IMG/VR virus record: IMGVR_UViG_3300027985_000624
Location: 1 to 38,077 of that record
Strand: one strand, 5' to 3'
From: a virus
DNA length: 38,077 bases
Made by a program: the position numbers and the translations under genes. The notes below the pieces were generated by a model. The model searched no databases, was not told the origin of the DNA, and saw only the letters and a program-made list of their open reading frames with translations. Every line of letters begins with the position of its first letter. Positions within the stretch are counted from its first letter, which is position 1. Shown piece after piece: positions 1 through 38,077 of the stretch.

Positions 1-5
1 CACTT

Positions 6-19
6 GTTACCAACTGGCG
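6..19 (+). repeat. Cassette-boundary core repeat, copy 1
   Basis: GTTACCAACTGGCG. It matches 11 of 14 positions of the core GTTATACACTGGCG at 1544; other copies start at 876 and 2807, all in the same orientation. It would be the 3' end (R'-like) of an attC-like site whose 5' half lies outside the window. The sequence following it (20-79) is also similar to the sequence following the 1544 copy. Confidence 0.55.
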
Positions 20-73
20 GTTATCACGAACCTTGATTAAATGAACAGAAGTAATAATTAAATATTTTTAGCG

Positions 74-433
74 ATGGGAATTGAAATAATTAATGACACA
101 AAAAAAGTAAAGGCAAGAAAAGCCCATGTATGTAACTGGTGTGGGTGTACTATACCTGTTGGTGAAGTTTACCAAACTCAAACATTAAAATACGATGATA
201 TTTACGTTTGGAAAAATCATTTGAAGTGTTCTGAACTTGTAAGTGCGCTTAAGATGGAAGGTGATGAAGGTGTAACAGGTGAGGACTTTTACGAATACAT
301 TACCGAAGAATTTAGAGAAATTTGGAGAAAACTGGATAACGAACTTTATGAAAGTAAAGATTTTGTTATACCGAGTTTTAAAGAGCAAGTTGAATTTGTC
401 TATTCTAAACGGTGCGGTGGGAAAAATATTTAA
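74..433 (+). CDS. Small zinc-ribbon protein, function unknown
   Basis: A 119-residue protein. Near residues 20-25 there is a CNWCG pair, then an IPVGE turn, and around residue 48 W-x-x-H-x-x-C. These residues together would form one Cys3His or Cys4 zinc site, an arrangement seen in small uncharacterised phage and Bacteroidota proteins. The rest is acidic and probably helical. It starts at the ATG after an AT-rich leader with no Shine-Dalgarno, as do most genes here. It is the first gene of the cassette-like array and may share a cassette with the next ORFs, since no palindrome lies between 433 and 820. Function is not recognisable; a nucleic-acid-binding role is only a guess. Confidence 0.8.
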   Translation: MGIEIINDTKKVKARKAHVCNWCGCTIPVGEVYQTQTLKYDDIYVWKNHLKCSELVSALKMEGDEGVTGEDFYEYITEEFREIWRKLDNELYESKDFVIPSFKEQVEFVYSKRCGGKNI

Positions 434-435
434 TT

Positions 436-660
436 ATGGGTAAGTTACTACATAAGCTGATTAAATGCACTGCCTTTCATCCGCTTGTTGGTAATGAAAA
501 AAGATATGGAGCGTGGCTGCCAGTAAGTGCCGCTGAACTAAAAAAAATAAAACTAAAATGTCAGATACAAAAGAAACTATCGAAACCACAAGCCATGATC
601 TATCATCGGGTGTTATGCCCCGTTTTTTTGTTGATGAAAGGGTTGGTTGTATTGCAATAA
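436..660 (+). CDS. Possible small ORF, tail doubtful
   Basis: An ORF starts at the ATG two bases after the preceding stop. The first ~38 residues (basic, then KRYGAWLPVSAAELKK) look protein-like. After an A8 run at 540-547 the composition deteriorates and the frame overlaps the next, better-supported gene by about 100 nt. One A fewer would end the ORF at once (LKK-stop); one more would fuse it in frame with the 558 gene. The run may therefore be an indel or a site of ribosomal slippage. No family recognised. Confidence 0.35.
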   Translation: MGKLLHKLIKCTAFHPLVGNEKRYGAWLPVSAAELKKIKLKCQIQKKLSKPQAMIYHRVLCPVFLLMKGLVVLQ

Positions 661-827
661 GAGATACTCAACACCCTGAATTTGACGTAGAATATCAAGG
701 ATTAGATTGTGAACTTCCTGATGTGGTGAAATTTGAAATTGGAACGCTGATAAATAATGAGTGGGTGGTTAGTGAAGAAATAATTGAGAATTTTAAATCT
801 GAATGTGCTTCCTTAAATGGGGCATAA
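558..827 (+). CDS. Small acidic hypothetical protein
   Basis: An 89-residue acidic protein with no recognisable domain, signal or membrane segment. It starts at the ATG following AACTAAA. Its stop codon TAA (825-827) lies inside the left arm of the palindrome 822-882, so the coding region ends inside the attC-like site, as is common for integron cassettes. The reading frame is more convincing than the overlapping 436 frame (balanced composition, amphipathic pattern). No function proposed. Confidence 0.6.
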   Translation: MSDTKETIETTSHDLSSGVMPRFFVDERVGCIAIRDTQHPEFDVEYQGLDCELPDVVKFEIGTLINNEWVVSEEIIENFKSECASLNGA

Positions 828-882
828 CGTAATGAATATGTGGAGGCTGAGGTACGAAGCTTACATATATTTGGTGTTGTAC
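822..882 (+). repeat. attC-like imperfect palindrome A
   Basis: The outer arms GCATAAC (822-828) and GTTGTAC (876-882) pair at 5 positions plus one G-T. The inner arms ATATGT (836-841) and ACATAT (863-868) pair perfectly. The right end continues as the shared core GTTGTACACTGGTG (876-889). The AAC...GTT ends and the two-step palindrome resemble integron attC sites (RYYYAAC...GTTRRRY), but the consensus is imperfect and recombination is not shown. Confidence 0.5.
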
Positions 883-991
883 ACTGGTGCTTATTACTGA
901 ACTATATACGAGCTACGAACCTTTTCTTTTTTGCGGGTTGGGCAAATAATTTGAAAAAATTAAGTATTTACTGAAAATAATTGCTAAAATG

Positions 992-1023
992 TTTGGAGTG
1001 TATTAAGTATATGCTTATATTTG
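992..1023 (+). promoter_or_regulatory. Bacteroidota-type promoter for the HTH gene
   Basis: TTTG (992-995), a 20-nt spacer, then TATATTTG (1016-1023), matching the Bacteroidota -33/-7 pattern TTTG...TAnnTTTG. The start codon of the HTH gene follows 40 nt later. It gives this cassette its own promoter. Confidence 0.65.
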
Positions 1024-1063
1024 TATCAGATAATTAAGTAATCAACTTTTAAAAAACAAAATT

Positions 1064-1417
1064 ATGACAACTTCAAACGAAACAATTAAAGTAGCAGCTA
1101 ACCAAAGTAAAAGAACTTTCACTATCAGAAAATATATTGATGGTAAATTATTCGCAAAGTACAGAACTATTCAAATGAGCCAAGAGGAATTTGATAGCGA
1201 GGAAATGAACACAGAGAACGATCAGATGATTATTATGCAGTATAGTATTCAGCAATTAAAAAAAGAAACTGGGCTAACTCAAAAAGACTTAGCTCAGTTT
1301 TTTGATATGACTTACGGTGCATTTGCAAATAGTAGCGCAAAAGAACGATATGAAAATGCACTATGTAGATTCTACTCTTTTTTAAGGGAGGGAGAAAAAA
1401 AAGAAAAACCAAGATAG
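1064..1417 (+). CDS. Small HTH (XRE-like) protein
   Basis: A 117-residue protein. Residues ~60-95 read as a Cro/cI-type helix-turn-helix: QLKKETGLTQKDLAQFFDMT followed by a recognition helix with YGAF and a downstream basic helix. The N-terminal ~55 residues are unrelated and include a beta-rich KRTFTIRKYIDGKLF stretch. The tail is very basic. It is probably a DNA-binding regulator, possibly the antitoxin-like or repressor payload of a cassette, though no partner toxin is adjacent. It is flanked by its own promoter (992-1023) and an attC-like palindrome (1456-1552), so it looks like a self-contained unit. Confidence 0.75.
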   Translation: MTTSNETIKVAANQSKRTFTIRKYIDGKLFAKYRTIQMSQEEFDSEEMNTENDQMIIMQYSIQQLKKETGLTQKDLAQFFDMTYGAFANSSAKERYENALCRFYSFLREGEKKEKPR

Positions 1418-1455
1418 TACGGACGTTGATACGATTGACGAACCTTGAAGCACTT

Positions 1456-1552
1456 GTGTACAACGAAAAATATATGAAACGAAGCCAAACCATAAGCCTA
1501 TCAATTTTGCACTGCACTTGATAGGCTTTGTTTTATATATGGTGTTATACAC
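1456..1552 (+). repeat. attC-like imperfect palindrome B (best example)
   Basis: The outer arms GTGTACAAC (1456-1464) and GTTATACAC (1544-1552) pair at 8 of 9. The inner arms ATATATGAAACGAAGCC (1470-1486) and GGCTTTGTTTTATATAT (1524-1540) pair at 15 of 17, the other two being G-T. The right arm is the start of the shared core GTTATACACTGGCG. The layout (outer AAC/GTT boxes, inner boxes, variable apex) is that of an integron attC. Known attC sites are recombined as folded single strands by IntI. Confidence 0.6.
1494..1534 (+). terminator. Hairpin inside palindrome B, terminator-like
   Basis: AAGCCTATCAA (1494-1504) and TTGATAGGCTT (1518-1528) form a perfect 11-bp stem with a 13-nt loop, followed by TGTTTTAT. 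It could end transcription of the HTH gene. It shares GGCTT (1524-1528) with the larger attC-like stem, so the two folds exclude each other. Confidence 0.5.
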
Positions 1553-1645
1553 TGGCGTTTTACTCGAATGTTGATTAAATGCTCTACTCTAATAATTATT
1601 TTTTTTAGGGATGGCTTTTTTATTTTAAAGTAAATAGCAAAATAC

Positions 1646-1676
1646 TTGCATTTGTATTACAAATGATATATATTTG
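1646..1676 (+). promoter_or_regulatory. Bacteroidota-type promoter for the 1701 gene
   Basis: TTG (1646-1648), 20 nt, then TATATTTG (1669-1676). The start codon at 1701 lies 25 nt downstream. It makes this cassette independently expressed. Confidence 0.55.
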
Positions 1677-1700
1677 TAGAGAACAATAAAACTAAAAGAT

Positions 1701-1961
1701 ATGACTGAGTTATTTGAATTGAATTTTGTAGACGGCAGTAAATTAATTGGAGCTGAACAAAACGGTAATGCTGTATACACTACAGTATGCGGTGGACTGG
1801 CTGATATGTTTAAGCAAGTGTTTAATAAAAAAGAGTATAGGTACATTTGTGCATTTGCTTACGAGTTAAGTAAAAACCATCAATATATTTGTGGATATAG
1901 AGATTTAGTTGCTGAAAATAGTGATAAAATAGAATCCGAACTTTTAAATAAAAACAAATGA
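1701..1961 (+). CDS. Small hypothetical protein
   Basis: An 86-residue protein. The N-terminal half is beta-like (LFELNFVDGSKLIGAEQNGN) and the second half helical and tyrosine-rich (YRYICAFAYELSKNHQYICG). No signal peptide or known motif. It has its own promoter (1646-1676), and its stop overlaps the start of the next ORF (ATGA at 1958-1961), so the two are probably translationally coupled. First of three genes in the third cassette-like unit. Function unknown. Confidence 0.6.
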   Translation: MTELFELNFVDGSKLIGAEQNGNAVYTTVCGGLADMFKQVFNKKEYRYICAFAYELSKNHQYICGYRDLVAENSDKIESELLNKNK

Positions 1962-2158
1962 CACGAACACAAAAAATATACGGTTTTAGACTTGGAACGC
2001 CATTAACACAATGGCGTGACAAGTTTGGTAACGGAGGGTTTAGAGTTATCAAACTTATACCATTACATTACTGTAACGGGCTTATGGCTATAGCTAGTAA
2101 TGGAGATTTATATACACAGAAACCATTTAATGCAATAGAGGTTAAAAACTTAATATAA
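1958..2158 (+). CDS. Small hypothetical protein, coupled
   Basis: A 66-residue basic protein with a WRDKFGNGGFRVI segment and an ASNGDLYTQKPF segment. It overlaps the preceding gene by ATGA and the following one by TAATG, which indicates a three-gene operon. No family recognised. Its position just upstream of an RHH-like protein would fit a toxin/antitoxin or regulator pair, but no toxin fold can be seen. Confidence 0.55.
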   Translation: MTRTQKIYGFRLGTPLTQWRDKFGNGGFRVIKLIPLHYCNGLMAIASNGDLYTQKPFNAIEVKNLI

Positions 2159-2316
2159 TGGCAAAAATACAACTACCAGTAAGAATTGAAAGCGAAGATT
2201 TAGAACTGCTAAAACAATACGCTAAAGATGATAACAGACCACTAAGCAACTATGTGGATACAGTGTTAAAAAACCAAATTGCTTTGGAAAAGCAAAAGCG
2301 GGAGGGTAAAAAATAA
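2158..2316 (+). CDS. Small RHH (CopG/Arc-like) protein
   Basis: A 52-residue protein starting at the ATG that overlaps the preceding stop (TAATG). It begins with a beta strand IQLPVRIE, then helix EDLELLKQYAKDD, then a turn and helix RPLSNYVDTVLKNQI, and ends in a basic tail. This strand-helix-helix pattern with the polar S-N-Y start of helix 2 is typical of ribbon-helix-helix DNA-binding proteins, often antitoxins or autoregulators. The gene is short but well placed. Whether the upstream gene is its partner cannot be told from the sequence. Confidence 0.6.
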   Translation: MAKIQLPVRIESEDLELLKQYAKDDNRPLSNYVDTVLKNQIALEKQKREGKK

Positions 2317-2329
2317 TTATTGCAAGTTT

Positions 2330-2377
2330 GCACAAGCGTTTAATCGAAGTACTGCACTTCCTACGCTTGTGTATAAC
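2330..2377 (+). repeat. Hairpin and half attC-like site C
   Basis: GCACAAGCGT (2330-2339) pairs with ACGCTTGTGT (2363-2372; one G-T), enclosing GAAGT (2346-2350)/ACTTC (2356-2360). GTATAAC (2371-2377) follows and, with the preceding CTTGT, matches the left arm of palindrome B (CTTGTGTACAACG). No GTT right arm is found downstream, so the site appears to be incomplete. Confidence 0.4.
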
Positions 2378-2496
2378 GGATGGTAATATGGCAAGTACGG
2401 CAATAACCCACTAAGCTACATACGAGAGAAAATTAAAAATAAAAAAAGGGAAGGGGAAAACTTTATAGAGTACCCAAATTTTAAATTTATAGTAAA

Positions 2497-2718
2497 ATGA
2501 GAGCAAAATTCAATTGCGACTCGGTAACTGAATACGGTTACGGAAACAAAGAGGCTAAATTGACAGCCGTGTATGATGATGGGAAACCAGAAAACAACCA
2601 ATTTGCAGAAGCTACACCAAGCGGTCAAGTAACAATTAACATTGATAAAGATGCAGTTGCTAAAGATTTTCTTGTGCCTGGTAAAACCTATTACTTAGAT
2701 TTTACCGAAGCTGAGTAA
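2497..2718 (+). CDS. Conserved phage orphan of unknown function
   Basis: A 73-residue protein with the pattern MRAKF-C-SVTEYG...KLTAVYDDGKPENNQFAEATPSGQ...I-I-DA...PGKTYYLDFTEA. I recognise this as a small beta-rich family found repeatedly in phages and prophages without a known function. It is full length, with no signal or membrane segment. It forms the last cassette-like unit before the recombinase and is followed by palindromic sequence from ~2760. No consensus promoter was seen in front of it; the leader is only AT-rich. Confidence 0.75.
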   Translation: MRAKFNCDSVTEYGYGNKEAKLTAVYDDGKPENNQFAEATPSGQVTINIDKDAVAKDFLVPGKTYYLDFTEAE

Positions 2719-2761
2719 ATGCGTGCGGTGGCTTTTTATTTTTAATTGCCCCAATTAAGCA

Positions 2762-2845
2762 CCAACCTACCCACGAGGCACGAATGTAGTATTTGCTATA
2801 TTACGTGTTATAAGCTGGCCTTATTTAGGTTGGCTTGTGGGTAGG
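2762..2845 (+). repeat. Nested inverted repeats, site D
   Basis: CCTACCCAC (2766-2774) and GTGGGTAGG (2837-2845) are perfectly complementary; CCAACC (2762-2767) and GGTTGG (2828-2833) also pair. Inside, CACG (2779-2782)+TAGTAT (2787-2792) pair with ATATTA+CGTG (2798-2807). The right end of that inner hairpin runs into the shared core GTTATAAGCTGGCC (2807-2820). It is a strongly foldable site directly before the recombinase gene. Confidence 0.5.
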
Positions 2846-2869
2846 ACTTTTAAAAGGCTTGCTTATAAC
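2807..2869 (+). repeat. Inverted repeat in front of the recombinase
   Basis: GTTATAAGC (2807-2815) is repeated in inverted orientation as GCTTATAAC (2861-2869), a perfect 9-bp match that extends to 12 of 14 (GTTATAAGCTGGCC against GGCTTGCTTATAAC). The right copy overlaps the -33 region of the recombinase promoter. This layout would suit a primary recombination site (attI- or attP-like) or an operator for autoregulation. Confidence 0.45.
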
Positions 2870-2890
2870 TAAAGTATATAACAACCTTTG
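2859..2890 (+). promoter_or_regulatory. Probable recombinase promoter
   Basis: TTG (2859-2861), 21 nt, then AACCTTTG (2883-2890), one base off TAnnTTTG. Transcription would start near 2897, too close to the ATG at 2900, which favours translation from the ATG at 2906. Confidence 0.45.
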
Positions 2891-2905
2891 TGTAAATAAT
2901 TGATT

Positions 2906-3715
2906 ATGAATGAGAAAAGTAAGGCAACTCTCAAAAAGTTTAAAAAAGAATTGAGAGTTGAAAATTATTCAAGTAACACAATAAATACATATTGTTGTTG
3001 TATTGAAACATTTTTATTGAGTTTCTGTGATGACATTTATCACATACCACAAACACAAGCTGTTGAGTTTTTGAAAAACAAATCGTACTCATCAATATCT
3101 CAACAAAATCAGTATATAAGTGCAATTAAGTTGTTGTATAAACATATTGTTGGCTCAAAACTTAATAAAATTAGCGTCAAAAGACCAAGAAAAGAAAAAC
3201 GTCTACCAAAAGCCATAGATGAGTCATTCTTAAAAGAAAAGATTAACACAATAGACAATCTTAAACATAAAGCCATACTACACCTCACATACAGTACAGG
3301 CATGAGAAGGTCTGAGATAGTAAATTTAAAGATAGACCACATTGACGGTAAAAGAAAAACGGTGACAGTTGTTCAAGGCAAAGGAAACAAGGATAGGATT
3401 ATCCCCATCTCAAACAAAACACTTAAGTCATTAAGAGAATATTTTATAAAACATAAACCTAAAGAGTGTTTGTTTAACGGACAGGGAAGCCTTCAGTATA
3501 GTGCTGAGAGTTGCAATAAGCTTGTGAAGAAGTATATTGGATCAAAGCATTCAATGCACCAATTGCGCCACAGTTTCGCCACACACTTGGTTAATAGGGG
3601 TGTAGACCTAGCAGTAATAGGGGAATTACTTGGACATGAGAATGAATCAACAACAAAAGTGTACGCTAAGATAAGTGTTGGAAATTTAAGTAAAGTAATT
3701 GATTTGTTAGATTAA
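2906..3715 (+). CDS. int: Tyrosine recombinase/integrase (XerC/D-like)
   Basis: A 269-residue recombinase with a SAM-like N-terminal core-binding domain (residues ~1-85) and a complete catalytic domain. Visible residues are R in TGMRRSEIV (~135), the KGNKDR beta-hairpin lysine, H and R in HQLRHSFATHL, H in LLGHENESTT and the nucleophile Y in KVYAKI. The ~20-residue insertion that characterises integron IntI proteins between the Lys and HxxR motifs is not seen, so by itself this is a XerC/D-like phage enzyme. It sits immediately after the cassette-like array and its nested inverted repeats. An in-frame ATG at 2900 exists, but 2906 is preferred because of the promoter position. Its stop overlaps the next start (TAATG). 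Confidence 0.9.
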   Translation: MNEKSKATLKKFKKELRVENYSSNTINTYCCCIETFLLSFCDDIYHIPQTQAVEFLKNKSYSSISQQNQYISAIKLLYKHIVGSKLNKISVKRPRKEKRLPKAIDESFLKEKINTIDNLKHKAILHLTYSTGMRRSEIVNLKIDHIDGKRKTVTVVQGKGNKDRIIPISNKTLKSLREYFIKHKPKECLFNGQGSLQYSAESCNKLVKKYIGSKHSMHQLRHSFATHLVNRGVDLAVIGELLGHENESTTKVYAKISVGNLSKVIDLLD

Positions 3716-4218
3716 TGAAAATAAAAAACAAGAAGTGTAAAGAGTGCGAATCACCTCATGTGGTAAACAGTTTCTTTAGTCTTTGTCAAAAATGCAATAA
3801 TAATCGTCTTTATGGCAATGAATTTGGAAAAATGTACGATAGTGTCAAAAGGCCAACAGGCTTCAAAAATAAGCCTAAAAACAACATAAAAGGAGGACTT
3901 AGCGACAAAGCAAAGAATACAATAAAGAAAGATGAAGAACTTTATGAGAAAGTGTTTAGTTGTTCAGATCATAGATGCGAAAATTGTGGAGCACAGTTAA
4001 ACATAGATTTTCGTGACAATGAAGGCAGAGTGATTGCAAGGTGGAGATATGCACATTTAATAGCTAAGAGCATAGCACCAAAACTAAGACACACTGTAGA
4101 AAATGTAGTGAACCTTTGTTTGGAGTGCCACCAACAGCTTGACTTTGGAGATAAAGAAAAAATGATTAATTGGAAGTATATTGAAAGTAGAATTAAAAAA
4201 TTGAGAGATGAAGCTTAA
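3715..4218 (+). CDS. HNH-type protein with zinc knuckles
   Basis: A 167-residue protein. The N-terminal zinc knuckle (CKEC, then CQKC) is followed by a basic linker. The C-terminal part has CENCG, a YAHLIAKSIAPKLRH segment, then N-V-V-N-LCLECHQQLDFGD. The H, N and H of an HNH nuclease fold together with two CxxC pairs can all be placed. Phage proteins of this type include homing-like and recombination-associated HNH enzymes; the NinG group is an alternative label. It overlaps the recombinase by TAATG and so is co-transcribed with it; a role in the same DNA transaction is possible but only inferred. Confidence 0.7.
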   Translation: MKIKNKKCKECESPHVVNSFFSLCQKCNNNRLYGNEFGKMYDSVKRPTGFKNKPKNNIKGGLSDKAKNTIKKDEELYEKVFSCSDHRCENCGAQLNIDFRDNEGRVIARWRYAHLIAKSIAPKLRHTVENVVNLCLECHQQLDFGDKEKMINWKYIESRIKKLRDEA

Positions 4219-4438
4219 GGATTTTATTGAGAATTTACAAGAAATGGTTAAAGAAAACCCAAAACTATTAGAGTTTAACGTAATTGCAGCTAAGGATGCT
4301 GAGGGGAATGGTTATGAAGATGTATATTATGCTCCAACGTTAGGTGTATATGACGCTGATGGTGAGTTTTTTACAGAAGACTACTACGAAGACTATGAGT
4401 TAAGTAGCAAAGATGAGAATGCAATCTGCATAAATTAA
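4208..4438 (+). CDS. Small acidic conserved phage protein
   Basis: A 76-residue protein (KLKDFIENLQEMVKENPKLLE..., then DVYYAPTLGVYD-DGEFF) ending in a strongly acidic tail. The pattern, an N-terminal helix followed by a beta-rich YYxP-x-GxYD part, recurs in small phage orphans. No enzymatic motif. The start overlaps the end of the HNH gene in another frame. Function unknown. Confidence 0.65.
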   Translation: MKLKDFIENLQEMVKENPKLLEFNVIAAKDAEGNGYEDVYYAPTLGVYDADGEFFTEDYYEDYELSSKDENAICIN

Positions 4439-4445
4439 TTCAAGT

Positions 4446-4652
4446 ATGGTAATATTGAGCGATTTTGTGCCCCCATACAGCCCATCTATAAAAACAGTGA
4501 CCTTTGCTAACCAAGAAAAACAAAGGCTATATAAAGATATAGAGAGATATAAGCTTGAAAAGCACCCAAACCCAAAAGCATTTGAAAACAGAGTGTTGTT
4601 TTGGGTATCAAGGATAGATGATTGGATTTTTGAAAACAGTTTTAAAAATTGA
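4446..4652 (+). CDS. Small hypothetical protein
   Basis: A 68-residue protein beginning LSDFVPPYSPSIKTVTF, then a charged helix (QEKQRLYKDIERYKLEKHP) and a tail with FWVSRIDDWIF. No domain recognised. It lies between two well-supported genes with 3-7 nt gaps, in the same operon as the DnaQ-like exonuclease that follows. Confidence 0.55.
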   Translation: MVILSDFVPPYSPSIKTVTFANQEKQRLYKDIERYKLEKHPNPKAFENRVLFWVSRIDDWIFENSFKN

Positions 4653-4655
4653 TAG

Positions 4656-5279
4656 ATGAATAAAAGCGCATACAAAAGGATGGTCGTATATGACCTTGAA
4701 ACGATGGGGCTAAATAAAGATAAGCATGACATCTCTGAGATAGCTATGGTAGCTATAGATCTTGAAACATTGGAGATTGTAGGTACTTATGAGACGTTAA
4801 TTAAAAGATATTCAGAGAATGAGTATTCACCCCAAGCCCTAGAGACTTCTGGGATTACAGAAGAGATGTTGAAGAATGAAGGAAAAGAGGCTTCTGTGGT
4901 TGCCGATGAAATTGAACAGTTCTTAAAGCTTCATAAGGTGGGAGTGAAACCAATCCTTGCTGGACACAATATCATTAAGTTCGACAATGGTTTTTTGGAG
5001 AAGTTTTTAGCAGCACACAAAATTAAGCTTGACAAGCTTATAGCTGGAAAAATTTGGGATACGATAGAAGAATGCAAACTTGCATTACCAGACTCAGAGA
5101 ATTATCAGCTTGCCACTTGTTGTAAGAATGTTGGAATTGTTGTTAAAGACGCCCACAGAGCAATGAATGATGCTATGCCAAACGCAAAGATGGTGATTGA
5201 GTTACTTAAGAGACAAAGGGGTGGTGGAAGTGTGTCAAATGAAATAGAATACAATAGAGCAGATTTTAATTTATTTTAG
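4656..5279 (+). CDS. DnaQ-like 3'-5' exonuclease (DEDDh)
   Basis: A 207-residue exonuclease of the epsilon/DnaQ superfamily. Exo I is YDLET (~12-16), Exo II is GHNIIKFDNGFL (~residue 105-116), and Exo III is HRAMNDA (~170), giving the DEDDh metal-binding set. Such proteins remove mismatched 3' ends. The phage also encodes a polymerase III alpha subunit at 6583-10157 whose PHP metal site looks degenerate, so this protein is the natural candidate for proofreading, acting on its own or bound to alpha. It precedes a strong promoter at 5287, so it ends its transcription unit or is read through into the dUTPase group. Confidence 0.85.
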   Translation: MNKSAYKRMVVYDLETMGLNKDKHDISEIAMVAIDLETLEIVGTYETLIKRYSENEYSPQALETSGITEEMLKNEGKEASVVADEIEQFLKLHKVGVKPILAGHNIIKFDNGFLEKFLAAHKIKLDKLIAGKIWDTIEECKLALPDSENYQLATCCKNVGIVVKDAHRAMNDAMPNAKMVIELLKRQRGGGSVSNEIEYNRADFNLF

Positions 5280-5286
5280 TTAATTG

Positions 5287-5318
5287 TTTGGTGGTTTGAA
5301 ATATTACCATTACTTTTG
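5287..5318 (+). promoter_or_regulatory. Bacteroidota-type promoter
   Basis: TTTG (5287-5290), exactly 20 nt, then TACTTTTG (5311-5318): a full match to the Bacteroidota pattern. It drives the 5342 gene, dUTPase and probably the polymerase operon. Confidence 0.75.
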
Positions 5319-5341
5319 TACTATAATTAAAAATTGAAAAT

Positions 5342-5563
5342 ATGGAAATAATTAAAGGATTTAAGGCATTCAATAAAGGTCTTGAATGTAGAGGTAAGAA
5401 ATATGAAGAAAATTCAGAAGTCATAGAAGATTTGCAGCCAAGTTACAATATACACATCGAGTGCATACATTCATCTAAAGTTGGTGGCAGTGTGTGCAAC
5501 ACAACTATTGAAAGTGACACATGGTATTGGTTTGAAGATGGAAAATTAAAATCAGAGAAATAA
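5342..5563 (+). CDS. Small hypothetical protein
   Basis: A 73-residue protein. The N-terminus [19 protein letters not shown] resembles the start of a phage family with the signature KGF-x-LxCRGxxYExG (DUF7666-like), but the remainder is short and does not continue that family clearly, so it may be a diverged or shortened member. First gene behind the promoter at 5287-5318. Function unknown. Confidence 0.6.
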
Positions 5564-5582
5564 AAATATAAGTAAAGAAAAA

Positions 5583-6014
5583 ATGGTTAAGATCATCAAC
5601 AAGAGTGACAATGAGCTGCCAAAGTTCGCAACAACAAGTTCCGCTGGTATGGATTTAAGGGCTAATGTAAAAGAAGCTATTGAAATTAAACCAATGGAAC
5701 GAGTGCTCGTTCCAACAGGGTTACACATACAGCTTCAAGAAGGCACAGAAGCACAGATTAGACCTAGAAGTGGACTTGCATTAAAGCATGGAATCACAGT
5801 CCTTAACACACCAGGCACTTTAGATGCAGATTATATTGGAGAGATAAAAGTTATGCTAATTAACTTAGGGTCAGAGCCATTCGTGGTAAATAATGGTGAT
5901 CGTATATGTCAAATGGTGGTTGCAAAGTACGAGAAAGTAGAATTAATTGAAGTTGAACAACTAGATGAAACTGAGCGAGGGGATGGAGGCTTTGGTCATT
6001 CTGGTGTAAAATAA
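5583..6014 (+). CDS. dut: dUTP diphosphatase (trimeric dUTPase)
   Basis: A 143-residue dUTPase, full length for the trimeric family. All five motifs are readable: SAGMDLRA (I), [12 protein letters not shown] (II), [16 protein letters not shown] (III), RICQMVVAK (IV) and the C-terminal P-loop-like [10 protein letters not shown] (V). It hydrolyses dUTP to dUMP and pyrophosphate, which keeps uracil out of phage DNA and supplies dUMP. It follows directly from the promoter at 5287 and precedes the DUF3310 and polymerase genes with short gaps, so it is expressed with the replication genes. Confidence 0.95.
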
Positions 6015-6019
6015 AAGAT

Positions 6020-6583
6020 ATGAAAGTAGATGGAATTGAATATAGGCTTATTAACTTCAAGAAATACACAGATTGTTACGATTGCCCAAATTTTGAGAAG
6101 GAAAAATGTAAAGTTCATTACGAATATGGTTGCGATGGACACAATATCCCATTTCCGATTAAAGTAGAAAGACAAAACCTAGACTCAGCGTTTGATGAAA
6201 TAGAAGAAGATCCCCTCTCAATTCAAGTTGGAGGAGATCACTACAAGGGGTGGGGAATACAGCCAGTAGAGTTTACTGAGACAAACAATCTTACATTCAG
6301 TGAGGGGAACATTGTTAAATACATAACAAGACATAAAAGCAAAAATGGTGTTCAAGATGTAGAGAAAGTTGTACATTATGTTGATTTTGTAAAAAAATAC
6401 AGAAATTCTAGCACCCAAAGAACATTAAGTATATCAGCAATTGACTTTATTGCGTCTAATAGTCTTGGTTTTTTGGAAGGTAGAGCCATTGAAGCATTGT
6501 GTAACTATGTTGAGTCTGGAGAAACATCTCACTTAGATACAGTTAAAGCTATGGCTGAAAAAATAATTGAAACTTACGATTAA
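6020..6583 (+). CDS. DUF3310-domain phage protein
   Basis: A 187-residue protein. The N-terminal ~50 residues contain a Cys/His-rich stretch (CYDCPNFEKEKC...CDGH) that may bind zinc. The central part, VGGDHYKGWGIQPVEF...NIVKYITRHKSKNGVQDVEKVVHYVDF (~70-125), is the characteristic DUF3310 pattern found in many phages; its biochemical role is not settled. The ~60 C-terminal residues are an extra, unrecognised helical region. Its stop TAA overlaps the ATG of the polymerase gene (TAATG), so it is translationally coupled to polymerase. Confidence 0.8.
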   Translation: MKVDGIEYRLINFKKYTDCYDCPNFEKEKCKVHYEYGCDGHNIPFPIKVERQNLDSAFDEIEEDPLSIQVGGDHYKGWGIQPVEFTETNNLTFSEGNIVKYITRHKSKNGVQDVEKVVHYVDFVKKYRNSSTQRTLSISAIDFIASNSLGFLEGRAIEALCNYVESGETSHLDTVKAMAEKIIETYD

Positions 6584-8124
6584 TGAACAACTTCATAGAG
6601 TATTTAATTGAAAACAAAATCGCCCACACACAAATAGCCGACAATGTTGTAGATATAGATGGAAAGTCTCACTGCTTAATCAAACCTCAAGGTGGATTGT
6701 TATTTGATGAGGAGTTTAAGTTTATTCAAGGCGGAGTTGGGTGGGACTATCACGCATTTCTGTTTGGCGGCAGATATTATCGAATTGAGTGTGGGTTTGA
6801 AGAGGACTTTCAGTTAGATGAGGTGATATATGTCGGAAAAGCTGACGTTAGTTTTGAAACAACAACCTTCCTTGGGGTTCATGGTGGATATGAGTTATTG
6901 AGAGGTAGTCGTAGCTATGAAGATTGGTGCAAAAAAGCCAAGTTTTTAGGGCTAGAGAGTTTGGGGATATGTGAAAAAGGAACACTTGCAGGAACAATGA
7001 AGTTTCAACAAACGTGTCTAAAAAATGAAATCAAGCCGATACTAGGAGCTTCATATAGTGTAAAGAGGGGGAGTTTGAAGTACGACATAAAGCTGTACGC
7101 AAAGGATGAGATAGGGTGGATGCACCTATTGGAGCTTAATTATATCAACAACGTTGAAAATAACGGCTTTGTTTGTGAAACAGATATGTTCAATAGAGAA
7201 GAGGGCTTGTATGTTGTTGTAGATCCCAAAACTATACAATATGAAGATTTATTCCCCCTTGATTTGCATGAAGTGTATTATCAACTAGATACAGTGCACT
7301 ACAAGAATGAGGAAGAGGATAAGTATTATCTGCAAAACCTAAAGAAGTTTATAGATAGTGACTTAAAGCCAGTTTTGTTGAATGATGCGTACTACTTAGA
7401 GAAGAGGGACTACTTTATAAAAGATAGACTTGAAACCATTGGAAAGAACCATGACCTAAAGACATATAATCAATACTTTAAGTCAAATGATGACGTTCTT
7501 ATGGAGTTATCGGAGTTATCAAAAGACGATGATAAGATGTGGGGTGTCTACACAGAGGCAGTAAAGAACTCAATTGAGATTTCAGACAACTGCAACTTTG
7601 AGATAGACACAAAGAATCGACATCTGCCAAAGTATATAATGACAGAGGAAGAGCGTCTGCTATATAAGGACAATAAGGATATGTTTATGTCTTTAATTGA
7701 AGATGGGTTAATGAAACTATATCCAGACTTCACAAATGAGCACATTGAGAGGATTGAATATGAGATGGATGTTTTGGAGACAGGTGGCGTTGTTGATTAT
7801 TTTTTGAACACCAGAGATGTGCTTAATGCCTCAACAGAGGAGCATATTTTGACTGGTGTGGCAAGGGGCAGTAGTGGTGGAAGTATTATATCTTACCTTC
7901 TTGGAATAATAAAGATAGACCCCATACAGTTTGACCTTTTGTTTGATAGGTTCTTAACTAAAGATCGTTTAGGGCAATTGGTTGACTCTGAGGTTTTTGA
8001 AATAGAGATGAGTGATGGTAGTGTAAAAACGATGTACCCAGACACAAAAACTATTATCATAAGGGACGGCAATAAGTTTGTTGGGTTGCCGCATGAAATT
8101 AAAGAGGGAGATGAAATATTATGA
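6583..8124 (+). CDS. DNA polymerase III alpha, N-terminal part
   Basis: 513 residues. After a ~95-residue N-terminal extension comes a PHP-like domain (GVHGGYELLRGSRSYEDWCKK...LGASYS). Its usual metal ligands (HxH, DHG) are replaced by VHGG and CEKG, so PHP phosphatase or exonuclease activity is unlikely. The C-terminal ~120 residues enter the C-family palm: TGVARGSSGGSIISYLLGI and LLFDRFLTKDR. In other alpha subunits LPDIDxDF follows soon after. Here ~50 residues (EVFEIEMSDGSVKT...IKEGDEIL) intervene and the frame ends. The stop overlaps the ATG at 8121 (ATGA), so the product is only half of a polymerase. Confidence 0.9.
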   Translation: MNNFIEYLIENKIAHTQIADNVVDIDGKSHCLIKPQGGLLFDEEFKFIQGGVGWDYHAFLFGGRYYRIECGFEEDFQLDEVIYVGKADVSFETTTFLGVHGGYELLRGSRSYEDWCKKAKFLGLESLGICEKGTLAGTMKFQQTCLKNEIKPILGASYSVKRGSLKYDIKLYAKDEIGWMHLLELNYINNVENNGFVCETDMFNREEGLYVVVDPKTIQYEDLFPLDLHEVYYQLDTVHYKNEEEDKYYLQNLKKFIDSDLKPVLLNDAYYLEKRDYFIKDRLETIGKNHDLKTYNQYFKSNDDVLMELSELSKDDDKMWGVYTEAVKNSIEISDNCNFEIDTKNRHLPKYIMTEEERLLYKDNKDMFMSLIEDGLMKLYPDFTNEHIERIEYEMDVLETGGVVDYFLNTRDVLNASTEEHILTGVARGSSGGSIISYLLGIIKIDPIQFDLLFDRFLTKDRLGQLVDSEVFEIEMSDGSVKTMYPDTKTIIIRDGNKFVGLPHEIKEGDEIL

Positions 8125-8186
8125 AAGTTGAACACATTAAAAGGTATGATGGGCAGAGGGTTGTAAATGGCTCTCTGCCTGACTAA
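8121..8186 (+). CDS. Short bridging ORF of the split polymerase
   Basis: 21 codons from the ATG overlapping the previous stop: MKVEHIKRYDGQRVVNGSLPD, ending in TAA at 8184-8186. It is in the same frame as the large C-terminal part and carries the start of the catalytic motif (LPD). The sequence after the stop continues T-DIDSDF. If this ORF and the next were one gene they would span 8121-10157. GAGGGAG at 8104-8110 could act as a weak Shine-Dalgarno. Confidence 0.5.
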   Translation: MKVEHIKRYDGQRVVNGSLPD

Positions 8187-8192
8187 ACTGAT
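8184..8192 (+). other. Nine-base interruption of the catalytic Asp motif
   Basis: TAA ACT GAT. Codons run CTG CCT GAC [TAA ACT GAT] ATT GAT TCT GAC TTT. Without the nine bases the protein reads LPDIDSDF, the canonical C-family metal-binding motif. The bases are framed by two Asp codons (GAC before, GAT as the last codon), which is the codon geometry used in translational bypassing. A real insertion, a decayed gene or an assembly error are alternatives. Confidence 0.6.
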
Positions 8193-8240
8193 ATTGATTC
8201 TGACTTTGAGGGGGCAGCTAGACCTTGGGTTAAGTCATAT

Positions 8241-10157
8241 ATGGAAAAAAGGTTTGGCGAAACACAAGTTTGCTCTGTTGGCACATACACCACAATGAAA
8301 CTAAAGGGAGCTATAAAAGATTTAGCAAAACTTCACAACATTGATTTTCAAGAAGCCAATCTCATAACGTCAATAATTGAGGATGACGACAAAACAATGA
8401 CAGATTTGTTTAAGAGGGCTGCCATTGAACCAAAATTAAAAAAGTTTATTCAAAAGAATTGGGGCTTGTTTTATGAACTACCATTACTTTTGGGTCAGCC
8501 AAAAGCTAGATCGGTTCATGCGTGTGCTTTGATGGTTTTTCCGCAAGACAGACACATGAAGCATTGGACACCTGTAGTGAATCACGATGGTCTGATGGTG
8601 TCTGAATATGAAGGGACAGAGTTGGATGGGGCTGGGTTTTTAAAATTTGATGTACTTGGAATCAAGCAACTTGACAAGTTCAAGGATATTCTTAGGCGAA
8701 TTGAAGCTAATGGAAAAGAAGTTCCAGATATTTACAACTTGCCACTTGATGACGAGAAGGTTTATGGGTACTTTAGTCAAGGGTGGAACAGTGATGTGTT
8801 TCAGTTTGGGTCTCAAGGCTTAACAGGCTACACAAAACAATTAAAGCCAAGTAACATTGACGACCTTATCGCTTGTGTAGCTCTATATAGACCAGGGGCT
8901 ATGGAGCACGGGTTTCATGAGGAGTACATTAAGAGAAAAAATGGCGAGTCGAACATTGAGTACATTTGGGGTACAGAAGAGATACTTAAAGACACTTATG
9001 GACTTTTAGTATTTCAAGAAAGCGTTCTTAAGATATGTTCCCAATTAGGAAATATATCACCATCAGACTCATCAAAGGTGCTTAAAGCTCTTGGTAAAAA
9101 GAAAGTCGAAGTCTTGAAGCCGTTTGAGAGTCAGTTCTTAAAGGGTGTTGTTGATAATGGAGGCACTGAGGAGGTGGCAAATGAGCTTTGGGGGTACATG
9201 TTAAGTGCATCATTGTATTTATTTAATTTAAGTCATTCTGCTGCTTATGCAATTACTGGATATATAGGGCAATGGCTAAAAGTTCACTACCCACTAGAAT
9301 ATTGGGCAACTGCCTTTAGTTTTGCTGATGAGGATCACACCCCAAGGTTTTTGTCTGAGATTAGAGATTCTGGTATTGTAAAAGTAATGTCTCCAGACAT
9401 AAATTTATCAGAAACTTTTATTCAGTCTGATGCTGAAACAAACTCTTTGTTTTGGGCACTATCTTCAATAAAAAACGTTGGAGAGAAAGCTACAGATCAA
9501 ATAATGGCGATGAGACCAAAAAGGGGCTATTCCTCATTAAGTGAATTTGTGGAGATACACAATTTTAAAGGAAGTAAGGTAAACAAACGTGTTTATGAAG
9601 GACTAATACTATCAGGTGCATTTGATGGAATAGAGGGTATTGACATTCCCAGAAAGAGAACTAATTTACTATTCGCGTATTGGGAATTGGCTGATGTTAA
9701 AGTTGATGAATCTAAATCTTGGTATCATAAGAATTTTAGTTCTATAAGACAAGATGAGATTTGGTTGTTGGAACAGAAGCGTTTATCTGGATTAGCTTTC
9801 TTTAACTACAAGCAATTGTGCTTAGATCACTTGGACTGCTCAGACTTTATATCAAATCAAACGTTGAGTGAGCCTATAGTGAAAGGCTTTGGCTGTTTGG
9901 GGGGTGTGGTGTCAGAGGCTTTTGAGAGAAGAGGAGCTAAAGGTAAATACTGCAAACTCATAATTGAATCAAACTACGAGTTTCATAATGTGACGATATG
10001 GAGTGAAGAGTGGGAGAAGCTTGATGTAGATGTGAATGATTTGCCAGGATCTATACTTTTAATTCAAGGCAATATAGCTTATGATGAGAGATATACGCAG
10101 TCAAATCAGATAGTCGCAACAGAAAAAGGTAAAATAAAGTTCATAAAAAGTTTGTAG
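8241..10157 (+). CDS. DNA polymerase III alpha, C-terminal part
   Basis: Open in frame from 8187; the first ATG is 8241, giving 638 residues. It carries VCSVGTYTTMKLKGAIKDL, the palm Asp segment FLKFDVLGIKQLDK, fingers (YRPGAMEHGFHEEY, GLLVFQESVLKI, NLSHSAAYAITGY), the tandem HhH region (IKNVGEKATDQIM) and a C-terminal OB-like part. Starting at 8241 would lose DIDSD, two of the three catalytic aspartates (encoded at 8190-8204). No ATG, GTG or TTG in that stretch would keep them. Activity therefore requires passing the TAA at 8184, reassembly of fragments, or a corrected sequence. Together with the first part the length (~1190) is normal for alpha. Confidence 0.88.
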   Translation: MEKRFGETQVCSVGTYTTMKLKGAIKDLAKLHNIDFQEANLITSIIEDDDKTMTDLFKRAAIEPKLKKFIQKNWGLFYELPLLLGQPKARSVHACALMVFPQDRHMKHWTPVVNHDGLMVSEYEGTELDGAGFLKFDVLGIKQLDKFKDILRRIEANGKEVPDIYNLPLDDEKVYGYFSQGWNSDVFQFGSQGLTGYTKQLKPSNIDDLIACVALYRPGAMEHGFHEEYIKRKNGESNIEYIWGTEEILKDTYGLLVFQESVLKICSQLGNISPSDSSKVLKALGKKKVEVLKPFESQFLKGVVDNGGTEEVANELWGYMLSASLYLFNLSHSAAYAITGYIGQWLKVHYPLEYWATAFSFADEDHTPRFLSEIRDSGIVKVMSPDINLSETFIQSDAETNSLFWALSSIKNVGEKATDQIMAMRPKRGYSSLSEFVEIHNFKGSKVNKRVYEGLILSGAFDGIEGIDIPRKRTNLLFAYWELADVKVDESKSWYHKNFSSIRQDEIWLLEQKRLSGLAFFNYKQLCLDHLDCSDFISNQTLSEPIVKGFGCLGGVVSEAFERRGAKGKYCKLIIESNYEFHNVTIWSEEWEKLDVDVNDLPGSILLIQGNIAYDERYTQSNQIVATEKGKIKFIKSL

Positions 10158-10181
10158 TTTAAAAATAAAGCATTACCTTTG
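10151..10181 (+). promoter_or_regulatory. Bacteroidota-type promoter for the RNA region
   Basis: TTTG (10151-10154), 19 nt, then TACCTTTG (10174-10181) followed by TATTGAA. Transcription would start near 10188 and enter the structured noncoding region and the tRNA genes. Confidence 0.7.
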
Positions 10182-10187
10182 TATTGA

Positions 10188-10558
10188 AATTAGAAATGAG
10201 ATACAGTTTAACGAAGCGGTATTGTACCACAAGGGTAATATAATGGTGTAAGAAATTGACATTGATAAGTTCAGCAAGTGAACACTATTATTTACTAACA
10301 AAGTATCATATTGCGCATACTATCCTTAGAAAAGGTTGCAATAAGCTATAATTATTAACTATGCGCTGTCAGTACTTTATAAACAATGATCATGTTAGTT
10401 AATCGTTGTCCTTATAAAATAAGGTTTATAGCTAACGGTAAAAGGTGTCCACTACGCGCATGTGGTTAATGGATTGATGCTATCACAGCCTTTTACTTTA
10501 AAACATTAAAGAGGAATGCCAACAGCATATAGATAGAGGACATTCTTCTTTATATTAT
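10188..10558 (+). ncRNA. Putative structured noncoding RNA region
   Basis: About 370 nt without a convincing ORF, containing consecutive helices: GTTCA/TGAAC (10269-10283); GCGCATA/TATGCGC (10313-10366) enclosing CCTTagaaAAGG (10324-10335); GTTAG/CTAAC (10394-10436) enclosing CCTTATaaaATAAGG (10410-10424); GTAAAAGG/CCTTTTAC (10438-10496) enclosing CCAC/GTGG and TGATgctATCA; AAGAGGAATG/CATTCTTCTT (10509-10550, one G-T). Promoter upstream, tRNA downstream. None of the closed units has a TTCRANY T-arm, so they are not ordinary tRNAs. It may be one RNA or a tRNA-cluster leader. Confidence 0.5.
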
Positions 10559-10630
10559 GGGGTGGTAGCTAAGTGGTTCTAGCGCTGATGTGAATAATCA
10601 GAGGTGTTGGTTCGATTCCAACTCTCCCCA
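10559..10630 (+). tRNA. tRNA, anticodon GAA (Phe-like)
   Basis: Cloverleaf read by eye: acceptor GGGGTGG with TCTCCCC (one T-T mismatch at pair 5-68, one G-T), D-stem GCTA/TAGC with GG in the loop, anticodon stem CTGAT/ATCAG with loop GTGAATA (T33, anticodon GAA), short variable loop, T-arm GTTGG-TTCGATT-CCAAC, discriminator A. CCA is not encoded. T at position 37 is unusual for tRNA-Phe, so the identity is provisional. It lies between the structured region and an aberrant second tRNA. Confidence 0.7.
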
Positions 10631-10804
10631 CAGTTAAAATATTAATATGCATAAAAACAAACAGCTAATAACTGATGCATTTAAAGATTCGTTAGAGCAT
10701 ATTTTCTAGAGATATGTAAACTTACTAGCTAATGGGTGAATTTAGTAATTTTTAAAGTCAACGACCTCTCTGTGGTTATTGTTTAGCATATATGTGTATT
10801 AATA

Positions 10805-10871
10805 GGAGATTCGTCTAGTGGTTAGGGCAGTTCTTAGCGGAATTAACGGAGGTTCGAGTCCTCCATCTCCA
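10805..10871 (+). tRNA. tRNA-like gene with shortened anticodon arm
   Basis: The D-arm TCGTCTAGTGGTTAGGG is of the tRNA-Glu type. The T-arm GGAGG-TTCGAGT-CCTCC is perfect and the acceptor GGAGAT/ATCTCC has only 6 bp. Between the D- and T-arms there are 19 nt instead of 22-23. The best fold is AGTTC/GAATT with a 6-nt loop TTAGCG and a 3-nt variable region. The anticodon is ambiguous (AGC or TAG by position). Either a degenerate tRNA or a non-canonical one. Confidence 0.5.
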
Positions 10872-10903
10872 CTATTAAATTATTAATCTTAAAAGAGAAA
10901 ACT

Positions 10904-11542
10904 ATGAACTTAAAAGAGAAAACAGTAGTAATTGATAATAAGACTTATCGTTACTCAAAGATTGTGATGTTGTCTACAAATGCACAATCTATATTATCAA
11001 AGGATAAATATGACAGACTTTATTTAGGTAAATATCCTAAAGATGAATCAATGTTAAATCAACACCTCTATTTCCTAAGTACAGATAAAATATGTGAAGG
11101 AGATTGGTTTTTAGGTAAAAGTAAGCCACATCAAGCGACTGGAGCAAAGGAATTAGATCCTGATTTCGGTAAAATAATAGCCTCAACCGACCTATCTCTA
11201 AACTTACCAAAACCTTCTGATTCATTCTTACAAGTATATATTGATGCTTATAATAAAGGTGAAAAGATTGAAGAGTGTTTAGTTGAACATGAAGAAATTC
11301 ATTATTGTATTACATGCAACAAGCAAGGAGTAAGGCATTGTGCTCATCCAGAAGAATGTGGGAATATTATTGATGAATTTAGACCCAAAACAACCAAAGG
11401 AGAAATTACAATAAGGAAGGTTAAAAAAAGTTGGAGCAGGGAAGAGGTTATGCAGTTATTTATTAAGTTTAAACAAGACTTTTTGCAAGCTGGAAATGCC
11501 TATAATGAACAATTTAATAATTGGATTTTACAAAACTTATAA
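10904..11542 (+). CDS. Conserved phage protein with Cys cluster
   Basis: 212 residues. The first ~125 residues (LYFLSTDKICEGDWFLG..., GKIIASTD-LSL-LPKPSDSFLQVYIDAYNKGEKIEECLVEHE) match a pattern I recognise from uncharacterised Bacteroidota phage proteins. The remainder has a Cys/His cluster (HYCITCNKQGVRHCAHPEEC), which could bind a metal, and ends in a helical tail. No catalytic motif known. It is the first gene after the tRNA region. Function unknown. Confidence 0.75.
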   Translation: MNLKEKTVVIDNKTYRYSKIVMLSTNAQSILSKDKYDRLYLGKYPKDESMLNQHLYFLSTDKICEGDWFLGKSKPHQATGAKELDPDFGKIIASTDLSLNLPKPSDSFLQVYIDAYNKGEKIEECLVEHEEIHYCITCNKQGVRHCAHPEECGNIIDEFRPKTTKGEITIRKVKKSWSREEVMQLFIKFKQDFLQAGNAYNEQFNNWILQNL

Positions 11543-11566
11543 TACCAGATTTAATAAATTTTAGAT

Positions 11567-11752
11567 ATGATAGTAAAAGTACAACAATCTATTACTACAA
11601 ATGCTAACAAACCTCAAATACCAACATGCAGTAAATAGTGGCCTAATTATTAAAAATATAGGTATCCTAAAGGGTGTGTGGGATTTAAAAGTCACCCCAA
11701 AACAGCAAGAGAGAAAGCTAAAAGACTCTACTACCTAAATTTAAAAACATAA
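11567..11752 (+). pseudogene. Small gene with two in-frame stops
   Basis: The ATG at 11567 opens a frame of 61 codons interrupted by TAG (11636-11638) and TAA (11651-11653), ending at TAA 11750-11752. Before the stops it reads MIVKVQQSITTNANKPQIPT; after them YRYPKGCVGFKSHPKTARER then KAKRLYYLN, which looks like real coding sequence with no start codon of its own. Most simply a decayed gene. Stop-codon readthrough is the alternative and is of interest because the polymerase gene upstream also contains an in-frame TAA. Confidence 0.45.
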
Positions 11753-11755
11753 AAT

Positions 11756-11956
11756 ATGAAAGATGTATTGCCAGAAAAAATGCAGCTTAATAGCAACAGT
11801 AAGCTAGTTGCTACAATAAAGCAGAGAATAGCTATGTGTGGAGGATATTGTCCATGTGTGCCAAACTCTAATGGTCACGATGATTACCTATGTCCATGCA
11901 AGAAAGCTAGAGAAGAACAAGAGTGTTGTTGTAATTTGTATATAAAAGAAAATTAG
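11756..11956 (+). CDS. Mini ferredoxin-thioredoxin-reductase-like protein
   Basis: 66 residues with CPC (in YCPCVPNSNG), then 11 residues, CPC, then 8 residues (KKAREEQE), CCC. The CPC-x-CPC-x8-CxC spacing mirrors the catalytic chain of ferredoxin-thioredoxin reductase (CPC-x16-CPC-x8-CHC), which binds a [4Fe-4S] cluster next to a redox disulfide. The first gap is shorter and the protein is much smaller than the plant enzyme. Small proteins of this type occur in phages. A redox or Fe-S role is inferred, and the electron donor and target are unknown; class II RNR (28122) is one conceivable client. Confidence 0.6.
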   Translation: MKDVLPEKMQLNSNSKLVATIKQRIAMCGGYCPCVPNSNGHDDYLCPCKKAREEQECCCNLYIKEN

Positions 11957-11979
11957 TATTAATATTAAATATTGAGAGT

Positions 11980-12315
11980 ATGATAATAGAGGTAGATGGC
12001 GCATACCTAGAGGCAGGTGATATAACATATATCTCTGGAATATATGACGGAGATGAGCATGAGGATCATCCTGCATCATTAAACTTTTTCATAGTGTCAA
12101 AAACAAGCCCAAAACAACAAGTTTCTATTCCCACAAACTTTTTAGAGTTTTGGGGAAGCAATTATGCTAACGTTAGTGAAACAAAGGCATTTTGCTTGTA
12201 TTGTCAAACACAAGACTATCGCAACATTTATAACAAAATATCCTCACTTAGAAACAGTATCGCTGAATGTTGGAACAATAATAAGAAAAATATTCCCAAA
12301 TTTAATATAGAATAG
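11980..12315 (+). CDS. Hypothetical protein
   Basis: A 111-residue mixed alpha/beta protein (IIEVDGAYLEAGDITYISGIYDGDEHEDHP..., C-terminal helix with Asn-rich end). No domain recognised. It sits in the operon leading to the recombination genes, 1 nt before the next start. Composition and codon use resemble the neighbours. Confidence 0.65.
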   Translation: MIIEVDGAYLEAGDITYISGIYDGDEHEDHPASLNFFIVSKTSPKQQVSIPTNFLEFWGSNYANVSETKAFCLYCQTQDYRNIYNKISSLRNSIAECWNNNKKNIPKFNIE

Positions 12316-12316
12316 T

Positions 12317-12862
12317 ATGGAACACAAGATTAATGTGGGCGGCAAACAAGTGCTGCTCACTCACAGTGACTTTGATGACTCAATTGATATTGAGGATTTA
12401 TCGAAGATCGACTACTCCAATATAGTTGGAGAAGCATTGACAATTGATCCATTAAAGTCAAAGATTGGAGCAATGTTGTCAGAAGCAGAGTACCTTGAAT
12501 CAGAAGCAAAAATGGCTTTGTCTGTCTATGAAGCTGACTTTAAAATGAAGTGCCGCAAAGAGTCAACAAGAGATGAGGGCTTTGCTACAGTGAATGGCAC
12601 TAGATTTAAGGTAACAGAAAAAGCTCTTGAAACAGCCCATTGTTCAGACAGAGAGTGGCAGAGACTTAAGAATCAACTTCACATTGCAACACGTAATCAT
12701 GGAATTGTAAAGTCAATGCTGAATGGAGTTGAGGGCAAAGCTTTCAGGTTGCAGTACTTTATACCAAAGGTTACGCCAGAGGAGTTTATTGGCGAGCTTG
12801 TTGAAGGAAAGATTAATGGCTATTTTTTAAAGAAAGCTGGAAAAGAAGGAGGGCTGAAATAG
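12317..12862 (+). CDS. Conserved phage protein, possible UvsY-like mediator
   Basis: 181 residues. The central part is helical: an EAEYLESEAKMALSVYEADF helix, a short glycine turn (DEGFATVNGTRFKV), then SDREWQRLKNQLHIATRNHGIVKSML. The order, long helix followed by W-x-x-L-x-x-x-L-x-x-A helices, resembles the T4 UvsY type, a mediator that loads the RecA-like recombinase onto ssDNA. Its position just before a possible SSB and upstream of the gp47/RecA/gp46 genes supports this. The assignment rests on pattern and context only. The C-terminal ~50 residues are not explained. Confidence 0.45.
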   Translation: MEHKINVGGKQVLLTHSDFDDSIDIEDLSKIDYSNIVGEALTIDPLKSKIGAMLSEAEYLESEAKMALSVYEADFKMKCRKESTRDEGFATVNGTRFKVTEKALETAHCSDREWQRLKNQLHIATRNHGIVKSMLNGVEGKAFRLQYFIPKVTPEEFIGELVEGKINGYFLKKAGKEGGLK

Positions 12863-12906
12863 CCTCATAAAGTAAAAACAATTAGTAACAATAAAAATAA
12901 AGGTAA

Positions 12907-13722
12907 ATGGGATTAAAAACAAGAGAAGGACAAGGCGGTAACACTAAGTATTTAAAAATCATTTCAGGTGGAATTTGGGACACAAAGAATTTGGACACAG
13001 AAGACCCAAATTATAAAGAGGAGACTTATGAGTTTGCTGGCAAAGAAGGTGTAAGAAAGGGGTGCTGCTATAATGAGCTAGAGGGAATGTTTGATAGCGT
13101 TCACTTTAAGGATGGCGACTATGGTGAGTTTATGGATGTGTATGTTGATGACATAGAGGAAGATCAAAAATACAACATCTCATTCAAGATTGATGATGGA
13201 TATACCAATACAACTATTGCAAAGCGAATGATCATTGCATTAATGTCATTCGATAAAAGTAAACCTATTTCAATTAATGTAATTGGAAGTAAGACTGAAA
13301 GTGGGTTTGTTGATACAACGTTATGGGTATCACAAGGGGGCAAATCTTTGGTATTAAACCCAAATCAAGACCCCCAATACTTTAATGAGAGCAAACACGT
13401 TGCTATGCCAGATAAAGTGAAAGAAGTTCTTGATACAATTGATTTTTCTACCGCAGAAGAGCGCAAGGAAATGTCAAAGAAACAGAAAGCTAAAGCTCGT
13501 GAGCGTGAGCTAGAGGAAGTGATTGATGTATTTAAGGAGATCTATTTGGAAAATCTGAATGCTGGCTCTGAGGGCAGTAAGGGCGAAAAGCCTCAACCTG
13601 TCCAAGATGAAGAAGTGACTCGCGAAGAGAAACCGCCAGTAGTTGAAAAAGAGACTGCTGCAAAGAAAACTTTATCAAGAGAGGAGCGTTTAACTAAATT
13701 AAAAGCAATGGCAAACCGCTAA
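12907..13722 (+). CDS. Putative ssDNA-binding protein
   Basis: 271 residues: a beta-rich N-terminal ~170 residues (LKIISGGIWD..., DVYVDDIEEDQKYNISFKIDDGY..., SINVIGSKTESGFVDTTLWVSQGGK) with the look of a phage OB-fold protein, then a charged linker and a low-complexity Glu/Lys/Pro tail. It lacks the short acidic tip of bacterial SSB. It lies between the UvsY-like gene and the gp47-like nuclease, where phages often place SSB. A short GC-rich hairpin follows. Function inferred from context. Confidence 0.45.
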   Translation: MGLKTREGQGGNTKYLKIISGGIWDTKNLDTEDPNYKEETYEFAGKEGVRKGCCYNELEGMFDSVHFKDGDYGEFMDVYVDDIEEDQKYNISFKIDDGYTNTTIAKRMIIALMSFDKSKPISINVIGSKTESGFVDTTLWVSQGGKSLVLNPNQDPQYFNESKHVAMPDKVKEVLDTIDFSTAEERKEMSKKQKAKARERELEEVIDVFKEIYLENLNAGSEGSKGEKPQPVQDEEVTREEKPPVVEKETAAKKTLSREERLTKLKAMANR

Positions 13723-13734
13723 TGTAAAATGATT

Positions 13735-13753
13735 GGGGGCAAATGCCCCCTTT
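13735..13753 (+). terminator. GC-rich intergenic hairpin
   Basis: GGGGGC (13735-13740), loop AAAT, GCCCCC (13745-13750), then TTTC. It is a perfect 6-bp GC stem in an AT-rich genome, 16 nt before the next ATG. It could be a weak terminator or attenuator, or an mRNA stabiliser between the SSB-like and SbcD-like genes; the U-tract is short. Confidence 0.5.
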
Positions 13754-13768
13754 CAAATTAATAAAAGT

Positions 13769-14788
13769 ATGGAGAAAGAGATACTGTTTATTCAATCAAA
13801 TGATTGGCACATATCACCACAAACACACCAAACCGTAGAGAGGTTAGTGAAAGTACACGTAGATTTGTGTGTAGAACATAGCTGTCCAATGGTGGTAGCT
13901 GGAGATGTATTTGATGTGAGGGGATCACAGAGGCTTGAGTGCCTGATGTCATTTAAGAGAATATTAGATTACATAACCTTTCATAAAGTAAAGGCATACA
14001 TTCTTCACGGCAACCACGATCTTCCAGTATATGAGAACACAGATTCATGGCTAACACCATTTAATTTCGACCAAGAGTACATTACAATTATAGACCACAT
14101 AAAGTCGTTCAAAATAGGTGAAAAGAAGGTGGATATGATGCCATTCCAAATTGAGGACATGATGATTGAAACACTTAATGAAGCAAGAGGTGGAGATATT
14201 TTGGTTAGTCACTTTGAGTTAAACGGCAGTGTTTCAAATGGAATAGCAGCTACAGGTAGAGCTATTGATAAGTCAATGCTTGAGAAGTGGGGCTTGGTTT
14301 TATTGGGGCATTATCACACACATGGGGAAGTAACAGACAACATCATTCACTGCCCCTCTCTGTTTCAACGTAATTTTGGAGAGTCTTTTGAGAAGGGGTA
14401 TACTGTGGTATATAGTGATAATACTTACGAATTGATCCAAAGTGATTTTAAGCCATTTAAGACACTGAAATGTGATATTGATACATTGACACCAGAGAAA
14501 GTGAAAGATGTCTTAAGAGAAGCTAAAAATGATATTAATTTACGATTAGAGGTTAGTGGAGCTACAGAAAAGTTAAAGGCATTCAAAAAAGAGAAATTCA
14601 ATGCTGTTGGAGTAGATGTGAAGCTAAACTACGATGAGGTATTTTTAGAAAGCAATACCAATTTGCCACTTACCGAAGAAACCAACACCTCTCATAACGT
14701 AATGGAGTCTTTAGAAAAGTGGTGTGAGTCTGAGGAAATAGATAAGACTATTGGTGAAAAGTATTTAAAAAAGGTGATTGATGGATGA
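13769..14788 (+). CDS. SbcD/gp47-like exonuclease subunit
   Basis: 339 residues from the ATG at 13769 (an upstream in-frame TTG at 13733 lies in the hairpin and is not used here). Calcineurin-type metallophosphoesterase motifs: SNDWH (~10), GDVFD (~50), GNHD (~87), SHFE (~148) and GHYHTH (~184). This is the Mre11/SbcD/T4 gp47 subunit that resects DNA ends together with the gp46-like ATPase encoded at 17484. The two subunits are separated by an HNH endonuclease, RecA and a methyltransferase, unlike the usual adjacent arrangement. Its last bases overlap the HNH start. Confidence 0.9.
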   Translation: MEKEILFIQSNDWHISPQTHQTVERLVKVHVDLCVEHSCPMVVAGDVFDVRGSQRLECLMSFKRILDYITFHKVKAYILHGNHDLPVYENTDSWLTPFNFDQEYITIIDHIKSFKIGEKKVDMMPFQIEDMMIETLNEARGGDILVSHFELNGSVSNGIAATGRAIDKSMLEKWGLVLLGHYHTHGEVTDNIIHCPSLFQRNFGESFEKGYTVVYSDNTYELIQSDFKPFKTLKCDIDTLTPEKVKDVLREAKNDINLRLEVSGATEKLKAFKKEKFNAVGVDVKLNYDEVFLESNTNLPLTEETNTSHNVMESLEKWCESEEIDKTIGEKYLKKVIDG

Positions 14789-15653
14789 AGTTGAAGAGGA
14801 GTGGAGAGACATTGAGGGCTATGAGGGGATGTATCAGGTTAGCAACCTTGGGAATGTTAGGAGTTTGGATAGAACAATTGCGTCCTCTGGTAGATTAATT
14901 AAAAGGAAAGGCATGCTTCTGTCAGCAAAGCCAAACAAAAGGGGGTATTGTGGATTAACTATACACAAAAATGGGGTAGGGGAGAAGTTTTTTGTTCATA
15001 GACTGGTTGCTTTAACTTTTATTGCAAACCCAGAGTGCAAATTAACTGTTAATCACATTAATGGAATTAAGCATGACAATAGAGTTGACAATTTAGAGTG
15101 GAATACTATTGAAGAAAATAATCAACATGCCATTGATTCTGGACTTAATGAAAAAAAGGTGTCTGATAAAGATGTTCTTGAAATAAAAAGACTGTATTCA
15201 GAGACACGTATCCCCATCTCAGAGATAGCTAAAAAGTTTGGCTTATCTGTTTCTCAGGTAAGTAGATTGTGTTTAGGCACAAGAAGAAGGGGGCTTGGTG
15301 ACATAGCTATTAGGGAACATAGGGCTTGTGATAAGATTGACAAAAAGATAGCTGAAAAAATTGTTGATGATTTAAACAATGGAGCTTCTGCTAATTCATT
15401 GAGTCACAAATATGATGTCAGTGTTGGCACAATTTATGCCATAATGAATGGGAAAGTTTGGTCTATAGATAAGAACTCTGTTGACGTTAAAAGAAAAACA
15501 CATAAGCTTAGTGTGGGTGATGTTATTGATATAAAAAAGCAAATTAAGTGTGGTGCAACGGTATCTGATTTAGCTAAAAAGTTTGACGTAACAGTGTCAA
15601 CAATACGGCACATAAAAAGAGGTCTTACTTGGAAAAATGTAAAAATTGAATAA
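14781..15653 (+). CDS. NUMOD4/HNH homing endonuclease with HTH repeats
   Basis: 290 residues. The NUMOD4-like start EEWRDIEGYEGMYQVSNLGNV precedes an HNH core (FVHRLVALTFI, NHINGIKHDNRVDNLEW). Three C-terminal helix-turn-helix-like DNA-binding repeats follow (EIAKKFGLSVSQVSRL; SLSHKYDVSVGTIYAI; DLAKKFDVTVSTIRHI). This is the domain order of free-standing homing endonucleases of phages. It overlaps the end of the gp47-like gene and ends 1 nt before the recA-like ATG, so it is inserted with almost no extra sequence. No intron or intein is seen around it. ATG at 14781 preferred over TTG 14778. Confidence 0.9.
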   Translation: MDEVEEEWRDIEGYEGMYQVSNLGNVRSLDRTIASSGRLIKRKGMLLSAKPNKRGYCGLTIHKNGVGEKFFVHRLVALTFIANPECKLTVNHINGIKHDNRVDNLEWNTIEENNQHAIDSGLNEKKVSDKDVLEIKRLYSETRIPISEIAKKFGLSVSQVSRLCLGTRRRGLGDIAIREHRACDKIDKKIAEKIVDDLNNGASANSLSHKYDVSVGTIYAIMNGKVWSIDKNSVDVKRKTHKLSVGDVIDIKKQIKCGATVSDLAKKFDVTVSTIRHIKRGLTWKNVKIE

Positions 15654-15654
15654 G

Positions 15655-16632
15655 ATGACAAAGAAAAAAAACAGTGAAGCTTTATCTAATTTTTGCTCAG
15701 AGGTTAGCAAGATTTATGGTGAAGGTAGTGTTATGAAGATGAACGACCCCTCTAACGAAATAAAAACTTTCTCAAGTGGAAGTTTGGCTTTAGATGTGGC
15801 TCTTGGCGGAGGGTTTGCTTTGGGAAAAATTGTAGAAATCTACTCACTCAATATGTGCGGCAAAAGCTATAGAGCATTAAGTGCTGCAAAAGAGATGCAT
15901 TTGTTAGACAGAGAGGTATTGTATCTCGATCATGAATGTGCATTAAATTTAGAGGCAGCGGAAAAGCTTGATGTTGATATAGATAGATTATTTATCTCTC
16001 AGCCATCGACAGCAGAAGAGGGCTTTGAGATAGCGAAAAAGGCAATAACTTCAGGCGAGTTTGGGTTAATTGTGTTCGATTCAACAAACAGTATGATACC
16101 AAAAGCTGAACTTGAGGGATCAAGCGGACAAGCTTTTGTTGCGAATGGGGCAAGATTGTTCTCTCAAGCAATGAAGCAGTTAACTGGTATTGCAAATAAA
16201 TATGAATGCACACTGTTGTTCATCTCACAAACGCGCGAACAGTTAGGTGGTTACATTCCAACCAAAGCCGTTGGAGTTGGAAACGCTGTTGCTTACTATG
16301 CAAGTCAGAGGATTGAGATCAAAAAGACAAATATTCGAAAAGGGGATGAAATTGTTGGCTTTACTCAAAAAAACAAGGTTATAAAAAACAAGGTTGCCCC
16401 ACCATTTAAGACTGGCGAAGTAACAATATCTTTCGAGACAGGTATTGATAAAGAAAGAGAATTGTTGGATGTAGCAATCATGTTTGGAATTGTAGATAAA
16501 AAGGGGTCATGGATTTCATATAGTGACACAAATATAGCGCAAGGTGTTGAGAAGGCTGCTGACGTACTAAGAGACAATCCAGAACTAGTAGAGGAGATTG
16601 AGCAAAAGGTTAGAAAAGCATTGGAATCGTAA
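15655..16632 (+). CDS. RecA-like recombinase with unusual Walker A
   Basis: 325 residues from the ATG at 15655. RecA hallmarks are clear: SSGSLALDVALGGGFALGKIVEIY, LYLDHECALNLEAAEKLDVD, LIVFDSTNSMIPKAELEG, FISQTREQ, YYASQRIEI and KNKVAPPFKTGE. The P-loop, normally GPESSGKT, is SLNMCGKS: the first glycine is lost while GKS stays. It should promote strand exchange together with the gp46/47-like pair; whether it hydrolyses ATP normally is uncertain. The C-terminus has an acidic helix (LVEEIEQKVRKALES). The 1-nt gap after the HNH gene suggests the endonuclease protects or homes into the recA neighbourhood. Confidence 0.9.
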   Translation: MTKKKNSEALSNFCSEVSKIYGEGSVMKMNDPSNEIKTFSSGSLALDVALGGGFALGKIVEIYSLNMCGKSYRALSAAKEMHLLDREVLYLDHECALNLEAAEKLDVDIDRLFISQPSTAEEGFEIAKKAITSGEFGLIVFDSTNSMIPKAELEGSSGQAFVANGARLFSQAMKQLTGIANKYECTLLFISQTREQLGGYIPTKAVGVGNAVAYYASQRIEIKKTNIRKGDEIVGFTQKNKVIKNKVAPPFKTGEVTISFETGIDKERELLDVAIMFGIVDKKGSWISYSDTNIAQGVEKAADVLRDNPELVEEIEQKVRKALES

Positions 16633-16650
16633 TTGATAAAAATTGGAAGT

Positions 16651-17487
16651 ATGGAAATAAAAAATGTTGTTAGCTATTTTGATGGCATGAGTTGCGGACA
16701 AATAGCCCTGGATAGAGTTGGCATTAAACCAGAAAAATATTTTGCTTTTGAGATTGATGAGCCTGCAATAAAGGTAGCTCAATCAAATTACCCCAACACA
16801 ATTCAGATGGGGAGTGTTGTTGGCGCAGATTTAAGTGCTTTGCCTAAAATTGACTTGTTTATAGGCGGCAGTCCTTGTCAGAGCTTTAGTAATGCAGGTG
16901 ATGGTAGTGGCTTTGATGGAAAAAGTGGTTTGTTTTGGGAGTTTGTGAAGGCACTTAAGGAAATAAAGCCAAAATACTTTTTGCTTGAAAATGTTAAAAT
17001 GAAAAAGGAGTGGCAGCAAGTTATAACTGAAGCATTAGGGTGTGAACCAATAGAGATTAACAGTAAGTTTTTTAGTTCCCAAAACAGACCCAGGCTATAT
17101 TGGACAAACATTCCAAATATCAAAGAAGTCCCCGTTGGCAACAGTACCCTTGGTGATGTATTGGAGAAAGATGTAGATCCAAAATTCACATTAAGTGATA
17201 AAGCTGTGCTATATATGGACAGGTTGAGAAATGGTAAACCTAGATGGGAATACCACAAAAACAACATTCAGGGAAAAGCTGCATGTTTGACAGCAAATAT
17301 GCATAAAGGCGTGCCTTATGGTGTCATTAAAGAGCTAAACCGAAGACTAACCCCACTGGAATGCGAGAGACTACAAACTATTCCAGATAATTATACATCT
17401 TGCGTCAGTAATACACAAAGATACAAAATGATTGGCAATGGCTGGACAGTTGACGTAATTGCACACATCTTCAAAGGACTATTATGA
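16651..17487 (+). CDS. DNA cytosine-5 methyltransferase
   Basis: 278 residues from the ATG at 16651. Motif I is VVSYFDGMSCGQIAL, motif IV with the catalytic Cys is GGSPCQSFSNAG, motif VI is LLENV, motif VIII is QNRPRLYWTN, and motifs IX/X include RRLTPLECERLQTIPD and IGNGWTV. It is short, with a small target-recognition region, and no restriction nuclease is beside it, so it is an orphan methylase. It probably modifies phage DNA against host restriction or marks it for regulation. The recognition site cannot be read from the sequence. Its stop overlaps the gp46-like start (ATGA). Confidence 0.92.
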   Translation: MEIKNVVSYFDGMSCGQIALDRVGIKPEKYFAFEIDEPAIKVAQSNYPNTIQMGSVVGADLSALPKIDLFIGGSPCQSFSNAGDGSGFDGKSGLFWEFVKALKEIKPKYFLLENVKMKKEWQQVITEALGCEPIEINSKFFSSQNRPRLYWTNIPNIKEVPVGNSTLGDVLEKDVDPKFTLSDKAVLYMDRLRNGKPRWEYHKNNIQGKAACLTANMHKGVPYGVIKELNRRLTPLECERLQTIPDNYTSCVSNTQRYKMIGNGWTVDVIAHIFKGLL

Positions 17488-19322
17488 TCACATTACAGGA
17501 AATACATTTAATAAACTTCCTCTCCTTTAAAGACCAGAAATTTGTCTTCCCCCAACACCCCCTCAATGTGCAGGGGGTAAACAAAACAGATGACGACCAA
17601 GAAAGTAATGGTAGTGGTAAGTCAGGTTTCTTTACGGCTGTTGAGTTTTGTACGATGGGAACAAACTCAAGAAAGGAGAGAGATGTTAATCTAATCAGGA
17701 GAGGAGCTTCATCAGCAGAAGTGATCGAGACATGGCATTGTGATGTTCGTAAAGAGACATTGATGATCCATAGAGTAATAAAAAAGAAAGGAACTAAACT
17801 TGACATCCTAATAAATGGAGAACCAGCACCCTTCTCGACAGTGAGGGATGGCAATGAGTTTATTTTGAGGTGGCTAGGTACTTCAAAGGAGGATCTAACT
17901 TCGTACTACATTATTGGGCAAGAGAGATTTAAGTCATTTTTCTCATCTAGTAACAAAGAAAAGCTAGAGCTTATCGGTAGACTTGCTGGAACTTCCTATC
18001 TAGATGAGGTTGATGACCTTATAAAAAGTGACGTTAAAGATATTGAAAAAGAAATATCTGCACTTAATGAAAAGAAGTTTGAGTTAGTTGGGGAGAAAAG
18101 GAGTTATGAGAACCAAATAGAGAAGCTTTTGGTGTCAGATGACGATAGTCAAGATGATTTAATTAAAGCCATTAAATCGGACATATCTGACTTAAACACA
18201 GACATGTCTTCACTTAATGAAAAGATTGGTAGGCTTGAAAAACTTATTGTTGATTTAAACAAAGAGTTGACGGCTGCTAAAAAGAAGGCAGAAAAGCTAG
18301 TGGAAGTTGACGTAAAGTTATATGAATCAGAACTTTCGTCATTAAGGAAGCAGAAAGTTGAGGTAAACTCAATAAAAGCTGATGCAGAAAACAAGCTTGC
18401 AGGAGAGATAGTTTGTCCAAAATGCGATCACAACTTTTCATTGAGTGAAGGGGTTGATCTGGAAACACAGAAAGAGATAGTTGAGGACTGTGGGTTGTTA
18501 ATTGAGTCTCTGATTGATGAAATTGATGAGACCACAAAGAAGCTTAATGAAGCTGAAGATGTCAATAAAAAAGTTAGATTAGCAAAACTTGAGGTTCAGT
18601 CTAAAGAAAATGCCATTTTAGACGCAAATAACGACATCAAAGCAACATTATCACGCATTGCACTAAAGAAAGATGAAGTGGCCTTAAAAGAGGCTAAAAT
18701 AGTACAAATACAAAGCGCAGCTCCAACAGACAATACAGAGTTGATTGAGGGACTAAGAAAAGATGTTGAAAGATGTGATGATTTAATAGTCGAAAAAGAG
18801 GCTGAGATTCAAGTGAAGCAAGACGAGTGCTTTGAAACAGAGCAGTGGATAACTAATTTTAAGAGATTTAAGATGAACCTTGCCAACAAGACACTACAGT
18901 CAATTCAGAGTCAATGTAATGTCAACTTGAGTAAAATGAAGTCAGACTTGTCTGTATTTATAGATGGGTTCAAAATCAATGCAGATGGCAAGCAGAAGGA
19001 GGAAATTACGCCTTATGTGATTAGAGATCAAATGACTTCATTCTTCTCATATAGTGGTGGAGAAAAGGGACGTGTTCAGTTTGCAATGATATTGGCTATA
19101 CAAGAATTGATTAACAGACAGAATCCTTATGGGGGTATTAACTTGTTGATGGTTGATGAAATCTTTGAAGGACTCGATTCTTTGGGATTAAGACACCTTA
19201 TGAAATCTATAAAAAATTTAGCTTTAAATGCAATGATTATTACCCATGTTGCTACAGATAGGGCAGCAGACAATAATTTAGTGATAGAGAAAGTTTGTGG
19301 AATAAGTAAAATAGTTGAGTGA
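17484..19322 (+). CDS. SbcC/gp46-like Rad50-type ATPase
   Basis: 612 residues. Walker A NGSGKS at 42-47 lies in an ABC-type head, followed by two long coiled-coil arms separated by a zinc hook CPKC at ~311-314. The C-terminal head has the signature FSYSGGEKGRVQFAMIL, Walker B INLLMVDEIFEGLD and the H-loop ITHVATD. With the gp47-like nuclease (13769) it would form the end-resection complex feeding RecA, as T4 gp46/gp47 do. The length is similar to T4 gp46 and much shorter than bacterial SbcC. ATGA overlap with the methylase indicates coupled translation. Confidence 0.93.
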   Translation: MITLQEIHLINFLSFKDQKFVFPQHPLNVQGVNKTDDDQESNGSGKSGFFTAVEFCTMGTNSRKERDVNLIRRGASSAEVIETWHCDVRKETLMIHRVIKKKGTKLDILINGEPAPFSTVRDGNEFILRWLGTSKEDLTSYYIIGQERFKSFFSSSNKEKLELIGRLAGTSYLDEVDDLIKSDVKDIEKEISALNEKKFELVGEKRSYENQIEKLLVSDDDSQDDLIKAIKSDISDLNTDMSSLNEKIGRLEKLIVDLNKELTAAKKKAEKLVEVDVKLYESELSSLRKQKVEVNSIKADAENKLAGEIVCPKCDHNFSLSEGVDLETQKEIVEDCGLLIESLIDEIDETTKKLNEAEDVNKKVRLAKLEVQSKENAILDANNDIKATLSRIALKKDEVALKEAKIVQIQSAAPTDNTELIEGLRKDVERCDDLIVEKEAEIQVKQDECFETEQWITNFKRFKMNLANKTLQSIQSQCNVNLSKMKSDLSVFIDGFKINADGKQKEEITPYVIRDQMTSFFSYSGGEKGRVQFAMILAIQELINRQNPYGGINLLMVDEIFEGLDSLGLRHLMKSIKNLALNAMIITHVATDRAADNNLVIEKVCGISKIVE

Positions 19323-19323
19323 T

Positions 19324-19599
19324 ATGAAGACTAAACTGTTAAGAAAGATTCGTAAAGAATACTCGATCTATAGGGTGGATCGAGAGAGTGATTCAGCAAG
19401 TGATTGGGATAAGTGTATAACTGAATCATTTAATTTGCCGTATTATGAGGTTTATGGCAACCATGAAGTTGTGTATAAGCAACACTTTGAACAAGCTAGA
19501 ATGTATATACTTAAAGAAGTAAGGCGCAGGTATTCTCACAAAGTAAAAGGTAACACTGAAATAAAAACTAAAGTTTGGTGGAATGGAAAAGTACATTAA
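19324..19599 (+). CDS. Small basic phage orphan
   Basis: 91 residues from the ATG right after the gp46-like stop. Rich in Arg/Lys/Tyr (LLRKIRKEYSIYRVDRESDS..., EVRRRYSHKV), ending KTKVWWNGKVH. Probably alpha-helical. The KIRKxYxIxRVD opening recurs in small phage proteins of unknown role. The end overlaps the next gene by 17 nt. No function proposed. Confidence 0.6.
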   Translation: MKTKLLRKIRKEYSIYRVDRESDSASDWDKCITESFNLPYYEVYGNHEVVYKQHFEQARMYILKEVRRRYSHKVKGNTEIKTKVWWNGKVH

Positions 19600-19804
19600 G
19601 AAAACAAAAGAAGATCTCAGGCGAGAGTTTAAGAGAAGTTTTGGCATTGAATGGGGAGCTGTAATAAACCCCTCCAACAGAAGCAGTGCAGTCTGGTACA
19701 ATGATGAGTATGTGGAGTGGATGGAAGAGTTGCTTGCAGGTTATATGGATACAGCAGAATTGTCAAAGCATTTAGCTTTAAGTGAGAAAGGAGGCAAGGC
19801 TTGA
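19583..19804 (+). CDS. Small hypothetical protein
   Basis: 73 residues starting in the last codons of the previous gene. A basic first half (KKTKEDLRREFKRSFGIEWG) is followed by YNDEYVEWMEELL. No domain recognised. Its 3' end contains AAGGAGG (19788-19794), the Shine-Dalgarno of the next gene, and its TGA overlaps that gene's TTG start, so it is at least a coupling partner of the resolvase. Confidence 0.55.
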   Translation: MEKYIKKTKEDLRREFKRSFGIEWGAVINPSNRSSAVWYNDEYVEWMEELLAGYMDTAELSKHLALSEKGGKA

Positions 19805-20331
19805 TCTATGTTGGGATTGACCCAGGAAAGGTAGGCTACATAACAGCATTGAATGAAGATGGCAGTACTGTTGGGTGGCCTATGCCTATAAACAGCAGAG
19901 GTGATGTTAGTGGAGATGGCATTTTTAACATACTCAATGAAGTGGAGATAAGTGCTGGAGGCATAAATAATGTTAGAGTTGTGATTGAGGAGGTTCACGC
20001 TATATTTGGTAGTGCAGCAGGAAGTACATTCTCCTTTGGTTTCAATGTAGGCAAGCTTCATGGGGTATTGGATGCATTTGGTGTAGAGTTTGAGTTAGTT
20101 CAACCAAAAGCATGGCAGAAAATTATGTGGGCAAGTTACAGTAAGGAACTAAAGAAAAGCTCATCTGGCAAAACAAACGTAACAGATACGAAAGCTACAT
20201 CCATTAAAGTGGCTAAAGATTTGTTTCCAGATGTTGATCTAAGAAGAACTAAAAGGTCAAAGAAACCTGATGACAACAAAGCAGACTCATTGTTGTTGGC
20301 AGAGTATCTTCGAAGAAAATATGAAAAATAA
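19801..20331 (+). CDS. RuvC-like Holliday junction resolvase
   Basis: 176 residues of the RNase H-like RuvC fold: IYVGIDPGKVG (catalytic D7), VVIEEVHA (E63/E64) and PDDNKADSLLLAEY (D158/D162), the acidic tetrad of RuvC. The basic linker KKSSSGKTNVTDTKA would contact DNA. It should cut four-way junctions produced by the phage recombination system. Translation starts at TTG (19801), overlapping the previous stop TGA; a perfect AAGGAGG ends 6 nt before it, which fixes this start. Confidence 0.88.
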   Translation: MIYVGIDPGKVGYITALNEDGSTVGWPMPINSRGDVSGDGIFNILNEVEISAGGINNVRVVIEEVHAIFGSAAGSTFSFGFNVGKLHGVLDAFGVEFELVQPKAWQKIMWASYSKELKKSSSGKTNVTDTKATSIKVAKDLFPDVDLRRTKRSKKPDDNKADSLLLAEYLRRKYEK

Positions 20332-20343
20332 ATGTTAAAAAGC

Positions 20344-20375
20344 TTGCAAGTAATTGTGAGCTTTTCTTATCTTTG
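20344..20375 (+). promoter_or_regulatory. Bacteroidota-type promoter
   Basis: TTG (20344-20346), 21 nt, TATCTTTG (20368-20375). The ATG at 20392 follows after 16 nt; this promoter argues against the upstream in-frame ATG at 20332. Confidence 0.65.
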
Positions 20376-20391
20376 TATAAAATTTAGAATT

Positions 20392-20817
20392 ATGGAAGAT
20401 CAAATAATAGAATTTGAAACAGCAAAACTAGCAAAAGAGAAAGGTTTTGATATAGAGTGTCGTAACTTTTGGAGAACTCCAGTGGTTAGAAAATTCGAGA
20501 AAGGGGAAGCTGTTTATATTGACAGAGAGCCTCAATTAGGCTCAGATTCCGACTCTATGTCTTACTATGAAGTTTCATACAAGGATTTTTACCAAGCCCC
20601 AACTCAATCATTGCTTCAAAGGTGGTTGCGCGAGAAGTATGGCTTAAGCATTAATTGTATTCCAAGTTTCGATGAGCGTAAGTTGTGGTGGGTTCAAGTA
20701 GAGCCACTATACACACTTAACAGTAATGGTGATTTTTGGGAGTCAAAAATTGATGAGTTTGAAACTTTCGAAGAAGCTTTAGAAGAAGGCTTAAGACACG
20801 CATTAATGATAATTTAA
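20392..20817 (+). CDS. Conserved phage orphan
   Basis: 141 residues from MEDQ. The frame is open back to an ATG at 20332, but the promoter at 20344-20375 lies inside that extension. The pattern (ETAKLAKEKGFDIECRNF..., YKDFYQAPTQSLLQRWLREKYGLSI..., W-x-V and a C-terminal EALEEGLRHAL helix) is one I have seen in Bacteroidota phage proteins without a function. Soluble, acidic. First gene of a new transcription unit that continues with the transglycosylase. Confidence 0.75.
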   Translation: MEDQIIEFETAKLAKEKGFDIECRNFWRTPVVRKFEKGEAVYIDREPQLGSDSDSMSYYEVSYKDFYQAPTQSLLQRWLREKYGLSINCIPSFDERKLWWVQVEPLYTLNSNGDFWESKIDEFETFEEALEEGLRHALMII

Positions 20818-20826
20818 TAAAACAAT

Positions 20827-21324
20827 ATGAAAAAGATAGTGATAGTCCTGACCATGCTCTTAGGGGTATTGGTTATAGAGAGTAGTACATTGAGTGACTA
20901 CGATGCAAACGCTGATGCATTTAAGAGCCTAAAAGAACAAATAGAGTATGTTCGCAGAGAAGAAAGAAAACAAGCCATAATTGAGGCTATAATACACGTA
21001 GAATCAAGAGGCAATGAAAAAACTTGGCATCCAATTGAGAGAGCAGCAGGGTGTATGCAAATAAGACCAATTATGGTTAGAGAGGTCAACAGATTGGTAG
21101 GTTATAAGAAATACACTTTAAATGATAGGTGGTCAAGAGAGAAGTCTGTAGAAATGTTCATTGATTATCAAAACAAAGTAAATCCTTCATGGGGTGCAGA
21201 AAAGGCTGCTAAGTTGTGGAATGGTGGAATAAATGGAATGAGAAAGAAGTCTACAGAAAAATATTGGAAAAAAATAAAAGAAGAGTTGCACAGAAAGAAA
21301 ATAAGCAGTAACTTTGTACTGTAA
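20827..21324 (+). CDS. Exported lytic transglycosylase (SLT-like)
   Basis: 165 residues. The N-terminal hydrophobic segment MKKIVIVLTMLLGVLVI is a signal peptide or anchor. The catalytic part has AIIHVESRGNEKTWHP (Glu in HVESRGN as the likely general acid), AAGCMQIRPIMVREVNRLVG and KLWNGGINGM, the ES-x-GxMQI-type motifs of Slt lysozyme-like enzymes. It would cleave peptidoglycan glycan strands in the periplasm, for lysis or local wall opening. No holin or spanin is clearly adjacent, although small membrane proteins and a lipoprotein lie just downstream. Confidence 0.82.
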   Translation: MKKIVIVLTMLLGVLVIESSTLSDYDANADAFKSLKEQIEYVRREERKQAIIEAIIHVESRGNEKTWHPIERAAGCMQIRPIMVREVNRLVGYKKYTLNDRWSREKSVEMFIDYQNKVNPSWGAEKAAKLWNGGINGMRKKSTEKYWKKIKEELHRKKISSNFVL

Positions 21325-21332
21325 TTAAAAAT

Positions 21333-22133
21333 ATGGAAAAAGAGAAGAAGTATAGATGTTTGTCAGGTGGGTACATCACATGGGCTAAAGGGGAAATTTA
21401 TCCTTGCAGCATGAAAAGTGGAATAGGTGTTGCTGGTAGAACAGTTGAGTGTTTTGCCAAAAAGTTCCCCCATCATTGGGAGCTTGTTGAAGATGTATTT
21501 GAGTTGCCAGAAAAGTGGTTTGTTAAGTATAGCAACAGAGAAGAGTTTGTTATTTTAATGAAATGGTGTAATGCTAATTGGAGTTGGCTTGAACCAAAAG
21601 GAAATAGGGGATGTAATTCGAATAGGAGATGGGTTAGCCTTAGTACAAAAGTGGACAACTTTGAGGAAATCTCTTTTGATCAATTTAGAGAATATGTATT
21701 GAAAGAGGGAGATACAAATAAGGAATTTCTTGGATACAAAGTAAGGGAAGAGTTTGTTGACTACGCTCGTGCTTTAGTTGATAGTCTCACAACAAAAGAA
21801 ATGTGGCTAGAGGGTAAAACAACATTTGCTGCCACCAATAGTGATTGGGGTGAAACGTTCAAACAAGCTGGAGTTTTAGATCTATGGTTTGATAAGGTGT
21901 ACAAAGAAGAGTTAAATCTTCCAGTGATTAATGGTTACAAAGGAGAGCTTAATAAAGATACAAGAATCATAACTTATGGTTGTGCTGAGTTTAGGCTAGA
22001 GGCATTAATTGAAATTCACAAAAACCTTGACATTGGAAATAATAGATCCATCCAAGAGATTACTTTGGATAGTGGCGTTGCACTGAAAGCATCTGAGATT
22101 TGTGAGATAATTGAGTATTGTGAACAATTTTAA
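21333..22133 (+). CDS. Modular phage orphan (QAGVLDLWFD family)
   Basis: 266 residues. The N-terminal ~130 residues have Trp-rich KYRCLSGGYITWAKGEIYPC and WFVKYSNREEF...W segments. The C-terminal part contains FKQAGVLDLWFDKVYKEE-LPVINGYKGEL and a YGCAEF region. That C-terminal module is also present in the 34937 gene (FKQAGVLDLWFDPIYDEG), so the two are partial paralogues. Such mix-and-match proteins occur in several Bacteroidota phages. No catalytic motif, signal or membrane segment. Function unknown. Confidence 0.72.
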   Translation: MEKEKKYRCLSGGYITWAKGEIYPCSMKSGIGVAGRTVECFAKKFPHHWELVEDVFELPEKWFVKYSNREEFVILMKWCNANWSWLEPKGNRGCNSNRRWVSLSTKVDNFEEISFDQFREYVLKEGDTNKEFLGYKVREEFVDYARALVDSLTTKEMWLEGKTTFAATNSDWGETFKQAGVLDLWFDKVYKEELNLPVINGYKGELNKDTRIITYGCAEFRLEALIEIHKNLDIGNNRSIQEITLDSGVALKASEICEIIEYCEQF

Positions 22134-22154
22134 GTTTAATATAAAAAGAGAAAA

Positions 22155-22622
22155 ATGAGAGGATTTTTTATTACAGTTGGAGCAATTGCTGCCATTTTTG
22201 TTTTGGGTTTTTTGGGAAAATTGTTGTTCTTTGGGCAAACGATTGTCAACAACACATTTTCAACGCCCACACAAATTAACAACAAGGTTATGAATGCAGA
22301 TAATGCAATTGATAGCTATGAGTGGTTTGTTCAGCAAGAAAAGGATATAGAGAGACTATATCAACAGGAGGCGAATCACATTGAAGCCTTTGATCGCTTT
22401 AAGGAAGGCTTGCCTAAGAATAGGGAAAAGTGGTCATTCTTCGATAAAGAAGAATATCAAAGACTATCTACAAACATAACAGCTCAGAAAGATATGGTCA
22501 ACAGAGCTATTCAGAACTACAATGCAAAAAGTGCTATGGTTACAAAAAATATCTTTAAAGATAACTTGCCAAGCAATTTAAGTAGAAGCTGGTATTCACA
22601 GAAACAATTATTATTCCAATAA
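22155..22622 (+). CDS. Membrane-anchored phage protein
   Basis: 155 residues. One N-terminal transmembrane segment (GFFITVGAIAAIFVLGFLGKLLFF), then a periplasmic-type helical domain (NADNAIDSYEWFVQQEKDIERLYQQEANH..., AQKDMVNRAIQNYNAKSAMVTKNIF). The NxRxx-N-Y-N-A-K-S-x-M end resembles LemA-like phage proteins. It is immediately followed by a lipoprotein gene (21-nt gap); the two are probably functional partners at the host envelope, e.g. in superinfection exclusion or lysis. That role is inferred only. Confidence 0.72.
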   Translation: MRGFFITVGAIAAIFVLGFLGKLLFFGQTIVNNTFSTPTQINNKVMNADNAIDSYEWFVQQEKDIERLYQQEANHIEAFDRFKEGLPKNREKWSFFDKEEYQRLSTNITAQKDMVNRAIQNYNAKSAMVTKNIFKDNLPSNLSRSWYSQKQLLFQ

Positions 22623-22642
22623 CATTAACAAAAAAAGAAAGT

Positions 22643-23176
22643 ATGAAATTTTTAATTACCTTTTTTCTTGTGTTAATTGCAATTCTAGCAACATCTTGCT
22701 ATGATTACAAAAACTCAACCGCAGAAATTGAACAAAGAAAAACCGAAGTAAATCAATCAAAATTAATTAAAGCCCAACCACCAGTAAGTTTAGATTGGTC
22801 TTTAGAGCGAGATCAAATTAACAGAAGAACCACAAGATGGAATGACAAAAACAAAACATCTTATGTTTACCTACTGTCAGATATGGGAACAATCATTGCC
22901 TACTTCCCAATCAAAGGTAAAGTTAGTTCCGTTAATAGTCAAATAACAAATCCAGAACAATTGGCACTTTCAAGGAAGGGCGCAAAGGATGGATTTCATT
23001 ATGTAGACGGGGTACTCCCAAGCCCAGCTGAAGATGGCTCATACGGTACAAATGGTGACGGTATATTCTTCTTCTTGACTGATGGAACATATATGGAATG
23101 GAATGGCAAATACCTGTTGTGCGACAATTATATTAAATTAACTCAAAAACCAGTACTTACATACAGTGTAAAATAG
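22643..23176 (+). CDS. Phage lipoprotein
   Basis: 177 residues with a clear lipoprotein signal: MKFLITFFLVLIAILATSC, where the lipobox ATSC gives lipidated Cys19. The mature part includes DQINRRTTRWNDKNKTSYVYL, FPIKGKVSSVNSQITNPEQL and LPSPAEDGSYGTNGDGIFFF plus YMEWNGKYLLCD, a pattern recognised from lipoproteins of other phages, where it is often paired with the anchored protein encoded just before. It should sit on the periplasmic face or the outer membrane. Exact function unknown; superinfection immunity is a reasonable guess. Confidence 0.82.
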   Translation: MKFLITFFLVLIAILATSCYDYKNSTAEIEQRKTEVNQSKLIKAQPPVSLDWSLERDQINRRTTRWNDKNKTSYVYLLSDMGTIIAYFPIKGKVSSVNSQITNPEQLALSRKGAKDGFHYVDGVLPSPAEDGSYGTNGDGIFFFLTDGTYMEWNGKYLLCDNYIKLTQKPVLTYSVK

Positions 23177-23217
23177 AAAGCATGGTGTTTAGGGTGGTTC
23201 GACTCCACCCATTTCAC
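23171..23217 (+). other. tRNA 3'-half-like sequence
   Basis: GGTGG-TTCGACT-CCACC (23193-23209) is a perfect T-arm (extendable to 6 bp), followed by CATTTCAC. No D-arm or anticodon arm lies at the right distance; only GTAAAAT-like sequence at the end of the lipoprotein gene could act as a partial acceptor. It may be a truncated tRNA, a tRNA-like terminator, or a phage attachment core matching the 3' end of a host tRNA gene. Confidence 0.45.
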
Positions 23218-23243
23218 AATTATTGAAAATAAATACAGCAATA

Positions 23244-23275
23244 TTTGGTAAACTAAAAACAAACACCTATCTTTG
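23244..23275 (+). promoter_or_regulatory. Bacteroidota-type promoter
   Basis: TTTG (23244-23247), 20 nt, TATCTTTG (23268-23275) followed by TATAGGATTT. The ATG at 23290 follows. Confidence 0.75.
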
Positions 23276-23289
23276 TATAGGATTTAAAA

Positions 23290-23490
23290 ATGAAAGTTAT
23301 GGAGTTATTAAAAACAATTACATTTACATTCAGAATAGCACTTGGGGTTATCTTATTTTTAGTACTTTTGCCACTAACAGGATTCCAAGCCTTGTTCTTG
23401 GCGATTGGAAGTTTGCTTTTATGTAAAAATTTATTCTTATACTCTTCGCCCATATCCACTTTGGCCTTAAATGAAATTGTTGAAAAGTGA
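23290..23490 (+). CDS. Small membrane protein
   Basis: 66 residues, mostly hydrophobic: one or two transmembrane segments (ITFTFRIALGVILFLVLLPLTGF and ALFLAIGSLLLC). No conserved domain. First gene behind the promoter at 23244-23275; its stop overlaps the GTG start of the next gene. Confidence 0.65.
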   Translation: MKVMELLKTITFTFRIALGVILFLVLLPLTGFQALFLAIGSLLLCKNLFLYSSPISTLALNEIVEK

Positions 23491-23729
23491 AAGAGTTCAG
23501 AAAATTAAAGGTGGGAGCAACATATCTTATAGATGGGGTTGGTGACTATAGGTTGGTTAGTGTAATAAAAGAAGGTTGCTCCTACACACTTCTGTTTTAT
23601 TCAGAAGATAACCCAAAAAACTTTTGGAGAATACAAAAAACAAACGGAAAGAAAGTGGAAGGCTTAATTCCAATAGATGCCTTAATCGCAAACAGATTAA
23701 TTTTGGGGGGAAGAATATATGAAAAGTAA
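23487..23729 (+). CDS. Small hypothetical protein, GTG start
   Basis: 80 residues starting with GTG that overlaps the previous TGA. Beta-rich SH3-like pattern (KLKVGATYLIDGVGDYRLVSVIKEG-YTLLFYSED) and a hydrophobic C-terminal strand. No known family. Its end overlaps the next small membrane protein by 11 nt. Confidence 0.6.
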   Translation: MKEFRKLKVGATYLIDGVGDYRLVSVIKEGCSYTLLFYSEDNPKNFWRIQKTNGKKVEGLIPIDALIANRLILGGRIYEK

Positions 23730-23847
23730 ATATCTGATCACAGCAGTATTGGGAGCAATTCTAGCAATAGTGTTCATAAAGTATGTAATTTACACATTAA
23801 TGTTAACTGGAATAATTTCAATAGCATGGATATATTTAAAGAAATGA
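23719..23847 (+). CDS. Tiny membrane protein (42 aa)
   Basis: 42 codons, too short for many gene callers: MKSKYLITAVLGAILAIVFI followed by KYVIYTLMLTGIISIAWIYL and KK. It is almost entirely hydrophobic and would form two transmembrane helices. It overlaps the upstream gene by 11 nt, which supports coupled translation. Size and topology would suit a holin-like or membrane-stress protein, but nothing proves that. Confidence 0.5.
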   Translation: MKSKYLITAVLGAILAIVFIKYVIYTLMLTGIISIAWIYLKK

Positions 23848-23904
23848 GTTTCTGTACAATATTTACATTGAACAACAATTTGAAGAACTGTAAAATCAAA
23901 TAGA

Positions 23905-24852
23905 ATGACAAAGAAGATTTATTTTATTGACAAAATGGAAGTCGCCATTGGCGACAAGGTTGAGATTGGTGACTTAACTGTAACACTAACTCAAGAAATA
24001 ATTGACGACAATCCCGATTTATTTGAAGTAAAAGAAGGACTTTCTGACACAATGTATGTTAAATGTGTTTGCAATAAAGGCTTCACCGATAGGGGGTTTG
24101 ATGTTGGTGATGTTATTGAAGTTAAAGACATTAATGATGTTGGGATGCTTTTTGTATCAGACAAATACCGTTACTCCATGAATGGAACGCTTTGGAAATT
24201 TGAGCCTTCAACTAAAAAAGAATACCTACTTCAAGAGGCAAAGAAACGCTATCCAATTGGAACTAGATTTATTTCAGCGTATAGACCTGATTGCACTTAT
24301 ACAGTAAGTGGAGATTTACAGTGGTGGAGAGATTGTGATACAGATATTGTAGTTGGAGTCAATGGAGCTTCCGTTTATTCACAAGGGGAATGGGCAGAGA
24401 TCATTAAGCCAGTATTTACTACAGATGATGGGGTTGATGTTTTTAAAGGACATAAATACTTTTCAACCAAAGAAGCTGCCGAGGAGTGGTTGAAAGAAAA
24501 TAAAACAAAAGAGAAAACCTTGAATGACTATAAAGAAATGCTTCTAGACGCTGATGGGATGTTAGATGGAGGGTGTTGTGCTAACATTGAAAAATATGAG
24601 CTATTTTATGCCCTTAAGGCACATTACCCCAAACTATATTGGACTCAAGTGTTGCAGCTAATCGCAGATGATTTAAATGAAGAGTTTGATGAATCGTGGT
24701 TTAATATCCATTACTGCAAAAAACAGAGTGTGTATGATGTTTGTGAATGGTCTTATGTTACCCACAGTACAGTTAAGTTTTCATCTAGAATGATAGCAGA
24801 AAAAGCAATTGAGATTATGGGAGATAAGCTAAAATACATCTACGAATGTTAA
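23905..24852 (+). CDS. Modular phage orphan
   Basis: 315 residues. The N-terminal part is a beta-rich DKVEIGDLTVTLTQEIIDDNPDLF-type domain. A central module LLQEAKKRYPIGTRFISAY...WAEIIKP (~110-185) recurs in the 27502 gene (LLKEASKRYSIGTKFKS...WAEIVG). A GHKYFSTKEAAEEWLKEN element follows, then a C-terminal helical domain. It is one of several mosaic proteins in this phage built from exchangeable blocks. No enzymatic motif; function unknown. Confidence 0.7.
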   Translation: MTKKIYFIDKMEVAIGDKVEIGDLTVTLTQEIIDDNPDLFEVKEGLSDTMYVKCVCNKGFTDRGFDVGDVIEVKDINDVGMLFVSDKYRYSMNGTLWKFEPSTKKEYLLQEAKKRYPIGTRFISAYRPDCTYTVSGDLQWWRDCDTDIVVGVNGASVYSQGEWAEIIKPVFTTDDGVDVFKGHKYFSTKEAAEEWLKENKTKEKTLNDYKEMLLDADGMLDGGCCANIEKYELFYALKAHYPKLYWTQVLQLIADDLNEEFDESWFNIHYCKKQSVYDVCEWSYVTHSTVKFSSRMIAEKAIEIMGDKLKYIYEC

Positions 24853-24938
24853 TTGCAGTATGTTTAATTACAATTGCAGCTTTGATCTATTATGATACGA
24901 AGAGCAATAATGACAACGACCCGATGATTTATGCGTAA
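24846..24938 (+). CDS. Tiny membrane protein (30 aa)
   Basis: 30 codons: MLIAVCLITIAALIYYDTKS plus a short acidic tail. One transmembrane helix. It overlaps the end of the preceding gene and the start of the helicase gene (ATGCGTAA at 24931), consistent with a coupled small gene. Function unknown. Confidence 0.4.
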   Translation: MLIAVCLITIAALIYYDTKSNNDNDPMIYA

Positions 24939-26643
24939 ATTTAAGATTGAGGGAGGAGAAGTCTTTTTCTCCTTCCCATTCTCCAAAGACCTTAATCAAA
25001 AGTTTAAAAGAGTTCCAGGCGCAAGATGGAATGGTGAGTTAAGAATGTGGATAGCACCAATCATAAAAGGCAGTGAAGAAAAGATGCTTGACTTCATAGA
25101 TGACAACAACTTCATAGAGCATGAAGAACAGTATGAAGATGCAGAGCAGAACTTGAACTTCACAGAGTCTGAGATGAGTGAGTTAAAAGGAAAGTTATCT
25201 ATGCTTGACTTATGTTTTCAACCAAGAGACTATCAATTAGAGACAATAGCTTACACTTTAGATAAGCGTAACGTACTGAATGCCTTGCAGATGGGCTGTG
25301 GAAAATCATTTTGCTCAGTATTGGCAGTTGAACTAGATAAAGCTTTTCCCTGCTTAGTTATAACGCCAGCTTCAATTAAGCATCAATTTGCAAATGAATG
25401 GAAGAGGTATACTGGAAGAACATCAATATCTGTAATAGAGTCAAAGGAGACTAAGAGTCGAAAAAACGACTGGAATGCAGATGTTGTTGTAATTAACTAC
25501 GACATACTTGCTAAGTTGGTTGATAACGGCAGAGTGGGTAAGTCTACAGGAAAGCCCCTAAAAGATTTGGAGATGAGGTTTTTAGAACTTACAGGCAGAG
25601 AGTGGAAGAGTGTTGTTGTTGATGAAGCTCACTTTTGTAAAAACCCAAAAGCAGCAAGGTCAAAGGGCGTTGCCAAGATAATGCAGAATAGCTCAATTCA
25701 ATTAAGGCAATTGCTTACAGGAACTCCAAGTGGAGGTAAACCAAAGGATTTGATTAACCTGTTTAAGCTTATTGGTGTGTTTGAAGATGTTTTTGGCAGT
25801 TACAATAGGTATGTTTATCGCTACTGTAATGCTAAGGCTGGCTTTGGTGGAAGCTTAGATATATCAGGAAGCTCAAATTTAGTGGAACTCAATCAAGTGA
25901 TGAGAGATAACTGTTATATACGGTATGAAATTGAAGATGTGATTGATGAGCTTCCTGATAAGATTGAGACTATACTTGACACACCACTTTCTAATCAGAA
26001 GCTATATAACTCTGCTAAGTCAGACATCTTTTCTCATATAGTAAAAGAAAAGGGTACAGAGAGCGCATTTAAAGCACTCAATGCAGAAGTCTTGGTACAG
26101 CTATCAACTTTATTTAAATTGTCAATAGAGGGCAAGAAAAAGGCCATTATTCAGTATCTTAAAGATTGGAAGGAGTGTGGGCGAAAGTTGGTTGTATTTG
26201 GAGAGAGTAGAGATGTACTTAAAAGTCTTGCAGAAATATTTCAGTGTGATGTGATTCAAGGGGGAATTTCAAGTGAAGAGAAATTTCATATTGTAAATAA
26301 ATTTAAAGAAAGTGAAGACATCTTTTTATTTATTAATATGAAAGCTGGTTCTGTTGGTATTGATGGAATACAAGAAGTTTGTAGCAATGTGCTTGTTGTT
26401 GAGCTGCCTTGGAATCCAGACACACTTGATCAAGCTATCGCAAGAATAAGGAGAATGGGGCAGAAGTCTACGGTTGACGTAAGGATGATGCTTAATATGA
26501 ATGGAATTGATGGTTGGAAGTGGAATGATATTATAGTTCCAAAGAAAGCTGGAGCTGATACAATAAATATTGGATCTTTATTGAAGGAAGAAGATATACT
26601 CAATGAGAGTGTGTCAATAAGTTTAATTGATTATTTAAGGTAA
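24931..26643 (+). CDS. SNF2-family DNA helicase/translocase
   Basis: 570 residues. The N-terminal ~60 residues (VFFSFPFSKDLNQKFKRVPGARWNGELRMW) resemble a HARP-type DNA-annealing module. The SNF2 core follows: motif I LQMGCGKS, motif II VVVDEAHFCKN, motif III LLTGTPSGG, and C-lobe QGGISSEEKFHIVNKFKES, NMKAGSVGIDGIQE and DQAIARIRRMGQ (motif VI). The HARP-plus-SNF2 order is that of annealing helicases such as SMARCAL1 and of many phage helicases. It probably remodels forks or branched DNA. It is the only clear helicase in the window; no DnaB-like protein is seen. Confidence 0.9.
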   Translation: MRKFKIEGGEVFFSFPFSKDLNQKFKRVPGARWNGELRMWIAPIIKGSEEKMLDFIDDNNFIEHEEQYEDAEQNLNFTESEMSELKGKLSMLDLCFQPRDYQLETIAYTLDKRNVLNALQMGCGKSFCSVLAVELDKAFPCLVITPASIKHQFANEWKRYTGRTSISVIESKETKSRKNDWNADVVVINYDILAKLVDNGRVGKSTGKPLKDLEMRFLELTGREWKSVVVDEAHFCKNPKAARSKGVAKIMQNSSIQLRQLLTGTPSGGKPKDLINLFKLIGVFEDVFGSYNRYVYRYCNAKAGFGGSLDISGSSNLVELNQVMRDNCYIRYEIEDVIDELPDKIETILDTPLSNQKLYNSAKSDIFSHIVKEKGTESAFKALNAEVLVQLSTLFKLSIEGKKKAIIQYLKDWKECGRKLVVFGESRDVLKSLAEIFQCDVIQGGISSEEKFHIVNKFKESEDIFLFINMKAGSVGIDGIQEVCSNVLVVELPWNPDTLDQAIARIRRMGQKSTVDVRMMLNMNGIDGWKWNDIIVPKKAGADTINIGSLLKEEDILNESVSISLIDYLR

Positions 26644-26644
26644 T

Positions 26645-27043
26645 ATGGAAAACAAGCTAGACGATTTAATTGAGTTCTACTACCCAGGTATAGATGGGCT
26701 AGATAAAGTTGATCTCAAAGCAATCCTCGTTAGTTGGGGAACTAAGTGTTTTGAGGCAGGTAAAAGCAGAGACTTCGGCTCTTACATAGATTTTGAGAAA
26801 CCTAAACCAAAAGTGCTTTATGAAAATGAAGTGGGAGAGGTATTCACTGAATTTGACCTAAGTCACAATATTCCAGTGTTTTATATAGAGGATGGGGAGC
26901 TGGTTGAAGAAAGGTTTAAAAATATACACGGAGAATATACGTCTACCATAGCTTCAACAGGTATCTTTAAGTCAAAGGAATCTCTGCTTGATTATATGGT
27001 GACAGTAAATTATCATTATGGAAAAAATAAGAGCTTGGACTGA
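26645..27043 (+). CDS. Hypothetical protein
   Basis: 132 residues, acidic, starting 1 nt after the helicase stop. It has LDDLIEFYYPGIDGL-KVDLKAILVSWGTKCFEAGKSRDF and FKSKESLLDYMVTVN. No domain recognised. The last 26 nt overlap the RNase H gene in another frame, so it belongs to the same operon. Confidence 0.6.
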   Translation: MENKLDDLIEFYYPGIDGLDKVDLKAILVSWGTKCFEAGKSRDFGSYIDFEKPKPKVLYENEVGEVFTEFDLSHNIPVFYIEDGELVEERFKNIHGEYTSTIASTGIFKSKESLLDYMVTVNYHYGKNKSLD

Positions 27044-27476
27044 TGGTAGTTGTTATTGGAAGATAAGAAAAGGCGGATGGGGAGCTTACATTGAGTGTGA
27101 TGATAGTTCATTTGAGTTGAGTGGAGGCTACAATGACACAACAATAAGTCGCATGGAAATAAGGGCTGTATTAGAGGTGTTAAAATGGCTACCTTATGAG
27201 AAGTGTGCATTGATTGTTTATTCCGACTCTGAGTATGTCGTGAAGTCTTTTGTTGAAGGAAGGTTGTGGAGATGGTTGGAGAAGGATTTTATTGGAGTGA
27301 AAAACGATGATCTTTGGAAAGAGGTTGTCGAGTTGTTGTGTGTGAAAGATGTTGACCTTAACATTGAGCACGTAAGGGGACACCAAAAGCTAGATAGCGA
27401 GCATGGGATAAAGAACGCTATAGCAGACGCGCTTGCCCAATACGATTCTCATGAGGTTTACATTGATGACAAATAG
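27018..27476 (+). CDS. rnhA: Ribonuclease HI
   Basis: 152 residues, full length. Catalytic set: D in WTDGSC (~9), E in ISRMEIRAVLEVL (~47), D in YSDSEYVV (~70) and D in NAIADALAQ (~135), with the HVRGH histidine loop. It cleaves RNA in RNA-DNA hybrids, removing primers during phage replication or R-loops. The N-terminal basic stretch KIRKGGWGAY is typical. It sits with the SNF2-like helicase and RNR genes in the DNA metabolism operon. Confidence 0.93.
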   Translation: MEKIRAWTDGSCYWKIRKGGWGAYIECDDSSFELSGGYNDTTISRMEIRAVLEVLKWLPYEKCALIVYSDSEYVVKSFVEGRLWRWLEKDFIGVKNDDLWKEVVELLCVKDVDLNIEHVRGHQKLDSEHGIKNAIADALAQYDSHEVYIDDK

Positions 27477-27501
27477 TATAATAAAATTAAATTACGATAA
27501 C

Positions 27502-28110
27502 ATGGAAAGAAAGTTTAAAGTAGGAGATAGGGTTAAAATTCGGCAAGATCTTGTTGCTGGTACTCTTTACGATGACTTATGTTTTGTTGGTGATATGGTT
27601 GAGTTTTTAGGTAAAGAGACTACTGTTAGCCATATTGACACCATTGGTTATTATTCTTTGGATGAATGTAGTGATTGGAGTTGGAATGATGCAATGTTAG
27701 AGGATATTGAAATAGATAATAATAGTTTACTAAAAGAGGCTAGTAAAAGATATTCAATAGGAACCAAATTTAAGTCACCCAACGATGATTTTGAGGCTAG
27801 AGAAGTTGATATTTACAGCGATGAGGAAGTGATAGATTACTATTTTGACTCAGATGGTAAATATAAGTGTATTAGATCAGCGATGAAGTGTGAAGGTGGA
27901 CTTTGCTCAAACCCCTTAGTGTGGAGAGAGGATCTTGGTTGGGCTGAGATAGTTGGAGAAGAAAAAGAGAATGTGATCATCTCATCAAGAGAATTAAGGT
28001 CATTAGCATCACTTCTTGAGAAGTATGAGCACCACACCTCAAAATTAAAAGAGGTTGAAGTGGAGCTAGAAAATAAAATAAAGGAATTAGGGATTAATTT
28101 AACATATTAA
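27502..28110 (+). CDS. Modular phage orphan, KOW-like N-terminus
   Basis: 202 residues from MERKFKVGDRVKI (an in-frame start further up would overlap the RNase H gene). The first ~75 residues are an SH3/KOW-like beta barrel (FKVGDRVKIRQDL..., FVGDMVEFLG). The middle module LLKEASKRYSIGTKFKS...GWAEIVG is shared with the 23905 gene. The C-terminus is a short coiled coil (LRSLASLLEKYEHHTSKLKEVEVELENKI). Function unknown. Its stop TAA is followed at once by the Shine-Dalgarno of the RNR gene. Confidence 0.68.
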   Translation: MERKFKVGDRVKIRQDLVAGTLYDDLCFVGDMVEFLGKETTVSHIDTIGYYSLDECSDWSWNDAMLEDIEIDNNSLLKEASKRYSIGTKFKSPNDDFEAREVDIYSDEEVIDYYFDSDGKYKCIRSAMKCEGGLCSNPLVWREDLGWAEIVGEEKENVIISSRELRSLASLLEKYEHHTSKLKEVEVELENKIKELGINLTY

Positions 28111-28124
28111 GGAGGATTTAATTG
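28109..28124 (+). promoter_or_regulatory. Strong ribosome binding site with TTG start
   Basis: AAGGAGG (28109-28115) lies 6 nt before the TTG at 28122. It is a perfect Shine-Dalgarno, rare among genes in this window, and identifies TTG as the RNR start since no nearby in-frame ATG fits. Confidence 0.75.
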
Positions 28125-30590
28125 AGCTACAAAAGAGAAGAGGTTTATATCACCTCATTGGAATATTTTGAAGGAGATGAGCTAGCAACGAATGTGTGGA
28201 TTGACAAATACTGTTTGAAGGATGGAGATAAGTATTTAGAGTTAACTCCAGACGATATGCATTGGAGACTAGCTAAGGAGTTTTATAGAATTGAACAAAA
28301 GTACAAAAATCCCACCCCACTAGAACACATATATGGTTTACTGAAAGACTTTAAATACATTGTTCCCCAAGGTGGAGGAATGTATGGCATAGGAAACCCA
28401 ATCCTATCTTCATTGAGTAATTGTTTTGTTGTTGGGAATGACGTTGACTCTTACGGTGGAATCTTACTTACAGATCAAGAGATGGTTCAGTTGGCAAAAA
28501 GAAGAGGTGGTGTTGGCTGTGACTTGTCTCACATTAGACCTAGGGGTGTTAGGGTTGATAATTCAGCAGGAACATCTTCTGGCATCTCTCCATTTGCAGA
28601 GCGTTACTCAAACACAATAAGAGAGGTTGCTCAGAATGGGCGAAATGGGGCATTAATGTTAAGTGTTGACGTTGAGCACCCAGATGCAGAAGAGTTTGTT
28701 GATATGAAGGTAGATACATCTAAGATTACGGGAGCAAATATTTCAATAAAAGCTTCAGATAACTTCATGAAAGCTGCTCTAAGTAACCGTGATTTTTGTA
28801 CCACATTTAAGGGTAAGCCTTTTGGCAAAAAAGCCGCAAAACCACTGTTTGATAAGCTGGTGTACAATGCATGGAAAAGTGCAGAGCCAGGGTGCTTGTT
28901 TTTTGATAGAATATTGGAAGAGTCACCTGCCCGTGGATATGGTGATGAATTGAGGGAAGTTTCAACCAATCCATGCGGTGAATTGCCGTTACCACCTAAA
29001 GATAGCTGTAGGCTAATTGCAATAAACTTATTTAATTATGTTGCAAACCCGTTTTCAAAAGAAGCAACATTTTTGATGGACATGTTGGTGCAGGATACGA
29101 AGGTTGCCCAAAGAATTATGGATGATTTTGTTGACCTTGAAATAGAAAAGATTGATGGTATTATAAAAAAGATTGAATCTTCCAATGACCCAAAGGAAAT
29201 CAAAATTGTTGAGCTTAATCTTTGGAATGGCGTTAAGAAAATGGCAAATAGCTATAGAAGAACGGGGTTAGGTTACACTGGTCTTGGAGATATGATTGCA
29301 GCTCTTGGGTTAACTTATGGGACAGAGCAAGCAACCAACTTCACAACAGAGGTGCAGCAGTTATTTGCTTCTGCATCATACGTCTCGTCAATTGAGTTGG
29401 CAGAAGAGCGTGGATGCTTTGATGGGTGGAGTGAAGAAAAGGACATGGAGAGTGATTTTTTAAAGAGAATGTTTAAAAACAACCCCTTGATTGGCGATGA
29501 GATTTTGACAAAGTACAAAAAATTTGGTCGAAGGAACATCGGAAACCTAACCATCGCTCCAACTGGAACGGTTAGTTTGATGACACAAACAACATCTGGA
29601 ATTGAACCTTTATTTTCACCGTGGTACTATAGAAGAAGGAAAACGGACGATCCAAAAAAATCTGTACATACAGATGAGGTTGGCGATATGTGGGAGGAGT
29701 TTGCTGTGTTTCACAAACCTTTTGTTTTGTGGTTTATTTCTTCAAACGAACCATCCCTTTCATACAGTGAGGCTTTGTCTATGTTGGAGCTAAAGTCTAA
29801 AGATGAGCTTACTTCTATATTTGAGAGCTCACCTTACTTTAAAGCAACAGCACAAGACGTTGACTATATCGAGAAGGTTCGTATGCAAGGTGGGGTTCAA
29901 AAGTGGGTAGATCATTCAATCTCTGTGACAGTCAATATGCCAGAGAACACAACAGTTGAAACTGTTGCTAAAGTTTACGAAGAAGCTTGGAAGAGTGGAT
30001 GTAAGGGCGTTACTGTTTATAGAGATGGTAGTCGTGCTGGTATTTTGAACACAAAGAGTGCTGATGAAAGAGATAATTCAAATCACGATTACATTCCAGC
30101 CAAAAAGAGAAGTAAGAGCGTTGAGTGCGATGTTTACTTCAAGAAGGCTTTAGGTGGAGAATACATAATATTTGTTGGGGTTGAGAAAGGTAGGCCGATG
30201 GAAGTGTTTGCCGTTGAGTATAAGAGAGAGTTTGGTATACCTAGAGGCATCAACAAGGGGTCTATAACTAAGATCAAAAAACAGCACTATAGGTTTGAGT
30301 CTGACAATTATGTCATTGACAATCTGATAGATCACATGATAGAGACGGAACAGAGGCAAACAAGGGATTACAGTTTAATGCTGAGACATAGAATTGACCC
30401 AAGATGGATTGTGGACTCCATAAGGTCTTATGCTACTATCTCTTCATTCCAGAAAGCCATATCAAACGTTTTAGTTAATTACGCTGAAGCTGAAGAAAAA
30501 AATAGTGGATGCCCTGAATGTGGTGGAGTGGTCGCTATGAGTGATGGGTGCATGAAATGTATTGATTGTGGTTATTCTAAGTGTGGTTAA
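28122..30590 (+). CDS. nrdJ: Class II (B12-dependent) ribonucleotide reductase
   Basis: 822 residues. Key elements: SLSNCFVVG (first redox Cys), RRGGVGCDLSHIRPRG, AGTSSGISPF, active-site STNPCGELPLPP (radical Cys ~285), RRTGLGYTGLGDM, NLTIAPTGTVSLM and SGIEPLFSPWYYR. The C-terminal ~130 residues are a TSCPD-like domain ending in a Cys-rich tail (CPECGG, CMKCIDCG). This is the adenosylcobalamin-dependent type, one subunit, oxygen-independent, so it needs host or imported B12. It makes dNTPs for phage replication. No class I or III genes are seen, and no thioredoxin gene is adjacent. TTG start with a perfect Shine-Dalgarno. Confidence 0.92.
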   Translation: MSYKREEVYITSLEYFEGDELATNVWIDKYCLKDGDKYLELTPDDMHWRLAKEFYRIEQKYKNPTPLEHIYGLLKDFKYIVPQGGGMYGIGNPILSSLSNCFVVGNDVDSYGGILLTDQEMVQLAKRRGGVGCDLSHIRPRGVRVDNSAGTSSGISPFAERYSNTIREVAQNGRNGALMLSVDVEHPDAEEFVDMKVDTSKITGANISIKASDNFMKAALSNRDFCTTFKGKPFGKKAAKPLFDKLVYNAWKSAEPGCLFFDRILEESPARGYGDELREVSTNPCGELPLPPKDSCRLIAINLFNYVANPFSKEATFLMDMLVQDTKVAQRIMDDFVDLEIEKIDGIIKKIESSNDPKEIKIVELNLWNGVKKMANSYRRTGLGYTGLGDMIAALGLTYGTEQATNFTTEVQQLFASASYVSSIELAEERGCFDGWSEEKDMESDFLKRMFKNNPLIGDEILTKYKKFGRRNIGNLTIAPTGTVSLMTQTTSGIEPLFSPWYYRRRKTDDPKKSVHTDEVGDMWEEFAVFHKPFVLWFISSNEPSLSYSEALSMLELKSKDELTSIFESSPYFKATAQDVDYIEKVRMQGGVQKWVDHSISVTVNMPENTTVETVAKVYEEAWKSGCKGVTVYRDGSRAGILNTKSADERDNSNHDYIPAKKRSKSVECDVYFKKALGGEYIIFVGVEKGRPMEVFAVEYKREFGIPRGINKGSITKIKKQHYRFESDNYVIDNLIDHMIETEQRQTRDYSLMLRHRIDPRWIVDSIRSYATISSFQKAISNVLVNYAEAEEKNSGCPECGGVVAMSDGCMKCIDCGYSKCG

Positions 30591-30604
30591 TTTTTACAAA
30601 TAGG

Positions 30605-30636
30605 TTTGGAGAATAGAAATATTCTCCTTACCTTTG
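30605..30636 (+). promoter_or_regulatory. Bacteroidota-type promoter
   Basis: TTTG (30605-30608), exactly 20 nt, TACCTTTG (30629-30636) then TATTGAAC. It drives the HAD/PhoH group. Confidence 0.75.
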
Positions 30637-30661
30637 TATTGAACTAACCCCTTACTTTAAA

Positions 30662-30766
30662 AAGATTTACACAACTGATAGTTGGAGATCTGAATTTAAT
30701 TGGAAAACAGTTGAAAGAGGTTCTACTGATTTGGTAGAAATTGTTGAATTTAAAAATTTTATGTGA
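30662..30766 (+). pseudogene. Short open frame without start codon
   Basis: 34 codons read KIYTTDSWRSEFNWKTVERG and continue STDLVEIVEFKNFM, with protein-like composition, but no ATG, GTG or TTG is in frame downstream of the promoter. It is either a gene remnant or initiated at ATT (30665). Its TGA overlaps the ATG of the next small gene. Confidence 0.3.
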
Positions 30767-30867
30767 TGAATATGTGGGAAAGTTTTAAACACGAGTACTT
30801 GCCTCATGTTGTAGCAGCCATGACTGTAATATCGTTTGCTATAATAATAAGTTTTATAACAGCATGA
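30766..30867 (+). CDS. Tiny membrane protein (33 aa)
   Basis: 33 codons: MNMWESFKHEYLPHVVAAMT then VISFAIIISFITA. One transmembrane helix with an N-terminal soluble stub. It overlaps the start of the HAD gene (ATGATGA), which supports coupling. Function unknown. Confidence 0.45.
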   Translation: MNMWESFKHEYLPHVVAAMTVISFAIIISFITA

Positions 30868-31274
30868 TGAACTCATACCTTAACGACAGAAAAGCTATAG
30901 ATAGACTCAAAAGAGAGTATCTAGAGCACAAAAACCTTATTGTGGGGTTTGATTTTAATAATACTATCTTCGATTACCATAAAGAAGGATTAGAATCACA
31001 ACCAGTCATTGATTTGTTGAAGAAATGTAGTGATTTGGGTTTTACTATGTGCTTATATACAATAGGCGATAGAATACTATTTAAGCAGGATTACGTAGAA
31101 TGTCTTGGTATTAGGGTTGATTACACCAACGAAAGTCCTATAATGCAGAAGCATTCGGATATGTATTATTATAAACCTTATTTCAACATTTTATTAGACG
31201 ACAGGGCTGGATTGGGACAAGCCTTTTATGTTCTTAAAACCACACTAATAGAGCTAGGACTATATGAAAGATAA
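30867..31274 (+). CDS. HAD-like phosphatase with altered motif I
   Basis: 135 residues from the ATG at 30867 (an ATG at 30864 is equally possible). Motif I reads VGFDFNNTIFDY; the usual DxDxT is DFNNT here, the second Asp being replaced by Asn. The end has YYYKPYFNILLDDRAGLGQA, the motif IV DD. The general fold is that of small HAD hydrolases found next to phoH-like genes in phages. Loss of the general acid/base Asp suggests weak or different activity. Substrate unknown. Overlaps phoH by 11 nt. Confidence 0.7.
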   Translation: MNSYLNDRKAIDRLKREYLEHKNLIVGFDFNNTIFDYHKEGLESQPVIDLLKKCSDLGFTMCLYTIGDRILFKQDYVECLGIRVDYTNESPIMQKHSDMYYYKPYFNILLDDRAGLGQAFYVLKTTLIELGLYER

Positions 31275-31959
31275 GAGGAAGGTTAATGATGCATTAGTAT
31301 CATTCAATATTGAGTTTACAGATGAACAGAAGACTGCACGTAAAGTGTGTCATGAAAACCAAGTGACAATTCTTCACGGCAAGCCTGGAACATCAAAAAG
31401 TACAATTGCAGCATCAATAGCTGTTGAGCTTTACAAGCGCAAAGAGAAGGCTACAAGTAATGACATTCGAGAACATGGGGATTTCAAGAAAATTCTTGTA
31501 ACAAGACCAACTGTTCCTGCTGGAAAAGATATTGGCTTCCTTCCTGGAGATGGGGATCAAAAACTTGCTCCATACACAGCTCCAATATTGACTGTAATTG
31601 ATGAGCTTGTTGGGGGCGAGAAGTCTTTTAGTCAAGAGTTGATTGAAAAGGGGCATCTTGAAGTACTTCCCCTACAGTTTATGAGAGGGCATACATTTAA
31701 AAACTGTGTTGTGATTCTTGATGAAGGTCAAAATGCTGACTTAGAAGATTTTAAGCTTATTTCATCAAGGCTTGGTAGAGACAGTAAGTTGATTGTAACA
31801 TCTGACTGGAGACAAATAGACTTAAAACAGAGAGACAAGTCAGCTTGTCAATGGTATGATAAAATCACTCATTTAGGTGGAGTTGGTACTTTCGAGTTAA
31901 CAGAGAACTTTAGGAGCAAGTTGTCTCAAGAGATTATGGAAATTCTAATAAAATACTAG
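31264..31959 (+). CDS. phoH: PhoH-like ATPase
   Basis: 231 residues. Walker A LHGKPGTSKST (~39-47), the conserved KILVTRPTVPAGKDIGFLPGD, QFMRGHTFKNCVVILDEGQNA (Walker B) and a sensor-like SDWRQIDL and ELTENFRS near the end. This is the PhoH family, an SF1-like P-loop ATPase that in bacteria is linked with RNA processing; its role in phages is unclear. The family is widespread in phages. Coupled to the HAD-like gene by overlap. Confidence 0.88.
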   Translation: MKDKRKVNDALVSFNIEFTDEQKTARKVCHENQVTILHGKPGTSKSTIAASIAVELYKRKEKATSNDIREHGDFKKILVTRPTVPAGKDIGFLPGDGDQKLAPYTAPILTVIDELVGGEKSFSQELIEKGHLEVLPLQFMRGHTFKNCVVILDEGQNADLEDFKLISSRLGRDSKLIVTSDWRQIDLKQRDKSACQWYDKITHLGGVGTFELTENFRSKLSQEIMEILIKY

Positions 31960-31964
31960 AAAAT

Positions 31965-32402
31965 ATGGAAAAAGAAAATTTGATTGGAAGGAGAGTTAAG
32001 CTGATTAGTGATAGATTTGTTTGTGCTAATGTAGGGGATGTTGGTGTAATTACTGACGTTATTACTTATCATCACTTTGAAGATGATTGTGAGGTTAAGT
32101 TTGATGGATGTTGTATTGGGTGTGAATTTTCTGACATAGAGTTTCTCCCCCTCTCCCCAAAGGCTAATATCTTAAATTCTTCTCAAATCTTTGAGGCATT
32201 AACCTCTAGAGAACAGTGCTTGTTAGATATTGATAGACTCAAGGAGCACACACAGAAGATTAAGGACAGTATATTTGAGATGGAGCAAGAGATACTGTCA
32301 AATGAAACCGCAATTGAGTCACTGAAGAAGAAAGTCTCTCATTCAGTAAATACTATTGATGCTCACAACGAAGCTGTAGAACAACTAAAAGCTAAAGAAT
32401 GA
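31965..32402 (+). CDS. KOW-like plus coiled-coil phage orphan
   Basis: 145 residues. The N-terminal ~65 residues form a small beta-barrel pattern (LIGRRVKLISDRFVCANVGDVGVITDVI..., EVKFDGCCIGCEF). The C-terminal ~80 residues are a coiled coil (LDIDRLKEHTQKIKDSIFEM). The arrangement is like the N-terminus of the 27502 gene. No enzymatic motif. The stop overlaps the next start (ATGA). Confidence 0.65.
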   Translation: MEKENLIGRRVKLISDRFVCANVGDVGVITDVITYHHFEDDCEVKFDGCCIGCEFSDIEFLPLSPKANILNSSQIFEALTSREQCLLDIDRLKEHTQKIKDSIFEMEQEILSNETAIESLKKKVSHSVNTIDAHNEAVEQLKAKE

Positions 32403-32776
32403 AGAAAATAAAAGTAAATAAAATCATAGGAGCAACAAAACTGACAGGTAAAGTTACCACACTGTATGAAACATACAAGGAAGCTGTGGCGGCTGATTTA
32501 GATGGATTGGCAGATAATGACTTTTGGAGTGATGACGGTAAGTTTATTGGTGTTGCTGCTATAGGTGATGGTTCTTGGGTTTATGTAGATACTGATGATG
32601 ATTTTGAGGTGTTGTATGAAACAGCTCCAGCTTTAACTGAAGAACAAGTTTTTAATTACCATAAAGAGCAGATCAATAAACTTATTGATGAAGTGGAGAT
32701 AGATATGTGTAGGGTTGATGTTCATCTAGATTGTTTAATTGCATTAAAAAGATTGAAGTATGAAAGAAAAGGTTGA
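32399..32776 (+). CDS. Hypothetical protein
   Basis: 125 residues, acidic. A mixed first half (TKLTGKVTTLYETYKEAVAADLDG, FIGVAAIGDGSWVYVDTDDDF) is followed by a helical second half (TEEQVFNYHKEQINKLIDEVEIDMCR). No recognised domain. Overlapping starts and stops on both sides place it in a chain of small co-translated genes. Confidence 0.6.
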   Translation: MKKIKVNKIIGATKLTGKVTTLYETYKEAVAADLDGLADNDFWSDDGKFIGVAAIGDGSWVYVDTDDDFEVLYETAPALTEEQVFNYHKEQINKLIDEVEIDMCRVDVHLDCLIALKRLKYERKG

Positions 32777-32990
32777 GTTAATTAAATTACTTTACAATGA
32801 GGTCTCATCCCTCATAAAGTTTAAAAAGGCTGTATATAGCTCTAAAATAGTTGAGGCAGCCAAACATCTAAAGGTACATAAAGAGTCAAGCGATGGCGTT
32901 GAGGTTATGCTGAAAACAACTCTTGCTGATGCTCGTGCAGAGATCGACAGACAAAGTGAATTAATTAACAACTTAAGAGAATCTATATAA
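32760..32990 (+). CDS. Small helical hypothetical protein
   Basis: 76 residues, almost entirely helical (LIKLLYNEVSSLIKFKKAVY..., TTLADARAEIDRQSELINNL). It overlaps the previous gene by 17 nt and the next by 1 nt (TAATG). No function recognised. Confidence 0.55.
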   Translation: MKEKVELIKLLYNEVSSLIKFKKAVYSSKIVEAAKHLKVHKESSDGVEVMLKTTLADARAEIDRQSELINNLRESI

Positions 32991-33427
32991 TGGCAAATCA
33001 TTGTTTGTGGGTAGAGTGCTTAGGTTGTGATAGAGAAGTTGACATGAGGGTGCATTGGAATGTGTGCCCTCACTGTGGAGATGAGATTGGGTATGTGGTA
33101 GAGACAGAAGATTTGCTTGTTGGTCATGAATACTTAAAAAGTAATGGGACTACAGAGTATTATCTTGGCTCGTGTGATGTGAATATGAGGTTTGGTGACA
33201 GTCTTACATCTAAGAAAGGTGTGTTTGTTACAATAGCTTCAATTAAGCACAATTTAGCCTCAAATTTAGACGATCTCCTTGGAGGTGACACATTCCTATA
33301 TGAGCCTAATTTGAGCTCAAAAAAACCACGTTATTTGAAAGCAACAGGCAGATCAGTTGAGATACCTTATGAAAAGTTTCTTTCATTAAGTGAAGAATGT
33401 TGGATTAAAATTGAATTTAATGGATAA
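32990..33427 (+). CDS. Zinc-ribbon phage orphan
   Basis: 145 residues. The N-terminal ribbon has WVECLGCDREVDM and NVCPHCGDEIGY, two CxxC pairs that would bind one zinc. The remainder is beta-rich (GHEYLKSNGTTEYYLGSCDV...). The last bases overlap the following metallophosphatase start. Likely nucleic-acid or protein binding; function unknown. Confidence 0.65.
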   Translation: MANHCLWVECLGCDREVDMRVHWNVCPHCGDEIGYVVETEDLLVGHEYLKSNGTTEYYLGSCDVNMRFGDSLTSKKGVFVTIASIKHNLASNLDDLLGGDTFLYEPNLSSKKPRYLKATGRSVEIPYEKFLSLSEECWIKIEFNG

Positions 33428-34142
33428 GAAAAAACAAATTAGACCAAGATTGAGTCCTGCTGACTATAATGCCTTACTTCGGGTGCGTGAGAGAGAGGGT
33501 GTGTTGTTTATAGGTGATTTACATGAACCTTTCACAAGAGATGGGTATTTACAATTTTGTAAAGATATTTACGATAAGCACATGCTCAAAGAGGTTATTT
33601 TTGCAGGAGATGCCATTGATGGTCATTTTTCAAGTTTTCATGAGACTGACCCAGATGGACATAGTGCTGGAGAGGAGTTGAGATTAGCAAAGAAAAATAT
33701 TGCTAAGTGGCATGAAGCTTTTCCAAATGCTAAGGTGTGTTTAGGTAATCATGATTTGTTGGGAGACAGAAAGGCATTTAATGCTGGTTTATCAAAGCAT
33801 TGGATAAAGAGCGTTGGAGAAGTCTTAGAGACTCCCACTTGGGAGTACGCTGACTCCTTTGTTGTTGACAATGTTTTATATTGTCATGGGATAGGTCGTC
33901 AAGCTAGACAGAGAGCACAGCAAGACTTAATGTCTGTTTGTCAGGGGCATTGGCACTCAAAGAGCTATGTTGAGCATTTTGTTGGAAAGAGTAGTAAAAT
34001 CTTCGCTTTGCAGGTTGGTTGTGGTTTAGACGACAAATCCTATGCCGCTGCGTATGGTAAGCACTTTGCTAAAATGCACATTAATGTTGGAGTTATAAAA
34101 GATAAAGGAAGTCTTGCGTTCCTGGAGTATATGGATCTTTAA
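33420..34142 (+). CDS. Metallophosphoesterase
   Basis: 240 residues from MDKKKQ at 33420. Calcineurin-like motifs: LFIGDLHEPF (~27), FAGDAIDGH (~62), CLGNHDLLGD (~112), YCHGIGR (~155) and CQGHWHS (~177). All metal ligands for a two-metal phosphodiesterase are present. Phages often encode such a second phosphoesterase apart from gp47. Substrate unknown: nucleotides, nucleic acid ends or phosphoproteins are possible. The start overlaps the previous stop (ATGGATAA). Confidence 0.85.
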   Translation: MDKKKQIRPRLSPADYNALLRVREREGVLFIGDLHEPFTRDGYLQFCKDIYDKHMLKEVIFAGDAIDGHFSSFHETDPDGHSAGEELRLAKKNIAKWHEAFPNAKVCLGNHDLLGDRKAFNAGLSKHWIKSVGEVLETPTWEYADSFVVDNVLYCHGIGRQARQRAQQDLMSVCQGHWHSKSYVEHFVGKSSKIFALQVGCGLDDKSYAAAYGKHFAKMHINVGVIKDKGSLAFLEYMDL

Positions 34143-34151
34143 TTTAATAAT

Positions 34152-34403
34152 ATGAAAAAAATTTTTTATTGGCTATTTAAAGCCATGTCTTTTGTTGTGC
34201 AGCTAGTACCATCTGTATTTATCTTTACACTTATGGTATTTATGTCGATTGGCATTTATCTAAGTTTACCATTTGTAATTTTATCAAGTTGGTTAACTTT
34301 TGCTGCTGAGGGCAAGTGGTTTGGTTGGTTTAGTAGAGCTTGGTGGGATGTAAGATCATTGCACAACGATGTTAAATTAATGTTTAGATCAGCAATTAAC
34401 TGA
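34152..34403 (+). CDS. Small membrane protein
   Basis: 83 residues with two hydrophobic stretches (FYWLFKAMSFVVQLVPSVFI and MVFMSIGIYLSLPFVILSSWL) and a basic amphipathic end. Last gene before a rho-independent terminator. Size and topology would permit a holin-like role, but there is no specific motif. Confidence 0.6.
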   Translation: MKKIFYWLFKAMSFVVQLVPSVFIFTLMVFMSIGIYLSLPFVILSSWLTFAAEGKWFGWFSRAWWDVRSLHNDVKLMFRSAIN

Positions 34404-34409
34404 TCACTA

Positions 34410-34437
34410 GGGGGATTCGAAAGAGTCTCCCTTTTTT
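34410..34437 (+). terminator. Rho-independent terminator
   Basis: The stem GGGGGATTC (34410-34418), loop GAAA, GAGTCTCCC (34423-34431), nine pairs including two G-T, is followed by TTTTTT (34432-34437). It closes the operon that started near 30605. Confidence 0.85.
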
Positions 34438-34459
34438 GTTTAAAAAACTTTACATTTTG

Positions 34460-34491
34460 TTTGGCAGTATCAAATTTAGTTTATACCTTTG
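34460..34491 (+). promoter_or_regulatory. Bacteroidota-type promoter for the denV-like gene
   Basis: TTTG (34460-34463), 20 nt, TACCTTTG (34484-34491) then TATTGAATTTAG. It follows directly on the terminator. Confidence 0.78.
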
Positions 34492-34524
34492 TATTGAATT
34501 TAGTATTTATCTAAAATTAAAGTT

Positions 34525-34923
34525 ATGACTCGCATAAACGCATTCATAGAACCAGCAGATCTTTGCGATAAACATTTACTTGCTGAACACAGAGAAATTG
34601 TTAGGATACCAAACAGCATTAAAGCTGGAAGGCTGAGTGATGCTGGTCAACCAACACAATTCACATTAGGCACTGGTCACGTTAAGTTCTTTAGAAACAA
34701 ATTGCTATTTCTTCACAAAAGATACAGGTATATTTACAGAGAGTGTAAAGATAGGGGATTTAATGTGAAAGATATGGGTGATGCTTTTTGTGGCGTTCCA
34801 TCTAAACTATACAACGATTTTAACCCACCACCCCATGAAGTAAGTAGAATACAGGATATTCTGATTGATAGGATTGTAGATCGGATGCCTAAGAACGCAA
34901 AATACACAAATATTAACAAATAA
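34525..34923 (+). CDS. denV: DenV-like pyrimidine-dimer DNA glycosylase
   Basis: 132 residues. It begins MTRIN with Thr2, whose amine is the nucleophile in T4 endonuclease V, followed by LCDKHLLAEHREIVRIPN (the Glu of AE-H-RE corresponds to T4 Glu23, one residue later because of a one-residue insertion). Further matches are FTLGTGHVKFFRNKLLFLHKRY and CKDRGFNVKDMGD. This enzyme cuts UV-induced dimers by glycosylase/AP-lyase action. It has its own promoter and follows a terminator. The C-terminal part is less alike (VPSKLYNDFNPPPHEVSR). Confidence 0.85.
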   Translation: MTRINAFIEPADLCDKHLLAEHREIVRIPNSIKAGRLSDAGQPTQFTLGTGHVKFFRNKLLFLHKRYRYIYRECKDRGFNVKDMGDAFCGVPSKLYNDFNPPPHEVSRIQDILIDRIVDRMPKNAKYTNINK

Positions 34924-34936
34924 AAAATACAACATT

Positions 34937-35518
34937 ATGAAAAAGTATAGGTTATTAACAAGCTTTAGTCCGAGTCCTTTTTACAAAAAAGGGCATATTT
35001 ATAATGAAAATGAAAGTAGGGTAAGTTATGCTTCAACTATTGGCGAGCTGGCTTTATGTTTTCCTGATGAGTGGCAAGAGATTAAAGGAGAACCCATCGG
35101 CTATAAATTTAAAGATGAATTTGCTTGTCAAGAGAATATAGTGGAAGCAGCAGCTAGTGTGGTTGACTATAATTTAACCAAAGGTACATTTACCCAAAAA
35201 AGACCACTCCTCCTATCTGATACAAATTACAAAGACGTCCCATTCTTTATAGAAAAATTCAAGCAAGCAGGCGTTCTTGATTTATGGTTTGATCCAATTT
35301 ATGATGAGGGGTTTAAGCTTCCTGAAATTGGTGGGTACAAAGGTGAGTTTGTTAAAAATAAAATTTTTGGTGATAGTGTTAGATATGGTTGCCATACAAT
35401 TAAAGTTGATCTGTTGGCCGACTTACTTGAAACATCCTTCGAATCCATCAAAATAGAAGGAGTTACTGTAACAAGAGAGAAAATAAAGCAGATTGTAGAA
35501 TATATAGAAACCTTATAG
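34937..35518 (+). CDS. Modular phage orphan (QAGVLDLWFD family)
   Basis: 193 residues. The N-terminal part KKYRLLTSFSPSPFYKKGHIYNE...DEWQEI is similar in style to that of the 21333 gene. The C-terminal FKQAGVLDLWFDPIYDEG-LPEIGGYKGEF with a YGCHTIK element is the shared module. The Trp-rich middle of the longer paralogue is missing. Function unknown; the pair probably arose by duplication and module loss. Confidence 0.7.
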   Translation: MKKYRLLTSFSPSPFYKKGHIYNENESRVSYASTIGELALCFPDEWQEIKGEPIGYKFKDEFACQENIVEAAASVVDYNLTKGTFTQKRPLLLSDTNYKDVPFFIEKFKQAGVLDLWFDPIYDEGFKLPEIGGYKGEFVKNKIFGDSVRYGCHTIKVDLLADLLETSFESIKIEGVTVTREKIKQIVEYIETL

Positions 35519-35519
35519 T

Positions 35520-35747
35520 ATGGTATGGATAATGTTTTTAACAGCATGGTATTTGCTTGGATTGGTATCTAGTTTTTCATTAAGTATCTTCTTTGATAAA
35601 AGACTAACCGTTTCAGACCTACTCTTCAATATAACCATTGGAGCAGCTTTGGGTGTAGTTCCGTTTGTTGTTCTAGTTGAAAAATGCTTTAAGGGAATGG
35701 GGCTTAATAGAAAATGGAATAAATTTTTAAACAAAAGAATTTTCTAA
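35520..35747 (+). CDS. Small membrane protein
   Basis: 75 residues with two transmembrane segments (WIMFLTAWYLLGLVSSFSLSIF and LLFNITIGAALGVVPFVVLV) separated by DKRLTVSD, ending basic. It starts 1 nt after the preceding stop. Function unknown. Confidence 0.6.
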   Translation: MVWIMFLTAWYLLGLVSSFSLSIFFDKRLTVSDLLFNITIGAALGVVPFVVLVEKCFKGMGLNRKWNKFLNKRIF

Positions 35748-35748
35748 T

Positions 35749-35979
35749 ATGAATATTGATTTTATTATAGAGAAACCAGACTCCACACCCCTCTCCACAG
35801 ACGAGATGGTATTTGTTGTGGAGCAATACATTAAGGAGAAGAAAGGTCAGGCTGTTGAGATAAACCCACTCAAGAGATTAGACCCCAATCATCCTTTCTT
35901 TCCAATGCAATGTCAACAGAAAATTAAAATGCTACATGAAGCATATAATGTAGCCAAGTCTTATTTTAAAAATAAATAA
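35749..35979 (+). CDS. Small conserved phage protein
   Basis: 76 residues: PLSTDEMVFVVEQYIKEKKGQAVEI-NPLKRLDPNHPFFPMQCQQKIKM-LHEAYNVAKSYF. Helical, positively charged second half. No domain known. It starts 1 nt after the previous stop and precedes the nucleotidyltransferase by 1 nt. Confidence 0.6.
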   Translation: MNIDFIIEKPDSTPLSTDEMVFVVEQYIKEKKGQAVEINPLKRLDPNHPFFPMQCQQKIKMLHEAYNVAKSYFKNK

Positions 35980-35980
35980 T

Positions 35981-36582
35981 ATGAATTATAAATATCAAAA
36001 AAGAAAGATACATCAAGCAATTCCATCTGCCTTATATGATGTACTATTAGATTTAAAAGAATCTGCCTATTTAGCTGGAGGTGCAATTACCAGTGTGTTT
36101 ACAAACAGTGAGATTAATGATCTTGATCTATATCCCAAGAATGCATTGGCTCATCTTGAGCTATTGGCTTTCGTTAGAGACAAGTGTAATGTTCTTTCTG
36201 TAACCCCAACAGTGTTTTGGGCTGTCACCGTGAAGGACAAACTGCGTATTTAATTAATGTTGCAAGCTTGGGTTATTTTAATTCCCCATCCTCTGTAGTA
36301 GACAACTTTGACTTTTCTGTCTGTAAAGCTGTCTATAATCTAGATTCAGAGGAGTTTTATTTTGATGACAATTTCTTTGTAGATTTGGCAGCAAGAAGAC
36401 TTTCTATTGGAAGTGGCACTAGGTTTCCTTTAATGTCCGTTATTCGCACTAAAAAGTATTTAGATAGAGGATTTACTATAAGTCGAAACGAGTCTCTTAA
36501 ATCGCTTCTAATGGTGTCAAAATTGGATTTATCTACCTTAGAGGAATGTAAGAAGCACATCAATGGACTTTATGGAAGCTAA
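35981..36582 (+). pseudogene. Nucleotidyltransferase-like gene, frameshifted
   Basis: The N-terminal part (35981-36253) contains YLAGGAITSVFTNSEINDLDLY, the GG...DxD signature of nucleotidyltransferases. The C-terminal part (in frame up to 36582) continues TAYLINVASLGYFNS..., DNFDFSVCKAVYNLDSEEFYF, RTKKYLDRGFTIS and ends KHINGLYGS, all known from one phage protein family. The two are in different frames. One extra A in the run at 36239-36241 (GACAAACTG) would join them as KDKTAYLIN. Either a single-base deletion, a sequencing error, or a programmed -1 shift. It lies next to the RNA-ligase fragment. Confidence 0.75.
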
Positions 36583-37012
36583 TGGGATTAAACTAATTGT
36601 TGAGAAGAGCGATCTTGGCATATTGTCAGAAAAAAGAAATGTCTATATTTATAGGATTACATACACGTCTCCATCTGGTAAAGTATTTGAGTTTTCAGCA
36701 AAACAAGTGCAAGATTGGTGTAATGAAAATGGATTAAATGCTGTACCTCAATTGTTTTATGGCTATGCTAGTGAATTTTCAGATGAAAGATTAATTGATT
36801 CTGATTGGCAAAATTTGTTTTTAGAGAACATTAAACTTGCATACAACGAAAAAGATTGCTATATTTGTAAAAGCAAAGTTCCAGAGGAGGGAGTTGTGGT
36901 TAGAGTTGAAGGAACTGAACTTAAAGCCTTTAAGCAAAAGTCTGTTAGATTTTATGAGATGGAAACAAAACAGATTGATAAAGGCAATATTGATATAGAA
37001 ACTGAAAATTAG
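36563..37012 (+). CDS. RNA ligase-like, C-terminal part only
   Basis: 149 residues. Recognisable ligase elements: VFEFSAKQVQDWCNENGLNAVPQLFYGY, W-x-NLFLENIKLAYNEKDCYICKSKVPEEGVVVRVEG (motif IV, EGVVVR) and LKAFKQKSVRFYEMETK (motif V). The nucleotidyl-accepting lysine motif KxDG and ~150-200 N-terminal residues of a complete RNA ligase are missing. No upstream ORF supplies them; the upstream gene is the nucleotidyltransferase. So it is a truncated ligase, a substrate-binding remnant, or a shorter family with a different role. Confidence 0.65.
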   Translation: MDFMEANGIKLIVEKSDLGILSEKRNVYIYRITYTSPSGKVFEFSAKQVQDWCNENGLNAVPQLFYGYASEFSDERLIDSDWQNLFLENIKLAYNEKDCYICKSKVPEEGVVVRVEGTELKAFKQKSVRFYEMETKQIDKGNIDIETEN

Positions 37013-37052
37013 TACAATATGAAAGATTTAAGGTGTTTGGTATTATCTGGAA

Positions 37053-37060
37053 TACCTTTG
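37053..37060 (+). promoter_or_regulatory. Promoter -7 element
   Basis: TACCTTTG followed by TGTTATGATT matches the -7 box of the other promoters. A TTTG at 37036-37039 is closer than usual (13 nt), so the -33 part is weak. It would drive the outer-membrane-like gene at 37087. Confidence 0.5.
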
Positions 37061-37086
37061 TGTTATGATTATTAAAGATTATTGAT

Positions 37087-37581
37087 ATGAAAAAAGCTTT
37101 ACTTATATTATTAACAGCCCTCCCCACACTCCTTGCTCCACTAAGCACCAACGCACAAAACAAGAAAGCTAGACTTGGTGTTGGTGTATCTAGTTACTCA
37201 AATAACTATGGAGCATGTGTTGAGTTTGATGTAAAGTTCATCCATCTTGACATATCATCTAACCTTGCAAGTGGGGAGGGCAGATATGTAAAATATGTTA
37301 GTGGTGATGGGGTTGTGGAAAAAACAAGGTGGTCAACCATTAACATAGGAACTAATATCCCCCTCTCCAAATCGGTTCTTGTAATACCTAAGATTGGGTA
37401 TATGTCTGAGAGTGATGTTGTTAACTATGAATCTGTCATTAAGTATTATGGGTATAGCAACACAAAGACAAGTCTATCGGTTGGAGTAGATTTTACCATT
37501 GACCTCAATGATTATTACATTAGATTTGGTGCAGGCAATAAGAATGTAGCTAAACTAACTGTGGGCGTCAACCTTTATTGA
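37087..37581 (+). CDS. Exported outer-membrane-like protein
   Basis: 164 residues with a clear signal peptide (MKKALLILLTALPTLLAPLS then TNAQ, cleaved after Ala). The mature part consists of alternating beta strands (KARLGVGVSSYSNNYGACVEFDVKFIHLDISS..., SLSVGVDFTIDLNDYYIRFG, AKLTVGVNLY) with an aromatic C-terminal residue, the outer-membrane barrel signature. It is probably a small beta barrel inserted by the host Bam system. For a phage it might act in superinfection exclusion or receptor masking. Own promoter at 37053. Confidence 0.75.
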   Translation: MKKALLILLTALPTLLAPLSTNAQNKKARLGVGVSSYSNNYGACVEFDVKFIHLDISSNLASGEGRYVKYVSGDGVVEKTRWSTINIGTNIPLSKSVLVIPKIGYMSESDVVNYESVIKYYGYSNTKTSLSVGVDFTIDLNDYYIRFGAGNKNVAKLTVGVNLY

Positions 37582-37624
37582 GGGGGTATTTGCATTAAGA
37601 GGGGGGCTTCGCCTTATATAGTAA

Positions 37625-37810
37625 ATGAATTTTGAAAAGTACAAATGTTTTGTGGAGGATGATAGATTGAGAAGGTTTATTTGTTTGGTTTGTGATGAAT
37701 GGGGTAATATGCTTATTGGTGTATTGCCCTTTTTTTATTTTTATAAAGTCTATAATAGCTATTATGTGAACCAGTTCTCCATATATTGCATACTATTAGA
37801 TAGCATGTGA
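37625..37810 (+). CDS. Doubtful small ORF
   Basis: A 61-codon frame, Tyr/Phe-rich (FLICLVCDEWGNMLIGVLPF-like middle), with no domain, no promoter and poor spacing after the preceding gene. It may be a real small membrane-associated protein or chance. It lies in a low-complexity region at the window end. Confidence 0.25.
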   Translation: MNFEKYKCFVEDDRLRRFICLVCDEWGNMLIGVLPFFYFYKVYNSYYVNQFSIYCILLDSM

Positions 37811-38077
37811 GCCAATTGTCTTAAGCTTAGTTCATGTTTTCTGCATGTTTTCTCCCTTTTTGCCTTATGAAAGGTTTGATGTATGTTATTTTAAATTAAG
37901 CTGTTTTTAGACATTATTTTCATTGCTATGGTATAGGTGTATGGAAATTGTTGTATAGTGGCTCAGGTAAGCTAAAAACGCATAAAAATGGAGTGTGGTG
38001 CTGCAAAGATGCCTAGAAAATAATTTCTCTCGTTTTTTTTGAAGAAAAATAAATAAAAAAAAAAGAAAAATAAAAAG
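37811..38077. other. Gene-free AT-rich end
   Basis: No convincing ORF, tRNA or strong hairpin. It contains CTGCAAAGATG (a TGCAAAGAT-type string common in Bacteroidales intergenic sequence, from memory) and ends in a poly-A-rich stretch. It may be a contig end, a phage noncoding region or host flank. Confidence 0.5.

Follow-up and report, generated by a model that had tools for sequence, protein, structure and literature searches.

How can a phage obtain a complete replicative DNA polymerase from a gene that has an in-frame stop codon inside its active-site motif? This question is raised by dnaE, the gene for the polymerase alpha subunit, in the IMG/VR record analyzed here (38077 bases, hereafter the window). 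In the window, dnaE consists of two genes, N and C, both on the plus strand. The N gene (positions 6583 to 8124) encodes the PHP domain and the N-terminal half of the Pol III alpha palm (Pfam matches PHP, 2.8e-12, and DNA_pol3_alpha, 2.7e-23), followed by a C-terminal extension of about 50 amino acids where the protein is split. The TGA that ends this gene overlaps the ATG of the C gene (8121) as ATGA. The C gene opens with a reading frame for a 21-amino-acid leader, MKVEHIKRYDGQRVVNGSLPD (8121 to 8183), and past a gap it continues with IDSDF, the rest of the palm, the fingers and HHH (8193 to 10157; Pfam matches finger domain, 6e-42, DNA_pol3_alpha, 2e-22, and HHH_6, 2.3e-14). The IDSDF frame is open from 8193 to 10157, without a second stop.

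The sequence from 8175 to 8204 reads CTG CCT GAC TAA ACT GAT ATT GAT TCT GAC. The initial annotation had reported a TAA in frame inside LPDIDxDF, with GAC directly before it and GAT as the landing codon, and this reading was confirmed: the TAA occupies 8184 to 8186 (LPD-stop-TDIDSDF), GAC, the take-off codon and the codon of the catalytic Asp of LPD, ends the leader at 8181 to 8183, and GAT lies at 8190 to 8192, the end of a 9-nt coding gap, TAAACTGAT (8184 to 8192). It had also stated that no usual start codon after the TAA saves the Asp pair, and indeed ATG, GTG and TTG are absent from that frame between the TAA and the DID codons. Two features expected of a bypassing site are observed here, namely a stop directly 3' of the take-off codon (GAC TAA, 8181 to 8186) and take-off and landing codons, GAC and GAT, that both specify Asp and are expected to be read by the same tRNA. 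We consider it quite probable that programmed translational bypassing, involving a 5' stem-loop, is the way in which the C gene of this split dnaE is decoded; this reading rests on sequence analysis without protein, reporter or ribosome-profiling data. We do not put it more strongly, because no protein has been shown and the TAA of the window comes from one assembly.

The ATGA junction and the TAA

According to the initial annotation, the alpha subunit is cut by the ATGA junction and then by the TAA. Both are present, but the ATGA proved to be a conserved split and not a lesion. Cellulophaga phage phiST and Tenacibaculum phage Larrie have the same split position with a similar N tail and C leader, and leaders homologous to that of the window, of the form MK(V/I)..NGTLPD, were found in both phages and in IMG/VR relatives. 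Judging from this shared position, the split is an old arrangement that is ordinary for the group of the window, phiST and Larrie. In these two phages, LPDIDxDF is unbroken and has no gap; thus, in the window dnaE the ATGA junction has to be considered apart from the TAA. Relatives without the TAA, whose discovery had been named in advance as grounds for refutation, therefore do exist, but they do not refute bypassing, because some lineages carry the putative bypass element and others lack it. No close relative of the window contig was found (the nearest has about 47% amino acid identity), and the C protein as query of a single-protein scan gave no match in IMG/VR.

At the split point, a paired N tail and C leader are seen in the window (7970 to 8183) and in the relatives L001, L002, L009, L085 and L348; L085 and L348 have a similar insert that runs on in frame without interruption. 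The tail of L009 has a weak resemblance to Intein_splicing (E 0.0015, below the cut-off). Such pairs may, as far as can be told from their sequences, be a split intein that has decayed and whose one remaining role is to keep the halves together. A split-intein reading of the ATGA junction of the window was rejected, since its tail has no intein match and no Asn stands directly before the C junction. In L344, a second split in the N part (626 to 3422) has sub-threshold Pfam Intein_splicing matches on both pieces (9.7e-05 and 0.021) and is probably a natural split intein in the same polymerase. L003 has an intein-like insert in the finger region (2090 to 2500; KCVSF...TCNSHAAA). In L009 and L127, a Dda/PIF1-like helicase gene lies between the N and C polymerase genes.

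Recurrence of the break in relatives

Relatives were gathered from phage records, IMG/VR and GTDB genomes, and 103 distinct junctions were classified (55 split and 48 unsplit, with one more locus left unassigned). The junction is broken at the codon between LP(D) and (I/V)DxD in 10 of the 55 split dnaE genes and in none of the 48 unsplit ones. Besides the window, the broken loci are nine, from about six further lineages, one of them from an isolate (Bacteroides sp. 224). To judge from these records, the break at the catalytic codon is not a one-off; it forms a recurrent family in split dnaE of Bacteroidota-type phages. Degenerate DNA patterns for more broken sites returned mostly ordinary DFPDIDTDF motifs or unrelated DNA, plus L174/L349, and in wider sampling of Bacteroidaceae and Bacteroidales genomes, every match with a junction that was read proved to be intact.

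The gap is 9 nt in the window (TAAACTGAT, take-off GAC, landing GAT), 40 nt in L003 (human gut phage MT835601; GAT to GAT), 5 nt in L344 (TAATT; ATT to ATT) and about 34 to 37 nt in L346 (GAC or GAG to GAA). It is 7 nt in L007 (MT835494; TAAGGCG, CCG to GCG), in L061 and L066 (TAACTCG, CCG to TCG) and in L349 (TAAGTCG, CCG to TCG), 8 nt in L127 (the Bacteroides sp. 224 isolate; TAAGGTCG, CCG to TCG) and 1 nt in L017 (T, CCC to CCT). The landing codon is identical to the take-off codon in L003 and L344, and in the group with HNH genes only two of the three letters match. A stop codon would stand in the A site at 8 of the 10 loci; L003 has none there, and in L346 it depends on the take-off codon used. 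Skipping the gap restores the LPD-x-D motif at all ten loci, with one residue of doubt in L346, and requires frame changes of 0, +1 and +2.

These frame relations bear on other ways in which the C gene could be decoded. Readthrough of the UAA in the window, which the initial annotation had listed as an alternative, would insert one residue and Thr-Asp, giving LPD-x-TD-IDSDF with D-I-D intact three residues later, and the frame would be kept, the gap being a multiple of three. However, none of L003, L007, L061, L066, L127, L349, L344, L346 and L017 has a gap length divisible by three, and the three added residues would fall in the catalytic loop. Furthermore, UAA is generally the least leaky stop codon, and we regard readthrough as quite improbable. 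Elsewhere in the window, a tRNA-like gene with a short anticodon loop was noticed at 10804 to 10872 (two-letter anticodon in ARAGORN; Rfam tRNA 35 bits, above the cut-off), adjoining a normal tRNA-Phe gene at 10559 to 10631; the idea that this downstream tRNA is a suppressor was abandoned because evidence for it was lacking.

Programmed +1 or -1 frameshifting instead of bypassing is suggested by L017, which has CCC_UGA_C, and CCC_UGA is a known shift-prone site (PMC5009743). L017, with 6 perfect bp and a 1-nt gap, is the weaker case among the ten and may reflect nothing more than a +1 frameshift at CCC_UGA. The window, however, needs no frame change and yet has a stop, and at most loci a frameshift on its own would lengthen the catalytic motif by extra residues. 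L127 and L349 have the cassette and the hairpin type in common (HNH 57% and C body 73% identical, with endonuclease, leader and polymerase diverging together), but their gaps differ by 1 nt and require +2 and +1, respectively, so that no single frameshift explains both. A one-base +1 shift was rejected on these grounds, and we find frameshifting scarcely credible as the general explanation. Since the frame relations differ among the loci, one frameshift or readthrough is excluded as the common answer; as far as the reading frames indicate, hopping accounts for all ten gaps and no single frameshift or readthrough does.

It could also be supposed that two polypeptides are made, a leader peptide ending in LPD at the stop and a C protein from a non-standard or out-of-frame start. 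The downstream frame has a TTG in L003, L007 and L061 and an ATG in L349 and L017, but it has no canonical start in the window, L127, L344 or L346, and a start at the Ile codon would drop the catalytic Asp of LPD. Separate initiation is thus very unlikely in our estimation.

A hairpin directly before the take-off codon

In the window, a 5' stem-loop of 12 bp was predicted by RNAfold at 8151 to 8180 on the plus strand, ending directly at the take-off codon; it had not been noted in the initial annotation. Its folding energy is -19.3 kcal/mol (z -3.79), and none of 200 shuffled sequences was equally stable. The window has 2482 codon-stop positions, 10 of which have a Watson-Crick stem of at least 7 bp ending 0 to 1 nt before the codon, and the stem at 8151 to 8180 is the longest of these ten when G-U pairs are allowed. 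The fold of the window has no structure 3' of GAC, where a take-off stem-loop in the A site or gap was looked for; strong hairpins within the gap were found only in L003 and L346.

A perfect stem of 7 to 10 bp ending 0 to 2 nt before the take-off codon is observed in 9 of the 10 broken loci (7, 8, 9, 9, 9, 9, 8, 10 and 10 bp; L017 has 6), whereas only 5 of the 93 intact loci have a stem of at least 7 bp, although three registers were permitted. By Fisher's test, with six lineages against the 93 intact loci, the enrichment has p 4.1e-7 by lineage and 3e-6 with L017 counted as a failure. Besides the window, the stem ends at the corresponding place in 8 of the 9 broken loci, and in RNAfold the hairpins are flush with the take-off codon, within 1 to 2 nt. 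The stem of the window is the shortest perfect one among the nine loci (7 Watson-Crick bp; 12 bp in RNAfold with G-U). In the HNH group, 4 of 9 pairs have changed on both sides and pairing is 100%; this covariation rests on three distinct sequences and is supportive, not conclusive. Among the features predicted for the broken loci, the stem ending right before the take-off codon is the strongest that they have in common. The TAA of the window, which rests on one assembly without a near relative, fits this family in its stop, codon match and stem. The original suggestion that TAAACTGAT is bypassed between GAC and GAT is thus supported by relatives that break the same codon, with varied gap and frame and with the hairpin in the same place; the same variation, with the hairpin at the same position, does not fit readthrough, one frameshift or error.

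Two intact LPD sites, in L136 (3440 to 3500) and L020 (2400 to 2465), have a bypass-like hairpin and no gap, and L136 around the site resembles L061 minus its seven gap bases. Such sites are possible precursors or revertants.

Conservation of the downstream genes

The gene may be dead, or the TAA may be a sequence or assembly error, with the phage using another polymerase. The window is a metagenomic contig without available reads, and phiST and Larrie lack the stop. However, independent records, among them the isolate Bacteroides sp. 224 and two metagenomic contigs that are 92% identical, break the same codon with conserved hairpins, and none of the ten broken loci has an interruption in the leader frame or the downstream frame (for L174/L349 on extended sequence). 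L061 and L066 are both broken, and over the 690 codons past the gap they show 133 synonymous and 11 non-synonymous differences (dN/dS 0.019), a pattern indicative of purifying selection on the downstream genes of broken relatives. We therefore take a dead gene or an error to be unlikely. The cassettes of L061 and L066 (90.3% identical) have diverged as far as the backbone (93%); the two loci thus probably separated after the break had arisen. For L017-L018 and L007-L113, dN/dS was excluded as proof, because those breaks may be recent.

Homing endonucleases at the junction

In L007, L061, L066, L127 and L349, the C gene is immediately preceded by a NUMOD4/HNH_3-type gene (an HNH homologue in L349), and a GIY-YIG-like gene, assigned by eye and by 34% mutual identity without a Pfam match, is present in L003 and L346. 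The association of endonuclease and break (p 1.6e-4) was noticed after looking and is to be discounted. An endonuclease gene is absent from the junction in the window and L344; the window has no open reading frame between the N and C genes, and its endonuclease was presumably either lost or absent from the outset.

L007 and L061 are mosaics with two HNH genes each, one of them resident and the other acquired along with the leader, hairpin and TAA. HNH, leader, hairpin and TAA of L007 are related to those of L061, the backbone after the GAT is like that of the clean loci L071 and L062, and the observed identity patterns switch at about the GAT past the gap. In the intact loci with the second HNH type (n=3), the LP codons are replaced (QLA-D, TMS-D and SCG-D). 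This pattern looks like the target-site immunity of a homing endonuclease that has been proposed for T4 gene 60 (PMC5009743). Where homing endonucleases adjoin, the element most likely interrupts the endonuclease target and gives self-immunity, the target itself being inferred.

Loci with the first HNH type read GG(H/Y)ASLPD, and relatives without the endonuclease read GGHSALPD. The tandem HNH genes of L061 (2312 to 3399) and L007 (1973 to 2838) are apparently one homing cassette stacked on another. The mobA name and the cassette model reportedly come from Bonocora et al. in 2011.

Proposed mechanism

In the proposed bypassing, the ribosome would translate the 21-codon leader and stall when GAC (Asp) occupies the P site and UAA the A site. 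It would then release the GAC codon, and the stem-loop directly behind the P site would close as the mRNA exits, pushing the ribosome forward. Peptidyl-tRNA-Asp would re-pair with GAU 9 nt downstream and decoding would restart at AUU, giving an unbroken LPDIDSDF active site. This movement of the ribosome and the motor role of the stem are inferred only; by inference, too, a hairpin abutting the take-off codon would suit short hops. Where the element interrupts an endonuclease target, bypassing would repair the protein.

These sites may constitute a new mechanistic class, in which a hairpin abutting the take-off codon is the driving force of bypassing, no long nascent-peptide signal is needed, and the element has arisen repeatedly at one catalytic codon as a by-product of self-immunity of homing endonucleases; we offer this tentatively, as a proposal that could well prove mistaken. 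No report of bypassing in dnaE was found in a literature search limited to open-licence papers. They occur naturally at one codon, most of them with short gaps and in several frames, and with both broken and intact relatives at hand the roles of hairpin, stop and codon match can be tested by comparing them. They further suggest that homing endonucleases have time and again imposed recoding on essential genes and that polymerases bypassed in this way escape gene callers.

Comparison with known bypassing systems

Among phages, programmed bypassing has to our knowledge been studied well only in T4 gene 60. Like the window dnaE, it is a split phage replication gene with a stop right after the take-off codon, a landing codon for the same tRNA and a gap that interrupts a conserved site. 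Both have a 5' stem-loop that would fold behind the ribosome, and that of gene 60 is thought to zipper as the mRNA leaves the ribosome (PMC5009743, PMC11194080). The homing endonuclease just upstream in T4 gene 60/mobA has counterparts in several of the relatives, whereas the window junction has none. The gap of gene 60 is 50 nt, compared with 9 nt in the window and 1 to 40 nt in the relatives, and its KKYK nascent-peptide signal lies about 30 amino acids from the take-off codon, for which the 21-amino-acid leader of the window is too short. Unlike in gene 60, the gene is dnaE, the hosts are Bacteroidota and the stem ends directly at the take-off codon. The mitochondrial byp elements of Magnusiomyces capitatus are also short inserts that are bypassed, some with imperfectly matched codons (PMC5009743). 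However, the 81 byp instances are apparently independent of mRNA context, whereas the dnaE sites lie at a single codon in a single gene and have a dedicated hairpin. Synthetic stop-hops likewise involve a short hop across a stop between matched codons (PMC5009743), but these are laboratory constructs, whereas the dnaE sites are natural and have a recurrent hairpin.
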